Positions 1-40,585 of a DNA stretch of 40,585 bases are shown piece after piece (position 1 is the stretch's first letter; each line of letters opens with the position of its first letter). The stretch spans positions 1-40,585 of the forward strand of contig NZ_RRYE01000006.1 of assembly GCF_004010105.1 (NCBI RefSeq), in the 5' to 3' direction. The notes under the pieces are model-generated. The model saw only the letters and a list, made by a program, of their open reading frames with translations. It did not search any database and was not told the origin of the DNA. This DNA is from Microbacterium sp. CPCC 204701 (GTDB taxonomy: Bacteria; Actinomycetota; Actinomycetes; Actinomycetales; Microbacteriaceae). The position numbers were made by a program, and so were the translations under genes.

Positions 1-424
1 CGGCTGCGACGCCGACCGCGGCGCACGCGAGGGCGCCGTGCACCAGCGTCGCGGCGAACGGCACCCACCGGCCGGCGGGCGTGGCCGCGGCCAGCTCCGC
101 CCTGCCCGTCTCCTCTTCGGCCCTGGTGTGGCGCACGGCGAGGAAGGAGGCCATGAGCGCGGCGAGCATCGCGAGGAACGGCAGCACGAGGAACACGATG
201 AATGCGCCCTGGTCGGTCCCCGACGGCAGGCCTCGGAAGAGCAGGATCACGGGATTGGCGATCGCCAGCGAGAGCAGCGAGGTCCGCTCCTCGAGCGTCC
301 CGAAGTTCTCGGTGACCCCCACGCTCGACCCGTAGGTGAGCAGGAGCATCGAGAGCGTCCAGACAGTGAGCTGCACCGCGTCCCGCCGCGTCCGCAGCCG
401 CAGCAGTGCTCCGAACCCGTTCAT
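1..424 (-). CDS. ABC transporter permease, antibiotic-exporter type (partial, runs off the left edge)
   Basis: The first 141 codons of an integral membrane protein are present; the 3' part lies outside the window. Translation shows a short basic N-terminus, a hydrophobic segment around residues 19-36, another around 74-98, and a third beginning near residue 120. Between the second and third lies RHTRAEEETGRAEL, a cytoplasmic-loop motif I associate with the 'exporter of polyketide antibiotics' permeases. The ATG overlaps the stop of the upstream ATPase gene (ATGA), so the two are translationally coupled and should form one exporter. The substrate is unknown. The pair appears unrelated to the catabolic genes further right. 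Confidence 0.75.
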   Translation of the reverse strand, partial: MNGFGALLRLRTRRDAVQLTVWTLSMLLLTYGSSVGVTENFGTLEERTSLLSLAIANPVILLFRGLPSGTDQGAFIVFLVLPFLAMLAALMASFLAVRHTRAEEETGRAELAAATPAGRWVPFAATLVHGALACAAVGVAA

Positions 425-1374
425 CGGACGCCTTCGAGCTCGTCGCCGGCGACCTCCACCGAGGCGCGGTCGACGGCCAGTTCGTCTCCGTAGTGGCGGA
501 GGAACAACTCCTCGAGCGAGGGCGGCGCGACGCGCAGGCCGGCGACGTTCCTGCGGCCGAGCTCCGGCAGGATGGATGCCACCGCGTCGCTGTCGACGGT
601 GAACCGCACGCGCCCGTCCTCGGTCACCGCGTCGTGGGCCCCGGCGATGCCGGCGGCGGCCGAGGCATCCGCCCCCTCGAACGAGATCTCGGTGCGCGTG
701 AGGTGGCGCAGCTCGGCGAGCGTGCCCGACTCGACGATCCTCCCGGCGCGGATGATCGACACGCGGTCGCAGAGCTGTTCGACCTCCGACAGGATGTGGC
801 TCGACAGCAGCACGGTGGCGCCGGCAGCGCGCACGCGGGCGACCTCGCGCCGGAACATCACGTCCATGAGCGGGTCGAGCCCGCTCGTCGGCTCGTCGAG
901 GATGTACAGGTCGGCCGGCACCGCGAAGGCGGCGATGAGAGCCACCTTCTGGCGGTTGCCCTTCGAGTACGCGCGGCCCTTCTTGCGCGGGTCGAACTGG
1001 AACGCCTCGATGAGTCGCTGCTTCTCGCCGCGGTAGGCGGCGTCGTGTCTGGACGCTCCTCGCAGCCGGGCCATGAGGTCGATCGCCTCGCCGCCCGACA
1101 GGTTCGGCCAGACGCTGACATCTCCGGGAACGTAGGCGATGCGGCGATGCAGGGCGACGGCGTCGCGCCACGGATCGCCGCCGAAGACGGATGCCTCGCC
1201 CCCGGTCTTGCGTGCGAGCCCCAGGAGCACGCGGATGGTGGTCGACTTGCCGGCGCCATTGGGGCCGAGGAAGCCGTGGACTTTGCCTTCGTCGACGGCG
1301 AGATCGAGTCCGTCGAGGGCGTGGACGCGGCCGTAGTGCTTCGTGAGGCCGCTGGTGCGGATGACAGTGGTCAT
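421..1374 (-). CDS. ABC transporter ATP-binding protein, DrrA/CcmA-like exporter class
   Basis: A 317-residue nucleotide-binding subunit. Visible motifs are a Walker A (GPNGAGKSTT), a signature of the YSKGNRQKVAL kind rather than LSGGQ, and a Walker B (LYILDEPTSGLD), followed by an H-loop region (LLSSHILSEVEQLCDR) and a roughly 100-residue C-terminal extension. The SKGN variant and the extension are typical of ATPases that energise ABC-2 exporters for drugs or polyketides. It is the first gene of a two-gene minus-strand unit with the permease at 1-424. A TANNNT element lies 7 bases before the ATG and no Shine-Dalgarno is evident, so the message may be leaderless. Confidence 0.9.
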   Translation of the reverse strand: MTTVIRTSGLTKHYGRVHALDGLDLAVDEGKVHGFLGPNGAGKSTTIRVLLGLARKTGGEASVFGGDPWRDAVALHRRIAYVPGDVSVWPNLSGGEAIDLMARLRGASRHDAAYRGEKQRLIEAFQFDPRKKGRAYSKGNRQKVALIAAFAVPADLYILDEPTSGLDPLMDVMFRREVARVRAAGATVLLSSHILSEVEQLCDRVSIIRAGRIVESGTLAELRHLTRTEISFEGADASAAAGIAGAHDAVTEDGRVRFTVDSDAVASILPELGRRNVAGLRVAPPSLEELFLRHYGDELAVDRASVEVAGDELEGVR

Positions 1375-1381
1375 GACGGCG

Positions 1382-1410
1382 AGCGTACACCGGATTCACA
1401 ATTTTCTGAA
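1382..1410 (-). promoter_or_regulatory. Putative promoter of the exporter operon, predicted leaderless
   Basis: On the minus strand, TTCAGA (1410-1405), a 17-base spacer and TACGCT (1387-1382) match an actinobacterial -35/-10 arrangement, with four of six -35 matches. The -10 ends 7 bases before the ATG, which would put the transcript start at or next to the start codon. Prediction only. Confidence 0.35.
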
Positions 1411-1534
1411 GACTCTGTCTCACCGAGTGCGTGCTGCGGTACGAACCGCCCGACCGGGACCTGAACAGCAGGGCGCCGAATGATGGCGCAGGCCAACGTG
1501 ATCGCGGTGGGGAGGATCAAACCGCGACCGCCTG

Positions 1535-1597
1535 ATGTATACCCAAGAGCGGCGTTGCGGCGATCAAGTGGCACTTTCCTGCGCTTTATGTATACAC
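1535..1597. promoter_or_regulatory. Two GTATAC-core sites, probable GntR operators
   Basis: ATGTATAC occurs twice, at 1535-1542 and 1588-1595, 53 bases apart. The second lies in the perfect 8-bp palindrome TGTATACA (1589-1596). FCD-class GntR regulators commonly bind TNGTATACNA-like palindromes, and the next gene encodes such a regulator, starting 33 bases after the second site. Autoregulation and control of the downstream prp genes is the natural reading. The spacing of about five helical turns would allow both sites to be occupied on one face. Confidence 0.55.
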
Positions 1598-1628
1598 TGG
1601 GTCGATCGTTACACGCGGAGGTGAGTGG

Positions 1629-2279
1629 ATGCGGGCCAGTGACCGCGCCTACGCGACCCTCCTCGACGAGATCCAGTCGGGCATCCTGCGTCCCGGCGCC
1701 GTGCTCGGCGAGGTCGAGCAGGCGGCCCGGCTGGGCGTCAGCCGCACACCGCTGCGAGAGGCACTCGGCCGCCTCGCGGCAGACGGACTCGTCGCGCAGC
1801 AGTCTCCGCGGGTGACGGTGGTGACCGCCATCGACGCCGACGACATCCGCGAGATCTTCGAGCTGCGCCGGGCCCTCGAGGAGACCGCGGCCCGCCTCGC
1901 CGCCGAGCGGGGCGACGCCGCGGCGTTCGCCGAGCTCGCGTGCGCGTTCGCCGAGGTCGACCTCGACGAACGGGGCGACGGGCGGGACGACTACTACGGC
2001 CTCATCGCGCGGTTCGACGCGACGCTCGATGCCGCCGTCGCGAACGACTACCTCACAGCGGCGCTGCGCACCGTCCGCACCCATCTCGTGCGCGTGCGAC
2101 GACTCGCACGCGACAATCCCGACCGACTCGCGGCATCCGTCGCCGAACATCGGCTCATCGCCTCGGCCATCGCCGCCCGCGACGCCGACCTCGCCGCCCA
2201 CGCGACGCACGTGCACCTGCACAACGCGCTCACGAACATCCTCCGATCCCTCGGCGCTTCGACACGCTCAGCGACCTGA
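1629..2279 (+). CDS. GntR-family transcriptional regulator (FCD type), probable prp operon regulator
   Basis: A 216-residue DNA-binding regulator. Residues 1-65 form a short winged helix-turn-helix with the GntR signature [20 protein letters not shown]. The rest is an all-helical FCD ligand domain in which likely metal or ligand residues can be picked out: Asp in RFDATL, His in AEHRLI and the histidines of HATHVHLHN. The start is supported by GGAG at 1617-1620, eight bases before the ATG. It is the first gene of a plus-strand series, with prpD beginning 10 bases after its stop, and two GTATAC palindromes lie upstream. The ligand is plausibly 2-methylcitrate or a related acid (inference). The last codons are formed by a REP-like repeat. 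Confidence 0.85.
2256..2276. repeat. Single REP-like element at the end of the gntR gene
   Basis: The stretch from 2256 to 2276 contains GCTTCGACACGCTCAG, close to the TTCGACAAGCTCAG core of a short interspersed repeat I recall from many high-GC bacteria, where it normally lies between genes. Here it supplies the last seven or so codons of the regulator. I found no second copy in the window, so the assignment rests on memory of the core. Confidence 0.3.
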
Positions 2280-2289
2280 AAGGCCCGAT

Positions 2290-3816
2290 ATGACCGTCAT
2301 CCACCCACTTCGAGTCCACCGCAGCGATGAGAACCTCGCGCGCGAGGGCCAGCTCGCCTGGCACATCGCCGAGGTCGCCGCCGACCCGGTCGAGGTCGAG
2401 CCAGACGTCGTCGACATGATCATCAACCGCGTCATCGACAACGCGGCGGTGGCCGCGGCATCCGTCACCCGCGCCCCCGTGAGCGCCGCGCGCCAGCAGG
2501 CCCTCGACCACGCCGTGTCGGTCGGCGGCTCGGGTGCCACGGTGTTCGGCTGCGCCCTCGACCGCCGCACCTCGCCCGAGTGGGCGGCGTGGGCGAACGG
2601 CGTCGCGGTGCGCGAGCTCGACTACCACGACACCTTCCTCGCGGCGGACTACTCGCACCCGGGCGACAACATCCCGCCGATCCTCGCGGTGGCGCAGCAC
2701 GTCGGCGCGGACGGGGCGGCGCTCGTGCGAGGGCTCGCGACGGGATACGAGATCCAGATCGACCTGGTGCGCGCCATCTGCCTGCACAAGCACAAGATCG
2801 ACCACGTCGCCCACCTCGGCCCGTCCGCCGCGGCGGGAATCGGGACGCTCCTGAACCTCCCGGTCGAGACGATCTACCAGGCCGTGGGCCAGGCGCTGCA
2901 CACCACGACCGCCACGCGCCAGTCGCGCAAGGGCGAGATCTCGACGTGGAAGGCGCACGCCCCGGCCTTCGCCGGCAAGATGGCCGTCGAGGCGGTGGAC
3001 CGCGCGATGCGCGGCGAGACCTCGCCGAGCCCGATCTACGAGGGTGAGGACGGCGTCGTCGCCTGGATGCTCGACGGGCCCGACGCGTCGTACGACGTGC
3101 CGCTGCCCGCCGCCGGCGAGCCCAAGCGCGGCATCCTCGACTCGTACACCAAGGAGCATTCGGCCGAGTACCAGGCGCAGGCCTGGATCGACCTCGCCCG
3201 CAGGCTGCACGGCGAGCGGCCCGAGGTCGCGGATCCCGCGAACGTCGAATCGATCGTGCTGCACACGTCGCACCACACGCACTACGTGATCGGATCGGGC
3301 GCGAACGACCCGCAGAAGTACGACCCGAACGCGTCGCGCGAGACGCTCGACCACTCGATCCCGTACATCTTCGCGGTCGCACTTCAGGACGGCGGCTGGC
3401 ACCACGTCGACTCGTACGCGCCCGAGCGCGCCGGCCGCGCCGACACGGTGGAGCTGTGGCGCAAGATCACCACCGCCGAGGACGCGGAGTGGACGCGCCG
3501 CTACCACTCGGACGACCCGAACGAGAAGGCGTTCGGCGGCCGCGTCGAGATCCGCCTGGCCGACGGCTCGGTCATCGAGGAAGAGATCGCCGTCGCCGAC
3601 GCCCACCCGCTCGGCGCGCGGCCGTTCGCGCGCGAGGACTACGTCCGCAAGTTCCGCACGCTCGCCGAGGGCGTGCTCGCGACGGACGAGATCGAGCGCT
3701 TCCTCGACCTCGCGCAGCGCCTGCCCGAGCTCACGCCCGAAGAGGTGCAGCAGCTCACGATCGTCGCCGGCTTCGGCGTGCTCGCAGCCGCGCCGGCGCC
3801 GAAGGGCCTCTTCTGA
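2290..3816 (+). CDS. prpD: 2-methylcitrate dehydratase (MmgE/PrpD family)
   Basis: A 508-residue cytoplasmic enzyme that would dehydrate 2-methylcitrate to 2-methyl-cis-aconitate in the methylcitrate cycle. The sequence has the full length and character of the MmgE/PrpD fold, for example the YHDTF and [13 protein letters not shown] stretches near residues 115-135 and [17 protein letters not shown] in the second domain. Identity is made firm by the following prpB and prpC. The ATG at 2290 follows AAAGG (2279-2283); in-frame sequence further upstream overlaps the regulator gene and has no RBS. The order gntR-prpD-prpB-prpC is a common actinobacterial arrangement. Confidence 0.92.
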
Positions 3817-3940
3817 TGCGCGGTGCCGATCGCGCCAGGGCGCATATCTCAGGCTGGATGCCGTCGGCGGGGCCCGTCGCGGCGGCTCGCTCCGCGTACG
3901 GCCTGAATTGTGCGCACTCGCCGAGAGAGGGAGTCCTCTG

Positions 3941-4843
3941 ATGCTGTACTCCACCGTCCCCGCGCACGAGAAGCGGCGGGCGTTCCGCGAGCGGCTGGCG
4001 AGCGGTGAGCTGCTGCGGCTTCCTGGGGCGTTCAATCCGCTGAGCGCCCGGCTCATCGAGCGCAAGGGTTTCGACGGCGTCTACATCTCGGGGGCGGTGC
4101 TCTCGGCCGACCTCGGCCTGCCCGACATCGGACTGACGACGCTGACCGAGGTCGCCGCCCGAGGCCAGCAGATCGCGCGCATGACCGACCTGCCCGCCAT
4201 CATCGACGCCGACACCGGGTTCGGCGAGCCGATGAACGTCGCACGCACCATCCAGACCCTCGAAGACGCCGGGCTCGCGGGCGCCCACATCGAGGACCAG
4301 ATCAACCCCAAGCGCTGCGGCCACCTCGACGGCAAGGCCGTCGTCGACCAGGACACCGCGATCAAGCGCATCCGTGCGGCCGCCGACGCGCGCCGCGATC
4401 CGAACTTCCTCATCATGGCGCGCACCGACATCCGGGCGGTCGAGGGCATGGATGCCGCGATCGACCGCGCGAAGGCGCTCGTCGACGCGGGGGCCGACGC
4501 CATCTTCCCCGAGGCGATGCGCACCCTCGACGAGTTCGCTGCGGTCCGGGCTGCGGTGGACGTGCCGATCCTGGCGAACATGACCGAGTTCGGCAAGTCC
4601 GACCTGTTCTCGGTCGACCAACTGAGAGACGTCGGCGTCAACCTGGTGATCTGGCCGGTCTCGCTTCTGCGGATCGCGATGGGCGCGGCATCCCGCGCTC
4701 TGGATACGCTCATCGACGAGGGGCACCTCACGTCGAAGCTCGGCGAGATGCAGCACCGCGCCGACCTCTACGACCTGATCGACTACGAGCAGTACAACCA
4801 CTTCGACACGAACGTCTTCAACTTCACGATCCCGAAGGACTGA
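3941..4843 (+). CDS. prpB: Methylisocitrate lyase
   Basis: A 300-residue enzyme of the isocitrate lyase/PEP mutase superfamily that cleaves 2-methylisocitrate to pyruvate and succinate. The catalytic loop KRCGH is at residues 124-128 with the nucleophilic Cys126. The N-terminal LPGAFNPLSARLIERKGF and the DADTGFG metal and substrate-binding loop also fit. The start was set by GGGAG about eight bases upstream; the preceding 124-base gap after prpD shows no convincing promoter or terminator. The stop is separated from the prpC ATG by one base, so the two are co-translated. Confidence 0.94.
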   Translation: MLYSTVPAHEKRRAFRERLASGELLRLPGAFNPLSARLIERKGFDGVYISGAVLSADLGLPDIGLTTLTEVAARGQQIARMTDLPAIIDADTGFGEPMNVARTIQTLEDAGLAGAHIEDQINPKRCGHLDGKAVVDQDTAIKRIRAAADARRDPNFLIMARTDIRAVEGMDAAIDRAKALVDAGADAIFPEAMRTLDEFAAVRAAVDVPILANMTEFGKSDLFSVDQLRDVGVNLVIWPVSLLRIAMGAASRALDTLIDEGHLTSKLGEMQHRADLYDLIDYEQYNHFDTNVFNFTIPKD

Positions 4844-4844
4844 C

Positions 4845-6035
4845 ATGACCGAGCCCGATATCAAGAAGGGACTGGCCGGCGTCGTCGTCGACTACACGGC
4901 GATCTCGAAGGTCAACCCCGACACGAACTCGCTGCTGTACCGCGGCTACCCGGTGCAGGAGCTCGCGGCGACGCAGCCGTTCGAGGCCGTCGCGTACCTG
5001 CTGTGGAACGGCGAGCTGCCCACCGAGGTGCAGCTCGCACAGCTGCGGGCGACCGAGCGGTCGTACCGCGCGCTCCCTGCCGACATCCGCGCGGCGATCG
5101 ACCTCGTGCCGCTCGACGCCCACCCGATGGACGAGGTCCGCACCGCCGTGAGCCTCATCGGCGCGCGCGATCTCGCAGGTACCGGCTCGGTGCTCGACGC
5201 CAGCGGCAGCGCCGACGAGAACCTGTCTCGCAGCATCCGTCTGTTCGCGGTCCTCCCCGCGATCGTGGCGTACGGTCAGCGCCGCCGCCGCGGGCTGCAG
5301 CCGGTCGCGCCGCGCGACGACCTCGACTACGCGGCGAACCTCCTCTGGATGACCTTCGGCGAGGAATCCGGCGAGGTCGTCGTCGACGCCTTCAACCGCT
5401 CGATGATCCTCTACGCCGAGCACTCGTTCAACGCCTCCACGTTCACCGGCCGCGTCATCGCGTCGACCCTGAGCGACCTGTACTCGTCCGTCGTCGGTGC
5501 GATCGGCGCGCTCAAGGGGCCCCTGCACGGGGGCGCGAACGAGGCCGTGCTGCACATCTTCGACGAGATCGGATCGGCCGAGAACGTCGGGCCGTGGCTC
5601 GACCAGGCGCTCGCCGAGAAGCGCAAGATCATGGGCTTCGGCCACCGCGTGTACAAGCGCGGCGACTCGCGCGTGCCGACCATGAAGGCAGCGCTCGACG
5701 AGCTGGTGCACCACTTCGACCGCCCCGACGTCGCGGCCCTGTACGACGCGCTCGAGTCGGAGTTCGTCTCGCGCAAGGGGATCTACCCGAACCTCGACTA
5801 CCCCTCGGGTCCGGCGTACAACCTCATCGGCTTCGACACCCTCACCTTCACGCCGCTGTTCGTGGCGGCGCGGGTCACCGGGTGGACGGCGCACATCATG
5901 GAGCAGCTCGCCTCGAACGCCCTGATCCGTCCGCTCTCGGAGTACGACGGGCCGGCCGAGCGCCACATCGACGGCTACGTTCCGGATGCCGCGACCCTGG
6001 CCGCCGCCGAGCGCGCCGAGGAGTCCGCGGGGTGA
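4845..6035 (+). CDS. prpC: 2-methylcitrate synthase / citrate synthase
   Basis: A 396-residue citrate synthase family enzyme expected to condense propionyl-CoA with oxaloacetate. Catalytic signatures are visible: HGGANEAV with the first histidine, GFGHRVYKRGDSR with the second, and NLDYPSGPAYNLIG carrying the aspartate. HSFNASTFTGRVIAST is the typical helix before the active site. The length fits the short bacterial methylcitrate synthases rather than the large hexameric citrate synthases. It starts one base after prpB, and its own stop overlaps the GTG of the thioesterase gene. Confidence 0.92.
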   Translation: MTEPDIKKGLAGVVVDYTAISKVNPDTNSLLYRGYPVQELAATQPFEAVAYLLWNGELPTEVQLAQLRATERSYRALPADIRAAIDLVPLDAHPMDEVRTAVSLIGARDLAGTGSVLDASGSADENLSRSIRLFAVLPAIVAYGQRRRRGLQPVAPRDDLDYAANLLWMTFGEESGEVVVDAFNRSMILYAEHSFNASTFTGRVIASTLSDLYSSVVGAIGALKGPLHGGANEAVLHIFDEIGSAENVGPWLDQALAEKRKIMGFGHRVYKRGDSRVPTMKAALDELVHHFDRPDVAALYDALESEFVSRKGIYPNLDYPSGPAYNLIGFDTLTFTPLFVAARVTGWTAHIMEQLASNALIRPLSEYDGPAERHIDGYVPDAATLAAAERAEESAG

Positions 6036-6487
6036 GCCTCTGGCACGGCGACATCTCCGAGGTCGACTTCGCGGCGATGGCCGGCGGAACCCTGATCGAG
6101 ACCCTCGGCATCGAGATCGTCGAGATCCGCGACGACGCGCTCGTGGGACGGATGCCGGTGGACCGGCGCACCGTGCAGCCCGCAGGAGTCCTGCACGGCG
6201 GCGCCTCGGTCGCGCTGGCCGAGACGCTCGCGTCGTGGGCGGGCTTTCTCGCGATCGACCGTGAGCGGTTCCACGCCGTCGGACAGGAGATCAACGCCAA
6301 CCACATCCGTCCGGTGTCGACGGGGTGGGCCACGGCGACCGCGACGCCGGCGAACATCGGTCGACGCTCCCACGTGTGGGAGATCCGCATCGTCGACGAG
6401 GCGGGCAAGCTCGTGTGCATCTCGCGGTGCACGCTCGCCATCATCGAGCAGCGCAGCACGTACGCCACCCCCGACCAGCGGGGCTGA
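6032..6487 (+). CDS. Hotdog-fold acyl-CoA thioesterase (PaaI/YdiI-like)
   Basis: A 151-residue single hotdog domain. RRTVQPAGVLHGGASVALAE matches the active-site helix of PaaI/YdiI-type thioesterases, in which the glutamate of LAETLAS is the general base. INANHIRPV and IVDEAGKLVCISRCTLAI are the matching later strands. The overall pattern resembles E. coli YdiI (MenI) more than 4HBT-class enzymes. It begins with GTG inside the prpC stop (GTGA). In this position it may release CoA from accumulating propionyl-, methylcitryl- or beta-keto-acyl-CoA species (inference). A menaquinone role cannot be excluded, but no men genes are nearby. Confidence 0.85.
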   Translation: MSLWHGDISEVDFAAMAGGTLIETLGIEIVEIRDDALVGRMPVDRRTVQPAGVLHGGASVALAETLASWAGFLAIDRERFHAVGQEINANHIRPVSTGWATATATPANIGRRSHVWEIRIVDEAGKLVCISRCTLAIIEQRSTYATPDQRG

Positions 6488-6503
6488 ATCGAGGAGATGA
6501 TCC

Positions 6504-7691
6504 ATGGCCACGCGGGAGAAGGTCGTCATCGTCGCGGGGGCACGCACGCCCGTCGGCAGCTTCGGCGGAGTGTTCCGAGACACGGCCGCTCACGAGCTCG
6601 GCGCTGCCGCCGTCGGTGAAGCGCTGCGCCGCGCCGGTCTTGAACCCGATGCGGTCGACGAGGTCGTGATGGGGTGCATCGGCCAGGTGGCCGGTGACGC
6701 GTACAACGCGCGTCGCGTCGCCCTCGCGGCGGGCATGCCGGTTCGCACGCCCGCCTTCACCGTCAACCGGCTCTGCGGCTCGGGGCTGCAGGCGATCTGG
6801 TCGGGTGCGCAGGAGCTGCTCTGGGGCGGTGCCGATGTCGTGGTCGCCGGCGGAGACGAGAACATGACGCGGATGCCGTTCTACGACTTCGACGCGCGGT
6901 TCAACGACAGGCTCGGCAATCGCACGATGGTCGATGGCACCGTGGCAATGCTCACGGATCCGTTCTCAGGTACGCACATGGGCGTCACTGCTGAGAACGT
7001 GGCGGCGAAGTACGGAGTCTCACGCGGCGAGCAGGACGAGTTCGCCGTCGAGAGCCAGCGCCGCGCCGCGACGGATGCCGCCCGTGCGGCGTTCGCGGAA
7101 GAGATCGTCACCGTCACCACGAGCGGACGCAAGCCGATTGACGTGTCGGCCGATGAGCACCCGAAGCCCGGGACGACCCTCGAGGTTCTCGCCGCGCTGC
7201 GCCCCGCCTTCCAGGCGGACGGCTCCGTCACCGCCGGCAACGCGTCGGGCATCAACGACGGCGCCGGCGCGACCGTGCTGATGCGGGAGGCCGACGTGCG
7301 CGAGCGGGGTCTGGCCGGACTCGCCACGATCGAGGCCGTCGCCACCGCGGGCAACGAGCCGGAGCTCATGGGCTACGCGCCGGTCTACGCGCTGTCGCGT
7401 CTGTTCGAGCAGACGGGGTTGACGGCGGCGGATGTCGACGTGGTGGAGCTCAACGAGGCGTTCGCCGCGCAGGCGGTCGCGGTCATCCGCGACGCGGGCC
7501 TGGACGCGGCGAAGGTCAACCCGTACGGCGGGGCGATCGCACTCGGCCACCCCGTCGGCGCGACCGGCGCGATCCTCACAGTGCGCGCGGCGCTTGATCT
7601 TCACCGCCGCGACCTCGAGTACGCGGTGGTCACGATGTGCATCGGCGGGGGCCAGGCGCTCGCGGCGCTGCTGCGCCGGTGGGAGGCATGA
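6504..7691 (+). CDS. Thiolase / acetyl-CoA C-acyltransferase
   Basis: A 395-residue thiolase. The nucleophilic cysteine is Cys91 in [15 protein letters not shown]; the histidine is in [16 protein letters not shown] and the second cysteine in [15 protein letters not shown] near the C-terminus. [11 protein letters not shown] is the usual third motif. The start follows GAGGAG (6491-6496) with 7 bases spacing. Sixteen bases separate it from the thioesterase, so it belongs to the prp unit. A thiolase here could generate propionyl-CoA or acetyl-CoA directly for PrpC, linking beta-oxidation of odd or branched acids to the methylcitrate cycle. Chain specificity cannot be read from sequence. Confidence 0.93.
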
Positions 7692-8158
7692 GCAGCCAGC
7701 GCCGCGGACGTTCGATCGCGATGACCGACGCTGAGCTCGACGAGTTCCTGGCGTCTGCGCGAACGACGCGGGTGGCGACGGTGGATTCCGCCGGGCGACC
7801 CCACGTGACACCGCTGTGGTTCGTGTGGCAGGCGGGGGAGCTCTGGCTCAACTCGCTGACGCGCAGCAGCCGCTGGGCGCACATCACGCGACGCCCCGAC
7901 GTCGCGGCGGTCGTCGACGCCGGCGATCGATACGAGGAGTTGCGCGGCGTGGAGCTGCGCGGTCGCGTCCGCGTCGTCGGAGAGGTCCCGCGCGGCCGTG
8001 TGCGGAACGCGGAGCTGGATGCTGTGGAGGAGATGTTCGCGGCGAAGTACCGGCCGGGTCGGGTGTTCGAGCCCGACGGGCGTCACGCGTGGCTTGCACT
8101 GACGCCGGTCGACATCGTGTCGTGGGACTTCCGCAAGCTCCGCCCGCCCGAGCACTGA
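7688..8158 (+). CDS. PPOX-class (pyridoxamine 5'-phosphate oxidase-like) flavin or F420 protein
   Basis: A 156-residue split-beta-barrel protein. TRVATVDSAGRPHVTPLWFVW followed by LWLNSLTRSSRWAHI and ELRGRVRVVGE are the conserved strands of the PPOX/F420-binding family, whose members include F420-dependent reductases, heme-degrading enzymes and general flavin reductases. The ATG at 7688 overlaps the thiolase stop (ATGA) and follows GGGAGG, so I reject an in-frame upstream start within the thiolase. It is the last gene of the prp unit. Whether the cofactor is FMN or F420 is not decided by the sequence. Confidence 0.8.
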   Translation: MSSQRRGRSIAMTDAELDEFLASARTTRVATVDSAGRPHVTPLWFVWQAGELWLNSLTRSSRWAHITRRPDVAAVVDAGDRYEELRGVELRGRVRVVGEVPRGRVRNAELDAVEEMFAAKYRPGRVFEPDGRHAWLALTPVDIVSWDFRKLRPPEH

Positions 8159-8196
8159 CGGCGTCGCTAGGTACCGGGCCGGATCTCGTCGGTGGA

Positions 8197-8225
8197 TTGA
8201 TCGGCGCATAATTCATGCGTATGAT
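8197..8225 (+). promoter_or_regulatory. Putative promoter of the first ABC transporter operon
   Basis: TTGATC (8197-8202), a 17-base spacer and TATGAT (8220-8225) form a good sigma70/SigA-type promoter in a 101-base gap. It lies 34 bases before the start at 8260, and the spacer and -10 are AT-rich compared with their surroundings. It rules out the in-frame ATG at 8215 as a start, since that codon would sit in the promoter. Confidence 0.6.
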
Positions 8226-8259
8226 CACAACCATTACATCGACGAAGATGGAGGCACTC

Positions 8260-9327
8260 ATGCGCACGACGTCGAACGGCCGACGGTCCCTCTGCGGGCT
8301 CGGCGCGACCATCGCGGCCGCGATGCTGCTGACCGCATGTGCCGGTACAGCAGCGTCGCCACAGTCGTCCGCGTCCGGGGCGGCGGAGGTGACGCCCGTC
8401 CGCGTCGGAATCACGTCGAGCTTCAACAACGCGACGATGAATCTGGCGATCGACGCCGGTCTCGGCGAGAAGTACGGGATCGACCTCGAGAGGACGACGA
8501 TCGCGGGCGCAGGCAGCACGAACCAGGTGGCGGCACTGCTGGCGGGCGATGTGGACGTCGCGGTGGGCGGCACGAACACCATCGTCGATGCGATCGCGCA
8601 AGGGGCCCCGCTGCAGATCATCGCGGGCATGGCGCCGCTCCTGTTCAGCGTGACGGTCAGCAACGCAGCTGCAGAGCGGACCGGGGTGGATCCCGACGAC
8701 GACATCGAGGATCGGCTCCTCGCGCTGAAGGGCATGAAGATCGCCGTGAGCCCCCCCGGGTCGACCGGGAACATCGTGCTCAGCACCATGCTGGAAAGCG
8801 TGGGACTCGATCCCGCCACCGACGTGCAGCTCGTGCCGCTCAACGATCTGGGCGCCGTGCCCGCCGGACTCATCCAGGGCGTGTACGACGCGAGCTTCGC
8901 GGCGATCGGAACGGGCGACGTCGCCGTCGCGTCGGGCGACGCCGTGACGTGGGTGTCGCTGCCGCGTGGCGACATGGAAGACCTCGAGGACTACGTCGGG
9001 ATCGTGGCGTACGCGTCGAAGGACTTCATCGCCGAGAACCCCGAGATCGCCGCCGCGGTCCACTCCTCGCTGAACGATGCGCAGGAGATGACCGTCGACG
9101 ACCCGGAGGGCGTCGGCGAGATCCTCAAGGAGAGCGTGTTCGCGGAGATGGATGGGGAAGTGTTCGCGGAGGCATGGCAGCAGGCCCAGGACGCGTACAC
9201 CGTCGGAAGCAACTTCACGGAGATGAACTGGGACACCTTCACGGCGCTGTTCGACGAGAGCTCCGAGAACGACTACGCCGCGATCGAGTACGACGACCTG
9301 GTCGCCGAGTTCGCGCGAGGCCGGTGA
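8260..9327 (+). CDS. ABC transporter substrate-binding lipoprotein, NMT1/SsuA-like
   Basis: A 355-residue lipoprotein with a signal peptide ending in the lipobox LLTACAG (cysteine near residue 27) and a periplasmic-binding fold of the NMT1/taurine/alkanesulfonate type. SSFNNATMNLAIDAGLGEKYGI and LLAGDVDVAVGGTNTIVDAIAQG are the characteristic early strands, in which 'number of times exposed' residues would contact the ligand. The ATG at 8260 is chosen because GGAGG (8250-8254) lies five bases before it. The stop overlaps the ATPase start. Such proteins bind small organic ligands (sulfonates, nitriles, pyrimidines, aromatic or alicyclic acids); the downstream oxidoreductases suggest an organic carbon source. 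Confidence 0.88.
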   Translation: MRTTSNGRRSLCGLGATIAAAMLLTACAGTAASPQSSASGAAEVTPVRVGITSSFNNATMNLAIDAGLGEKYGIDLERTTIAGAGSTNQVAALLAGDVDVAVGGTNTIVDAIAQGAPLQIIAGMAPLLFSVTVSNAAAERTGVDPDDDIEDRLLALKGMKIAVSPPGSTGNIVLSTMLESVGLDPATDVQLVPLNDLGAVPAGLIQGVYDASFAAIGTGDVAVASGDAVTWVSLPRGDMEDLEDYVGIVAYASKDFIAENPEIAAAVHSSLNDAQEMTVDDPEGVGEILKESVFAEMDGEVFAEAWQQAQDAYTVGSNFTEMNWDTFTALFDESSENDYAAIEYDDLVAEFARGR

Positions 9328-10196
9328 TGGGTCTCTCACGCTCCGGAGGCGCCGCGGTTCGCGGGGCGCTCGGCGACGGCGCCTCGACGCACGCGTGGGG
9401 CGGCCCGATCTTCGAGGTCAGGGATGTCGCGATCGGCTTCGGTGATCGAGACGACGTCCTCGCGGGCGTCGACCTCGCGATAGAGAAGGGCGAGTTCCTC
9501 ACTCTCCTCGGCCCGAGCGGGTGCGGCAAGACCACGATCCTGAACCTCGCCGCCGGCCTCCTCCAGCCGCGATCCGGGCAGGTGCGCTTCGCCGGCAAGG
9601 AGATCGTCAGTGTGAACACCAGCGTCGGCTACATGACGCAGGACGACACCCTGCTGCCCTGGCAGACGGTGAGCACCAACGTCGGGCTGCCGTTGCGGAT
9701 GCGCGGCGTGACGAAAGCCGAGACGGCCGAGCGCGTCGCACGCTACCTCGACATGCTGGATCTCTCGCACGCGTCGAACCTGCTGCCGGGTCAGCTCAGC
9801 GGTGGCATGCGTCGGAGGGCCCTTCTCGCGCGCAGCATGATCTACGATCCGCAGCTGCTTCTCATGGACGAGCCGTTCGCGGCCCTCGACGCGCAGATGC
9901 GGCATCAGATGCACTCGGAGCTGCGTGCGACGGTGAACCGGCTCGGCCAGACCGTGCTCTTCGTGACGCACGACATCTCCGAAGCGGCGAAGCTGTCCGA
10001 CCGCGTGCTGATCGTCGGAGGCGGTCCCCCGGGAGGAATCGTCAAGGAGTACACGCTGCCGTTCGGCCGCGAGAGGGATCTGGACAGGCTTCGTTTCACC
10101 GACGAGTATGCGCGCGTCGAGCGGGAGCTGAACGACGGACTGCTCGAGGCGCGATCGAGCCGCTCGGCTGCAGCGACGACGGAAGGGATGAGCTGA
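9327..10196 (+). CDS. ABC transporter ATP-binding protein, nitrate/sulfonate/taurine class
   Basis: A 289-residue ATPase. Walker A is GPSGCGKTT, the signature is LSGGMRRRALLARS (the family usually has LSGGMQQR), Walker B is LLLMDEPFAALD and the H-loop is VTHDISEAAKLSDR. There is a roughly 28-residue N-terminal extension before the first strand, so a start downstream is possible, but TGATG coupling to the binding-protein gene favours 9327. It would energise import together with the permease that follows. Confidence 0.92.
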   Translation: MGLSRSGGAAVRGALGDGASTHAWGGPIFEVRDVAIGFGDRDDVLAGVDLAIEKGEFLTLLGPSGCGKTTILNLAAGLLQPRSGQVRFAGKEIVSVNTSVGYMTQDDTLLPWQTVSTNVGLPLRMRGVTKAETAERVARYLDMLDLSHASNLLPGQLSGGMRRRALLARSMIYDPQLLLMDEPFAALDAQMRHQMHSELRATVNRLGQTVLFVTHDISEAAKLSDRVLIVGGGPPGGIVKEYTLPFGRERDLDRLRFTDEYARVERELNDGLLEARSSRSAAATTEGMS

Positions 10197-11044
10197 TGAG
10201 CGCGAGCATCGTCGACAGCGCGCGGCCCGGGGTGCCCTCGACCGTCACCCGCGCGATCGCGACACGGCGCAAGGCCCGCAGGCACAAAGCGCGGATCATC
10301 CTGATCCAGTGCGCGGTCGTCCTCGTGTTCCTCGCGGTGTGGCAGTTCGTCTCCGGCCGCTTCATTCCCGATCTGCTCATCAGCAGCCCATCGCAGGTGC
10401 TTCCCCTGTTCTGGACCTGGCTGACCGACGGGACGCTCGCGTTCAACGCCCTGGTGACCTTCCAGAACGCCTTCCTCGGCCTGCTCGTCGGCGGCGTGCT
10501 CGGGATCATCGTGGGCATCATCCTCGGCCAGTCCACGGTGCTGGCCGAGATCTTCGAGCCGTTCATCACTGCGCTCTACACCATGCCCAAGCACGCCCTG
10601 ATTCCTCTGTTCATCATGTGGGTGGGAATCGGCGCAATGCTCGGGATCCTGACCGCCGCCGTCATCGTGTTCTTCCTGGTGTTCTTCAACACCTTCTTCG
10701 GCATCAAGGACGTCAGCCAGTCCCTTGTCAACGGGGTGCGGGTGATGGGCGGTTCGCGCATGGACGTCATGTTCCGAGTGCGCCTGCCGTCCGCGCTCAT
10801 CTGGGTGGTGGCGGCGCTCAAGCTGGCGGTGCCGCAGGCCGTGGTCGGCGTCGTCGTCGCCGAGATGCTCGCCGGCGACAGTGGGCTGGGATACCTCGTC
10901 TCGCGCAACGCCGGGATGTTCAACAGTGCGGGAACGTTCGCCGCGCTGCTCGCACTGCTGATCGCTGGGTTTCTCATCGATCGTCTGATGAGCTGGGTCA
11001 CGCGCAAACCGCTGCAATGGAAGAACGCCAACGGCACCTCATGA
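10196..11044 (+). CDS. ABC transporter permease, SsuC/TauC-like
   Basis: A 282-residue BPD-type permease with about six hydrophobic segments. The EAA-like coupling loop is recognisable in QSLVNGVRVMGGSRMDVMFRVRLP, which touches the ATPase in this family. The ATG overlaps the ATPase stop (TGATG), and its own stop overlaps the next ATG (ATGA). With 8260 and 9327 it completes a high-affinity importer. Coupling to the flavoprotein gene suggests that the transported compound or its close derivative is the substrate of that enzyme. Confidence 0.9.
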   Translation: MSASIVDSARPGVPSTVTRAIATRRKARRHKARIILIQCAVVLVFLAVWQFVSGRFIPDLLISSPSQVLPLFWTWLTDGTLAFNALVTFQNAFLGLLVGGVLGIIVGIILGQSTVLAEIFEPFITALYTMPKHALIPLFIMWVGIGAMLGILTAAVIVFFLVFFNTFFGIKDVSQSLVNGVRVMGGSRMDVMFRVRLPSALIWVVAALKLAVPQAVVGVVVAEMLAGDSGLGYLVSRNAGMFNSAGTFAALLALLIAGFLIDRLMSWVTRKPLQWKNANGTS

Positions 11045-13035
11045 GCGAGGACGCCAAGGCGGAGCAGGTCACCCACGTCCTATTCGAACCACTCCGGATC
11101 GGTGCGCTCATCGCTCGCAGCCGGGTCATCGTGCCGCCGCACTCGTCCGCCGTCGGAAACCTGTGGGGCTCGGAAGCGGAGGCCGCACAGGCGGTGGCCT
11201 ACCTGCAGCGGCGTGCAGAGGCCGGCGTGGCGTGGACGACGATGCCCGGCCGCGTCAGCAACGTCCTCGCGCCCGGATTCGAGCCCTCCGGAATCAGCGC
11301 CGTCGTGACGGGTCCATTCCGCTACGACGACTACGTGGAGCGGATGTCGCGATTCGTGAGCGCGATGCACGCAGCGGGCGCGCTCGCGGCGACGCAGCTC
11401 ACGATGAACGGCGGGTACCCGCACGCGCCCTCGGCGCGATTCGCCCAGCCCGTGAACGCGCTTGCGCCGCATGCGATCAGTGCGAAGGAGATCCGCCTGC
11501 TGCTCGAGGAGTACCGGTTCTCGGCCGCGCGCGCCGCTGAGGCCGGGATCGACATCGTCGAGCTGCACATGAATCACGAGGACCTGAGTCAGCAGTTCCT
11601 GTCTCCGAGCATCAACGTCCGAACGGACGAGTACGGCGGCTCGCTGGAGAACCGAACCCGCTTCGCAGTGAGCGCGCTGACTGCGGCGAGGGAGCAGATC
11701 GGTCGGGGCAGGGCGCTCGGCGTGAGGATGAACGCGGCGGATCCGCGCTTCTATTCGCTCGAGGAGGGGATCGAGATCGCGCAGCGCCTCGCGGCGACGG
11801 GTCTCGTCGACTACTTCCACATCGTGTTCGGCTCGACATGGGGTAACCCGAGCTACATCCAGCCGCACTTCTTCCGGCCCGGTCAGTGGTCCCCGCTGGC
11901 TGCGCGGTACAAGGCCGAGCTTCCGCTCCCGGTGATCTACACGGGTCTCGTCGACTCAGCGGAACGGGCGGCCGAGATCGTGGCGGCAGGAGACGCCGAC
12001 ATGGTCGGGATGGCTCGGGCGCATATCGCCGATCCGGACGTCCTCGCCAAGGCGAAGCGCGGAGCTTCGGCAGAGGTGCGGCCCTGCGTCGGGGTGAACG
12101 ACTGCATCAACCGTCGTTACGTCGACGGGCTTCCCTTCGGCTGCGCGGTGAACCCTCACGCCACGAGGGAGCTCGACGGCGAGTGGGGCCGGACTCGGAT
12201 CCACCGCCGTCTCCTCGTGGTGGGCGGTGGTCCGGCGGGCCTCGAGACCGCGGCGCTCGCGGCGGAAGCAGGCGCGACCGTGACGCTCTACGAACGCGCC
12301 CCGGAGATCGGCGGACAGCTCCTGGCGGCGTCGTCCGCACCCTCCTTCGGACGCTATGCGGACTATCTGGGATGGCAGGCGCGGCGTCTCGCCCGTCTCG
12401 GAGTCCGGATCGAACTGGAGACCGAGATCTGCCCGGACTCGAGCGAGCTCGATTCGCCCGACACCACCGTCGTCGTAGCCACGGGCGCGCGGGACCGTGT
12501 ACCTCCCATCCCCGGCGCGGGCGGGCCGAAGGTCTTCACCGCGCGTGACGCGATGAGCGGCCGTGTCGAGGGCGAGGAGATCGCCCTCGTAGTCCAGGAC
12601 GATCACCTCGCGCCGTTCGCGATCGCCGAGAAACTGGCAGTCGCCGGTGCGCGGATCACCATGTTCTACGCGACGCACGTGCCGGGACAGCTCCTCGGCC
12701 GCTACAGCATCGGGTCCGTCCTCGGGCGGATGGACGACCTGGGCGTGCGCATCCGCATCATGGAGGAGGTGGTCGAGATCTCGGAGGGGTCGGTGCACGT
12801 GCGCAACGTGTACTCCGGGCGACCTGACGTCGTGAGCGGGTTCCACGCCACCGTGCTCGCCTGCGGAGGAGAGTCGGAGTCCGGCCTGCATGAGAGTCTC
12901 AGCGTCGGCGGACGCGGCGAGGTCTACATCGTCGGCGACGCCTACGCCCCCAGGCGCCTCGTCTTCGCGACGCGCCAGGCACTTGCCGTGGCACGGCTCC
13001 TGACGGATGCCGCCGCGTCAGGGCGGCACGCGTGA
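11041..13035 (+). CDS. Old-Yellow-Enzyme-like FMN/FAD oxidoreductase (2,4-dienoyl-CoA reductase / trimethylamine dehydrogenase family)
   Basis: A 664-residue protein with the full layout of the family: an FMN-binding TIM barrel (about 10-340), an iron-sulfur loop, and an FAD/NAD domain starting at LLVVGGGPAGLETAAL near residue 395. The barrel shows LSPSINVRTDEYGGSLENR. Two expected residues are changed. The usual HGYL catalytic motif reads HEDL (His179-Glu180-Asp181), so the tyrosine is absent. The cluster cysteines are Cys349, Cys355 and Cys368, but the position equivalent to the second ligand is Val352 (CVGVNDC). Spacing otherwise matches trimethylamine dehydrogenase exactly. It may reduce or oxidise an enone or acyl-CoA, or demethylate an amine; substrate unknown. 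It is translationally coupled to the ABC permease and the hydrolase. Confidence 0.85.
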   Translation: MSEDAKAEQVTHVLFEPLRIGALIARSRVIVPPHSSAVGNLWGSEAEAAQAVAYLQRRAEAGVAWTTMPGRVSNVLAPGFEPSGISAVVTGPFRYDDYVERMSRFVSAMHAAGALAATQLTMNGGYPHAPSARFAQPVNALAPHAISAKEIRLLLEEYRFSAARAAEAGIDIVELHMNHEDLSQQFLSPSINVRTDEYGGSLENRTRFAVSALTAAREQIGRGRALGVRMNAADPRFYSLEEGIEIAQRLAATGLVDYFHIVFGSTWGNPSYIQPHFFRPGQWSPLAARYKAELPLPVIYTGLVDSAERAAEIVAAGDADMVGMARAHIADPDVLAKAKRGASAEVRPCVGVNDCINRRYVDGLPFGCAVNPHATRELDGEWGRTRIHRRLLVVGGGPAGLETAALAAEAGATVTLYERAPEIGGQLLAASSAPSFGRYADYLGWQARRLARLGVRIELETEICPDSSELDSPDTTVVVATGARDRVPPIPGAGGPKVFTARDAMSGRVEGEEIALVVQDDHLAPFAIAEKLAVAGARITMFYATHVPGQLLGRYSIGSVLGRMDDLGVRIRIMEEVVEISEGSVHVRNVYSGRPDVVSGFHATVLACGGESESGLHESLSVGGRGEVYIVGDAYAPRRLVFATRQALAVARLLTDAAASGRHA

Positions 13036-13928
13036 TGCCGCACGAGTCGGATGCCTCGGCGAGGCGGGCAGAGACGGTCGTGTTCGAGACCAGGATCGGG
13101 CGGCTCGTCGGGGAGCGCCACGACCCGGCGGGCGACCCCTCCGGCATCGTCCTGCTCCTGCACGGAAGCGGACAGCGCCGTCACTCCTGGCGCGAGACCG
13201 GCCCGCGCGTCTCCGATCGTGGATGGACGGTGGTCGCGCTCGACGCGCGTGGTCACGGCGAGAGCGCACGAGGCGGCTCCTACCGGATCGACGACTTCGT
13301 CGACGATCTCGCCGACGTCGTCGACGCGCTCGGCGAGAAGCCCGTGATCGTCGGCGCGTCACTGGGAGGGATGACCGGTCTCATCGGGGAGGGTGAGCGG
13401 GGTGGCCTCGCGCGGGCTCTGGTGCTGCTCGACGTCGCGGCGACCGTGGACATCGCCGGCGTCCGTCGTGTGCACCGGTTCATGCGGGCGAACCCCGACG
13501 GCTTCGCGACGCTCGAGGATGCGGCGGCAGCGGTCGCGGCGTACCGCGCCGAAGCCCCGTCGGCCGAGCGCCTGCGGCGCAACCTGACCGAAGGGCCGGA
13601 CGGGAGATGGCGGTGGCACTGGGACCCGGCAAGCCTTCCGTCGCCGGAGGACCCGACCAGGGGTGCCGTCCCCGAACGGGCGGAGGCTGCCGCGCGGTCG
13701 ATCGGCGTGCCGACGATGCTCGTGCGCGGAACGCGGTCGGACGTCGTCGACGAAGCCGCGTTCGTCCGCATGGGCACCCTCGTCCCTCACGCGAGGATGG
13801 TGCGTGTGGACGCCGGTCACATGATCGCGAGCGATGACAACGACACCTTCGTCGCCGAGCTGACATCCTTCCTCGCTGACGCGGTCGCGTCGCAAGGTCG
13901 GCGAGGGGCTCAGGATTTATGGTTATGA
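13035..13928 (+). CDS. Alpha/beta-fold hydrolase
   Basis: A 297-residue alpha/beta hydrolase. The oxyanion strand LLLHGSGQRRHSW, the ALDARGHGES turn, the nucleophile elbow GASLGGM and the C-terminal histidine in DAGHMIASDDND are all visible. The acid is probably the aspartate in RGTRSDVVDE. It may act as an esterase, lactonase or C-C bond hydrolase. Its start overlaps the stop of the flavoprotein gene (TGATG; a GTG three bases upstream is the alternative). Coupling to a ring-oxidising or reducing enzyme would fit hydrolysis of a lactone or vinylogous ring product, but that is inference. Confidence 0.87.
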   Translation: MPHESDASARRAETVVFETRIGRLVGERHDPAGDPSGIVLLLHGSGQRRHSWRETGPRVSDRGWTVVALDARGHGESARGGSYRIDDFVDDLADVVDALGEKPVIVGASLGGMTGLIGEGERGGLARALVLLDVAATVDIAGVRRVHRFMRANPDGFATLEDAAAAVAAYRAEAPSAERLRRNLTEGPDGRWRWHWDPASLPSPEDPTRGAVPERAEAAARSIGVPTMLVRGTRSDVVDEAAFVRMGTLVPHARMVRVDAGHMIASDDNDTFVAELTSFLADAVASQGRRGAQDLWL

Positions 13929-13929
13929 T
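13924..13929 (+). promoter_or_regulatory. Possible internal -10 element before the SnoaL-LLM-SDR genes
   Basis: TATGAT at 13924-13929 overlaps the hydrolase stop codon and stands 37 bases before the next ATG, in a locally AT-rich patch (13914-13940). No good -35 is seen at 16-18 bases, so this is a weak call. The same hexamer occurs at the promoter at 8220 and in the sites at 21779, 29859 and 36087. Confidence 0.3.
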
Positions 13930-13966
13930 TCGTAGAGAATCGCACGACGAAGAGGTCACCGAAACC

Positions 13967-14437
13967 ATGTCTGACACCCAATGGCAAGAACGCATCGCAG
14001 CGCTCGAGGCGAAGGACGAGGTGCGTGAGCTCATCGCCACGTACTGCTCTCTCAACGATGCTCTCACGCGGCTGGACGAGCTCGTCGGCCTCTTCACCGA
14101 TGACGCCGTCATGGTGAACGCGGCGGGCGATCACGTCGGTCGCGCCGCCATCGGCGCGTACTACCGGGCGTTCTTCGACGGCTCGACCGAGTTCGCGCGG
14201 CACCACACGATGAATCAGGTCATCGACATCCTGGAGCCCGGCGTCGCGCGTCATCGATCCTACTTCATCGCGTTCCTGGGTCGGCAGGGGGACTCGAAGA
14301 TCGCTTTCGGCGAGTATGACGACGTCCTGGTCAAGACGGCGGAGGGATGGCGGTTCTCGCGAAAGGTCAACCACGTCGCGGGCATCACGACAGCTGAGAG
14401 CGGTTGGGCGCGCGGTTTCGCGGGGGCGGTCCGCTGA
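13967..14437 (+). CDS. SnoaL/NTF2-like protein
   Basis: A 156-residue alpha+beta-barrel protein. ALEAKDEVRELIATYCSLNDALTRLDELVGLFTDDAVMVN is the standard opening of SnoaL-like domains, followed by a HHTMNQVIDI strand and a final WRFSRKVNHV strand. Family members are small cyclases, dehydratases, isomerases or limonene-epoxide-hydrolase-like enzymes, and many are uncharacterised. I chose 13967 over in-frame ATGs at 13919 and 13925, which sit in the promoter-like patch and would add a tail not seen in the family; AGAGG lies 11 bases upstream. The stop overlaps the LLM start (TGATG). Confidence 0.75.
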   Translation: MSDTQWQERIAALEAKDEVRELIATYCSLNDALTRLDELVGLFTDDAVMVNAAGDHVGRAAIGAYYRAFFDGSTEFARHHTMNQVIDILEPGVARHRSYFIAFLGRQGDSKIAFGEYDDVLVKTAEGWRFSRKVNHVAGITTAESGWARGFAGAVR

Positions 14438-15465
14438 TGGAACTGGGCATCATCCTCGGCAACATCCCGACCGCGGTCTCGGAGCGGGAGCACTTCGACT
14501 CGATCCTCCGGCAGGCTCATGCCGCCCAGGAGGCGGGCATGACGCACATCCTCATCGGCCAGCACTTCCACTTCGAGGGTTCTCGCTGGTTCCAGCCGGT
14601 GCCCGTGCTCGCCCGGCTCGCCGGCGAGCTCGACCCGCATGTGCGCCTGTGCACGCAGATCCTGATCGGCCCGCTCTACAACCCGGTGCTTCTCGCGGAG
14701 GAGCTCGCGACCCTCGATGTCGTGACGGGCGGGCGCATCTCGGTCGGCCTGGGGCTCGGCTACATCCCGAAGGAATACGAGACCTTCGGCATCCCGTTCT
14801 CCGAGCGCGGCAGGCGGCTGTCGGAGATCATCGAGATCCTCAAGCTCATGTGGACCCAGGACCGCGTCACGTACCGCGGGCGCTACTACACGCTGGACGA
14901 CATCGCGGTGCACATCCGCCCGCTCCAGCAGCCGCATCCGCCGATCTGGGTCGGCGCCGGCAGCGACGCGGGGATCAAGCGCGCGGCCGAGCTGGCCGAC
15001 GCCTGGCCCATCACACCCCAGGAGAGGCCCGCCGAACTCCCTGAACTGCTCGGCAGATACTTCGATTACCGGGAGGCGGCAGGTCGCTCGCGCTCGGGGC
15101 GCGTACCGCTGAGGCGCGAGATCATGATCGGCCGCGACCGGGACGATGCCCTGAAGAAGGCGGTCACGGTCGCCTCCGAGTGGTACCTGAACATGGCTGC
15201 GACAGGACACAACGAGTACGTCGACCCGGAGGGGCTCCGAAGCTCGATCCCGGGTGTGATGGCGCAGCACTGGGTGCTCGGCGATCCCGAGGACTGTGCC
15301 CGGCAGCTGCGCGACATCGCCGCCCGGGTACCGGTCGATCCGATCATCACGCGGGCGAACTGGCCCGCGATGTCGACCCAGGGCTCCGTGGACTACATCC
15401 GCCTGCTCGGGGAGCGCCTCGTACCCGCGGTCAAGGACTTCGAACCGGTCGAGACGCTCGCGTGA
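14437..15465 (+). CDS. LLM-class flavin-dependent oxidoreductase (first copy)
   Basis: A 342-residue luciferase-like TIM barrel. MELGIILGNIP, the IGQHFHFEG strand, the GGRISVGLGLGYIPKEYETFG motif and PPIWVGAGSDAGIKRAAELAD are diagnostic for the family. It may be an FMNH2-dependent monooxygenase (ring-opening or Baeyer-Villiger type) or an F420-dependent dehydrogenase; the sequence does not decide. The start overlaps the SnoaL stop (TGATG), and an upstream in-frame start is rejected for that reason. The stop overlaps the GTG of the SDR. No dedicated flavin reductase gene is adjacent. Confidence 0.88.
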   Translation: MELGIILGNIPTAVSEREHFDSILRQAHAAQEAGMTHILIGQHFHFEGSRWFQPVPVLARLAGELDPHVRLCTQILIGPLYNPVLLAEELATLDVVTGGRISVGLGLGYIPKEYETFGIPFSERGRRLSEIIEILKLMWTQDRVTYRGRYYTLDDIAVHIRPLQQPHPPIWVGAGSDAGIKRAAELADAWPITPQERPAELPELLGRYFDYREAAGRSRSGRVPLRREIMIGRDRDDALKKAVTVASEWYLNMAATGHNEYVDPEGLRSSIPGVMAQHWVLGDPEDCARQLRDIAARVPVDPIITRANWPAMSTQGSVDYIRLLGERLVPAVKDFEPVETLA

Positions 15466-16304
15466 TCGCCTCGTCGGCCGGACCCGCTCGGCAGCTCGAG
15501 GATCGCATCTGCGTCGTATCGGGTGCAGCGCAGGGGATGGGCCGCTCTATCGCGCTCATGATGGCTGAGCGCGGAGCACGGGCGGTGGTCGTCGTCGATC
15601 GCGTCGAGAGCGCAGAGGTCTGCGACGAGATCCGCGACCGTGGGGCGGACGCTCTCGGTGTCATGTGCGATCTACGGGACCGCGAGTCGGTCCGTGTCGC
15701 GGTCGACGAGACCGTCGCTCGATTCGGGGGGATCGACGTGCTGGTCAACAATGCGGGAGTGCTCGAGCGCGCATTCACCAACGATGTCGACTTCGACACC
15801 GTACCGGAAGCACTCTGGGACCTCGTCATGGACGTGAACGTCAAGGGTGCATGGCTGCTCAGCCGATTCGCCGCGCCGCACCTTAGGGTCTCGCGCAGAA
15901 CTCCGGCCATCGTGAACGCCGCCTCGATCGCGGGGCGCGCCGCCTTCAGCCACGCGGTCTACGGGGTGTCGAAGGCTGCGCTCATCCAGCTCACGCGCTC
16001 GATGGCGCTGACGCTCGCACCTGACGTGCGGGTCAACTGCTATTGCCCCGGGACGGTCGATACGGACATGAGCGCGAGCGCTCGCAGCGCGGGCGCCGTG
16101 GACTCTCGCGTCTCGGCCATCACCGAGACGAACCTCATCCCACGTCTGGCGCGACCGGACGAGATCGCTGAGCTGGCGTGCTTCCTCGCCTCCCCTGCGG
16201 CGAGCTTCATCACCGGTGCCGCGTACGACGTCGACGGGGGTGCGATGGCATGGCGGGGACACCGACGCGACCCGGATGCCGGCGGTTCCTCATCCCGCCA
16301 TTGA
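15462..16304 (+). CDS. Short-chain dehydrogenase/reductase
   Basis: A 280-residue Rossmann enzyme. The cofactor loop SGAAQGMG is at residues 20-27, Asp after strand 2 (VVVVDRV) predicts NAD(H), NNAG follows, and the catalytic Ser and YGVSK are present. The CPGTVDTDMS loop and the DVDGGAMAW ending are classical. A 20-residue hydrophilic tail after that is unusual. The start is a GTG inside the LLM stop (GTGA). Its TGA overlaps the -35 of the TRAP operon promoter, so the next unit starts immediately. It is expected to oxidise a secondary alcohol or hydroxyacyl intermediate. Confidence 0.88.
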   Translation: MIASSAGPARQLEDRICVVSGAAQGMGRSIALMMAERGARAVVVVDRVESAEVCDEIRDRGADALGVMCDLRDRESVRVAVDETVARFGGIDVLVNNAGVLERAFTNDVDFDTVPEALWDLVMDVNVKGAWLLSRFAAPHLRVSRRTPAIVNAASIAGRAAFSHAVYGVSKAALIQLTRSMALTLAPDVRVNCYCPGTVDTDMSASARSAGAVDSRVSAITETNLIPRLARPDEIAELACFLASPAASFITGAAYDVDGGAMAWRGHRRDPDAGGSSSRH

Positions 16305-16329
16305 CACTGACCGGCATATTCAGTGTAAT
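16301..16329 (+). promoter_or_regulatory. Putative promoter of the TRAP transporter operon
   Basis: A perfect TTGACA (16301-16306), a 17-base spacer and TGTAAT (16324-16329). The -35 overlaps the stop codon of the upstream SDR gene. The predicted leader of about 50 bases contains a GC-rich hairpin. Confidence 0.65.
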
Positions 16330-16348
16330 GGTATGCATCGATAGGTCC

Positions 16349-16368
16349 GGTGAGCGGCGTCGCTCACC
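16349..16368 (+). promoter_or_regulatory. Leader hairpin before the TRAP binding-protein gene
   Basis: GGTGAGCG (16349-16356), loop GCGT, CGCTCACC (16361-16368) is a perfect 8-bp stem within the predicted 5' leader, ending 20 bases before the start codon. It could stabilise the message or be an operator. There is no T-tract, so it is not a classical terminator. Confidence 0.5.
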
Positions 16369-16388
16369 CGTTGAGACAAGGCTGTCAC

Positions 16389-17636
16389 ATGCGCAAGAAC
16401 ACGAAGGTCCGTATCGGCGCGATGGGCGTCGTGGCCGCGATGCTGATCCTCGCCGGGTGCGGCAGCGCCGACTCCGCCGACTCCGGCTCCGGTGGTGAGA
16501 GCGAAGCGCACACACTCAAGGTGCAGGAGATCTTCGCGCCGGGCGAAGCCTTCGCCGACTCCACTCAGGCTTTCGGCGATGCCGTCACGGAAGCCACACA
16601 CGGCAGTGTCTCGTTCGAGTACTTCTGGTCCAACGCCGTCGTCCCCACCAACGAGATCGCCGGTGCGATGAACGATGGGCTTCTCGATATGGGGCGGATT
16701 CAGCCGCCCGCCAGCCCCGCCGACTTCCCCACCATGAACTGGCTGTCGTCGGCGTCGAGTCTCAACACGCAGGCGTTCCCTGCCGGCCTCCTTCAGAAGA
16801 TCGGCGCCCATCTCGAGTTCGTGATGAACTCCGAGACCGGATCCGCGCAGCTGGACTCGGAACTGCGCAACCTCGGCATCCAGTACATCGGCGCGTTCGC
16901 CCTCGTTCAGCAGTACGACCTCTTCTGCTCCAAGCCTGTGGCCTCGCTCGACGACTTCGCCGGTCTCAAGGTGCGCGTCGCCGGACAGGCATGGGTCGAC
17001 GAGATCGAGAACCTCGGAGGCGAGCCGGTCACACTGCTTCCCGAGGAGATCTACGAGGGCTTCCAGCGCGGCATCGTGGACTGCGTCATGACATACCCCA
17101 CGCACTACATCAACTCCGGACTGTGGGAGCTCGGCGGCTACTACGTCCCGCTCAAGCTCAACGGCTGGAATCAGGACGGGCTCACGATCTCGAACGCGGC
17201 GTGGAAGTCGCTCGACGAGTCGCAGCAGGTCGCGATGTACGACGCCGTGAAGGACTGGCTCCGCGTCTTCGTGGGGCGCCAGCTCGACGGGTACTGGCGG
17301 TTCATGACCGAGGGCCGTGAACAGCACGGCATCGAGTACCTCGAGCCGGACTCCGAAATCCAGGAGCGCATCGACGAGCATCATGACGCGGTCATCGAGA
17401 GCCTCGCCGAGACCGCGCCCGAGGGCGTGGCCGACCCTGAGGCGATCGTGGAGGAGTATGTCGCGCTCCACGACAAGTGGCTCGGCACGATCGAAGAGCT
17501 GGGCTTCGACGTCGAGGGCGACGGCGTCAACGACTTCCTCGCAGCCCTCGAAGACCCTGACGTTCCGCCGTCGGAGCAGATCGATCTCGAGCCGTGGCTC
17601 GACGCGATCATCGCCGCCGCCTACGAGAACAACTGA
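16389..17636 (+). CDS. TRAP transporter substrate-binding lipoprotein, DctP family
   Basis: A 415-residue exported protein with the lipobox LILAGCGS (cysteine near residue 24). The DctP signature FAGLKVRVAGQAWVDEIENL carries the conserved arginine that salt-bridges a ligand carboxylate, followed by LLPEEIYEGFQRGIVDCVM. An organic acid ligand is therefore likely. The C-terminal part is longer than usual for the family (typically 330-360 residues). AAGG lies about seven bases before the ATG. It begins an operon with the Q and M permeases, an SDR and a VOC protein. Confidence 0.9.
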   Translation: MRKNTKVRIGAMGVVAAMLILAGCGSADSADSGSGGESEAHTLKVQEIFAPGEAFADSTQAFGDAVTEATHGSVSFEYFWSNAVVPTNEIAGAMNDGLLDMGRIQPPASPADFPTMNWLSSASSLNTQAFPAGLLQKIGAHLEFVMNSETGSAQLDSELRNLGIQYIGAFALVQQYDLFCSKPVASLDDFAGLKVRVAGQAWVDEIENLGGEPVTLLPEEIYEGFQRGIVDCVMTYPTHYINSGLWELGGYYVPLKLNGWNQDGLTISNAAWKSLDESQQVAMYDAVKDWLRVFVGRQLDGYWRFMTEGREQHGIEYLEPDSEIQERIDEHHDAVIESLAETAPEGVADPEAIVEEYVALHDKWLGTIEELGFDVEGDGVNDFLAALEDPDVPPSEQIDLEPWLDAIIAAAYENN

Positions 17637-17649
17637 CCAGGGCCGCCGG

Positions 17650-17665
17650 CGGCCACGCGTGGCCG
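17650..17665. promoter_or_regulatory. Perfect 16-bp palindrome between the TRAP P and Q genes
   Basis: CGGCCACGCGTGGCCG is a perfect palindrome centred at 17657/17658 in the 50-base gap after the binding-protein gene. It can fold into a short hairpin in the message. Such structures after binding-protein genes often protect the upstream mRNA segment and give more binding protein than permease. Confidence 0.5.
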
Positions 17666-17686
17666 GCTGCCGCGAAGGACCGTGCA

Positions 17687-18277
17687 ATGAACGAAGCGAA
17701 CGGCGATCCCGGGGCCGTCGACCTCCTCGATGAGGAGCTGCAAGGCGATCAGGACGTGTCAGGAGTGCTGGGCTCCGTGTCCCGCGTGTTCTGGGTCATC
17801 CTGACCGCGATCGGCGTGCTGAGCGTCGCCGGACTCTTCTTCACCGTCATCGTCGACGTGGTGCTCCGGTACACCGCGGGGTCCGGCATCCCGGGTGGGA
17901 ACGACATGGTCTCGTCGTGGTGGATGGTGTCGATCGCGTTCGTCGGCATCGCCCTCGCACAGCATTCCCGCGGACGGATCCAGGTCGACTTCCTCGTCGA
18001 CGCGCTCCCGCCGCGGATGCGCCGCATCGTCGACACCGCGATCTTCACGGTGGTCTGCGTCATCGGGCTCGTCCTCGTCGTCGCGACGTTCCAGGAGGCG
18101 CTTCATCAGATGGACGTCGGCGAATACGCGCCGATCGGCCACAGGCCCATCTGGCCGTTCCGGTTCATGGCTCCGCTGGGCTTCCTCGGGTTCTCCTTCG
18201 CCTGCGTCCTGTCGATCGTGAGCGTCTGGCAAGTGGCCGCACGCGAGCACGCGGCTTCGGTCACGGCGGTGCGCTGA
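17687..18277 (+). CDS. TRAP transporter small permease, DctQ family
   Basis: A 196-residue protein with four hydrophobic segments (about 37-60, 73-94, 113-134 and 158-180) after an acidic, soluble 35-residue N-terminus. The second segment WWMVSIAFVGIALAQHSRGRIQVDFLVDALP matches the DctQ pattern. The start at 17687 follows AAGGA with eight bases spacing and sits just after the palindrome; an in-frame upstream start would read through that hairpin. The stop overlaps the DctM start (TGATG). Confidence 0.88.
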   Translation: MNEANGDPGAVDLLDEELQGDQDVSGVLGSVSRVFWVILTAIGVLSVAGLFFTVIVDVVLRYTAGSGIPGGNDMVSSWWMVSIAFVGIALAQHSRGRIQVDFLVDALPPRMRRIVDTAIFTVVCVIGLVLVVATFQEALHQMDVGEYAPIGHRPIWPFRFMAPLGFLGFSFACVLSIVSVWQVAAREHAASVTAVR

Positions 18278-19746
18278 TGTCGGCCGTCGACCAGCGCGAG
18301 GAACTCAGCGCGGATGTCTCGCCGCAGAAGCTGCGGCGAGCTGCGGTCTGGTATGTCTACGCCACACCGATCGTGGTCGGCATGCTGCTCGTCCTCATGT
18401 TCACGGTGGAGTCGGGCATCGTCGTCGGCGCCCTCGCGTTCGTGCTGCTGCTGTGGCTCATGTTCCTGCGGATCCCCGTCGGGCTCACGCTCGGCATCGT
18501 CGGCGTCCTCGGGATATTCATCCTGGCCGGCGGCAACGCGGCGTCCTCGATGCTGCGGGGGTCTGCCTGGACGAGTTCGGCGAGCTGGACCCTGAGCGTC
18601 ATTCCCATGTTCATCTTCATGGGCATGATCATGGAGCGCAGCGGCCTCGGCAGCACCGTCTTCGGAGCCGTGCGGGCGCTCGTCGGGCGCACGCCCGCCG
18701 GGCTGGCGGTCAGCACCAACTTCGCAGGCGCCGCCATGGGCGCCGCGAGCGGCTCGACCCTCGGCATCGTCTACGCGCTCGGCCGCACCGGGATCCCCGA
18801 GATGGTGAAGGCCGGCTACGACCGTCGCTTCGCCGCCGGCGCCGTGCTCATGGCGGGCACGGGCGGCCAGCTCATCCCGCCGAGCATCCTCCTCGTCATC
18901 TATGCCGGCATCGCACAGGTGCCGGTCGGGCAGCAGCTCATGGCGGGCGTGGTCCCCGGTGTCCTCATCCACGTCGCCTTCGCGTTCATGATGGTCGTGA
19001 TGGTGCTCGTGCGTCCGTCGCTCGCACCGCGCCGCGACGGCGAGAAGCTCCCGATCGGCCGGCGGCTCGGTGCGATCGTGGGGCTGTGGCCTGTGATCGT
19101 GCTGATCGCCGTCGTGCTGGGCGGGCTCTACGCGGGCGTGTTCACCCCCACCGAAGCGGGAGCGTTCGGTGCACTGGCCGCATTGGTCATGGTGGGACTC
19201 ACCAAGGGGCTCAAGGTACTCGGCCGTGCCGTGCTGCCGGCGGTGCGCGACACTGTGATCGCGACGGGTGGGATCTTCCTGATCATCATCGGCGGTGACA
19301 TGTTCGGCCGGTTCATGACCGTGACCGGCATTCCGCGTGCCTTCACGACCTGGCTGGAGGATGTGGGCGCCGGGCCCGTCGTGTTCATGATCTTCGTGCT
19401 GGTCCTCTACCTGCTGCTCGGAACGTTCATGGATCCCGTGCCGATGATGCTCGTGACCGTCCCGATCCTCCTGCCCGTCGCGATGTCGGTCGGCGTCAAC
19501 CCGCTCATCTTCGGCGTCTTCGTCGTGCTCCTCGGTGAGCTCGCGGTACTCACGCCCCCCGTCGGTGTGCTGGTGTTCGTCGTCCACCGCATCGCGCGCG
19601 AGGCCAAGGTGCCCATGACCCTCAGCGAGGTGAACCAGGGCGCGGCGTGGTTCTACCCCGTTACGATCCTCTTCGCGCTGCTGCTCATCCTGTTCCCCGA
19701 TCTGTTCCTCTGGCTCCCAGAGGCGATGAACCAGACGGCGCCATGA
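18277..19746 (+). CDS. TRAP transporter large permease, DctM family
   Basis: A 489-residue membrane protein with about 12-14 hydrophobic segments. FLRIPVGLTLGIVGV, PMFIFMGMIMERSGLG, AAMGAASGSTLG (sodium-site loop), GTGGQLIPPSILLVIYAGIAQ and LTPPVGVLVFVVHRIA are hallmark DctM motifs in the expected order. With DctP and DctQ it forms a complete sodium-driven organic acid importer. Its stop overlaps the ATG of the SDR gene (ATGA), tying uptake to the first dehydrogenase. Confidence 0.92.
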   Translation: MSAVDQREELSADVSPQKLRRAAVWYVYATPIVVGMLLVLMFTVESGIVVGALAFVLLLWLMFLRIPVGLTLGIVGVLGIFILAGGNAASSMLRGSAWTSSASWTLSVIPMFIFMGMIMERSGLGSTVFGAVRALVGRTPAGLAVSTNFAGAAMGAASGSTLGIVYALGRTGIPEMVKAGYDRRFAAGAVLMAGTGGQLIPPSILLVIYAGIAQVPVGQQLMAGVVPGVLIHVAFAFMMVVMVLVRPSLAPRRDGEKLPIGRRLGAIVGLWPVIVLIAVVLGGLYAGVFTPTEAGAFGALAALVMVGLTKGLKVLGRAVLPAVRDTVIATGGIFLIIIGGDMFGRFMTVTGIPRAFTTWLEDVGAGPVVFMIFVLVLYLLLGTFMDPVPMMLVTVPILLPVAMSVGVNPLIFGVFVVLLGELAVLTPPVGVLVFVVHRIAREAKVPMTLSEVNQGAAWFYPVTILFALLLILFPDLFLWLPEAMNQTAP

Positions 19747-20486
19747 CGACCGCTCTCGCAGGACGCGTGGCGGTGGTGACCGGTGCTGCGAGCGGCATCG
19801 GATCGGCGACCGTCGCCGCGCTGCGCGCCGACGGCGCCGTTGTGGCGGCTCTCGACATCGCAGCGACGGACGCCCCTGCAGATCTGTTCGTGCCGTGCGA
19901 CGTCGCGGAAGAAGCCTCGGTACAGGCTGCGCTTCAGCGCGTGCGAGAGGAGCTGGGGCCGATCGACATCGTCCACGCCAACGCCGGCGTCTGCTTCAAC
20001 GGAGAGGGCGAGGCGCAGGACGGCCCAGCCCACGAGCTCGAGCTGGAGGTATGGAGTCGAACGCTCGCCGTGAACCTCACGGGCGCGTATCTCACCGTCA
20101 AGCATGGGCTCCGCGACATGCTCGAGCGACGATCGGGAGCTGTGGTGCTGACAGCCTCTGTCGGAGGAGCGTCGTTCGGCACCCGTCACCTCGCCTACTC
20201 GTCGTCGAAGGCGGGTGTGGTCGGGATGGCGCGATCGCTCGCTCGCGAGTACGGGCCCGCCGGCATCCGGACGAACGCCGTCTGCCCCGGGCCGGTGCGC
20301 ACGCCGCTGTCGGTGATGGCACGCTCGAGCGGCGAGGAGTACGACGAGTGGATCGAGGGCATCCCGCTGCGCCGCATCGGCGAGCCCGACGATATCGGCC
20401 GGGTCGTGGCGTTCCTCGTCTCAGACGCCGCCGGGTACCTGAACGGAGCGAGCATCGTGGTCGACGGCGGGATGACGATCGCATGA
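19743..20486 (+). CDS. Short-chain dehydrogenase/reductase
   Basis: A 247-residue SDR with TGAASGIG at residues 13-20, Asp after strand 2 (AALDIA, so NAD(H) likely), HANAG in place of NNAG, and the catalytic Ser (LTASVGG) and YSSSK. The C-terminal VVDGGMTIA is typical. The start overlaps the DctM stop and the stop overlaps the VOC start (ATGA). It probably oxidises a hydroxyl on the compound brought in by the TRAP system. Confidence 0.9.
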   Translation: MTTALAGRVAVVTGAASGIGSATVAALRADGAVVAALDIAATDAPADLFVPCDVAEEASVQAALQRVREELGPIDIVHANAGVCFNGEGEAQDGPAHELELEVWSRTLAVNLTGAYLTVKHGLRDMLERRSGAVVLTASVGGASFGTRHLAYSSSKAGVVGMARSLAREYGPAGIRTNAVCPGPVRTPLSVMARSSGEEYDEWIEGIPLRRIGEPDDIGRVVAFLVSDAAGYLNGASIVVDGGMTIA

Positions 20487-20941
20487 GCGTCGTGACCGGC
20501 TTCTGGCACGTCGGACTGTCGGTGGCCGACCTGGAGCGGAGCATCGCGTTCTATCGCGACGGGCTCGGCCTCGAGGTGCGTTCGCGTGGCGAGATCAGCG
20601 CGGCGGGCCCCGAGGTGTGGGGGGCTGAGCCTGTCGCACGCGGCGACGTCGTGTTCCTCGGCTTCCCCGGCGGGCCGGACGTCATCGAGCTGCTCCGTGT
20701 CAGCGGCGTCCCTCAGCGCGACGCGTCGGCTCGTCCGTGGGACCGCGCGTCCGCGCATGTATGCTTCGAGACCGACGACCTCCCCGCCCTCTATGCCCAC
20801 ATGGCGTCGCTGGGGCACCGAGCGCGCTCGCAGCGCGCCGTCCCGCTTCCGTCTGGCGTGCTGGAGGGTGGCTGGGCGGTGTACTTCATCGATCCGGACG
20901 GCTTCCACGTGGAGGTCGTGGAGCGGCCTCCGGCATCCTGA
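20483..20941 (+). CDS. VOC-fold protein (glyoxalase/dioxygenase-like)
   Basis: A 152-residue protein with two betaalphabetabetabeta modules. FWHVGLSVADLERSIAFYRDGLGLEV opens the first, SAHVCFETDDLPALYAHM opens the second, and YFIDPDGFHVEVVER closes it. Candidate metal ligands are His9, the His of SAHVCF and the Glu of HVEVVE. It may be a lyase, isomerase or epimerase such as a methylmalonyl-CoA epimerase-like enzyme; the exact reaction is unknown. It is the last gene of the TRAP operon and ends 11 bases before the convergent crotonase gene. Confidence 0.82.
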   Translation: MSVVTGFWHVGLSVADLERSIAFYRDGLGLEVRSRGEISAAGPEVWGAEPVARGDVVFLGFPGGPDVIELLRVSGVPQRDASARPWDRASAHVCFETDDLPALYAHMASLGHRARSQRAVPLPSGVLEGGWAVYFIDPDGFHVEVVERPPAS

Positions 20942-20952
20942 TCCGTCGTCGA

Positions 20953-21711
20953 TCAATCCCGGAAGTTCGGCGGACGCTTCTCGAGGAAGGCCCTGGCGCC
21001 TTCGATCATGTCGTCGCTGCCGATGGCCTGGACGAGCATGCCGAGGCTCGTGCGCATGTTGTCTCCTGCGGCGTTCCACCACAGGTTCGAGCTCACCTTG
21101 ACGATCTCGAGCGACCGAGGACTCAAGACGTGGATCTCGGCGAGCCAGCGTTCGACGGCCTCGTCGAGGCCGTCGTCGGAGGTGACTTCGTTGATGAGCC
21201 CCATGGCGAGCGCCTGTTCGGCGGAGTAGCGGCGGCACATCATCGCCATCTCCTTCGCGCGCTTCTCGCCGATCTGGATCGGGAGGAGGTTGGTGGCGCC
21301 CAGCACCGGAGCCGACCCGACCCGGGGTCCGGTCTGGCCAAAGGTCGACCGCTGCGTGGCGATCGCGAAGTCGCATGCGATGACCAGCTCGTTGCCGCCG
21401 CCCGCGGCGGCGCCGTCGACCGCCGCGATGACCGGGCGGGGACAGGCGCGGATCGCGTCGACCAGGCGAAGCGAGCTCGTGAACAGCTCTCGGATCGTGT
21501 CGGCCTCCGCCGACTCGAGATCGGCGAGGTAGCCCCCGGCGCAGAACGAACCGCCGCTGCCGGTCAGGATGACCGCGTCGAAGCGCGAGGCAGTCTGGAA
21601 GGCCTCCGTCATCGCCGCCGCCATGTCGCCGTCGTACGCGTTGCGGCGTTCGGGACGGTTGATGCGAATCCAGCGGGCGGATCCGCGATCCTCGATCTCG
21701 ATGTCGGCCAT
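20953..21711 (-). CDS. Crotonase-superfamily enzyme, MenB/BadI-like
   Basis: A 252-residue crotonase fold. The oxyanion-hole elements are FCAGGYLADL (residues 57-66) and DGAAAGGGNELVIACD (99-114). The following segment, FGQTGPRVGS (124-133) and later MCRRYSAEQALAMGLINEV and FLEKRPPNFRD, is much closer to MenB and the ring-cleaving 2-ketocyclohexanecarboxyl-CoA hydrolase BadI than to ordinary enoyl-CoA hydratases. However, the aspartate of the MenB GSFDGG segment is replaced (GSAPVL, Ser133-Ala134-Pro135). The start at 21711 follows AAGGG in minus orientation; upstream in-frame starts overlap the promoter region. It is divergent from the quinone oxidoreductase gene. It could be a ring-opening hydrolase, hydratase or isomerase. 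Confidence 0.85.
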   Translation of the reverse strand: MADIEIEDRGSARWIRINRPERRNAYDGDMAAAMTEAFQTASRFDAVILTGSGGSFCAGGYLADLESAEADTIRELFTSSLRLVDAIRACPRPVIAAVDGAAAGGGNELVIACDFAIATQRSTFGQTGPRVGSAPVLGATNLLPIQIGEKRAKEMAMMCRRYSAEQALAMGLINEVTSDDGLDEAVERWLAEIHVLSPRSLEIVKVSSNLWWNAAGDNMRTSLGMLVQAIGSDDMIEGARAFLEKRPPNFRD

Positions 21712-21775
21712 TGGTGCGCCCTTCCTCGTCAACCCATCCTGGCGCTCACGCGCCACGCGAGCTACCTTTCGATTG

Positions 21776-21786
21776 ATTATCATAGT
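21776..21786. promoter_or_regulatory. Shared 11-bp operator-like word (copy 1)
   Basis: ATTATCATAGT, the reverse complement of ACTATGATAAT at 36085-36095. It lies mid-way in the 116-base gap between the divergent crotonase and quinone oxidoreductase genes. Its core TAT-G-ATA is a dyad. It can also serve as a -10 (TATGAT) for the minus-strand gene. Confidence 0.5.
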
Positions 21787-21827
21787 AACGTCGGTGCCAG
21801 CATCGTGAACCACGACGAGGGAGTCGC

Positions 21828-22802
21828 ATGCGCGCAGCACAGGTCGTCCGGCTCGAGGGGCCGGACGGGATCGAGGTACGCGACGTGCCCGAGCCGGCCG
21901 AGTCCGCCGGGTTTCCCCGGGTGCGCGTGCAGGCGGCAGGACTGTCGTTCCCCGATCTGCTCATGTCGCGCGGTCAGTACCAGTTCCGGCCGGAGCTTCC
22001 CTTCGCGACCGGCGTCGATCTCGCGGGCGTGCTCATCGACGATGCGCCGTCGCAGGGGCTGAGCGCCGGCTCGCGCGTCGTCGCCGCGATCACCCACGGA
22101 GCGGCGGCGCAGGTCGTCGCGGTGCCCGATGAGCGCCTTCTGCCGCTGCCGGACGTGCTCACGGCCGAGGAGGGGGCGGGGATGCCGCTGACCTTTCTCA
22201 CCGCACATTTCGCGCTCCTCACGCGCGGCGACGCTCGCCCCGGCGACTGGGTGCAGGTGAACGGTGCGGCGGGCGGCGTCGGCAGCGCCGCTCTGCAGGT
22301 GGCGAAGGCGCTCGGATGCCGCGTCGTCGCGCTCGTGGCGTCAGAGGCGGAGGCAGCTTTCGTCGAGCGGTTCGAGCCGGATGCCGTGCTGACCGCGCCC
22401 GACGCGGGAGCCGTGCGAAAGGTCACCGGCGAACGCGGGGTCGACATCGTGCTCGACGTCGTAGGCACCGACGACCTCGTGCTGGAGGGACTGCGTGCTC
22501 TGGCGCCGCAGGGCCGGCTGCTGTCGATCGGCTATGTCGGCGGGACCATCCCGTCGGTGCGCCTCAACCGGCTCCTCCTGGGCAACATCGATGTGCGTGG
22601 CGTGTCGTGGGGACCGTACTCCAGGGCCAATCCCGGCTTCGCCCAGCGACAGTGGCAGGACATCGTTCGGTGGTGCGAGGCCGGCCTCGTCGTCCCCAGC
22701 CCGGCGGTGGTCCGGCCGATCGAGGAGGCGGCTGAGGCGCTGCGCGACCTCGACGAGCGGAGGGTCCGCGGCAAGGTCGTGCTGACGATACCGGCGGACT
22801 GA
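21828..22802 (+). CDS. Zinc-free NADPH:quinone oxidoreductase / enoyl reductase (MDR superfamily)
   Basis: A 324-residue MDR protein. DVPEPAESAGFPRVRVQAAGLSFPD and GVDLAGVL are the GroES-like domain, and VNGAAGGVGSAALQVAKALG is the nucleotide-binding loop. The zinc ligands of alcohol dehydrogenases are absent, as in quinone reductases and crotonyl-CoA reductase relatives. It may reduce an enone or enoyl thioester. GAGGGAG lies about four bases before the ATG. It is divergent from the crotonase gene and followed after 70 bases by an SDR. Confidence 0.9.
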   Translation: MRAAQVVRLEGPDGIEVRDVPEPAESAGFPRVRVQAAGLSFPDLLMSRGQYQFRPELPFATGVDLAGVLIDDAPSQGLSAGSRVVAAITHGAAAQVVAVPDERLLPLPDVLTAEEGAGMPLTFLTAHFALLTRGDARPGDWVQVNGAAGGVGSAALQVAKALGCRVVALVASEAEAAFVERFEPDAVLTAPDAGAVRKVTGERGVDIVLDVVGTDDLVLEGLRALAPQGRLLSIGYVGGTIPSVRLNRLLLGNIDVRGVSWGPYSRANPGFAQRQWQDIVRWCEAGLVVPSPAVVRPIEEAAEALRDLDERRVRGKVVLTIPAD

Positions 22803-22818
22803 GCGGGTCCGATCCCGC
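22803..22818. other. Small intercistronic hairpin
   Basis: GCGGG (22803-22807), six-base loop, CCCGC (22814-22818) directly after the quinone oxidoreductase stop. The stem is short and has no T-tract. It may trim or pause transcription, but it is a weak signal. Confidence 0.25.
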
Positions 22819-22872
22819 GGCGATGCCGCGTAACGCAGAGGCGCTCGAGCGGCGCAGAAGGAGTGGATGTCG

Positions 22873-23634
22873 ATGAGCGAGCGTGTGACCGGTGTTGTGA
22901 CAGGCGCAGGATCCGGGCTGGGACGTGAGATCGCGCTGCTGGCGGCGTCTGCCGGCCGTCACGTCTTCGTCGCCGATCGCGATCTCGCGGGCGCGGAGGG
23001 GACGGTGAGGCTCATCGAGTCCACGGGCGGATCTGCACAGGCGGTGATCGTCGATGTCACCTCGGAAGACAGCGTGGCCGCCCTGTTCGCGGACGTGGAT
23101 CGGCGCGGTCGCGGACTCGCATGGGCCGTCAACAACGCCGGGATCCATCCCGACGACGACCGGCTCGCCGACCTCGACCTCGCGGCCTTCGACCGGATCA
23201 TGGCGGTCAACGCCCGAGGCGTCGCGCTGTGCCTCAAGTACGAGATGAGGGCCATGCAGTCCGCGGGAACGGCCGGTCGCATCGTCAACATCGGATCGAC
23301 CAGGTCGTTCCGGGCGATCAGCGGATCGGCCGCCTACGTGGCGTCGAAGTTCGCGGTCATCGGCCTGACCGAGACTGCGGCGCTGGAGGGCGGCCCGTAC
23401 GGCATTCGAGTCAACTGCGTCTGCCCGGGTGTGATGTCGACTCCGATGGTACGGGCCAGGCGGGAGGGCAGCGTTGAGAGCGAGGCTGCCTACGTCGATC
23501 GCGTTGGGGGCGTCCTCGGCCGGATCGGCTCGCCGGACGAGGTCGCCGAAGCGGTCGAGTGGCTGATCTCGGACGCGTCCTCGTACGTGACGGGACACAC
23601 GCTCGTCGCTGACGGCGGGTACCGCATTCGTTGA
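22873..23634 (+). CDS. Short-chain dehydrogenase/reductase
   Basis: A 253-residue SDR. TGAGSGLG is at about residues 10-17, Asp in VADRDLAGAE suggests NAD(H), NNAGIHPDDD follows, and YVASK carries the catalytic Tyr and Lys. CVCPGVMSTPMV and HTLVADGGYRIR complete the fold. Two ATGs lie two codons apart: AAGGAG (22858-22863) is nine bases from 22873 but only three from 22867, so the second is preferred. It lies 70 bases after the quinone oxidoreductase gene. It is probably a hydroxyacyl or alcohol dehydrogenase of the same route. Confidence 0.9.
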   Translation: MSERVTGVVTGAGSGLGREIALLAASAGRHVFVADRDLAGAEGTVRLIESTGGSAQAVIVDVTSEDSVAALFADVDRRGRGLAWAVNNAGIHPDDDRLADLDLAAFDRIMAVNARGVALCLKYEMRAMQSAGTAGRIVNIGSTRSFRAISGSAAYVASKFAVIGLTETAALEGGPYGIRVNCVCPGVMSTPMVRARREGSVESEAAYVDRVGGVLGRIGSPDEVAEAVEWLISDASSYVTGHTLVADGGYRIR

Positions 23635-23643
23635 GCAAAAACG

Positions 23644-23672
23644 TTGACATTCCTGCGCATCATTCATATCGT
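23644..23672 (+). promoter_or_regulatory. Putative promoter of the second ABC importer
   Basis: A perfect TTGACA (23644-23649), 17-base spacer and TATCGT (23667-23672). The strong AAGGAGG RBS at 23689-23695 follows. Sequence between the elements is unusually AT-rich for the window. Confidence 0.65.
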
Positions 23673-23700
23673 TAGATCCACCCTGATCAAGGAGGATCAC

Positions 23701-24780
23701 ATGCATTCACACAGCGCCCGCTCCCGTGTGGCCATGCGTGCTCGCCGAGGCGTGCTGGGCGGCATCGCAGCCGCCGCAGCCGCCGTGCTGTTCGCCGCCT
23801 GTTCCGCCGGGGCGCCCCCGACGCCTGCGAACACCCAGGTCCCGGCGGGCGATGACGACGCGCTCGGCGCACTCTACGAGGAGGCGCAGGCCGAGGGCAC
23901 TCTCACCTGGTACACCTCGATCGTCCCTGACAACATGGACCAGATCAAAGCGGCGTTCGAAGCGCAGTTCCCTGGAGTCACGCTGCAGATGCTGCGGCTG
24001 GGCGGCACGGAGGGCCCGCTGCGGTTCTCGTCCGAGATGGAGGCCGGCGCCGTGTCGGCAGATGTGCTGACCACTTCCGAGGGCGACTTCCCCGATCATG
24101 CGCTCGAAGAGGGCTGGACGAAGAACCTGGACGAGTTCGACCTCCCGACGCTCGCCGACTACCCCGCCGACTTCGTCCGCGGGCCGCAGATCGTGAGTCA
24201 GGTCTCGCCCATCCGATTCCTCTACAACACCGAGACCGCCGAGGCGCCGGGCAGCTGGGAGGACCTGCTCGAAGACGAGTGGAAGGACCAGCTCATGCTG
24301 GTCGACCCCCGCGCCATCCTGCCGTGGATGGCCCAGTACAGCCTCCTCTATGACACGTACGGTGCCGAATACCTCGAGGGCATCAGCGACCAGGACTACC
24401 GTCTCGTCGACAGCGCGATCCCCGGAGCCCAGGCGCTCGCGGCCGGTGAGGCGATGGGACTGTTCCCGAGCCTTCCGTCGGTCGCGAATCCGCTCAAGGC
24501 GGAGGGGGCTCCCGTGGAGAACGCGTCGCTCGAGCCCTTCACCGGCGTCGAGAACACCACCATCATCAACTCCGAGGCCGAGCACCCCAACGCGGCGCGC
24601 CTGTTCGTCGCCTGGATCGCGACGCCTGAGGGCCAGGAGGCCTTCAACGGCAACTTCGCGGCCTCGCCGATGGACGACATCCCGAACGCGGAGAGCCTCG
24701 GAGACGGGTACATCCCGTACGACATCGCCGAGGTCAACGCCAACCGCGACGCCGTCCTGGCAGCGCTCGGCATCCAGTGA
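23701..24780 (+). CDS. Extracellular solute-binding lipoprotein, family 1 (Fe3+/organic-acid class)
   Basis: A 359-residue lipoprotein with a twin-basic N-terminal region, a hydrophobic stretch and the lipobox LFAACSA. Mature-protein motifs GTLTWYTSIVPDNMDQIKAAFEAQFPGV and SADVLTTSEGDFPDHALEEGW are those of AfuA/FbpA-like proteins. The tandem tyrosines that hold iron in true ferric-binding proteins are not found, so an organic ligand is more likely. ATG 23701 is chosen because AAGGAGG ends five bases before it; an ATG at 23644 lies in the promoter. A 12-bp hairpin follows the stop. Confidence 0.88.
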   Translation: MHSHSARSRVAMRARRGVLGGIAAAAAAVLFAACSAGAPPTPANTQVPAGDDDALGALYEEAQAEGTLTWYTSIVPDNMDQIKAAFEAQFPGVTLQMLRLGGTEGPLRFSSEMEAGAVSADVLTTSEGDFPDHALEEGWTKNLDEFDLPTLADYPADFVRGPQIVSQVSPIRFLYNTETAEAPGSWEDLLEDEWKDQLMLVDPRAILPWMAQYSLLYDTYGAEYLEGISDQDYRLVDSAIPGAQALAAGEAMGLFPSLPSVANPLKAEGAPVENASLEPFTGVENTTIINSEAEHPNAARLFVAWIATPEGQEAFNGNFAASPMDDIPNAESLGDGYIPYDIAEVNANRDAVLAALGIQ

Positions 24781-24786
24781 CCGGCC

Positions 24787-24815
24787 GGGGTCGCCCGGCC
24801 AGTCCGGGCGACCCC
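24787..24815. promoter_or_regulatory. Strong intercistronic stem-loop after the binding-protein gene
   Basis: A perfect 12-bp stem, GGGGTCGCCCGG (24787-24798) with CCGGGCGACCCC (24804-24815), and a five-base loop. No T-tract follows and the ATPase gene starts 26 bases later. It is more likely an mRNA-stabilising or partial-termination element setting a high binding-protein to ATPase ratio than a full terminator. Confidence 0.7.
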
Positions 24816-24841
24816 ACCCACGCGCATTCGAAGGAATCACC

Positions 24842-26041
24842 ATGTCGGCAGAGAGCACCATCACGACGGTCCCGCGGCTCGCCCCGGGCACCGCCACGGT
24901 CCTCGCGGGGGCCGGGCTGGAGCCCGTGCTGCGAATCGACGACCTGCACAAGCACTTCCACCTTCCGGGCGAGAAGCGGGTGACCGCCGTCGACGGCATC
25001 TCGCTCGCCGTCAACCGCGGTGAGTTCCTGGTCCTCCTCGGGCCGAGCGGATGCGGCAAGACGACGCTGCTGCGCTGCGTCGCCGGCCTCGACCACCCCG
25101 ACTCGGGGCGGGTCGCGATCTCGGGGCGTCCCGTGTACGACAGCAGCGCCGCGCTGAACCTTCCGCCCGAGCGTCGCCACGTCAGCATGATCTTCCAGAC
25201 GTACGCGTTGTGGCCACACATGACCGCGGCGCAGAACATCGCCTATCCGCTGCGCACCCGGGGAGTGAAACGCGCAGAGATCAAGGAGCGCGTCGAGCGC
25301 GTGCTCGATCTCGTGGACGTCTCCGCCCAGGCCAATCGCTATCCGAACCAGATGTCGGGCGGGCAGCAGCAGAGGGTCGCGCTCGCGCGGGCCCTCGTCT
25401 CCGAGAGTGAGCTCGTGCTCTTCGACGAGCCGCTGTCGAACATCGACGCCAAAGTGCGCGAGCAGCTGCGCGAGGAGATGCTCGAGATGCAGCGCACCAT
25501 CGGGTTCACCGCGCTGTACGTGACACATGACCAGTCGGAGGCGATGCACCTCGCTCACCGCATCGCGGTGCTCGACGACGGTCACATCGCGCAGCTCGAC
25601 ACCGGCCGCGCGATCTACACCCGCCCGGCGAGTCGTTACGTCGCCCGCTTCATCGGGCGTGCGAACGAGGCGACCGGCAACGTGACGGCGCTCGAGGGCG
25701 GGCGCGCTTCGGTTGCCACGCCGTTCGGGCTCGCGACGGCGGTCGTGTCGGGAGACCTGGTCGAGACCGGTGAGACGTGCGTCGTGACGTGGCGACCCGA
25801 GAACGCCCGCGTGGATCCGGTCGAACGTGCCGACGCAGCGGTGCCGGCGAGTCTCGTGATCGAGGGCGACGTCACGGCGCGGGTGTTCGTCGGACTCAAC
25901 GTCGAGCTCCTCATCACGGCGGGCGACCGCACGATCCTCGCGCTCGCTCCCGCAGACTCCGACATCACCGAGGGTCAGCGCGTGCGGCTGTCGGTCATCC
26001 CGGACGGCCTGCTGGCGATCAAGAACCCCACAGAGGCCTGA
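24842..26041 (+). CDS. ABC transporter ATP-binding protein, FbpC/PotA class
   Basis: A 399-residue ATPase. Walker A is GPSGCGKTT, the signature is MSGGQQQRVALARAL, Walker B is LVLFDEPLSNIDA and the H-loop is YVTHDQSEA. About 110 C-terminal residues form a TOBE-like regulatory domain (VVTWRPENARV, RVRLSVIPDGLLAI). A 28-residue N-terminal extension is longer than usual. AAGGAA lies five bases before the ATG. The stop abuts the permease ATG (TGAATG). Confidence 0.93.
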   Translation: MSAESTITTVPRLAPGTATVLAGAGLEPVLRIDDLHKHFHLPGEKRVTAVDGISLAVNRGEFLVLLGPSGCGKTTLLRCVAGLDHPDSGRVAISGRPVYDSSAALNLPPERRHVSMIFQTYALWPHMTAAQNIAYPLRTRGVKRAEIKERVERVLDLVDVSAQANRYPNQMSGGQQQRVALARALVSESELVLFDEPLSNIDAKVREQLREEMLEMQRTIGFTALYVTHDQSEAMHLAHRIAVLDDGHIAQLDTGRAIYTRPASRYVARFIGRANEATGNVTALEGGRASVATPFGLATAVVSGDLVETGETCVVTWRPENARVDPVERADAAVPASLVIEGDVTARVFVGLNVELLITAGDRTILALAPADSDITEGQRVRLSVIPDGLLAIKNPTEA

Positions 26042-27778
26042 ATGACGACGACCGTGGCCGGGCGTCCGACGATCGCCCAGCGCGTCGTCGGACGCGTACG
26101 CAACCTGTCGCTGTTCGGCGTCTTCGCCGGACTCGTCACCGCGGGCATCGTCATCCTCGTGGGGTATCCGCTGATCTCCACCCTCGTGTCGGTGTTCATC
26201 TCCGACGGCCGCCTCGACCTGAGCGCCTTCGTCGAAGTCTGGGCGCTGCCCAATATCGGGACGGTCCTGCTCAACACCTTCGTCGTCCTCGCGATCTCGA
26301 TTCCGATGTCGCTCGCGATCGCGACGCTCTTCGCCTGGGTCATGGAGCGCACGGACGCGCGCATCGGCTGGGCGTCCACGGTTCTCCCGCTCATCCCGCT
26401 CATGATCCCGTCGCTCGCCGGCACCGTGGGGTGGATCGCCCTCACGTCGGGGCGCGCCGGCCTTCTCAACGTGTGGATCCGCGACTTCCTGGGGATCTTC
26501 GGCATCCAGATGGCAGAGGGGCCGTTCGAGATCTACTCGTGGGGCGGGCTGATCTTCCTCTACGTCCTCTACATCGTGCCGTTCGGCTACCTGAGCATCA
26601 GCTCGGCGCTGCGCAACCTCGATCCGTCCCTCGAGGAGGCGGCGCGCGTGAACGGGTCTGGCGTGTTCCGCACCTTCTGGACCGTCACCCTCCCGTCGAT
26701 CAAGCCGGCGCTCGTCGGCGCGTTCAACATCCAGCTCATCATCGGGTTCGCCATGTTCTCCATCCCGGCGACGGTCGGCGTCTCGGCCGAGATCGAGCTG
26801 CTGTCGCTGCGGATCTACCGGCTGCTGACCTTCGCGTATCCGCCCGACACCGACGTGGCCGTCGTCCTCAGCATCCTCATGCTCCTCGTCGTGGCCCTCG
26901 TCGGGTGGTGGCAGATCCGGGTCAATCGCACGAAGCGCTTCGGCACGATCGGGGGACGCATCGGACGCGGATCGGCCGTCGAGCTCGGACGGTGGCGTGG
27001 GGTCGCGCGGTTCGGGGTGCTGTTCTACATCGCCGCGACGTCGATCCTGCCATTCCTCGGCCTGATCTTCCTGTCGGTGCAGGGGTTCTGGTCGAGCAGC
27101 TTCGACGTGTCGAAGTACAGCCTGAAGAACTACGCTGCGATGTTCCAGGATCCCGAGATCCAGCGGTCGCTGATGAACTCGGTCATGTTCGGCATCCAGG
27201 GCGGCCTGATCGTCATGGTGGTCGCCACGATCGTGGCGATGTACCTGGCGCGCAACAGCGGATTCCTCGCGAAGGTCGTCGACAACGTCTCACGCCTTCC
27301 CGCGACGATCCCTCATCTCGTCGTCGCGGTCGCGTTCGTCGCGGCGTTCGCCGGTCCGCCGTTCATGCTGTCGGGCACGTCGTTCATCCTGATCGCGGCG
27401 TACATCGTGATGTATCTGCCGCAGGCGGTCGTGTCGGCGAACTCCGCCGTCGCGCAGGTCGGCAACGACATAGTCGAGGCTTCTTACGTCTCGGGGGCGG
27501 GCCAGGGCCGCACGTTCTTCCGGGTGATGCTCCCGCTGATCTGGCCGGGGTTCATCTCGGGCTTCGCGCTGTGCTTCGTGCTCATGGCGGGGGAGCTGAC
27601 CGGGTCGGCCATCCTCGCCGGCATCAATACGCCGGTCATCGGCTTCACGATGATCAAGATGTGGCTGAACGGCTCGACGACGCAGCTCGCGGCCCTGTCG
27701 GTCATCGTGAGCGTCGTCTTCACGGTCGTCACGCTCCTCGCGCTCCTGATCGGGCGCCGGCGTCAGCGCCACGCGTGA
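26042..27778 (+). CDS. ABC transporter permease with two fused BPD domains (FbpB-like)
   Basis: A 578-residue membrane protein of about 12 segments made of two permease domains in tandem, each with an EAA loop: LEEAARVNGSGVFRTFWTVTLP in the first half and IVEASYVSGAGQGRTFFRVMLP in the second. A fused permease is standard for the ferric/organic type-1 importers. It completes the second importer and ends in a convergent hairpin. Together with 23701 and 24842 the unit looks self-contained. Confidence 0.92.
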   Translation: MTTTVAGRPTIAQRVVGRVRNLSLFGVFAGLVTAGIVILVGYPLISTLVSVFISDGRLDLSAFVEVWALPNIGTVLLNTFVVLAISIPMSLAIATLFAWVMERTDARIGWASTVLPLIPLMIPSLAGTVGWIALTSGRAGLLNVWIRDFLGIFGIQMAEGPFEIYSWGGLIFLYVLYIVPFGYLSISSALRNLDPSLEEAARVNGSGVFRTFWTVTLPSIKPALVGAFNIQLIIGFAMFSIPATVGVSAEIELLSLRIYRLLTFAYPPDTDVAVVLSILMLLVVALVGWWQIRVNRTKRFGTIGGRIGRGSAVELGRWRGVARFGVLFYIAATSILPFLGLIFLSVQGFWSSSFDVSKYSLKNYAAMFQDPEIQRSLMNSVMFGIQGGLIVMVVATIVAMYLARNSGFLAKVVDNVSRLPATIPHLVVAVAFVAAFAGPPFMLSGTSFILIAAYIVMYLPQAVVSANSAVAQVGNDIVEASYVSGAGQGRTFFRVMLPLIWPGFISGFALCFVLMAGELTGSAILAGINTPVIGFTMIKMWLNGSTTQLAALSVIVSVVFTVVTLLALLIGRRRQRHA

Positions 27779-27782
27779 AACG

Positions 27783-27820
27783 GGACGGCGGCCCGTTCCT
27801 GTGCGATCGGGTCGCCGTCC
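27783..27820. terminator. Bidirectional terminator-like hairpin between convergent genes
   Basis: GGACGGCGGCCCG (27783-27795) pairs with CGGGTCGCCGTCC (27808-27820): 12 Watson-Crick pairs and one G-U, with a 12-base loop. It fills the 57-base gap between the convergent permease and isomerase genes. There is no T-tract, which is common for hairpin terminators in high-GC actinobacteria. Confidence 0.5.
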
Positions 27821-27835
27821 GGTCGGCCAATGGCC

Positions 27836-28666
27836 TCAGCGGGCGATGCCGGCGAGGAACGAACGGAGACCGTCGCGCGTGCGCTGGGCGACCGTGTCGG
27901 TATCGAGGGCGCGCAACTCGTCGGAGAGGACTTCCATGCCGACGGGCGACGAGACGCCCATCCTCCGAAGTGTGTCGAAGAGGCCGCGGAGGTCGAACTC
28001 GCCCGCGCCTGGCAGGTGACGGAGGTGGAACGTGTCGTCGAGCTCTGTGCCAACCCGGGTGAGGGGGCCGTCGCTGAGCTGGATCACCGGTATGCGGTCG
28101 GCCGGGACCCGCTCCAACTGAGCGAACGTGCTCCCACCGCGGAAGAAGTGCCACGTGTCGACGACCACGCCGCCATTGGGCTCGCCGGCGGCCTCGACGA
28201 TGCGCCACGCGTCTTCCACGGTGCGCGTGTCGGTCCACGGCAGGAACTCCAGCGCTACGCGGAGGTCATGCTCGGCGGCTCGTCGGCACACACCCCTGAA
28301 GCGCTCCGCCACCGCGTTCAGGCCGCGATCGAGCGGGCCTGCGATCACCATCATGTGACGTCCGCCGAGCGCGTTCTTGAGGGAGTGAAGGGATGCCTCG
28401 TGGGCGAGCGACTTCGCGTTCTCACCGTCGGGCAGCCACCAGTCCGACAGGAATCCGACCTCGAACACCTCGAGATCGTGCAACGCGAGCTCGCTGCGGA
28501 TCTCGTCCGTGTCGGCCCCTTCGGCCTGAGCGCGGGCGAGGTGGCCGGGACGAAGGCCGATGCCGTCGTACCCGGCTCGGGCCGCCGCGACGATGCGCTC
28601 CCGCAGGGGCGCCGCATCGATGGTCGACGCGCACAGGAAGACCTCGTCGATCATGTCGGGAGCCAT
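27836..28666 (-). CDS. Sugar phosphate isomerase/epimerase-like TIM-barrel protein
   Basis: A 276-residue AP-endonuclease-2/xylose-isomerase-like barrel. Likely metal ligands are the Glu of VALEFLPW, Asp and His of VVVDTWHFF, and the Glu of GMEVLSDEL near the C-terminus, all in the expected positions. RRAAEHDLRVALE and DTRTVEDAWRIVEAAG are family-typical. Members isomerise or dehydrate polyols, inosose, hydroxypyruvate or keto acids, so the substrate here is open. Its ATG overlaps the stop of the acyl-CoA dehydrogenase gene (TGATG on the minus strand), so the two are co-expressed. Confidence 0.83.
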   Translation of the reverse strand: MAPDMIDEVFLCASTIDAAPLRERIVAAARAGYDGIGLRPGHLARAQAEGADTDEIRSELALHDLEVFEVGFLSDWWLPDGENAKSLAHEASLHSLKNALGGRHMMVIAGPLDRGLNAVAERFRGVCRRAAEHDLRVALEFLPWTDTRTVEDAWRIVEAAGEPNGGVVVDTWHFFRGGSTFAQLERVPADRIPVIQLSDGPLTRVGTELDDTFHLRHLPGAGEFDLRGLFDTLRRMGVSSPVGMEVLSDELRALDTDTVAQRTRDGLRSFLAGIAR

Positions 28667-29832
28667 CAGTACGAGCGGGGAAGGCCGAGGACGTTGGAGC
28701 CGAGGAAGGCCAGCACGAGCTCGTTGCTGATCGGGGCGATCCGCTCGATGCGGACGTCGCGCCAGTAGCGCTCGACGTGGTACTCGGTCGTGTAGCCGTA
28801 GCCGCCGTGGAACTGGATGGCGCGGTCGCAGGCCTCGAACGCCCACTCCGACGCGAGGTACTTCGCCTCGTTCGCCTCCTTTCCGCAGGGCTCGCCGTTG
28901 TCGTAGAGCTTGGCGGCCTGGCGCACGAGAAGCTCGGCGGCGTCGAGCTTCGCGAGGGAGTCGGCGAGCGGGAACTGCACACCCTGGTTCTGCCCGATCG
29001 GGCGTCCGAACACCGTGCGCTGCTTCGCATACTCGACCGTCTTGCGCAGCGCGGCCCGGCCGATCCCGAGGCAGACGGCGGCGACGATGATGCGCTCGGC
29101 GTTGAGGCCGCTGAGGAGATACCTGAACCCGCGTCCCTCCTCGCCCACGCGGTCCTCGTCGGGGATGAACAGGTCGTCGATGACGAGCTCGTTGGTGGCG
29201 ATGGCGTTGCGGCCGAGCTTGGGGATCGGGTTGATCTGGACGTGCTCGTGGTCCATCTCCGCGAAGAACAGGGTCATGCCGTCCGTCGGCTTCGCGCCCT
29301 CGGCGCGGGGCGACGTCCTGGTGATCAGCAGCATCCGGTCCGCTTCGAGCGCGCGGGAGATGAACACCTTGCGACCGTTGACGATGTAGCCGCCTTCGAC
29401 CTTGCGCGCCGTCGTCGTGATCGACGTCGTGTCCGTGCCGGCATCGGGCTCGGTGACGGCGAAGCACACCTGGAGCCTGCCCTCGACCGCCTCGGGCAGG
29501 AATCGCCGCTTCTGCTCCTCGCTGCCGTGCTTGACGATCGGCTCCAGACCGAACAGGGCCACCTGGACCGTCGTGGCGGCATTGAGCGCACCGCCGTTGC
29601 CGGCGACCTCTTCCATGAAGATCGCAGCTGCCTGCACACCGGCGCCTCCGCCGCCGTACTCTTCGGGTGTGCAGATGCCGAGCCAGCCCTCGTCGGCCAT
29701 CGCGCGGTAGAACTCCCACGGGAACTCGTGGTGCGTGTCGGCGTGCGACCAATACTCGTCGGGGAACTTCGCGCAGATCGCGCGGACGGACTGGCGGATG
29801 TCGTGCTCGGCCTCGGGAGAGAGCTCTTCCAT
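28666..29832 (-). CDS. Acyl-CoA dehydrogenase
   Basis: A 388-residue FAD enzyme. CFAVTEPDAGTDTTS (about 123-137) is the flavin loop, and FGRPIGQNQGVQFPLAD and FHGGYGYTTEYHVERYWRD are the other signatures. The usual catalytic glutamate in the C-terminal YEGT motif is absent (IAPIS, Pro367), but Glu246 in LNAERII aligns with the alternative base of isovaleryl- and long-chain acyl-CoA dehydrogenases. A branched or unusual acyl-CoA is therefore plausible. The start at 29832 has GGAG six bases upstream in minus orientation; an ATG at 29868 is inside the operator-like palindrome. It is divergent from the CitE-like gene. Confidence 0.92.
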   Translation of the reverse strand: MEELSPEAEHDIRQSVRAICAKFPDEYWSHADTHHEFPWEFYRAMADEGWLGICTPEEYGGGGAGVQAAAIFMEEVAGNGGALNAATTVQVALFGLEPIVKHGSEEQKRRFLPEAVEGRLQVCFAVTEPDAGTDTTSITTTARKVEGGYIVNGRKVFISRALEADRMLLITRTSPRAEGAKPTDGMTLFFAEMDHEHVQINPIPKLGRNAIATNELVIDDLFIPDEDRVGEEGRGFRYLLSGLNAERIIVAAVCLGIGRAALRKTVEYAKQRTVFGRPIGQNQGVQFPLADSLAKLDAAELLVRQAAKLYDNGEPCGKEANEAKYLASEWAFEACDRAIQFHGGYGYTTEYHVERYWRDVRIERIAPISNELVLAFLGSNVLGLPRSY

Positions 29833-29856
29833 GAATGGCTCCGATCGGAATCTATG

Positions 29857-29871
29857 GATATGATACATATC
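29857..29871. promoter_or_regulatory. Perfect inverted repeat, probable operator of the divergent dehydrogenase and lyase genes
   Basis: GATATGATACATATC consists of 6-bp arms (GATATG and CATATC) around ATA, in a 113-base divergent gap. It includes TATGATA, the core also seen at 21776 and 36085. The AT content is striking against the surrounding DNA. Confidence 0.6.
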
Positions 29872-29945
29872 AAATGCCGCGAAGTCGGGGCAACCCGCAC
29901 GCGGCGGAGAGGCCGTGCCGTGATGCGGCTGAGGAAGGATCCGCC

Positions 29946-30836
29946 ATGCGTCCGTATCGTTCGATGCTGTTCGTCCCCGGTCACCGTGTCGACTGGGTCG
30001 ACAAGGCGATCGCCTCAGGTGCCGACGCGATCACCCTCGATCTCGAAGACAGTGTCCCCGCCGATCTGAAGCCGCAGGCGCGGGAGCAGGTCGCGGCATC
30101 CATCCGCCGACTTCACGACGAGCAGGTCAACATCGGGGTTCTCGTCCGGGTCAACGGCCTTGCCACCGGGCAGACCGGCTTCGACCTCGAGGCCGTCGTC
30201 GGGCCGGGACTCGACGCCGTGTTCGCCCCCAAGATCGAATCGGCGCTCGACGCGCAGCGCTTCGAGACCCTGATCGACTACGTCGAAGCCCGCAACGGCG
30301 CGTCGGATGTCGAGCTCGTCGTGCCGATGGAGACCGCGCGCGCGCTCGTGCACTGCGAGGAGATCGCGACGAGCACGCCGCGGATGGGCTGCGTGATCGG
30401 ATCGACGGCGGAGCACGCCGACGTCGCGCGGGAGGTCGGCTACGAATGGACGCCCGAAGGGCTCGAGACGCTCGCCATGCGCAGCCGCGTGCTTCTGGCG
30501 TGCCGCGCCGCCGGCGTGCACGCCATGACGGGGCTCTGGGAGAGGATCCACGATCTCGACGGCCTGCGTGCGTTCGCGAAGCAGGGCAGGCAGCTGGGCT
30601 TCCGCGGCCAGATCGCCATCCACCCGAGCCACGTCGGGATCATCAACGAGGTGTTCGGGCCCGATCCCGAGCAGCGCGAGTTCTTCGAGGGTCTCGTCGC
30701 CGCCTATGAAGAGGCCGCGCAGCAGGGTGCCGGTGCCGTCGTCTACCGAGGCGGACACATCGACAAGGCGCACGTCGACAAGGCGATCGAATGGCTGGCG
30801 CGTGCCGACGAGATCGCCGGCATGAACGCCCGTTGA
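29946..30836 (+). CDS. CitE-like CoA lyase (HpcH/HpaI aldolase/citrate lyase family)
   Basis: A 296-residue barrel. RSMLFVPGHRVDWVDKAIASG, ITLDLEDSVP, VRVNGL, VPMETARAL and AIHPSHVGIINEVFGP are the classic motifs of citramalyl-CoA, malyl-CoA and related lyases. The usual metal-binding segment GxxDxxxDLG reads GSTAEHADVA, so the first acidic residue is displaced or replaced. The C-terminal GGHIDKAHVDKA keeps the lid aspartate. GAGGAAGG lies seven bases before the ATG. Together with the adjacent MaoC hydratase it could hydrate and cleave a mesaconyl- or methyl-branched dicarboxylic acyl-CoA to acetyl-CoA and pyruvate or glyoxylate (inference). Confidence 0.87.
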   Translation: MRPYRSMLFVPGHRVDWVDKAIASGADAITLDLEDSVPADLKPQAREQVAASIRRLHDEQVNIGVLVRVNGLATGQTGFDLEAVVGPGLDAVFAPKIESALDAQRFETLIDYVEARNGASDVELVVPMETARALVHCEEIATSTPRMGCVIGSTAEHADVAREVGYEWTPEGLETLAMRSRVLLACRAAGVHAMTGLWERIHDLDGLRAFAKQGRQLGFRGQIAIHPSHVGIINEVFGPDPEQREFFEGLVAAYEEAAQQGAGAVVYRGGHIDKAHVDKAIEWLARADEIAGMNAR

Positions 30837-30858
30837 GGCGGGAGAGGGGACGCATCAT

Positions 30859-31317
30859 ATGAAAGGCCTGTACTTCGAGGAGATGGAACCGGGAGCAGTC
30901 ATCCGGCACCCGCTGACTCGCACCGTGACCGAGATGGACAACGTCTTGTTCACGTCGCTGTCGATGAACGTCGCTCCCATCCACCTCGACGCGGAATACG
31001 CCAAGACGCTCCCGTACGGGAAGCCGCTCGTCAACAGCCTCTTCACGATGGCGCTCATCGGCGGCATGACTGTGCCCGATCTCGTCTTCCAGACCTCGCT
31101 CGGCAACCTCGGGTACGAGCACGTCGAGTTCCCGAACCCCGTCTTCCATGGCGACACCCTGCGAGCCGAGACGACGATCCTCGACAAGCGCGAGTCGAAG
31201 AGCGATCAGACCCGCGGCATCGTGTGGTTCGAGCACCGGGGCATCAACCAGCGCGACGAACTCGTCCTGCTCTGCAAGCGCGTCGGCATGATCATGCGCC
31301 TGCCCGCAGCCGACTGA
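30859..31317 (+). CDS. MaoC-family (R)-specific hydratase
   Basis: A 152-residue single hotdog domain of the MaoC type. YFEEMEPGAVIRHPLTRTVTEMDNVLFT is the standard start, and SMNVAPIHLDAEYAKTLPYGKPLVNS contains the hydratase motif in which Asn and His are expected at the active site. GYEHVEFPNPVFHGDTLRAETTI completes it. Actinobacterial pairs of MaoC with a CitE-like lyase often act on mesaconyl-like CoA esters. It lies 22 bases after the lyase gene, with GGGAGAGGGG before it. Confidence 0.88.
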   Translation: MKGLYFEEMEPGAVIRHPLTRTVTEMDNVLFTSLSMNVAPIHLDAEYAKTLPYGKPLVNSLFTMALIGGMTVPDLVFQTSLGNLGYEHVEFPNPVFHGDTLRAETTILDKRESKSDQTRGIVWFEHRGINQRDELVLLCKRVGMIMRLPAAD

Positions 31318-31321
31318 CGCC

Positions 31322-32713
31322 GTGCCGAGCGCGGGCGAGCGGGTGCTCAGCACGGGGCTGGTGTACGCCGCCCTGTCGTCCGGCATCGTCAGCTCGCTCG
31401 GCATGCTGCTCGTCCCGAGCGTCGCCGCCGAGATGCAGGTACCCGTGAACTCGGCACAGTGGATGCTCACGGTCAATCTCCTCGTGGGCGCCGTCGCCAC
31501 CCCGATCATGGGGCGTCTGAGCGACGGAGCCCGCAAGCGCCGCCTGTTCGTCGTCTCGCTCGGTGTCATCCTCGTGGGGTCACTCGTGTGCGCCACCGCC
31601 GACGACTTCGCGGTGTTCCAAGTGGGACGAGCGCTGCAGGGACTCGCGTACGGCGTCTTCCCCGTCGCGATCTCGATCTGCCGCGGACTCGTGTCCAGGC
31701 CACGGCTTCGAGCCACGATGTCGACGCTCGCGGTCACCGGGGCTGCCGGCGCGGGCATCGGCTATCCGCTGACGGGAGTGCTGGCGCAGCTCGGCGGGTT
31801 CCGGCTTGCATTCGTCTTCGGCGCCCTCTTCATGGCGACCGCGATGGCCGTCGTCCTGTTCGTCGTGCCGCGCGATCGGCCGGTGCCCCTCCGACGGGGC
31901 CGCTTCGACGTCCTCGGTGCCGTGCTGCTCGGCGGCGGGCTCACGGCGCTCCTCCTCACGGTCAGCGAAGCCCCCGTGTGGGGGTGGCTGTCGCCGTCCA
32001 CGATCGCGATGGCCGCGGCATCCGTCGGCCTGCTCGCGGCGTGGGTGCTCGCAAGCCGCCGCACGCGGCGTCCGCTCGTCGACCTGCGCGTCCTGCGCGA
32101 TCCCGACATCGCGATCGCGCACGGCACTGCGATCGCCCTCGGCGCGACGATGTACATGGTGCTGTCGGTCTCGAGCCTCGTGGCCCAGGCGCCGCAATCG
32201 ACCGGCTACGGCGCGGCACTGCCGCTCGTGTGGGCGGGCTTCGTCATGCTGCCGTTCACGATCGGCTCCCTCATCGCGAACCGTGTCGTCCGGAGGCTGC
32301 GGGGCGAGCACGCGTCCCGGCTCGTCCTCCCGGCGGGGGCCATCGTCGTCATGACGTCGGCGGCGCTCCTCGCGATCGTGCACGACAGCCTGGTCTGGGT
32401 GCTCCTCGGCATGTTCCTCAACGGCCTGGGGGTCGGTTCGACGTACGCGGCGCTTCCGCTTCTCATCGCGCGCCGAGTCGCCGCGGACGAGTTCGGCAGC
32501 GCGGTCAGCTTCAACCAGGTTCTGCGCACCGTCGGGGGATCGGTCGGGAGCGCGATCGCTGCCGCCGTGTTCGCGGCCGCACTCGCGCCGACGGGGTTCC
32601 CCTCGAGCGCCGGCATCACATTCGCGTACGCCGTCTCGGCGGCCGGCAGCGCCGTCACCGTGGTCCTGCTGAGCATCAACATCGTCCGACGAGGAAGAGG
32701 GAGCACGACGTGA
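31322..32713 (+). CDS. MFS transporter
   Basis: A 463-residue membrane protein with about 12-14 segments. The loop motif PIMGRLSDGARKRRLFVVSLG (motif A) and GRALQGLAYGVFPVAISICRGLV (motif B) are clear, as is GAAGAGIGYPLTGVL (motif C), which is typical of drug:H+ antiporters of the DHA2 kind. It may export a toxic intermediate or import substrate. The start is a GTG four bases after the MaoC stop without an obvious RBS, so coupling is likely. Its own stop overlaps the GTG of the synthetase gene (GTGA). Confidence 0.88.
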   Translation: MPSAGERVLSTGLVYAALSSGIVSSLGMLLVPSVAAEMQVPVNSAQWMLTVNLLVGAVATPIMGRLSDGARKRRLFVVSLGVILVGSLVCATADDFAVFQVGRALQGLAYGVFPVAISICRGLVSRPRLRATMSTLAVTGAAGAGIGYPLTGVLAQLGGFRLAFVFGALFMATAMAVVLFVVPRDRPVPLRRGRFDVLGAVLLGGGLTALLLTVSEAPVWGWLSPSTIAMAAASVGLLAAWVLASRRTRRPLVDLRVLRDPDIAIAHGTAIALGATMYMVLSVSSLVAQAPQSTGYGAALPLVWAGFVMLPFTIGSLIANRVVRRLRGEHASRLVLPAGAIVVMTSAALLAIVHDSLVWVLLGMFLNGLGVGSTYAALPLLIARRVAADEFGSAVSFNQVLRTVGGSVGSAIAAAVFAAALAPTGFPSSAGITFAYAVSAAGSAVTVVLLSINIVRRGRGSTT

Positions 32714-34827
32714 AGACCCAGACGGATGACCGAGCCTCGAAGGTGGACCTGGATCGGCTCCTCGCGCCCCGCTCGATCGCGATCATCGGGGCCTCCGCGG
32801 ACGAGGGGCGCCACAACGGACGTCCCATCGCCAACCTCCTCCGCACCGGATACACCGGACGCCTCTATCCGGTCACGGCGCGCGAGGGCGATATCCGCGG
32901 CCTTGCGAGCTACCGACGCATCGGCGATGTGCCCGAGCGTGTCGATCTCGCCTACGTCCTCGTACGCGCCGGACTCGTGGAGGACATCGTCGCCGAATGC
33001 GCCGAGGCGGGCGTCGGGGCCGTCGTCGTGTGCTCGTCGGGGTTCGCCGAGGAAGGGACGGATGGGCAGGTGGCGCAAGAGCGCATCCGCGAGCTGGCCG
33101 CTCGCACAGGGATGCGCGTCATCGGCCCCAACTGCATCGGGCTCATCAGCGTTCCCGAGAACGTGCTGTCGTGCACGACGCTCAATGTGACGACTCGGCA
33201 GCTGCCGGGGGACGTCGCAATCGTGAGCCAGAGCGGCGGGATGGCCGCGAACCTCTTCAACCGGGCGCAGGGCGACGACGTCGGTGTGCGTGCGATGGTC
33301 AGCGTGGGGAACGAGGCCGACGTCGGCATCGCCGACATGGTCGCCGCGTTCGCGGATGACCCGTCGGTCCGGACGATTCTGCTGTACGTCGAGCAGCTGC
33401 GCGACATCGGCGCGTTCCGGGATGCCGTGGCGCGGGCGCGCGCGACGGACACGGCGGTGCTCATGCTCAAGGTCGGGCGTTCGGCCGCAGGCGTGCGCAG
33501 TGCGCAGAGCCACACCGGCGCGATGGCCGGGTCGTACGACGTCTTCCGGGACCTCATGCGCCCCTTCGGAGTGCGCGTGGTCGACAGTGTCGACGACCTG
33601 GTGGACGCCGCGCGGCTCCGGCAGCAGCTGCCGGCGCTCGGAGGGCGGCGCGTGCTGGTCGTGTCGCCCTCCGGCGGCGAGTGCGGCTACGTGGCCGACC
33701 TCGCCGAGGGGGCGGGTCTCGAGCTGCCCGAGCTGTCGCCGGCGCTGACCGAGGCGCTGTCGCGCACGATGCGGTTCGGATCCCCAGGCAATCCGCTCGA
33801 CCTGACGGGGCAGATCATCGGCGACCAGGAGCTGCTGGGGAACGTATTCGCCGCCATCGCCGATGCCGGCGAGCACGATGCCGTCGTGGTCGCGCTGCCG
33901 ACGTGGGGCGAGTTCGACTCGAGGCGCCTGACACCGGCGATCGTGGAGGCGACGCGGGGCTCGCGCATCCCGATGATCGTGACCGCCTGGGAATCGCACG
34001 GACTCACCGAGTGGCGGGACGCGTACCTGCGCGACTCCGGAGTGGTCGCCTTCTCGGACGCCGCCCGCGGGGTGCGCGCGCTCGCTCTCACCGCAGATCT
34101 CGAGCGGGTCGCCCCACCGCCCCCCGTGCGCGAAGCGGTCGAGCCGCCGGCTGCCGGCCGCGTGCTCGGCGACGAGGCCGTCCGTGACGAGGCCGGAGCG
34201 AAGTCCCTCCTCGCCGCGTACGGTGTCCCGGTGAGCGTCGAGCGCGCAGCGCGCACCCGAGGCGACGCTCTCACGGCGGCGGCGGCCCTCGGCTACCCGG
34301 TCGTCGTGAAAGGCCTGTGCCACGGCATCCAGCACAAGAGCGATCTGGGGCTCGTTCGCACGGGCGTGGCCGACGATACCGCCCTCGCGGCAGCGCTCGA
34401 CGCGATCGACGGGGCGGTCGCGCGTCACGGCCTGGACTTCGACGCCTACCTCATCGCACGGCAGTACGCCGGGATGGAGATGATCGCCGGCGCGGTCCGA
34501 GACCCCGCCCTCGGCCCCGTGATCATGGTCGGCGCGGGCGGTGTGCTCGCCGAGGTGCTCGACGACCGTGTCTTCCTCCCCTGCCCGGTCGGTGCCGTCG
34601 CGGTGCGCGACGCGATCGCGAGCCTGCGCGTCGGTGGCGTCCTCGGCGGGCACCGTGGACACAGCTACGACGTGGCTGCGCTGGCGAACGTGGTCGCCGC
34701 GGCTTCCCGGCTCATGGCCGAGCATCCCGATCTCGGCGAGATGGACCTCAACCCGATTCTCGTGGGCGCGGACGGGGAAGGAGCGGTCGTCGTCGACGCG
34801 CTCCTCGCGCGTGCCCGCGACAACTGA
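32710..34827 (+). CDS. Acyl-CoA synthetase (ADP-forming), acetyl-CoA synthetase/succinyl-CoA ligase-like
   Basis: A 705-residue fusion. Residues about 15-145 form a CoA-binding domain (LLAPRSIAIIGASADEG). Next are two succinyl-CoA-ligase-like domains with VSQSGGMAANLFNRA and SHTGAMAGSYDVF, in which the His of SHTG is the expected phosphohistidine. The last 230 residues are an ATP-grasp domain (YPVVVKGLCHGIQHKSDLGLV). It would activate a carboxylic acid with ATP, giving ADP and phosphate, or run in reverse. The start is a GTG overlapping the MFS stop, with AGAGGGAG upstream. This is the only acid-activating enzyme in the island, so it probably primes the substrate or an intermediate. Confidence 0.9.
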   Translation: MKTQTDDRASKVDLDRLLAPRSIAIIGASADEGRHNGRPIANLLRTGYTGRLYPVTAREGDIRGLASYRRIGDVPERVDLAYVLVRAGLVEDIVAECAEAGVGAVVVCSSGFAEEGTDGQVAQERIRELAARTGMRVIGPNCIGLISVPENVLSCTTLNVTTRQLPGDVAIVSQSGGMAANLFNRAQGDDVGVRAMVSVGNEADVGIADMVAAFADDPSVRTILLYVEQLRDIGAFRDAVARARATDTAVLMLKVGRSAAGVRSAQSHTGAMAGSYDVFRDLMRPFGVRVVDSVDDLVDAARLRQQLPALGGRRVLVVSPSGGECGYVADLAEGAGLELPELSPALTEALSRTMRFGSPGNPLDLTGQIIGDQELLGNVFAAIADAGEHDAVVVALPTWGEFDSRRLTPAIVEATRGSRIPMIVTAWESHGLTEWRDAYLRDSGVVAFSDAARGVRALALTADLERVAPPPPVREAVEPPAAGRVLGDEAVRDEAGAKSLLAAYGVPVSVERAARTRGDALTAAAALGYPVVVKGLCHGIQHKSDLGLVRTGVADDTALAAALDAIDGAVARHGLDFDAYLIARQYAGMEMIAGAVRDPALGPVIMVGAGGVLAEVLDDRVFLPCPVGAVAVRDAIASLRVGGVLGGHRGHSYDVAALANVVAAASRLMAEHPDLGEMDLNPILVGADGEGAVVVDALLARARDN

Positions 34828-34840
34828 AAGGACCGCCCGG

Positions 34841-35857
34841 ATGGCTCTTCGCTTCGGTCTCGCTCTCATGAACGACTTCCCTCCCGGCACGCGCGTCGCC
34901 GAAAGGGTGCCGCAGCTGCGCGAACAGGCCCGCGAGGCCTCGCGCAACGGCATCTCGTCGCTGTGGGTGCTGCAGCACTACCTCGGCACGATGCCGACGC
35001 TGCAGCCGCTGCCTCTGCTGGCGGCGCTGGCAGCAGACAGCGGGGACCTCGAACTCGGCACCAACATGTTCATCCTGCCGCTGCGTCATCCCGTCGGCGT
35101 GGCCGAGGAGTTCTCCACGCTCGATCACCTGAGCGGCGGCCGCGCGGTCGCCGGTTTCGGCATGGGCTATCGCGAGAACGAGTTCGCCGCTTTCGGAGTG
35201 CCGATGGACGAGCGCATCGCCCGTTACACGGAGGCGATCCACATCGTCCGGGCGCTGTGGTCGGGGCAGCGCGTGACCTTCGAAGGCCGCCACTTCCACA
35301 TCGACGATGAGAAGATCAGCCTCGTCCCCGTCCAGGAGGGCGGCCCGCGCATCCTGATCGGCGCCGGTGCGCACAAGGCGGGCATCGAGCGGGCGGCCGC
35401 GCTCGGGGACGCCTGGATCGTGCCTCCCCACGTCACCGGCGATCGCCTCACGCGCGCGATCCGGCTGTACTCGCAGGCGCGCTCGGAGGCCGCCCCGGGG
35501 GAGTCCTCGAGATTTGTCGTGCGGCGTGAGCTCGTGCTGCACTCAGACCGCGAGCGGGCGCTCGCCGAGGGCACCGCCGCCCGCTCCGAGCTCACCGCCG
35601 AGTACGGAAGGTACAACGCCCCCGACCGGACGGCAGACTATGCGCAGCTCGCCGATCCGGCCGCGGCCGAGCAGAAGGCGAGAGAGGCGTACATCTTCAC
35701 CGACCCCGCAGGAGCCGTCGAGGAGTTCCGTCGGCTCGAGTCGGCCGGGGTCACCGATGTCGTGCTGCGCATGCAGTGGTTCGGTTTGGCCCACGAACGG
35801 ATGCTGCAGACCCTGGCGCTCTTCCGCGACCAGGTGCTGCCGCAGCTGGCCGGCTAG
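34841..35857 (+). CDS. LLM-class flavin-dependent oxidoreductase (second copy)
   Basis: A 338-residue luciferase-like barrel with GTNMFILPLRHPVGVAEEFSTLDHLS, GGRAVAGFGMGYRENEFAAFG and PRILIGAGAHKAGIERAA. It is clearly diverged from the first copy at 14437 (different N-terminus and C-terminal third) and so is not a recent duplication. FMN monooxygenase or F420-dependent chemistry are both possible. AAAGGA lies eight bases before the ATG. The TAG stop shares the CTAG tetramer with the stop of the convergent ferredoxin gene. Confidence 0.88.
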   Translation: MALRFGLALMNDFPPGTRVAERVPQLREQAREASRNGISSLWVLQHYLGTMPTLQPLPLLAALAADSGDLELGTNMFILPLRHPVGVAEEFSTLDHLSGGRAVAGFGMGYRENEFAAFGVPMDERIARYTEAIHIVRALWSGQRVTFEGRHFHIDDEKISLVPVQEGGPRILIGAGAHKAGIERAAALGDAWIVPPHVTGDRLTRAIRLYSQARSEAAPGESSRFVVRRELVLHSDRERALAEGTAARSELTAEYGRYNAPDRTADYAQLADPAAAEQKAREAYIFTDPAGAVEEFRRLESAGVTDVVLRMQWFGLAHERMLQTLALFRDQVLPQLAG

Positions 35858-36051
35858 TCCTCCTCGATGCGGATCGCCCGCTCGGGGCAGTTGCCCTGCG
35901 CCTGACGGGCGAGGTTCCGCTCGGCATCCGTCTGCGGCTGCATGACGACCCACGCGAGGCCGTCCGCGTCGTCGATGTCGAAGATCCTGTCGGCCACCAT
36001 GAGGCAGACGCCGTGACCCTGACAGACGTTCTTGTCGACGGTGACTCGCAT
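35854..36051 (-). CDS. Small ferredoxin, [3Fe-4S]/His-variant type, P450 partner class
   Basis: A 65-residue ferredoxin with Cys10, His13, Cys16 and Cys55 (CQGHGVC and CPERAI). The histidine takes the place of the second cysteine, as in ferredoxins that serve actinobacterial P450s. GGAGG precedes the ATG in minus orientation. It is divergent from the P450 gene, across 116 bases that hold the second ACTATGATAAT site. A second, unrelated [2Fe-2S] ferredoxin is encoded downstream of the P450, so two electron carriers are available. Confidence 0.9.
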   Translation of the reverse strand: MRVTVDKNVCQGHGVCLMVADRIFDIDDADGLAWVVMQPQTDAERNLARQAQGNCPERAIRIEED

Positions 36052-36074
36052 GGGCTCCTCCTCTTCATCGAGCG

Positions 36075-36104
36075 TTGACCAAAGACTATGATAATGGTTA
36101 GGCT
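36075..36104 (+). promoter_or_regulatory. Putative P450 operon promoter
   Basis: TTGACC (36075-36080), an 18-base spacer and TAGGCT (36099-36104). The spacer contains the shared 11-bp word, so a protein bound there would block RNA polymerase. On the opposite strand TTGCGA (36112-36107) and TAGTCT (36088-36083), 18 bases apart, could drive the ferredoxin gene. Confidence 0.55.
36085..36095. promoter_or_regulatory. Shared 11-bp operator-like word (copy 2)
   Basis: ACTATGATAAT, identical to the reverse complement of 21776-21786. It lies between the -35 and -10 of the P450 promoter in a divergent gap, where a repressor site would be expected. Confidence 0.5.
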
Positions 36105-36167
36105 AGTCGCAACGTCTCAAGTCGCGCTGATCCGGGTCGGCCGGCACACAGTGAAGTGGAGAAACCC

Positions 36168-37439
36168 TTGAGCGAGCAGCAGCGCACACCGGTGATCGAG
36201 TTCGACCACAACTCGGCCGGGCACAGCGCCGACACGGTCGGGGACTTCCGGCGCGTACGCGAGCAGGCGCCGGTCGCATGGACAGAGGCATGGGGCGGGT
36301 ACTGGCTGCTCAGCGGCTACGACGCGGTCTTCGATGCCGCACGCGACGACGACCTCTTCAGCTCGGCGCGCCATGCGGAGTTCGGGATCACCGGTCAGGC
36401 GATCACGCTGCCGCAGAAGCCCATGGCGCTGCACCTGCCCATCGAGCTCGACCCGCCGGAATCGCAGAAGTACCGCTCGATCATGAACAGGCTCATCACC
36501 CCGAGGCAGGTGAAGGAGTTGATGCCGATGATCGAGAAGTACGTCGACATGTTCATCGACGAGATCATCGAAACCGGCGAGGCCGACTTCTCGACGCTGA
36601 CCGGTGTGCCCGCGATCGTCACGATCACATGGCTCGGCGCCCCTCTCAGGGACTGGCGCCGCCACGCGAAGCTGCATCGTGCGATCCTCGCCGAGCCGAT
36701 CGGCAGCGAGGCGTATCGGCATGCCGTCGAGGTGGAGCTCCCTGCGCTGTCGAAGATCATCGAGGAAGTGATCCACGAGCGTCGGCTGAACCCGACCGAC
36801 GACGCCATCAGCTTCATCGTGACCCAGGAAGTCGACGGGCGCCCGATCACCGAAGAAGAGGCGTTCAGCATGATCGAGCTCCTGATCTCGGGCGGCGTCG
36901 GCACGACCGCCGCACTCACCGGGCAGTCGCTGGTGTGGATCAGCGAGCACCCGGAGGTCAAGCAGCAGCTGCTGGACGACCCCGGGCTGATGCAGACGGC
37001 GCTGGAGGAGTTCCTCCGCGTGTTCAGCCCGACGCAGGCGCTCTCACGGACCGTGATGAAGGATGTCGAATTCCATGGGGTGCAGCTGCGGCGCGGCGAA
37101 CGCGCGCTGCTCGCCTGGGCGTCGGCGAACCGCGACGGCGCGGACGCCGGCGACACGCCGGACGAGGTCGACATCCGTCGCTCCCCGAACCGCCACCTCG
37201 CGTTCGGCGTCGGCAGCCACAGGTGCGCCGGCTCGCACCTGGCGCGCCCGCTGGCACGCACGATCATCACGAAGATCCTCGAGCGGATGCCGGACTACCG
37301 CATCGATTCCGTGAGCGCCCGTCGATACGATCGCCAGGGCGTGAACACCGGCTACGAGTACCTGCCGGCGACCTTCTCGCCCGGTGAGCGCGTGTATACC
37401 GACGAGGCGCTGTCCGACTTCGAGGGCCCGGAGAACTGA
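36168..37439 (+). CDS. Cytochrome P450
   Basis: A 423-residue soluble bacterial P450. The heme loop FGVGSHRCAGSHLAR carries the thiolate Cys353, helix K has EFLR (ExxR), and the I-helix reads GGVGTT (242-247). The acidic residue usually found before the threonine pair is Gly245. The start is best placed at TTG 36168, six bases after GTGGAG (36156-36161); a GTG at 36156 is the alternative and would add four residues. It heads an operon with the HtaA-like gene, a ferredoxin and a ferredoxin reductase and should hydroxylate the substrate or a pathway intermediate. The CYP family was not determined. Confidence 0.93.
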   Translation: MSEQQRTPVIEFDHNSAGHSADTVGDFRRVREQAPVAWTEAWGGYWLLSGYDAVFDAARDDDLFSSARHAEFGITGQAITLPQKPMALHLPIELDPPESQKYRSIMNRLITPRQVKELMPMIEKYVDMFIDEIIETGEADFSTLTGVPAIVTITWLGAPLRDWRRHAKLHRAILAEPIGSEAYRHAVEVELPALSKIIEEVIHERRLNPTDDAISFIVTQEVDGRPITEEEAFSMIELLISGGVGTTAALTGQSLVWISEHPEVKQQLLDDPGLMQTALEEFLRVFSPTQALSRTVMKDVEFHGVQLRRGERALLAWASANRDGADAGDTPDEVDIRRSPNRHLAFGVGSHRCAGSHLARPLARTIITKILERMPDYRIDSVSARRYDRQGVNTGYEYLPATFSPGERVYTDEALSDFEGPEN

Positions 37440-37445
37440 TCGGTG

Positions 37446-37916
37446 ATGGTCGGATCGACCGCCCCGGCACCTCTGCGGGGAATGCGGTGGGGGATCAAGG
37501 CGAGCTTCCTCGCGTATCTGGCGCACCTGCCCGACACGGCGATGTCCGCGACGGACGGCGCTGTGGACTCCCCGGAGGGCTTCGTCTTCCCTCTCGAGGA
37601 CGCGAGCGACTTCGACGCCCGGACGGGCGCGGGCGAGCTGCGATTCCGCGGCGATGTGAGGCTGCGGGGGCACGGCGGGATGCTGTCGGTGCGCTTCGCG
37701 AATCCCCGCGTGACGGTCGACGACGTCGGACCGTGGCTGTCTGTCGAGGATGCAGCGGGCGCTCGACGGCGAGTCGCGGCGCTCGGCACGCCGAGGTCCG
37801 CCGGCGGCGGCGGGATCGAGATCCCTGCCGCGCTCACGGCGGAGGCCGTGGCGTGCTTCAACGATGTGTACCCCGAGGGGACCGGGCTCGACCCGGTCGT
37901 CATCCGGGGTGTGTGA
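37446..37916 (+). CDS. HtaA-like domain protein without signal peptide
   Basis: A 156-residue protein recognised by MRWGIKASFLAYLAHL near the N-terminus and ELRFRGDVRLRGHGGMLSVR in the middle, which match the heme-binding HtaA domain of corynebacterial heme-uptake proteins. Tyr24 and His76 are candidate heme residues. Unlike the usual members it has no signal peptide or membrane anchor, so it should be cytoplasmic. The ATG at 37446 is six bases after the P450 stop (a GTG at 37443 is possible). Inside a P450 operon it may hold or deliver heme, or play a role in electron transfer (inference). Confidence 0.7.
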   Translation: MVGSTAPAPLRGMRWGIKASFLAYLAHLPDTAMSATDGAVDSPEGFVFPLEDASDFDARTGAGELRFRGDVRLRGHGGMLSVRFANPRVTVDDVGPWLSVEDAAGARRRVAALGTPRSAGGGGIEIPAALTAEAVACFNDVYPEGTGLDPVVIRGV

Positions 37917-37941
37917 CAGGGCGAGTCGGGAGAGGGCTGGA

Positions 37942-38265
37942 ATGTCCGCACAGGTGACCTACACCTCGTCGACCGGCGAACAAGTGACGTACGAGGGCGC
38001 AGCAGGCGAGTCGGTGATGCAGATCGCCATGCACCACGGCCTGCGCGGCATCATCGCCGAATGCGGGGGATCGATGTCGTGCTCGACATGCCATGTGTTC
38101 GTCGACGAGGACGACCTTGAGCTGCTGCCGCCGGTCTCGGAACTGGAAGACGAGATGCTCGACACCACGGCCGTGGACCGTGAGCCGAACTCTCGACTTT
38201 CCTGCCAGCTCGTGCTCGCTGACGGCTGCTGGATCCACGTGACCACACCAGAGAGCCAGATGTGA
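37942..38265 (+). CDS. [2Fe-2S] ferredoxin, putidaredoxin/adrenodoxin type
   Basis: A 107-residue ferredoxin with cluster cysteines 41, 47, 50 and 88 (C-x5-C-x2-C-x37-C; CGGSMSCSTC and LSCQL). The acidic helix DEDDLELLPPVSELEDEMLD is the usual docking surface for P450 and reductase. It carries electrons from the next gene's reductase to the P450. It starts 25 bases after the HtaA-like gene and ends one base before the reductase ATG. Confidence 0.94.
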   Translation: MSAQVTYTSSTGEQVTYEGAAGESVMQIAMHHGLRGIIAECGGSMSCSTCHVFVDEDDLELLPPVSELEDEMLDTTAVDREPNSRLSCQLVLADGCWIHVTTPESQM

Positions 38266-38266
38266 C

Positions 38267-39523
38267 ATGGCGAACGGAATCGTCGTGGTGGGCGCCTCTC
38301 AGGCCGGCGTGCAGCTCGCTGCGAGTCTGCGGGAGGGCGGGTTCCGCCACCCGATCACTCTCATCGATGGCTCCACGCACGAGCCGTACCAGCGCCCGCC
38401 GCTGTCGAAGGACTTCCTCGCCGGCCACGTGGATGCGGAGGGGCTTCGGTTCCGCGATCGCGAGTACTACGAGGAGAACGGCATCGCGCTCGCGCTCGGC
38501 TCGCCGGCGGTCCACGTCGAGCGTGACCACGAGGGTGGCGTCGTCGTCACCGCGGACGGGTCGCGGCATCCTTACGACCGGCTCGTGCTCGCAACCGGCG
38601 CGGCCCCGCGCCGGCTCGACATTCCCGGTGCCGACTTGGACGGTGTGCTGGCGCTGCGCGATGCCGACGACGCCGCGCGGCTCAAGGCCTCCTTCGCGAC
38701 GACCGAGAACGTGGTCGTCGTCGGCGGTGGCTTCATCGGGCTGGAGGTGGCGGCGAGCGCACTCAAGCAGGGCAAGAAGGTCACCGTGCTCGAGGCGGCG
38801 CCTCGCATCATCGGGCGTGCCGTCGGAGAGGAGACGAGCAGCTGGTTCCTCGAGGCGCATCGCGCGCGCGGAATGCGGATCGACACCGGGGTCTCCCTCG
38901 CCCGCCTGGTGGGCGACGACGACGGCCACGTCATCGGCGTCGAACTCGCCGACGGTGCAGTGGTGCGCGCGGATGTCGTGATCGTGGGGATCGGCGTCGT
39001 GCCGCGCACCGAGCTCGCCGAGCAGCTGGGCCTCGAGATCGCGAACGGCATCGTGGTGGACGAGCACTCGGTGGCATCGGATGGCAGCACCCTCGCAGTC
39101 GGCGACGTCGCCAACCTTCCGAATCCCTATGGGCGATGCGCCGAGGCGATGTCACGCATCCGCCTCGAAAGCGTGAACAATGCGATCGAGCAGGCGCGGT
39201 TCGCCGCGGGCACCCTGCTGGGCGATCCGCGCACGTACGCCTCCGTCCCGTGGTTCTGGTCGAACCAAGGGGACATCAGGCTCCAGATGGCGGGCCTCAA
39301 CGTCGGCTACGACCGCGTCGTGATCCGGGGCGACGTGCCGGCCGAGAAGTTCTCGGTGCTCTACTTCCGCGACGACATGCTGCTCGGGGCCGACTGCGTC
39401 AACAATCCCGTCGACTTCATGGCTGTGAGGCAGGCCCTCGCGCGCGACAGGCATCTGGTTCCCGAGGATGCGCTTCGGCCTGAGCCCCTGAAGACGCTCT
39501 TCGTCGACGGTGCGACCACCTGA
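38267..39523 (+). CDS. NAD(P)H-dependent ferredoxin reductase (putidaredoxin reductase type)
   Basis: A 418-residue FAD enzyme. IVVVGASQAGVQLAASL is the FAD site, YQRPPLSKDFL the flavin loop, VVVVGGGFIGLEVAASA the NAD(P)H Rossmann motif, and VGDVANLPNPYG the second FAD motif. The C-terminal VPWFWSNQGDIRLQMAGL matches putidaredoxin and rhodocoxin reductases. With the ferredoxin and P450 it forms a complete class I three-component system. Its last 14 bases overlap the start of the following permease gene. Confidence 0.94.
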   Translation: MANGIVVVGASQAGVQLAASLREGGFRHPITLIDGSTHEPYQRPPLSKDFLAGHVDAEGLRFRDREYYEENGIALALGSPAVHVERDHEGGVVVTADGSRHPYDRLVLATGAAPRRLDIPGADLDGVLALRDADDAARLKASFATTENVVVVGGGFIGLEVAASALKQGKKVTVLEAAPRIIGRAVGEETSSWFLEAHRARGMRIDTGVSLARLVGDDDGHVIGVELADGAVVRADVVIVGIGVVPRTELAEQLGLEIANGIVVDEHSVASDGSTLAVGDVANLPNPYGRCAEAMSRIRLESVNNAIEQARFAAGTLLGDPRTYASVPWFWSNQGDIRLQMAGLNVGYDRVVIRGDVPAEKFSVLYFRDDMLLGADCVNNPVDFMAVRQALARDRHLVPEDALRPEPLKTLFVDGATT

Positions 39524-40472
39524 GGCCGCCGTCCGCCGCGCCGACGCCGATCGTCGCGGAGGCCTTCTCTGGGCGGCGGCGGCCTTCACGATGTGGGGGC
39601 TGTCCACGCTGTTCTGGCCGTTGCTGGTCCCGGCCGGGCCGATCGAGGTGCTGATGCACCGCATCGTCTGGGCGTTCGTGCTGAGTGCGGTCCTCATGTC
39701 CGTTCTGCGCAGCTGGGGGAGCCTGCGGGGTCTCAACGCACGGACGTGGTCGCTGATCGCCGCGGGCGGCGTGCTGAATGCCGCCAATTGGGGGCTGTTC
39801 ATCTTCGCCGTGCTCAGCGGTCAGGTCATCTCCGCCTCGATGGCGTACTTCCTCAATCCGATCGCCAGCGCCGCCTTCGGTGTGCTGGTGCTCCGCGAAC
39901 GGCCGCGCGCGACACAGATCGCGGCGCTCGCGATCGGTTCCGGCGCGGTCGTGGCGACGGGTTTCGCCGCCGGCGGCAACGTCTGGCTGCCGCTCCTCAT
40001 GGCCACGTGCTTCGGCCTCTACGCGCTGGTCCAGCGCGTGGTCCGGCTCGCTCCGGTGGCGACGCTCACGGGCGAGTCCGCGGTGCTGTTCCCCTTGGCG
40101 ATCGGCGTGCTCGCGATCCTGCAGCTCACGGGCGAGTCGACGCTCCTCGATCAGGGCCTCTCGCACGTCGTCCTGTTCGTCGTCGGCGGTGCCGTCACCC
40201 TCGCCCCTCTGCTCGCATTCGCCTACGCCGCGCGTCGCACGCCGCTGAGCACGATGGCGGTGATGCAGTACATCGCGCCGCTGATCCAGTTCTGCGTGGG
40301 TGTCTTCGTCATGGGCGAACCCATGCCGGCTGCGCGCTGGATCGGTCTGGCCCTCGTGCTCGTCGCGGTGGCCGTCTTCACGACGGGGGAGATCGCGGCT
40401 GCACGCCATCGTGCGAGGCCTTCCGGCCGCAAGGGGTGGGGCCCGCAGCGTTCCGCCGCTATGCCCGATTGA
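39510..40472 (+). CDS. rarD: RarD-type EamA-family transporter
   Basis: A 320-residue membrane protein with about ten segments and two EamA repeats. GGLLWAAAAFTMWGLSTLFWPLL and the EVLMHRIVWAF stretch are typical of RarD (chloramphenicol-sensitive protein) homologues. The function is not well defined; they are thought to be drug/metabolite permeases. The GTG start lies 14 bases inside the reductase gene, so translation may be coupled, but the gene may belong to the flanking chromosome rather than to the island. Confidence 0.85.
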   Translation: MRPPEAAVRRADADRRGGLLWAAAAFTMWGLSTLFWPLLVPAGPIEVLMHRIVWAFVLSAVLMSVLRSWGSLRGLNARTWSLIAAGGVLNAANWGLFIFAVLSGQVISASMAYFLNPIASAAFGVLVLRERPRATQIAALAIGSGAVVATGFAAGGNVWLPLLMATCFGLYALVQRVVRLAPVATLTGESAVLFPLAIGVLAILQLTGESTLLDQGLSHVVLFVVGGAVTLAPLLAFAYAARRTPLSTMAVMQYIAPLIQFCVGVFVMGEPMPAARWIGLALVLVAVAVFTTGEIAAARHRARPSGRKGWGPQRSAAMPD

Positions 40473-40479
40473 CCCCGCG

Positions 40480-40585
40480 TCAGCCGGTCGAGCCCGACCA
40501 GCGGGCGATCGCCTCATCGGCCGGGAGCGGAGCCGCGTCCGGCCGGCCGGGAGCGGCGGCAGGAGTCCGCGAGAACCGCGGGGCC
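40480..40585 (-). CDS. C-terminal end of a probable CaiB/BaiF (class III) CoA transferase (partial)
   Basis: The last 34 codons of a minus-strand frame are open from the right edge to a TGA at 40482-40480. The translation APRFSRTPAAAPGR followed by PLPADEAIARW resembles the end of CaiB/BaiF CoA transferases, where PxRFSxTP precedes an acidic closing helix. It converges on the RarD gene with a 7-base gap. The identification rests on a short tail. If right, it adds a second way of CoA activation next to the island. Confidence 0.45.
   Translation of the reverse strand, partial: APRFSRTPAAAPGRPDAAPLPADEAIARWSGSTG

What the first reader, a model, noticed from the sequence alone, without database searches (positions are those of the whole stretch)
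37446..37916. Cytoplasmic HtaA-like heme-binding domain embedded in a P450 operon
HtaA domains are known from secreted or membrane-anchored heme uptake proteins of corynebacteria. Here a single domain lacking any signal peptide sits six bases after a P450 stop and before its ferredoxin. The GIKASFLAYL and RGHGGMLSVRFANP segments carry a Tyr and a His that could bind heme. A dedicated heme donor or stabiliser for the P450, or an unrecognised electron-transfer subunit, would be new.
Basis: partly seen in the sequence, partly recalled or inferred. Interest (0 to 1): 0.65.

Follow-up and report, generated by a model that had tools for sequence, protein, structure and literature searches.

The report
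Cytosolic heme-binding partner of P450 operons
A small heme-binding domain, best known from proteins that capture heme outside the cell, is encoded here inside the cell beside a cytochrome P450, and similar pairs recur in many actinobacteria, which suggests an undescribed heme-handling helper for these enzymes.

Summary
The 156-aa protein at 37446-37916 is a true HtaA (CR) domain: PF04213 E 2.4e-21, predicted fold Z 19 to solved HtaA domains. It has no signal peptide and lies 6 nt after a P450 stop and 25 nt before a [2Fe-2S] ferredoxin gene. The axial Tyr (Y24), helper His (H76) and propionate Ser/Tyr (S20, Y142) of solved CR-heme complexes are all present.

It belongs to a clade of cytosolic single-domain HtaA proteins whose heme-site residues are almost invariant. 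Linkage to P450s recurs: a P450 lies within 1.5 kb at 13 of 78 cytosolic loci but 0 of 83 secreted-type loci, one mis-sorted, and at 20 of 47 further loci. In 38 P450-neighbour loci the partners form 15 P450 groups in several gene orders. My searches of an open-access library found no paper on this pairing.

Best reading: a heme donor, reservoir or maintenance protein for catabolic P450s, working like yeast Dap1 but with another fold. Heme binding and any effect on P450s are untested. Other branches of the clade sit beside no P450, so the role may be wider. Electron transfer is unlikely.

The parts
37446..37916 (+). Cytosolic single-domain HtaA/CR protein, 156 aa (start ATG 37446; GTG 37443 possible); predicted heme site S20, Y24, H76, Y142
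   Evidence: PF04213 E 2.4e-21; AlphaFold2 model pLDDT 89, Z 19 to 8smu and 6jsa; conserved residues
36156..37439 (+). Cytochrome P450, 427 aa, with normal Cys-loop FGVGSHRCAG; best PDB matches include a CYP125-type protein, P450cin and P450cam
   Evidence: PF00067 E 1.4e-15; phmmer against PDB; motif
37942..38265 (+). [2Fe-2S] ferredoxin, 107 aa
   Evidence: PF00111 E 1.2e-10
38267..39523 (+). Ferredoxin reductase (FAD), 418 aa
   Evidence: PF07992 E 1e-60 and PF14759 E 5.2e-26
35854..36051 (-). Small single-cluster (Fer4_13 type) ferredoxin, divergent from the P450
   Evidence: PF13370 E 5.1e-13

Best explanation
The gene encodes a cytosolic CR-type heme-binding protein, an extra component of this class I P450 operon that handles the P450's heme. 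Proposed mechanism: Y24, hydrogen-bonded to H76, holds ferric heme in a five-coordinate site, with S20 and Y142 on a propionate. The protein exchanges this heme with the neighbouring P450, supplying heme to newly made apo-P450 or keeping a protected heme pool so that the P450 stays loaded during catabolic induction. Shown: domain identity, predicted fold, conserved heme-site residues, cytosolic form by sequence, and recurrent P450 linkage. Inferred: heme binding, contact with the P450, direction of transfer, and effect on activity.
For: Profile and fold. Heme-site conservation in 79 loci: Y24 79, Y142 79, H76 77 (Tyr in the other 2), S20 74 plus 4 Thr and 1 Gly. CR domains bind hemin by this Tyr, with a helper His (Tyr in ChtA) and a conserved Ser/Tyr on a propionate, KD from 850 pM to 22 nM (PMC12494546, passages). 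Linkage: P450 within 1.5 kb at 13 of 78 cytosolic versus 0 of 83 secreted-type loci (the 83 are 69 distinct places and one, L115, is really cytosolic); 9 of 25 genes versus 0.35 expected from P450 density; 20 of 47 further loci. In 38 P450-neighbour loci the partners form 15 groups at 40% identity in several orders, which points to the shared cofactor rather than one substrate. HtaA overlaps a P450, ferredoxin or reductase gene by 1-4 nt in seven loci. The window's genome has two PF04213 matches, both cytosolic, so no HtaA-type uptake was found. Dietzia HtaA takes up heme from P450 in vitro (PMC8027190, passages). Fission yeast Dap1 needs its heme-ligating Tyr for P450 function (PMC9449707, first of two parts read).
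Against: Most P450s of this genome have no such neighbour: G000 has 9 P450 matches and two HtaA genes. Of the 78 cytosolic loci 65 had no P450 within 1.5 kb. Whole branches have none, for example Arthrobacter (SARP-type regulator, alpha-amylase family), Prauserella (Penicillinase_R, M48) and Blastococcus (MDMPI, HAD). HtaA is the least conserved protein of the P450 operon against Gulosibacter: 60% versus 73-79% for the P450, reductase and small ferredoxin. A nanomolar Tyr site could strip heme from a P450 rather than give it. No binding or activity data exist.
Confidence: 0.45

Rival explanations
1. Heme salvage or buffer: the protein takes heme from damaged or uncoupled P450 and keeps it harmless, so transfer runs from P450 to HtaA.
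For: Dietzia HtaA acquires heme from P450, catalase and lignin peroxidase but not significantly from cytochrome c (PMC8027190 passages); CR domains have nanomolar affinity (PMC12494546 passages).
Against: It does not explain why only a minority of P450s carry it; no heme-degrading enzyme was among the 30 neighbour proteins given to Pfam, a small sample.
Confidence: 0.15
2. A pathway protein that binds a substrate or intermediate, or an enzyme that uses the Tyr-His pair, with no heme involved.
For: The wider family occurs in catabolic clusters with Rieske oxygenases, acyl-CoA dehydrogenases and aminotransferase genes without an adjacent P450.
Against: The heme-site positions are almost always kept, the propionate Ser/Tyr among them; partner P450s are too diverse for one substrate (15 groups in 38 loci).
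Confidence: 0.15
3. A P450-binding stabiliser whose action does not need its heme, as reported for mammalian PGRMC1.
For: PGRMC1 stabilises P450s without heme (PMC8591507 abstract); overlapping genes suggest matched synthesis.
Against: It does not explain the near-perfect conservation of the heme ligands.
Confidence: 0.12
4. An extra electron-transfer subunit of the P450 system.
For: It lies between P450 and ferredoxin genes in the window and in L206, L214 and L220.
Against: Ferredoxins and a reductase are already present in the window; other linked loci have HtaA before the P450, after the reductase or divergent; Tyr-ligated ferric heme is expected to be hard to reduce (recalled).
Confidence: 0.04
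5. A leftover of a heme-uptake protein, or chance placement in catabolic islands.
For: The family's characterised members take up heme (PMC12494546 passages).
Against: Cytosolic clade separate from the secreted ones (SH-aLRT 98); linkage about 25 times expectation; no secreted HtaA among this genome's PF04213 matches.
Confidence: 0.04

Closest known systems
HtaA/ChtA/HtaB CR domains of Corynebacterium (PF04213)
   Same: Same profile and predicted fold; same axial Tyr, helper His and propionate Ser/Tyr positions
   Different: Characterised ones are secreted or anchored and serve heme uptake; this one is cytosolic, single-domain and in a P450 operon
Dap1/PGRMC1 (MAPR family) of eukaryotes
   Same: Tyr-ligated heme protein that supports P450s (PMC9449707 first part, PMC8591507 abstract)
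   Different: MAPR proteins have a cytochrome b5-like domain and Dap1 is membrane bound; the window protein is predicted to have the CR fold, so it would be a functional analogue, not a relative
Bacterial HtpA/TANGO2 homologs (PMC10470608, start of abstract in a listing)
   Same: Reported heme-trafficking proteins of bacteria
   Different: Linked to cytochrome c synthesis; not compared here by sequence or fold

Membership tests
HtaA/CR heme-binding domain (PF04213) | Profile match above the curated cut-off | tested here: met
   77.4 bits against 24
HtaA/CR heme-binding domain (PF04213) | CR fold | tested here: met
   AlphaFold2 pLDDT 89.1; Z 19.2 to 8smu, 19.0 to 6jsa
HtaA/CR heme-binding domain (PF04213) | Axial Tyr, helper His, propionate Ser and Tyr | tested here: met
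   S20, Y24, H76, Y142 by alignment
HtaA/CR heme-binding domain (PF04213) | Binds heme | not testable with these tools
   Needs purified protein
HtaA-type heme-uptake hemophore | Signal peptide, anchor or several CR domains | tested here: not met
   Single domain with no hydrophobic segment
HtaA-type heme-uptake hemophore | Heme ABC transporter (HmuTUV) beside it | not tested
   No HmuTUV search was run
MAPR/Dap1-PGRMC1 | Cytochrome b5-like fold | tested here: inconclusive
   The model matches the CR fold; no b5-like chain is among the 50 rows shown, which does not exclude one
P450 accessory protein | Physical or functional effect on a P450 | not testable with these tools
   Only gene linkage shown

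The most novel reading that the evidence does not exclude
Cytosolic CR-domain proteins are dedicated heme-delivery or heme-maintenance components of bacterial P450 systems, a recurring extra gene beside P450, ferredoxin and reductase genes and a bacterial analogue of Dap1. The hemophore fold was recruited, or retained, for heme trafficking inside the cell.
Probability: 0.4. Interest if true: 0.85.

Novelty: new variant of a known kind. Interest (0 to 1): 0.68.

Why it matters
I know of no dedicated heme chaperone for bacterial P450s (recalled); in one search for heme chaperone, P450, bacterial and heme insertion, none of the 15 titles and abstract starts listed, of 48 papers matched, describes one. 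A small soluble protein of a solved fold family, encoded beside diverse P450s in soil bacteria that can be grown in the laboratory, makes the question of P450 heme loading directly testable. If it acts, it could raise holo-P450 yield in heterologous hosts.

Tried and rejected
Electron transfer and leftover uptake were considered and set low for the reasons given under rivals. A first conservation count on sequences picked by the motif itself was discarded as circular and redone by profile. The genome-contig scan with A3 returned many Arthrobacter, Prauserella and Blastococcus relatives without a P450 neighbour; these are kept in the counts and lower the linkage figure. Literature searches: HtaA with P450 (7 papers listed), 'HtaA domain' (8 listed), 'HtaA domain-containing protein' with cytochrome P450 (0), HtaA with Rhodococcus, degradation and gene cluster (1) and PF04213 (0). 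Of these papers I read passages of PMC8027190, PMC10060970 and PMC10924467; the others I saw only in the listings. The library holds open-licence papers only.

Weak points. The 83 control loci are 69 distinct places (loci sharing a 60-mer counted once) and one of them, L115, is the cytosolic gene of L144. The control stretches are 1.5 kb flanks only. A5 was built from HtaA proteins lying near P450s (rows L095, L099, L205 and L203 beyond 1.5 kb), so the 47 loci are not an even sample; I fetched hits down to E 2.6e-28 and left weaker ones, some with short frames, the five genomes already known and the long-frame hit in G1478. In one search I left out five genomes with cytosolic HtaA (G915, G950, G1212, G1174, G526); four had been looked at and had no adjacent P450, and G526 was not looked at; a cytosolic-looking hit in G567 was not looked at either. 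The tree left out L144 and L199, was a quick search and has long branches, so the placing of deep rows is unsure.

Full report
Observation. The 156-aa ORF at 37446-37916 matches PF04213 HtaA at E 2.4e-21. It starts 6 nt after the P450 stop and ends 25 nt before a [2Fe-2S] ferredoxin gene, which is followed by a ferredoxin reductase; a small Fer4_13 ferredoxin lies upstream on the other strand. The best PDB matches by phmmer are HtaA and ChtA domains, and a profile of 36 relatives finds only HtaA/HtaB/ChtA chains at E up to 0.01 (names). An AlphaFold2 model from 36 sequences has pLDDT 89.1 and pTM 0.83. Foldseek's 16 best rows are all HtaA/ChtA/HtaB chains. VIA-align gives Z 19.2 to 8smu and 19.0 to 6jsa; the first chain outside the corynebacterial heme- and hemoglobin-binding proteins has Z 6.1.

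Heme site. In CR-hemin structures a Tyr in helix 1 binds iron, a His (Tyr in ChtA) hydrogen-bonds to it, and a Ser and a second Tyr bind a propionate (PMC12494546, passages). These align with Y24, H76, S20 and Y142 here. In 79 loci taken by profile, Y24 and Y142 are kept in 79 of 79, W15 in 79, H76 in 77 (Tyr in L110 and L200) and S20 in 74, plus 4 Thr and 1 Gly. For the 50 loci the search pattern itself fixed most of residues 12-21 (W15 and S/T20 among them), but not Y24, H76 or Y142.

Cytosolic clade. Of these 79 loci, 78 show no hydrophobic segment and a tail of at most 27 residues; the exception is L199, a secreted Patulibacter protein. In a tree of 105 domains (77 cytosolic, 28 control; L144 and L199 left out) the cytosolic rows form one side of a branch (SH-aLRT 98) with a single control row inside, L115, which is the same gene as cytosolic L144. 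The window's genome has two PF04213 matches. Both are cytosolic; the second lies divergent from a Fer4-reductase-P450 operon and beside a cupin gene.

Linkage to P450. With 1.5 kb flanks, 13 of 78 cytosolic loci and 0 of 83 secreted or multidomain loci have a P450; the 83 are 69 distinct places, one of them L115. Ferredoxin reductase matches are 7 of 78 against 0 of 83, one of the seven (L112) not convincingly of the P450 type. In 22 genomes with 25 cytosolic HtaA genes, P450 density predicts 0.35 genes within 1.5 kb; 9 are seen by the distances and, for G1298, (Poisson-binomial P 2e-11). I fetched 54 loci; 6 had been seen before and 1 looked secreted. Of the other 47, 20 have a P450 within 1.5 kb, all 20 on the same strand and 15 within 200 nt.

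Diversity. In 38 loci chosen because they lie near a P450 (four of them beyond 1.5 kb), the nearest P450s form 15 groups at 40% identity and the HtaA proteins 22 groups at 45%. In an earlier set of 16 loci most partner P450 pairs were 23-35% identical. Gene orders include P450-HtaA-Fdx-FdR (window, L206, L214, L220), P450-HtaA-FdR (L153), P450-HtaA (L101, L198, L257), HtaA-P450 (L152, L175, L231, L241 and others), P450-Fdx-HtaA (L200, L222), P450-Fdx-FdR-HtaA (L095, L205) and HtaA divergent from the ferredoxin-reductase genes (L057, L106, L227). HtaA and its neighbour overlap by 4 nt in L101, L152, L145/L175, L095 and L205 and by 1 nt in L198 and L200. Gulosibacter chungangensis keeps much of the window's cluster (P450 79%, reductase 73%, small ferredoxin 76%, HtaA 60%), but no [2Fe-2S] ferredoxin lies in the 84 nt between HtaA and reductase.

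Results against a P450-only role. 65 of the 78 cytosolic loci had no P450 within 1.5 kb. Plasmid relatives end a Rieske oxygenase-reductase operon in two Rhodococcus, with a P450 about 2.8 kb on, abut an acyl-CoA dehydrogenase in Mycolicibacterium, and in Citricoccus one follows a TRAP transporter. In Paenarthrobacter and Arthrobacter alkylamine clusters the P450 is 4.3-4.5 kb away. Whole branches have fixed, P450-free surroundings. P450 is still the neighbour family found at most loci, 21 of 79 within four genes on either side.

Mechanism. A Tyr-ligated heme domain with diverse P450 partners points to the shared cofactor. Dietzia HtaA takes heme from P450 (PMC8027190 passages), so exchange is chemically possible; direction is open. 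The closest functional parallel is Dap1, whose heme-ligating Tyr is required for P450 function in fission yeast (PMC9449707, first of two parts), while PGRMC1 acts without heme (PMC8591507 abstract). The fold differs, so this is analogy, not membership.

Novelty. The domain is known; its cytosolic, P450-linked form was not found in the searches, which cover open-licence papers only. I file it as a new variant of a known kind. A dedicated P450 heme chaperone would be more, but is unproven.

Noticed in passing
L155, L158, L161, L163 and other Arthrobacter loci, about 10001-10480: A conserved Arthrobacter branch of the cytosolic HtaA clade sits near a SARP-type (BTAD) regulator and an alpha-amylase family enzyme, with no P450; its role is unexplained.
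   Followed up: partly
L107:6904-9474 and L108:6886-9465: In two Rhodococcus plasmids HtaA is the last gene of a Rieske oxygenase-PDR/VanB reductase operon, so the association may extend to non-heme oxygenases.
   Followed up: no
L203:8962-18070 (P. aurescens TC1 pTC2): Cytosolic HtaA lies near the ipuC gamma-glutamylisopropylamide synthetase and P450-ferredoxin-reductase genes of a known atrazine degrader (degrader recalled).
   Followed up: no
window 8389-36051: The window looks like a catabolic island: TRAP and ABC transporter, citrate-lyase-like, MaoC, ADP-forming acyl-CoA synthetase and luciferase-like genes (names by eye, not run against Pfam); the pathway is not identified. Best PDB matches of the P450 include P450cin and P450cam.
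   Followed up: no
L109:12588 onwards, minus strand: P450-like ORFs in an unannotated gap of the Citricoccus plasmid, in two pieces, perhaps a broken gene.
   Followed up: no
L057:9374-10326: The second cytosolic HtaA gene of this genome overlaps a small cupin gene by 4 nt and is divergent from a Fer4-reductase-P450 operon.
   Followed up: partly
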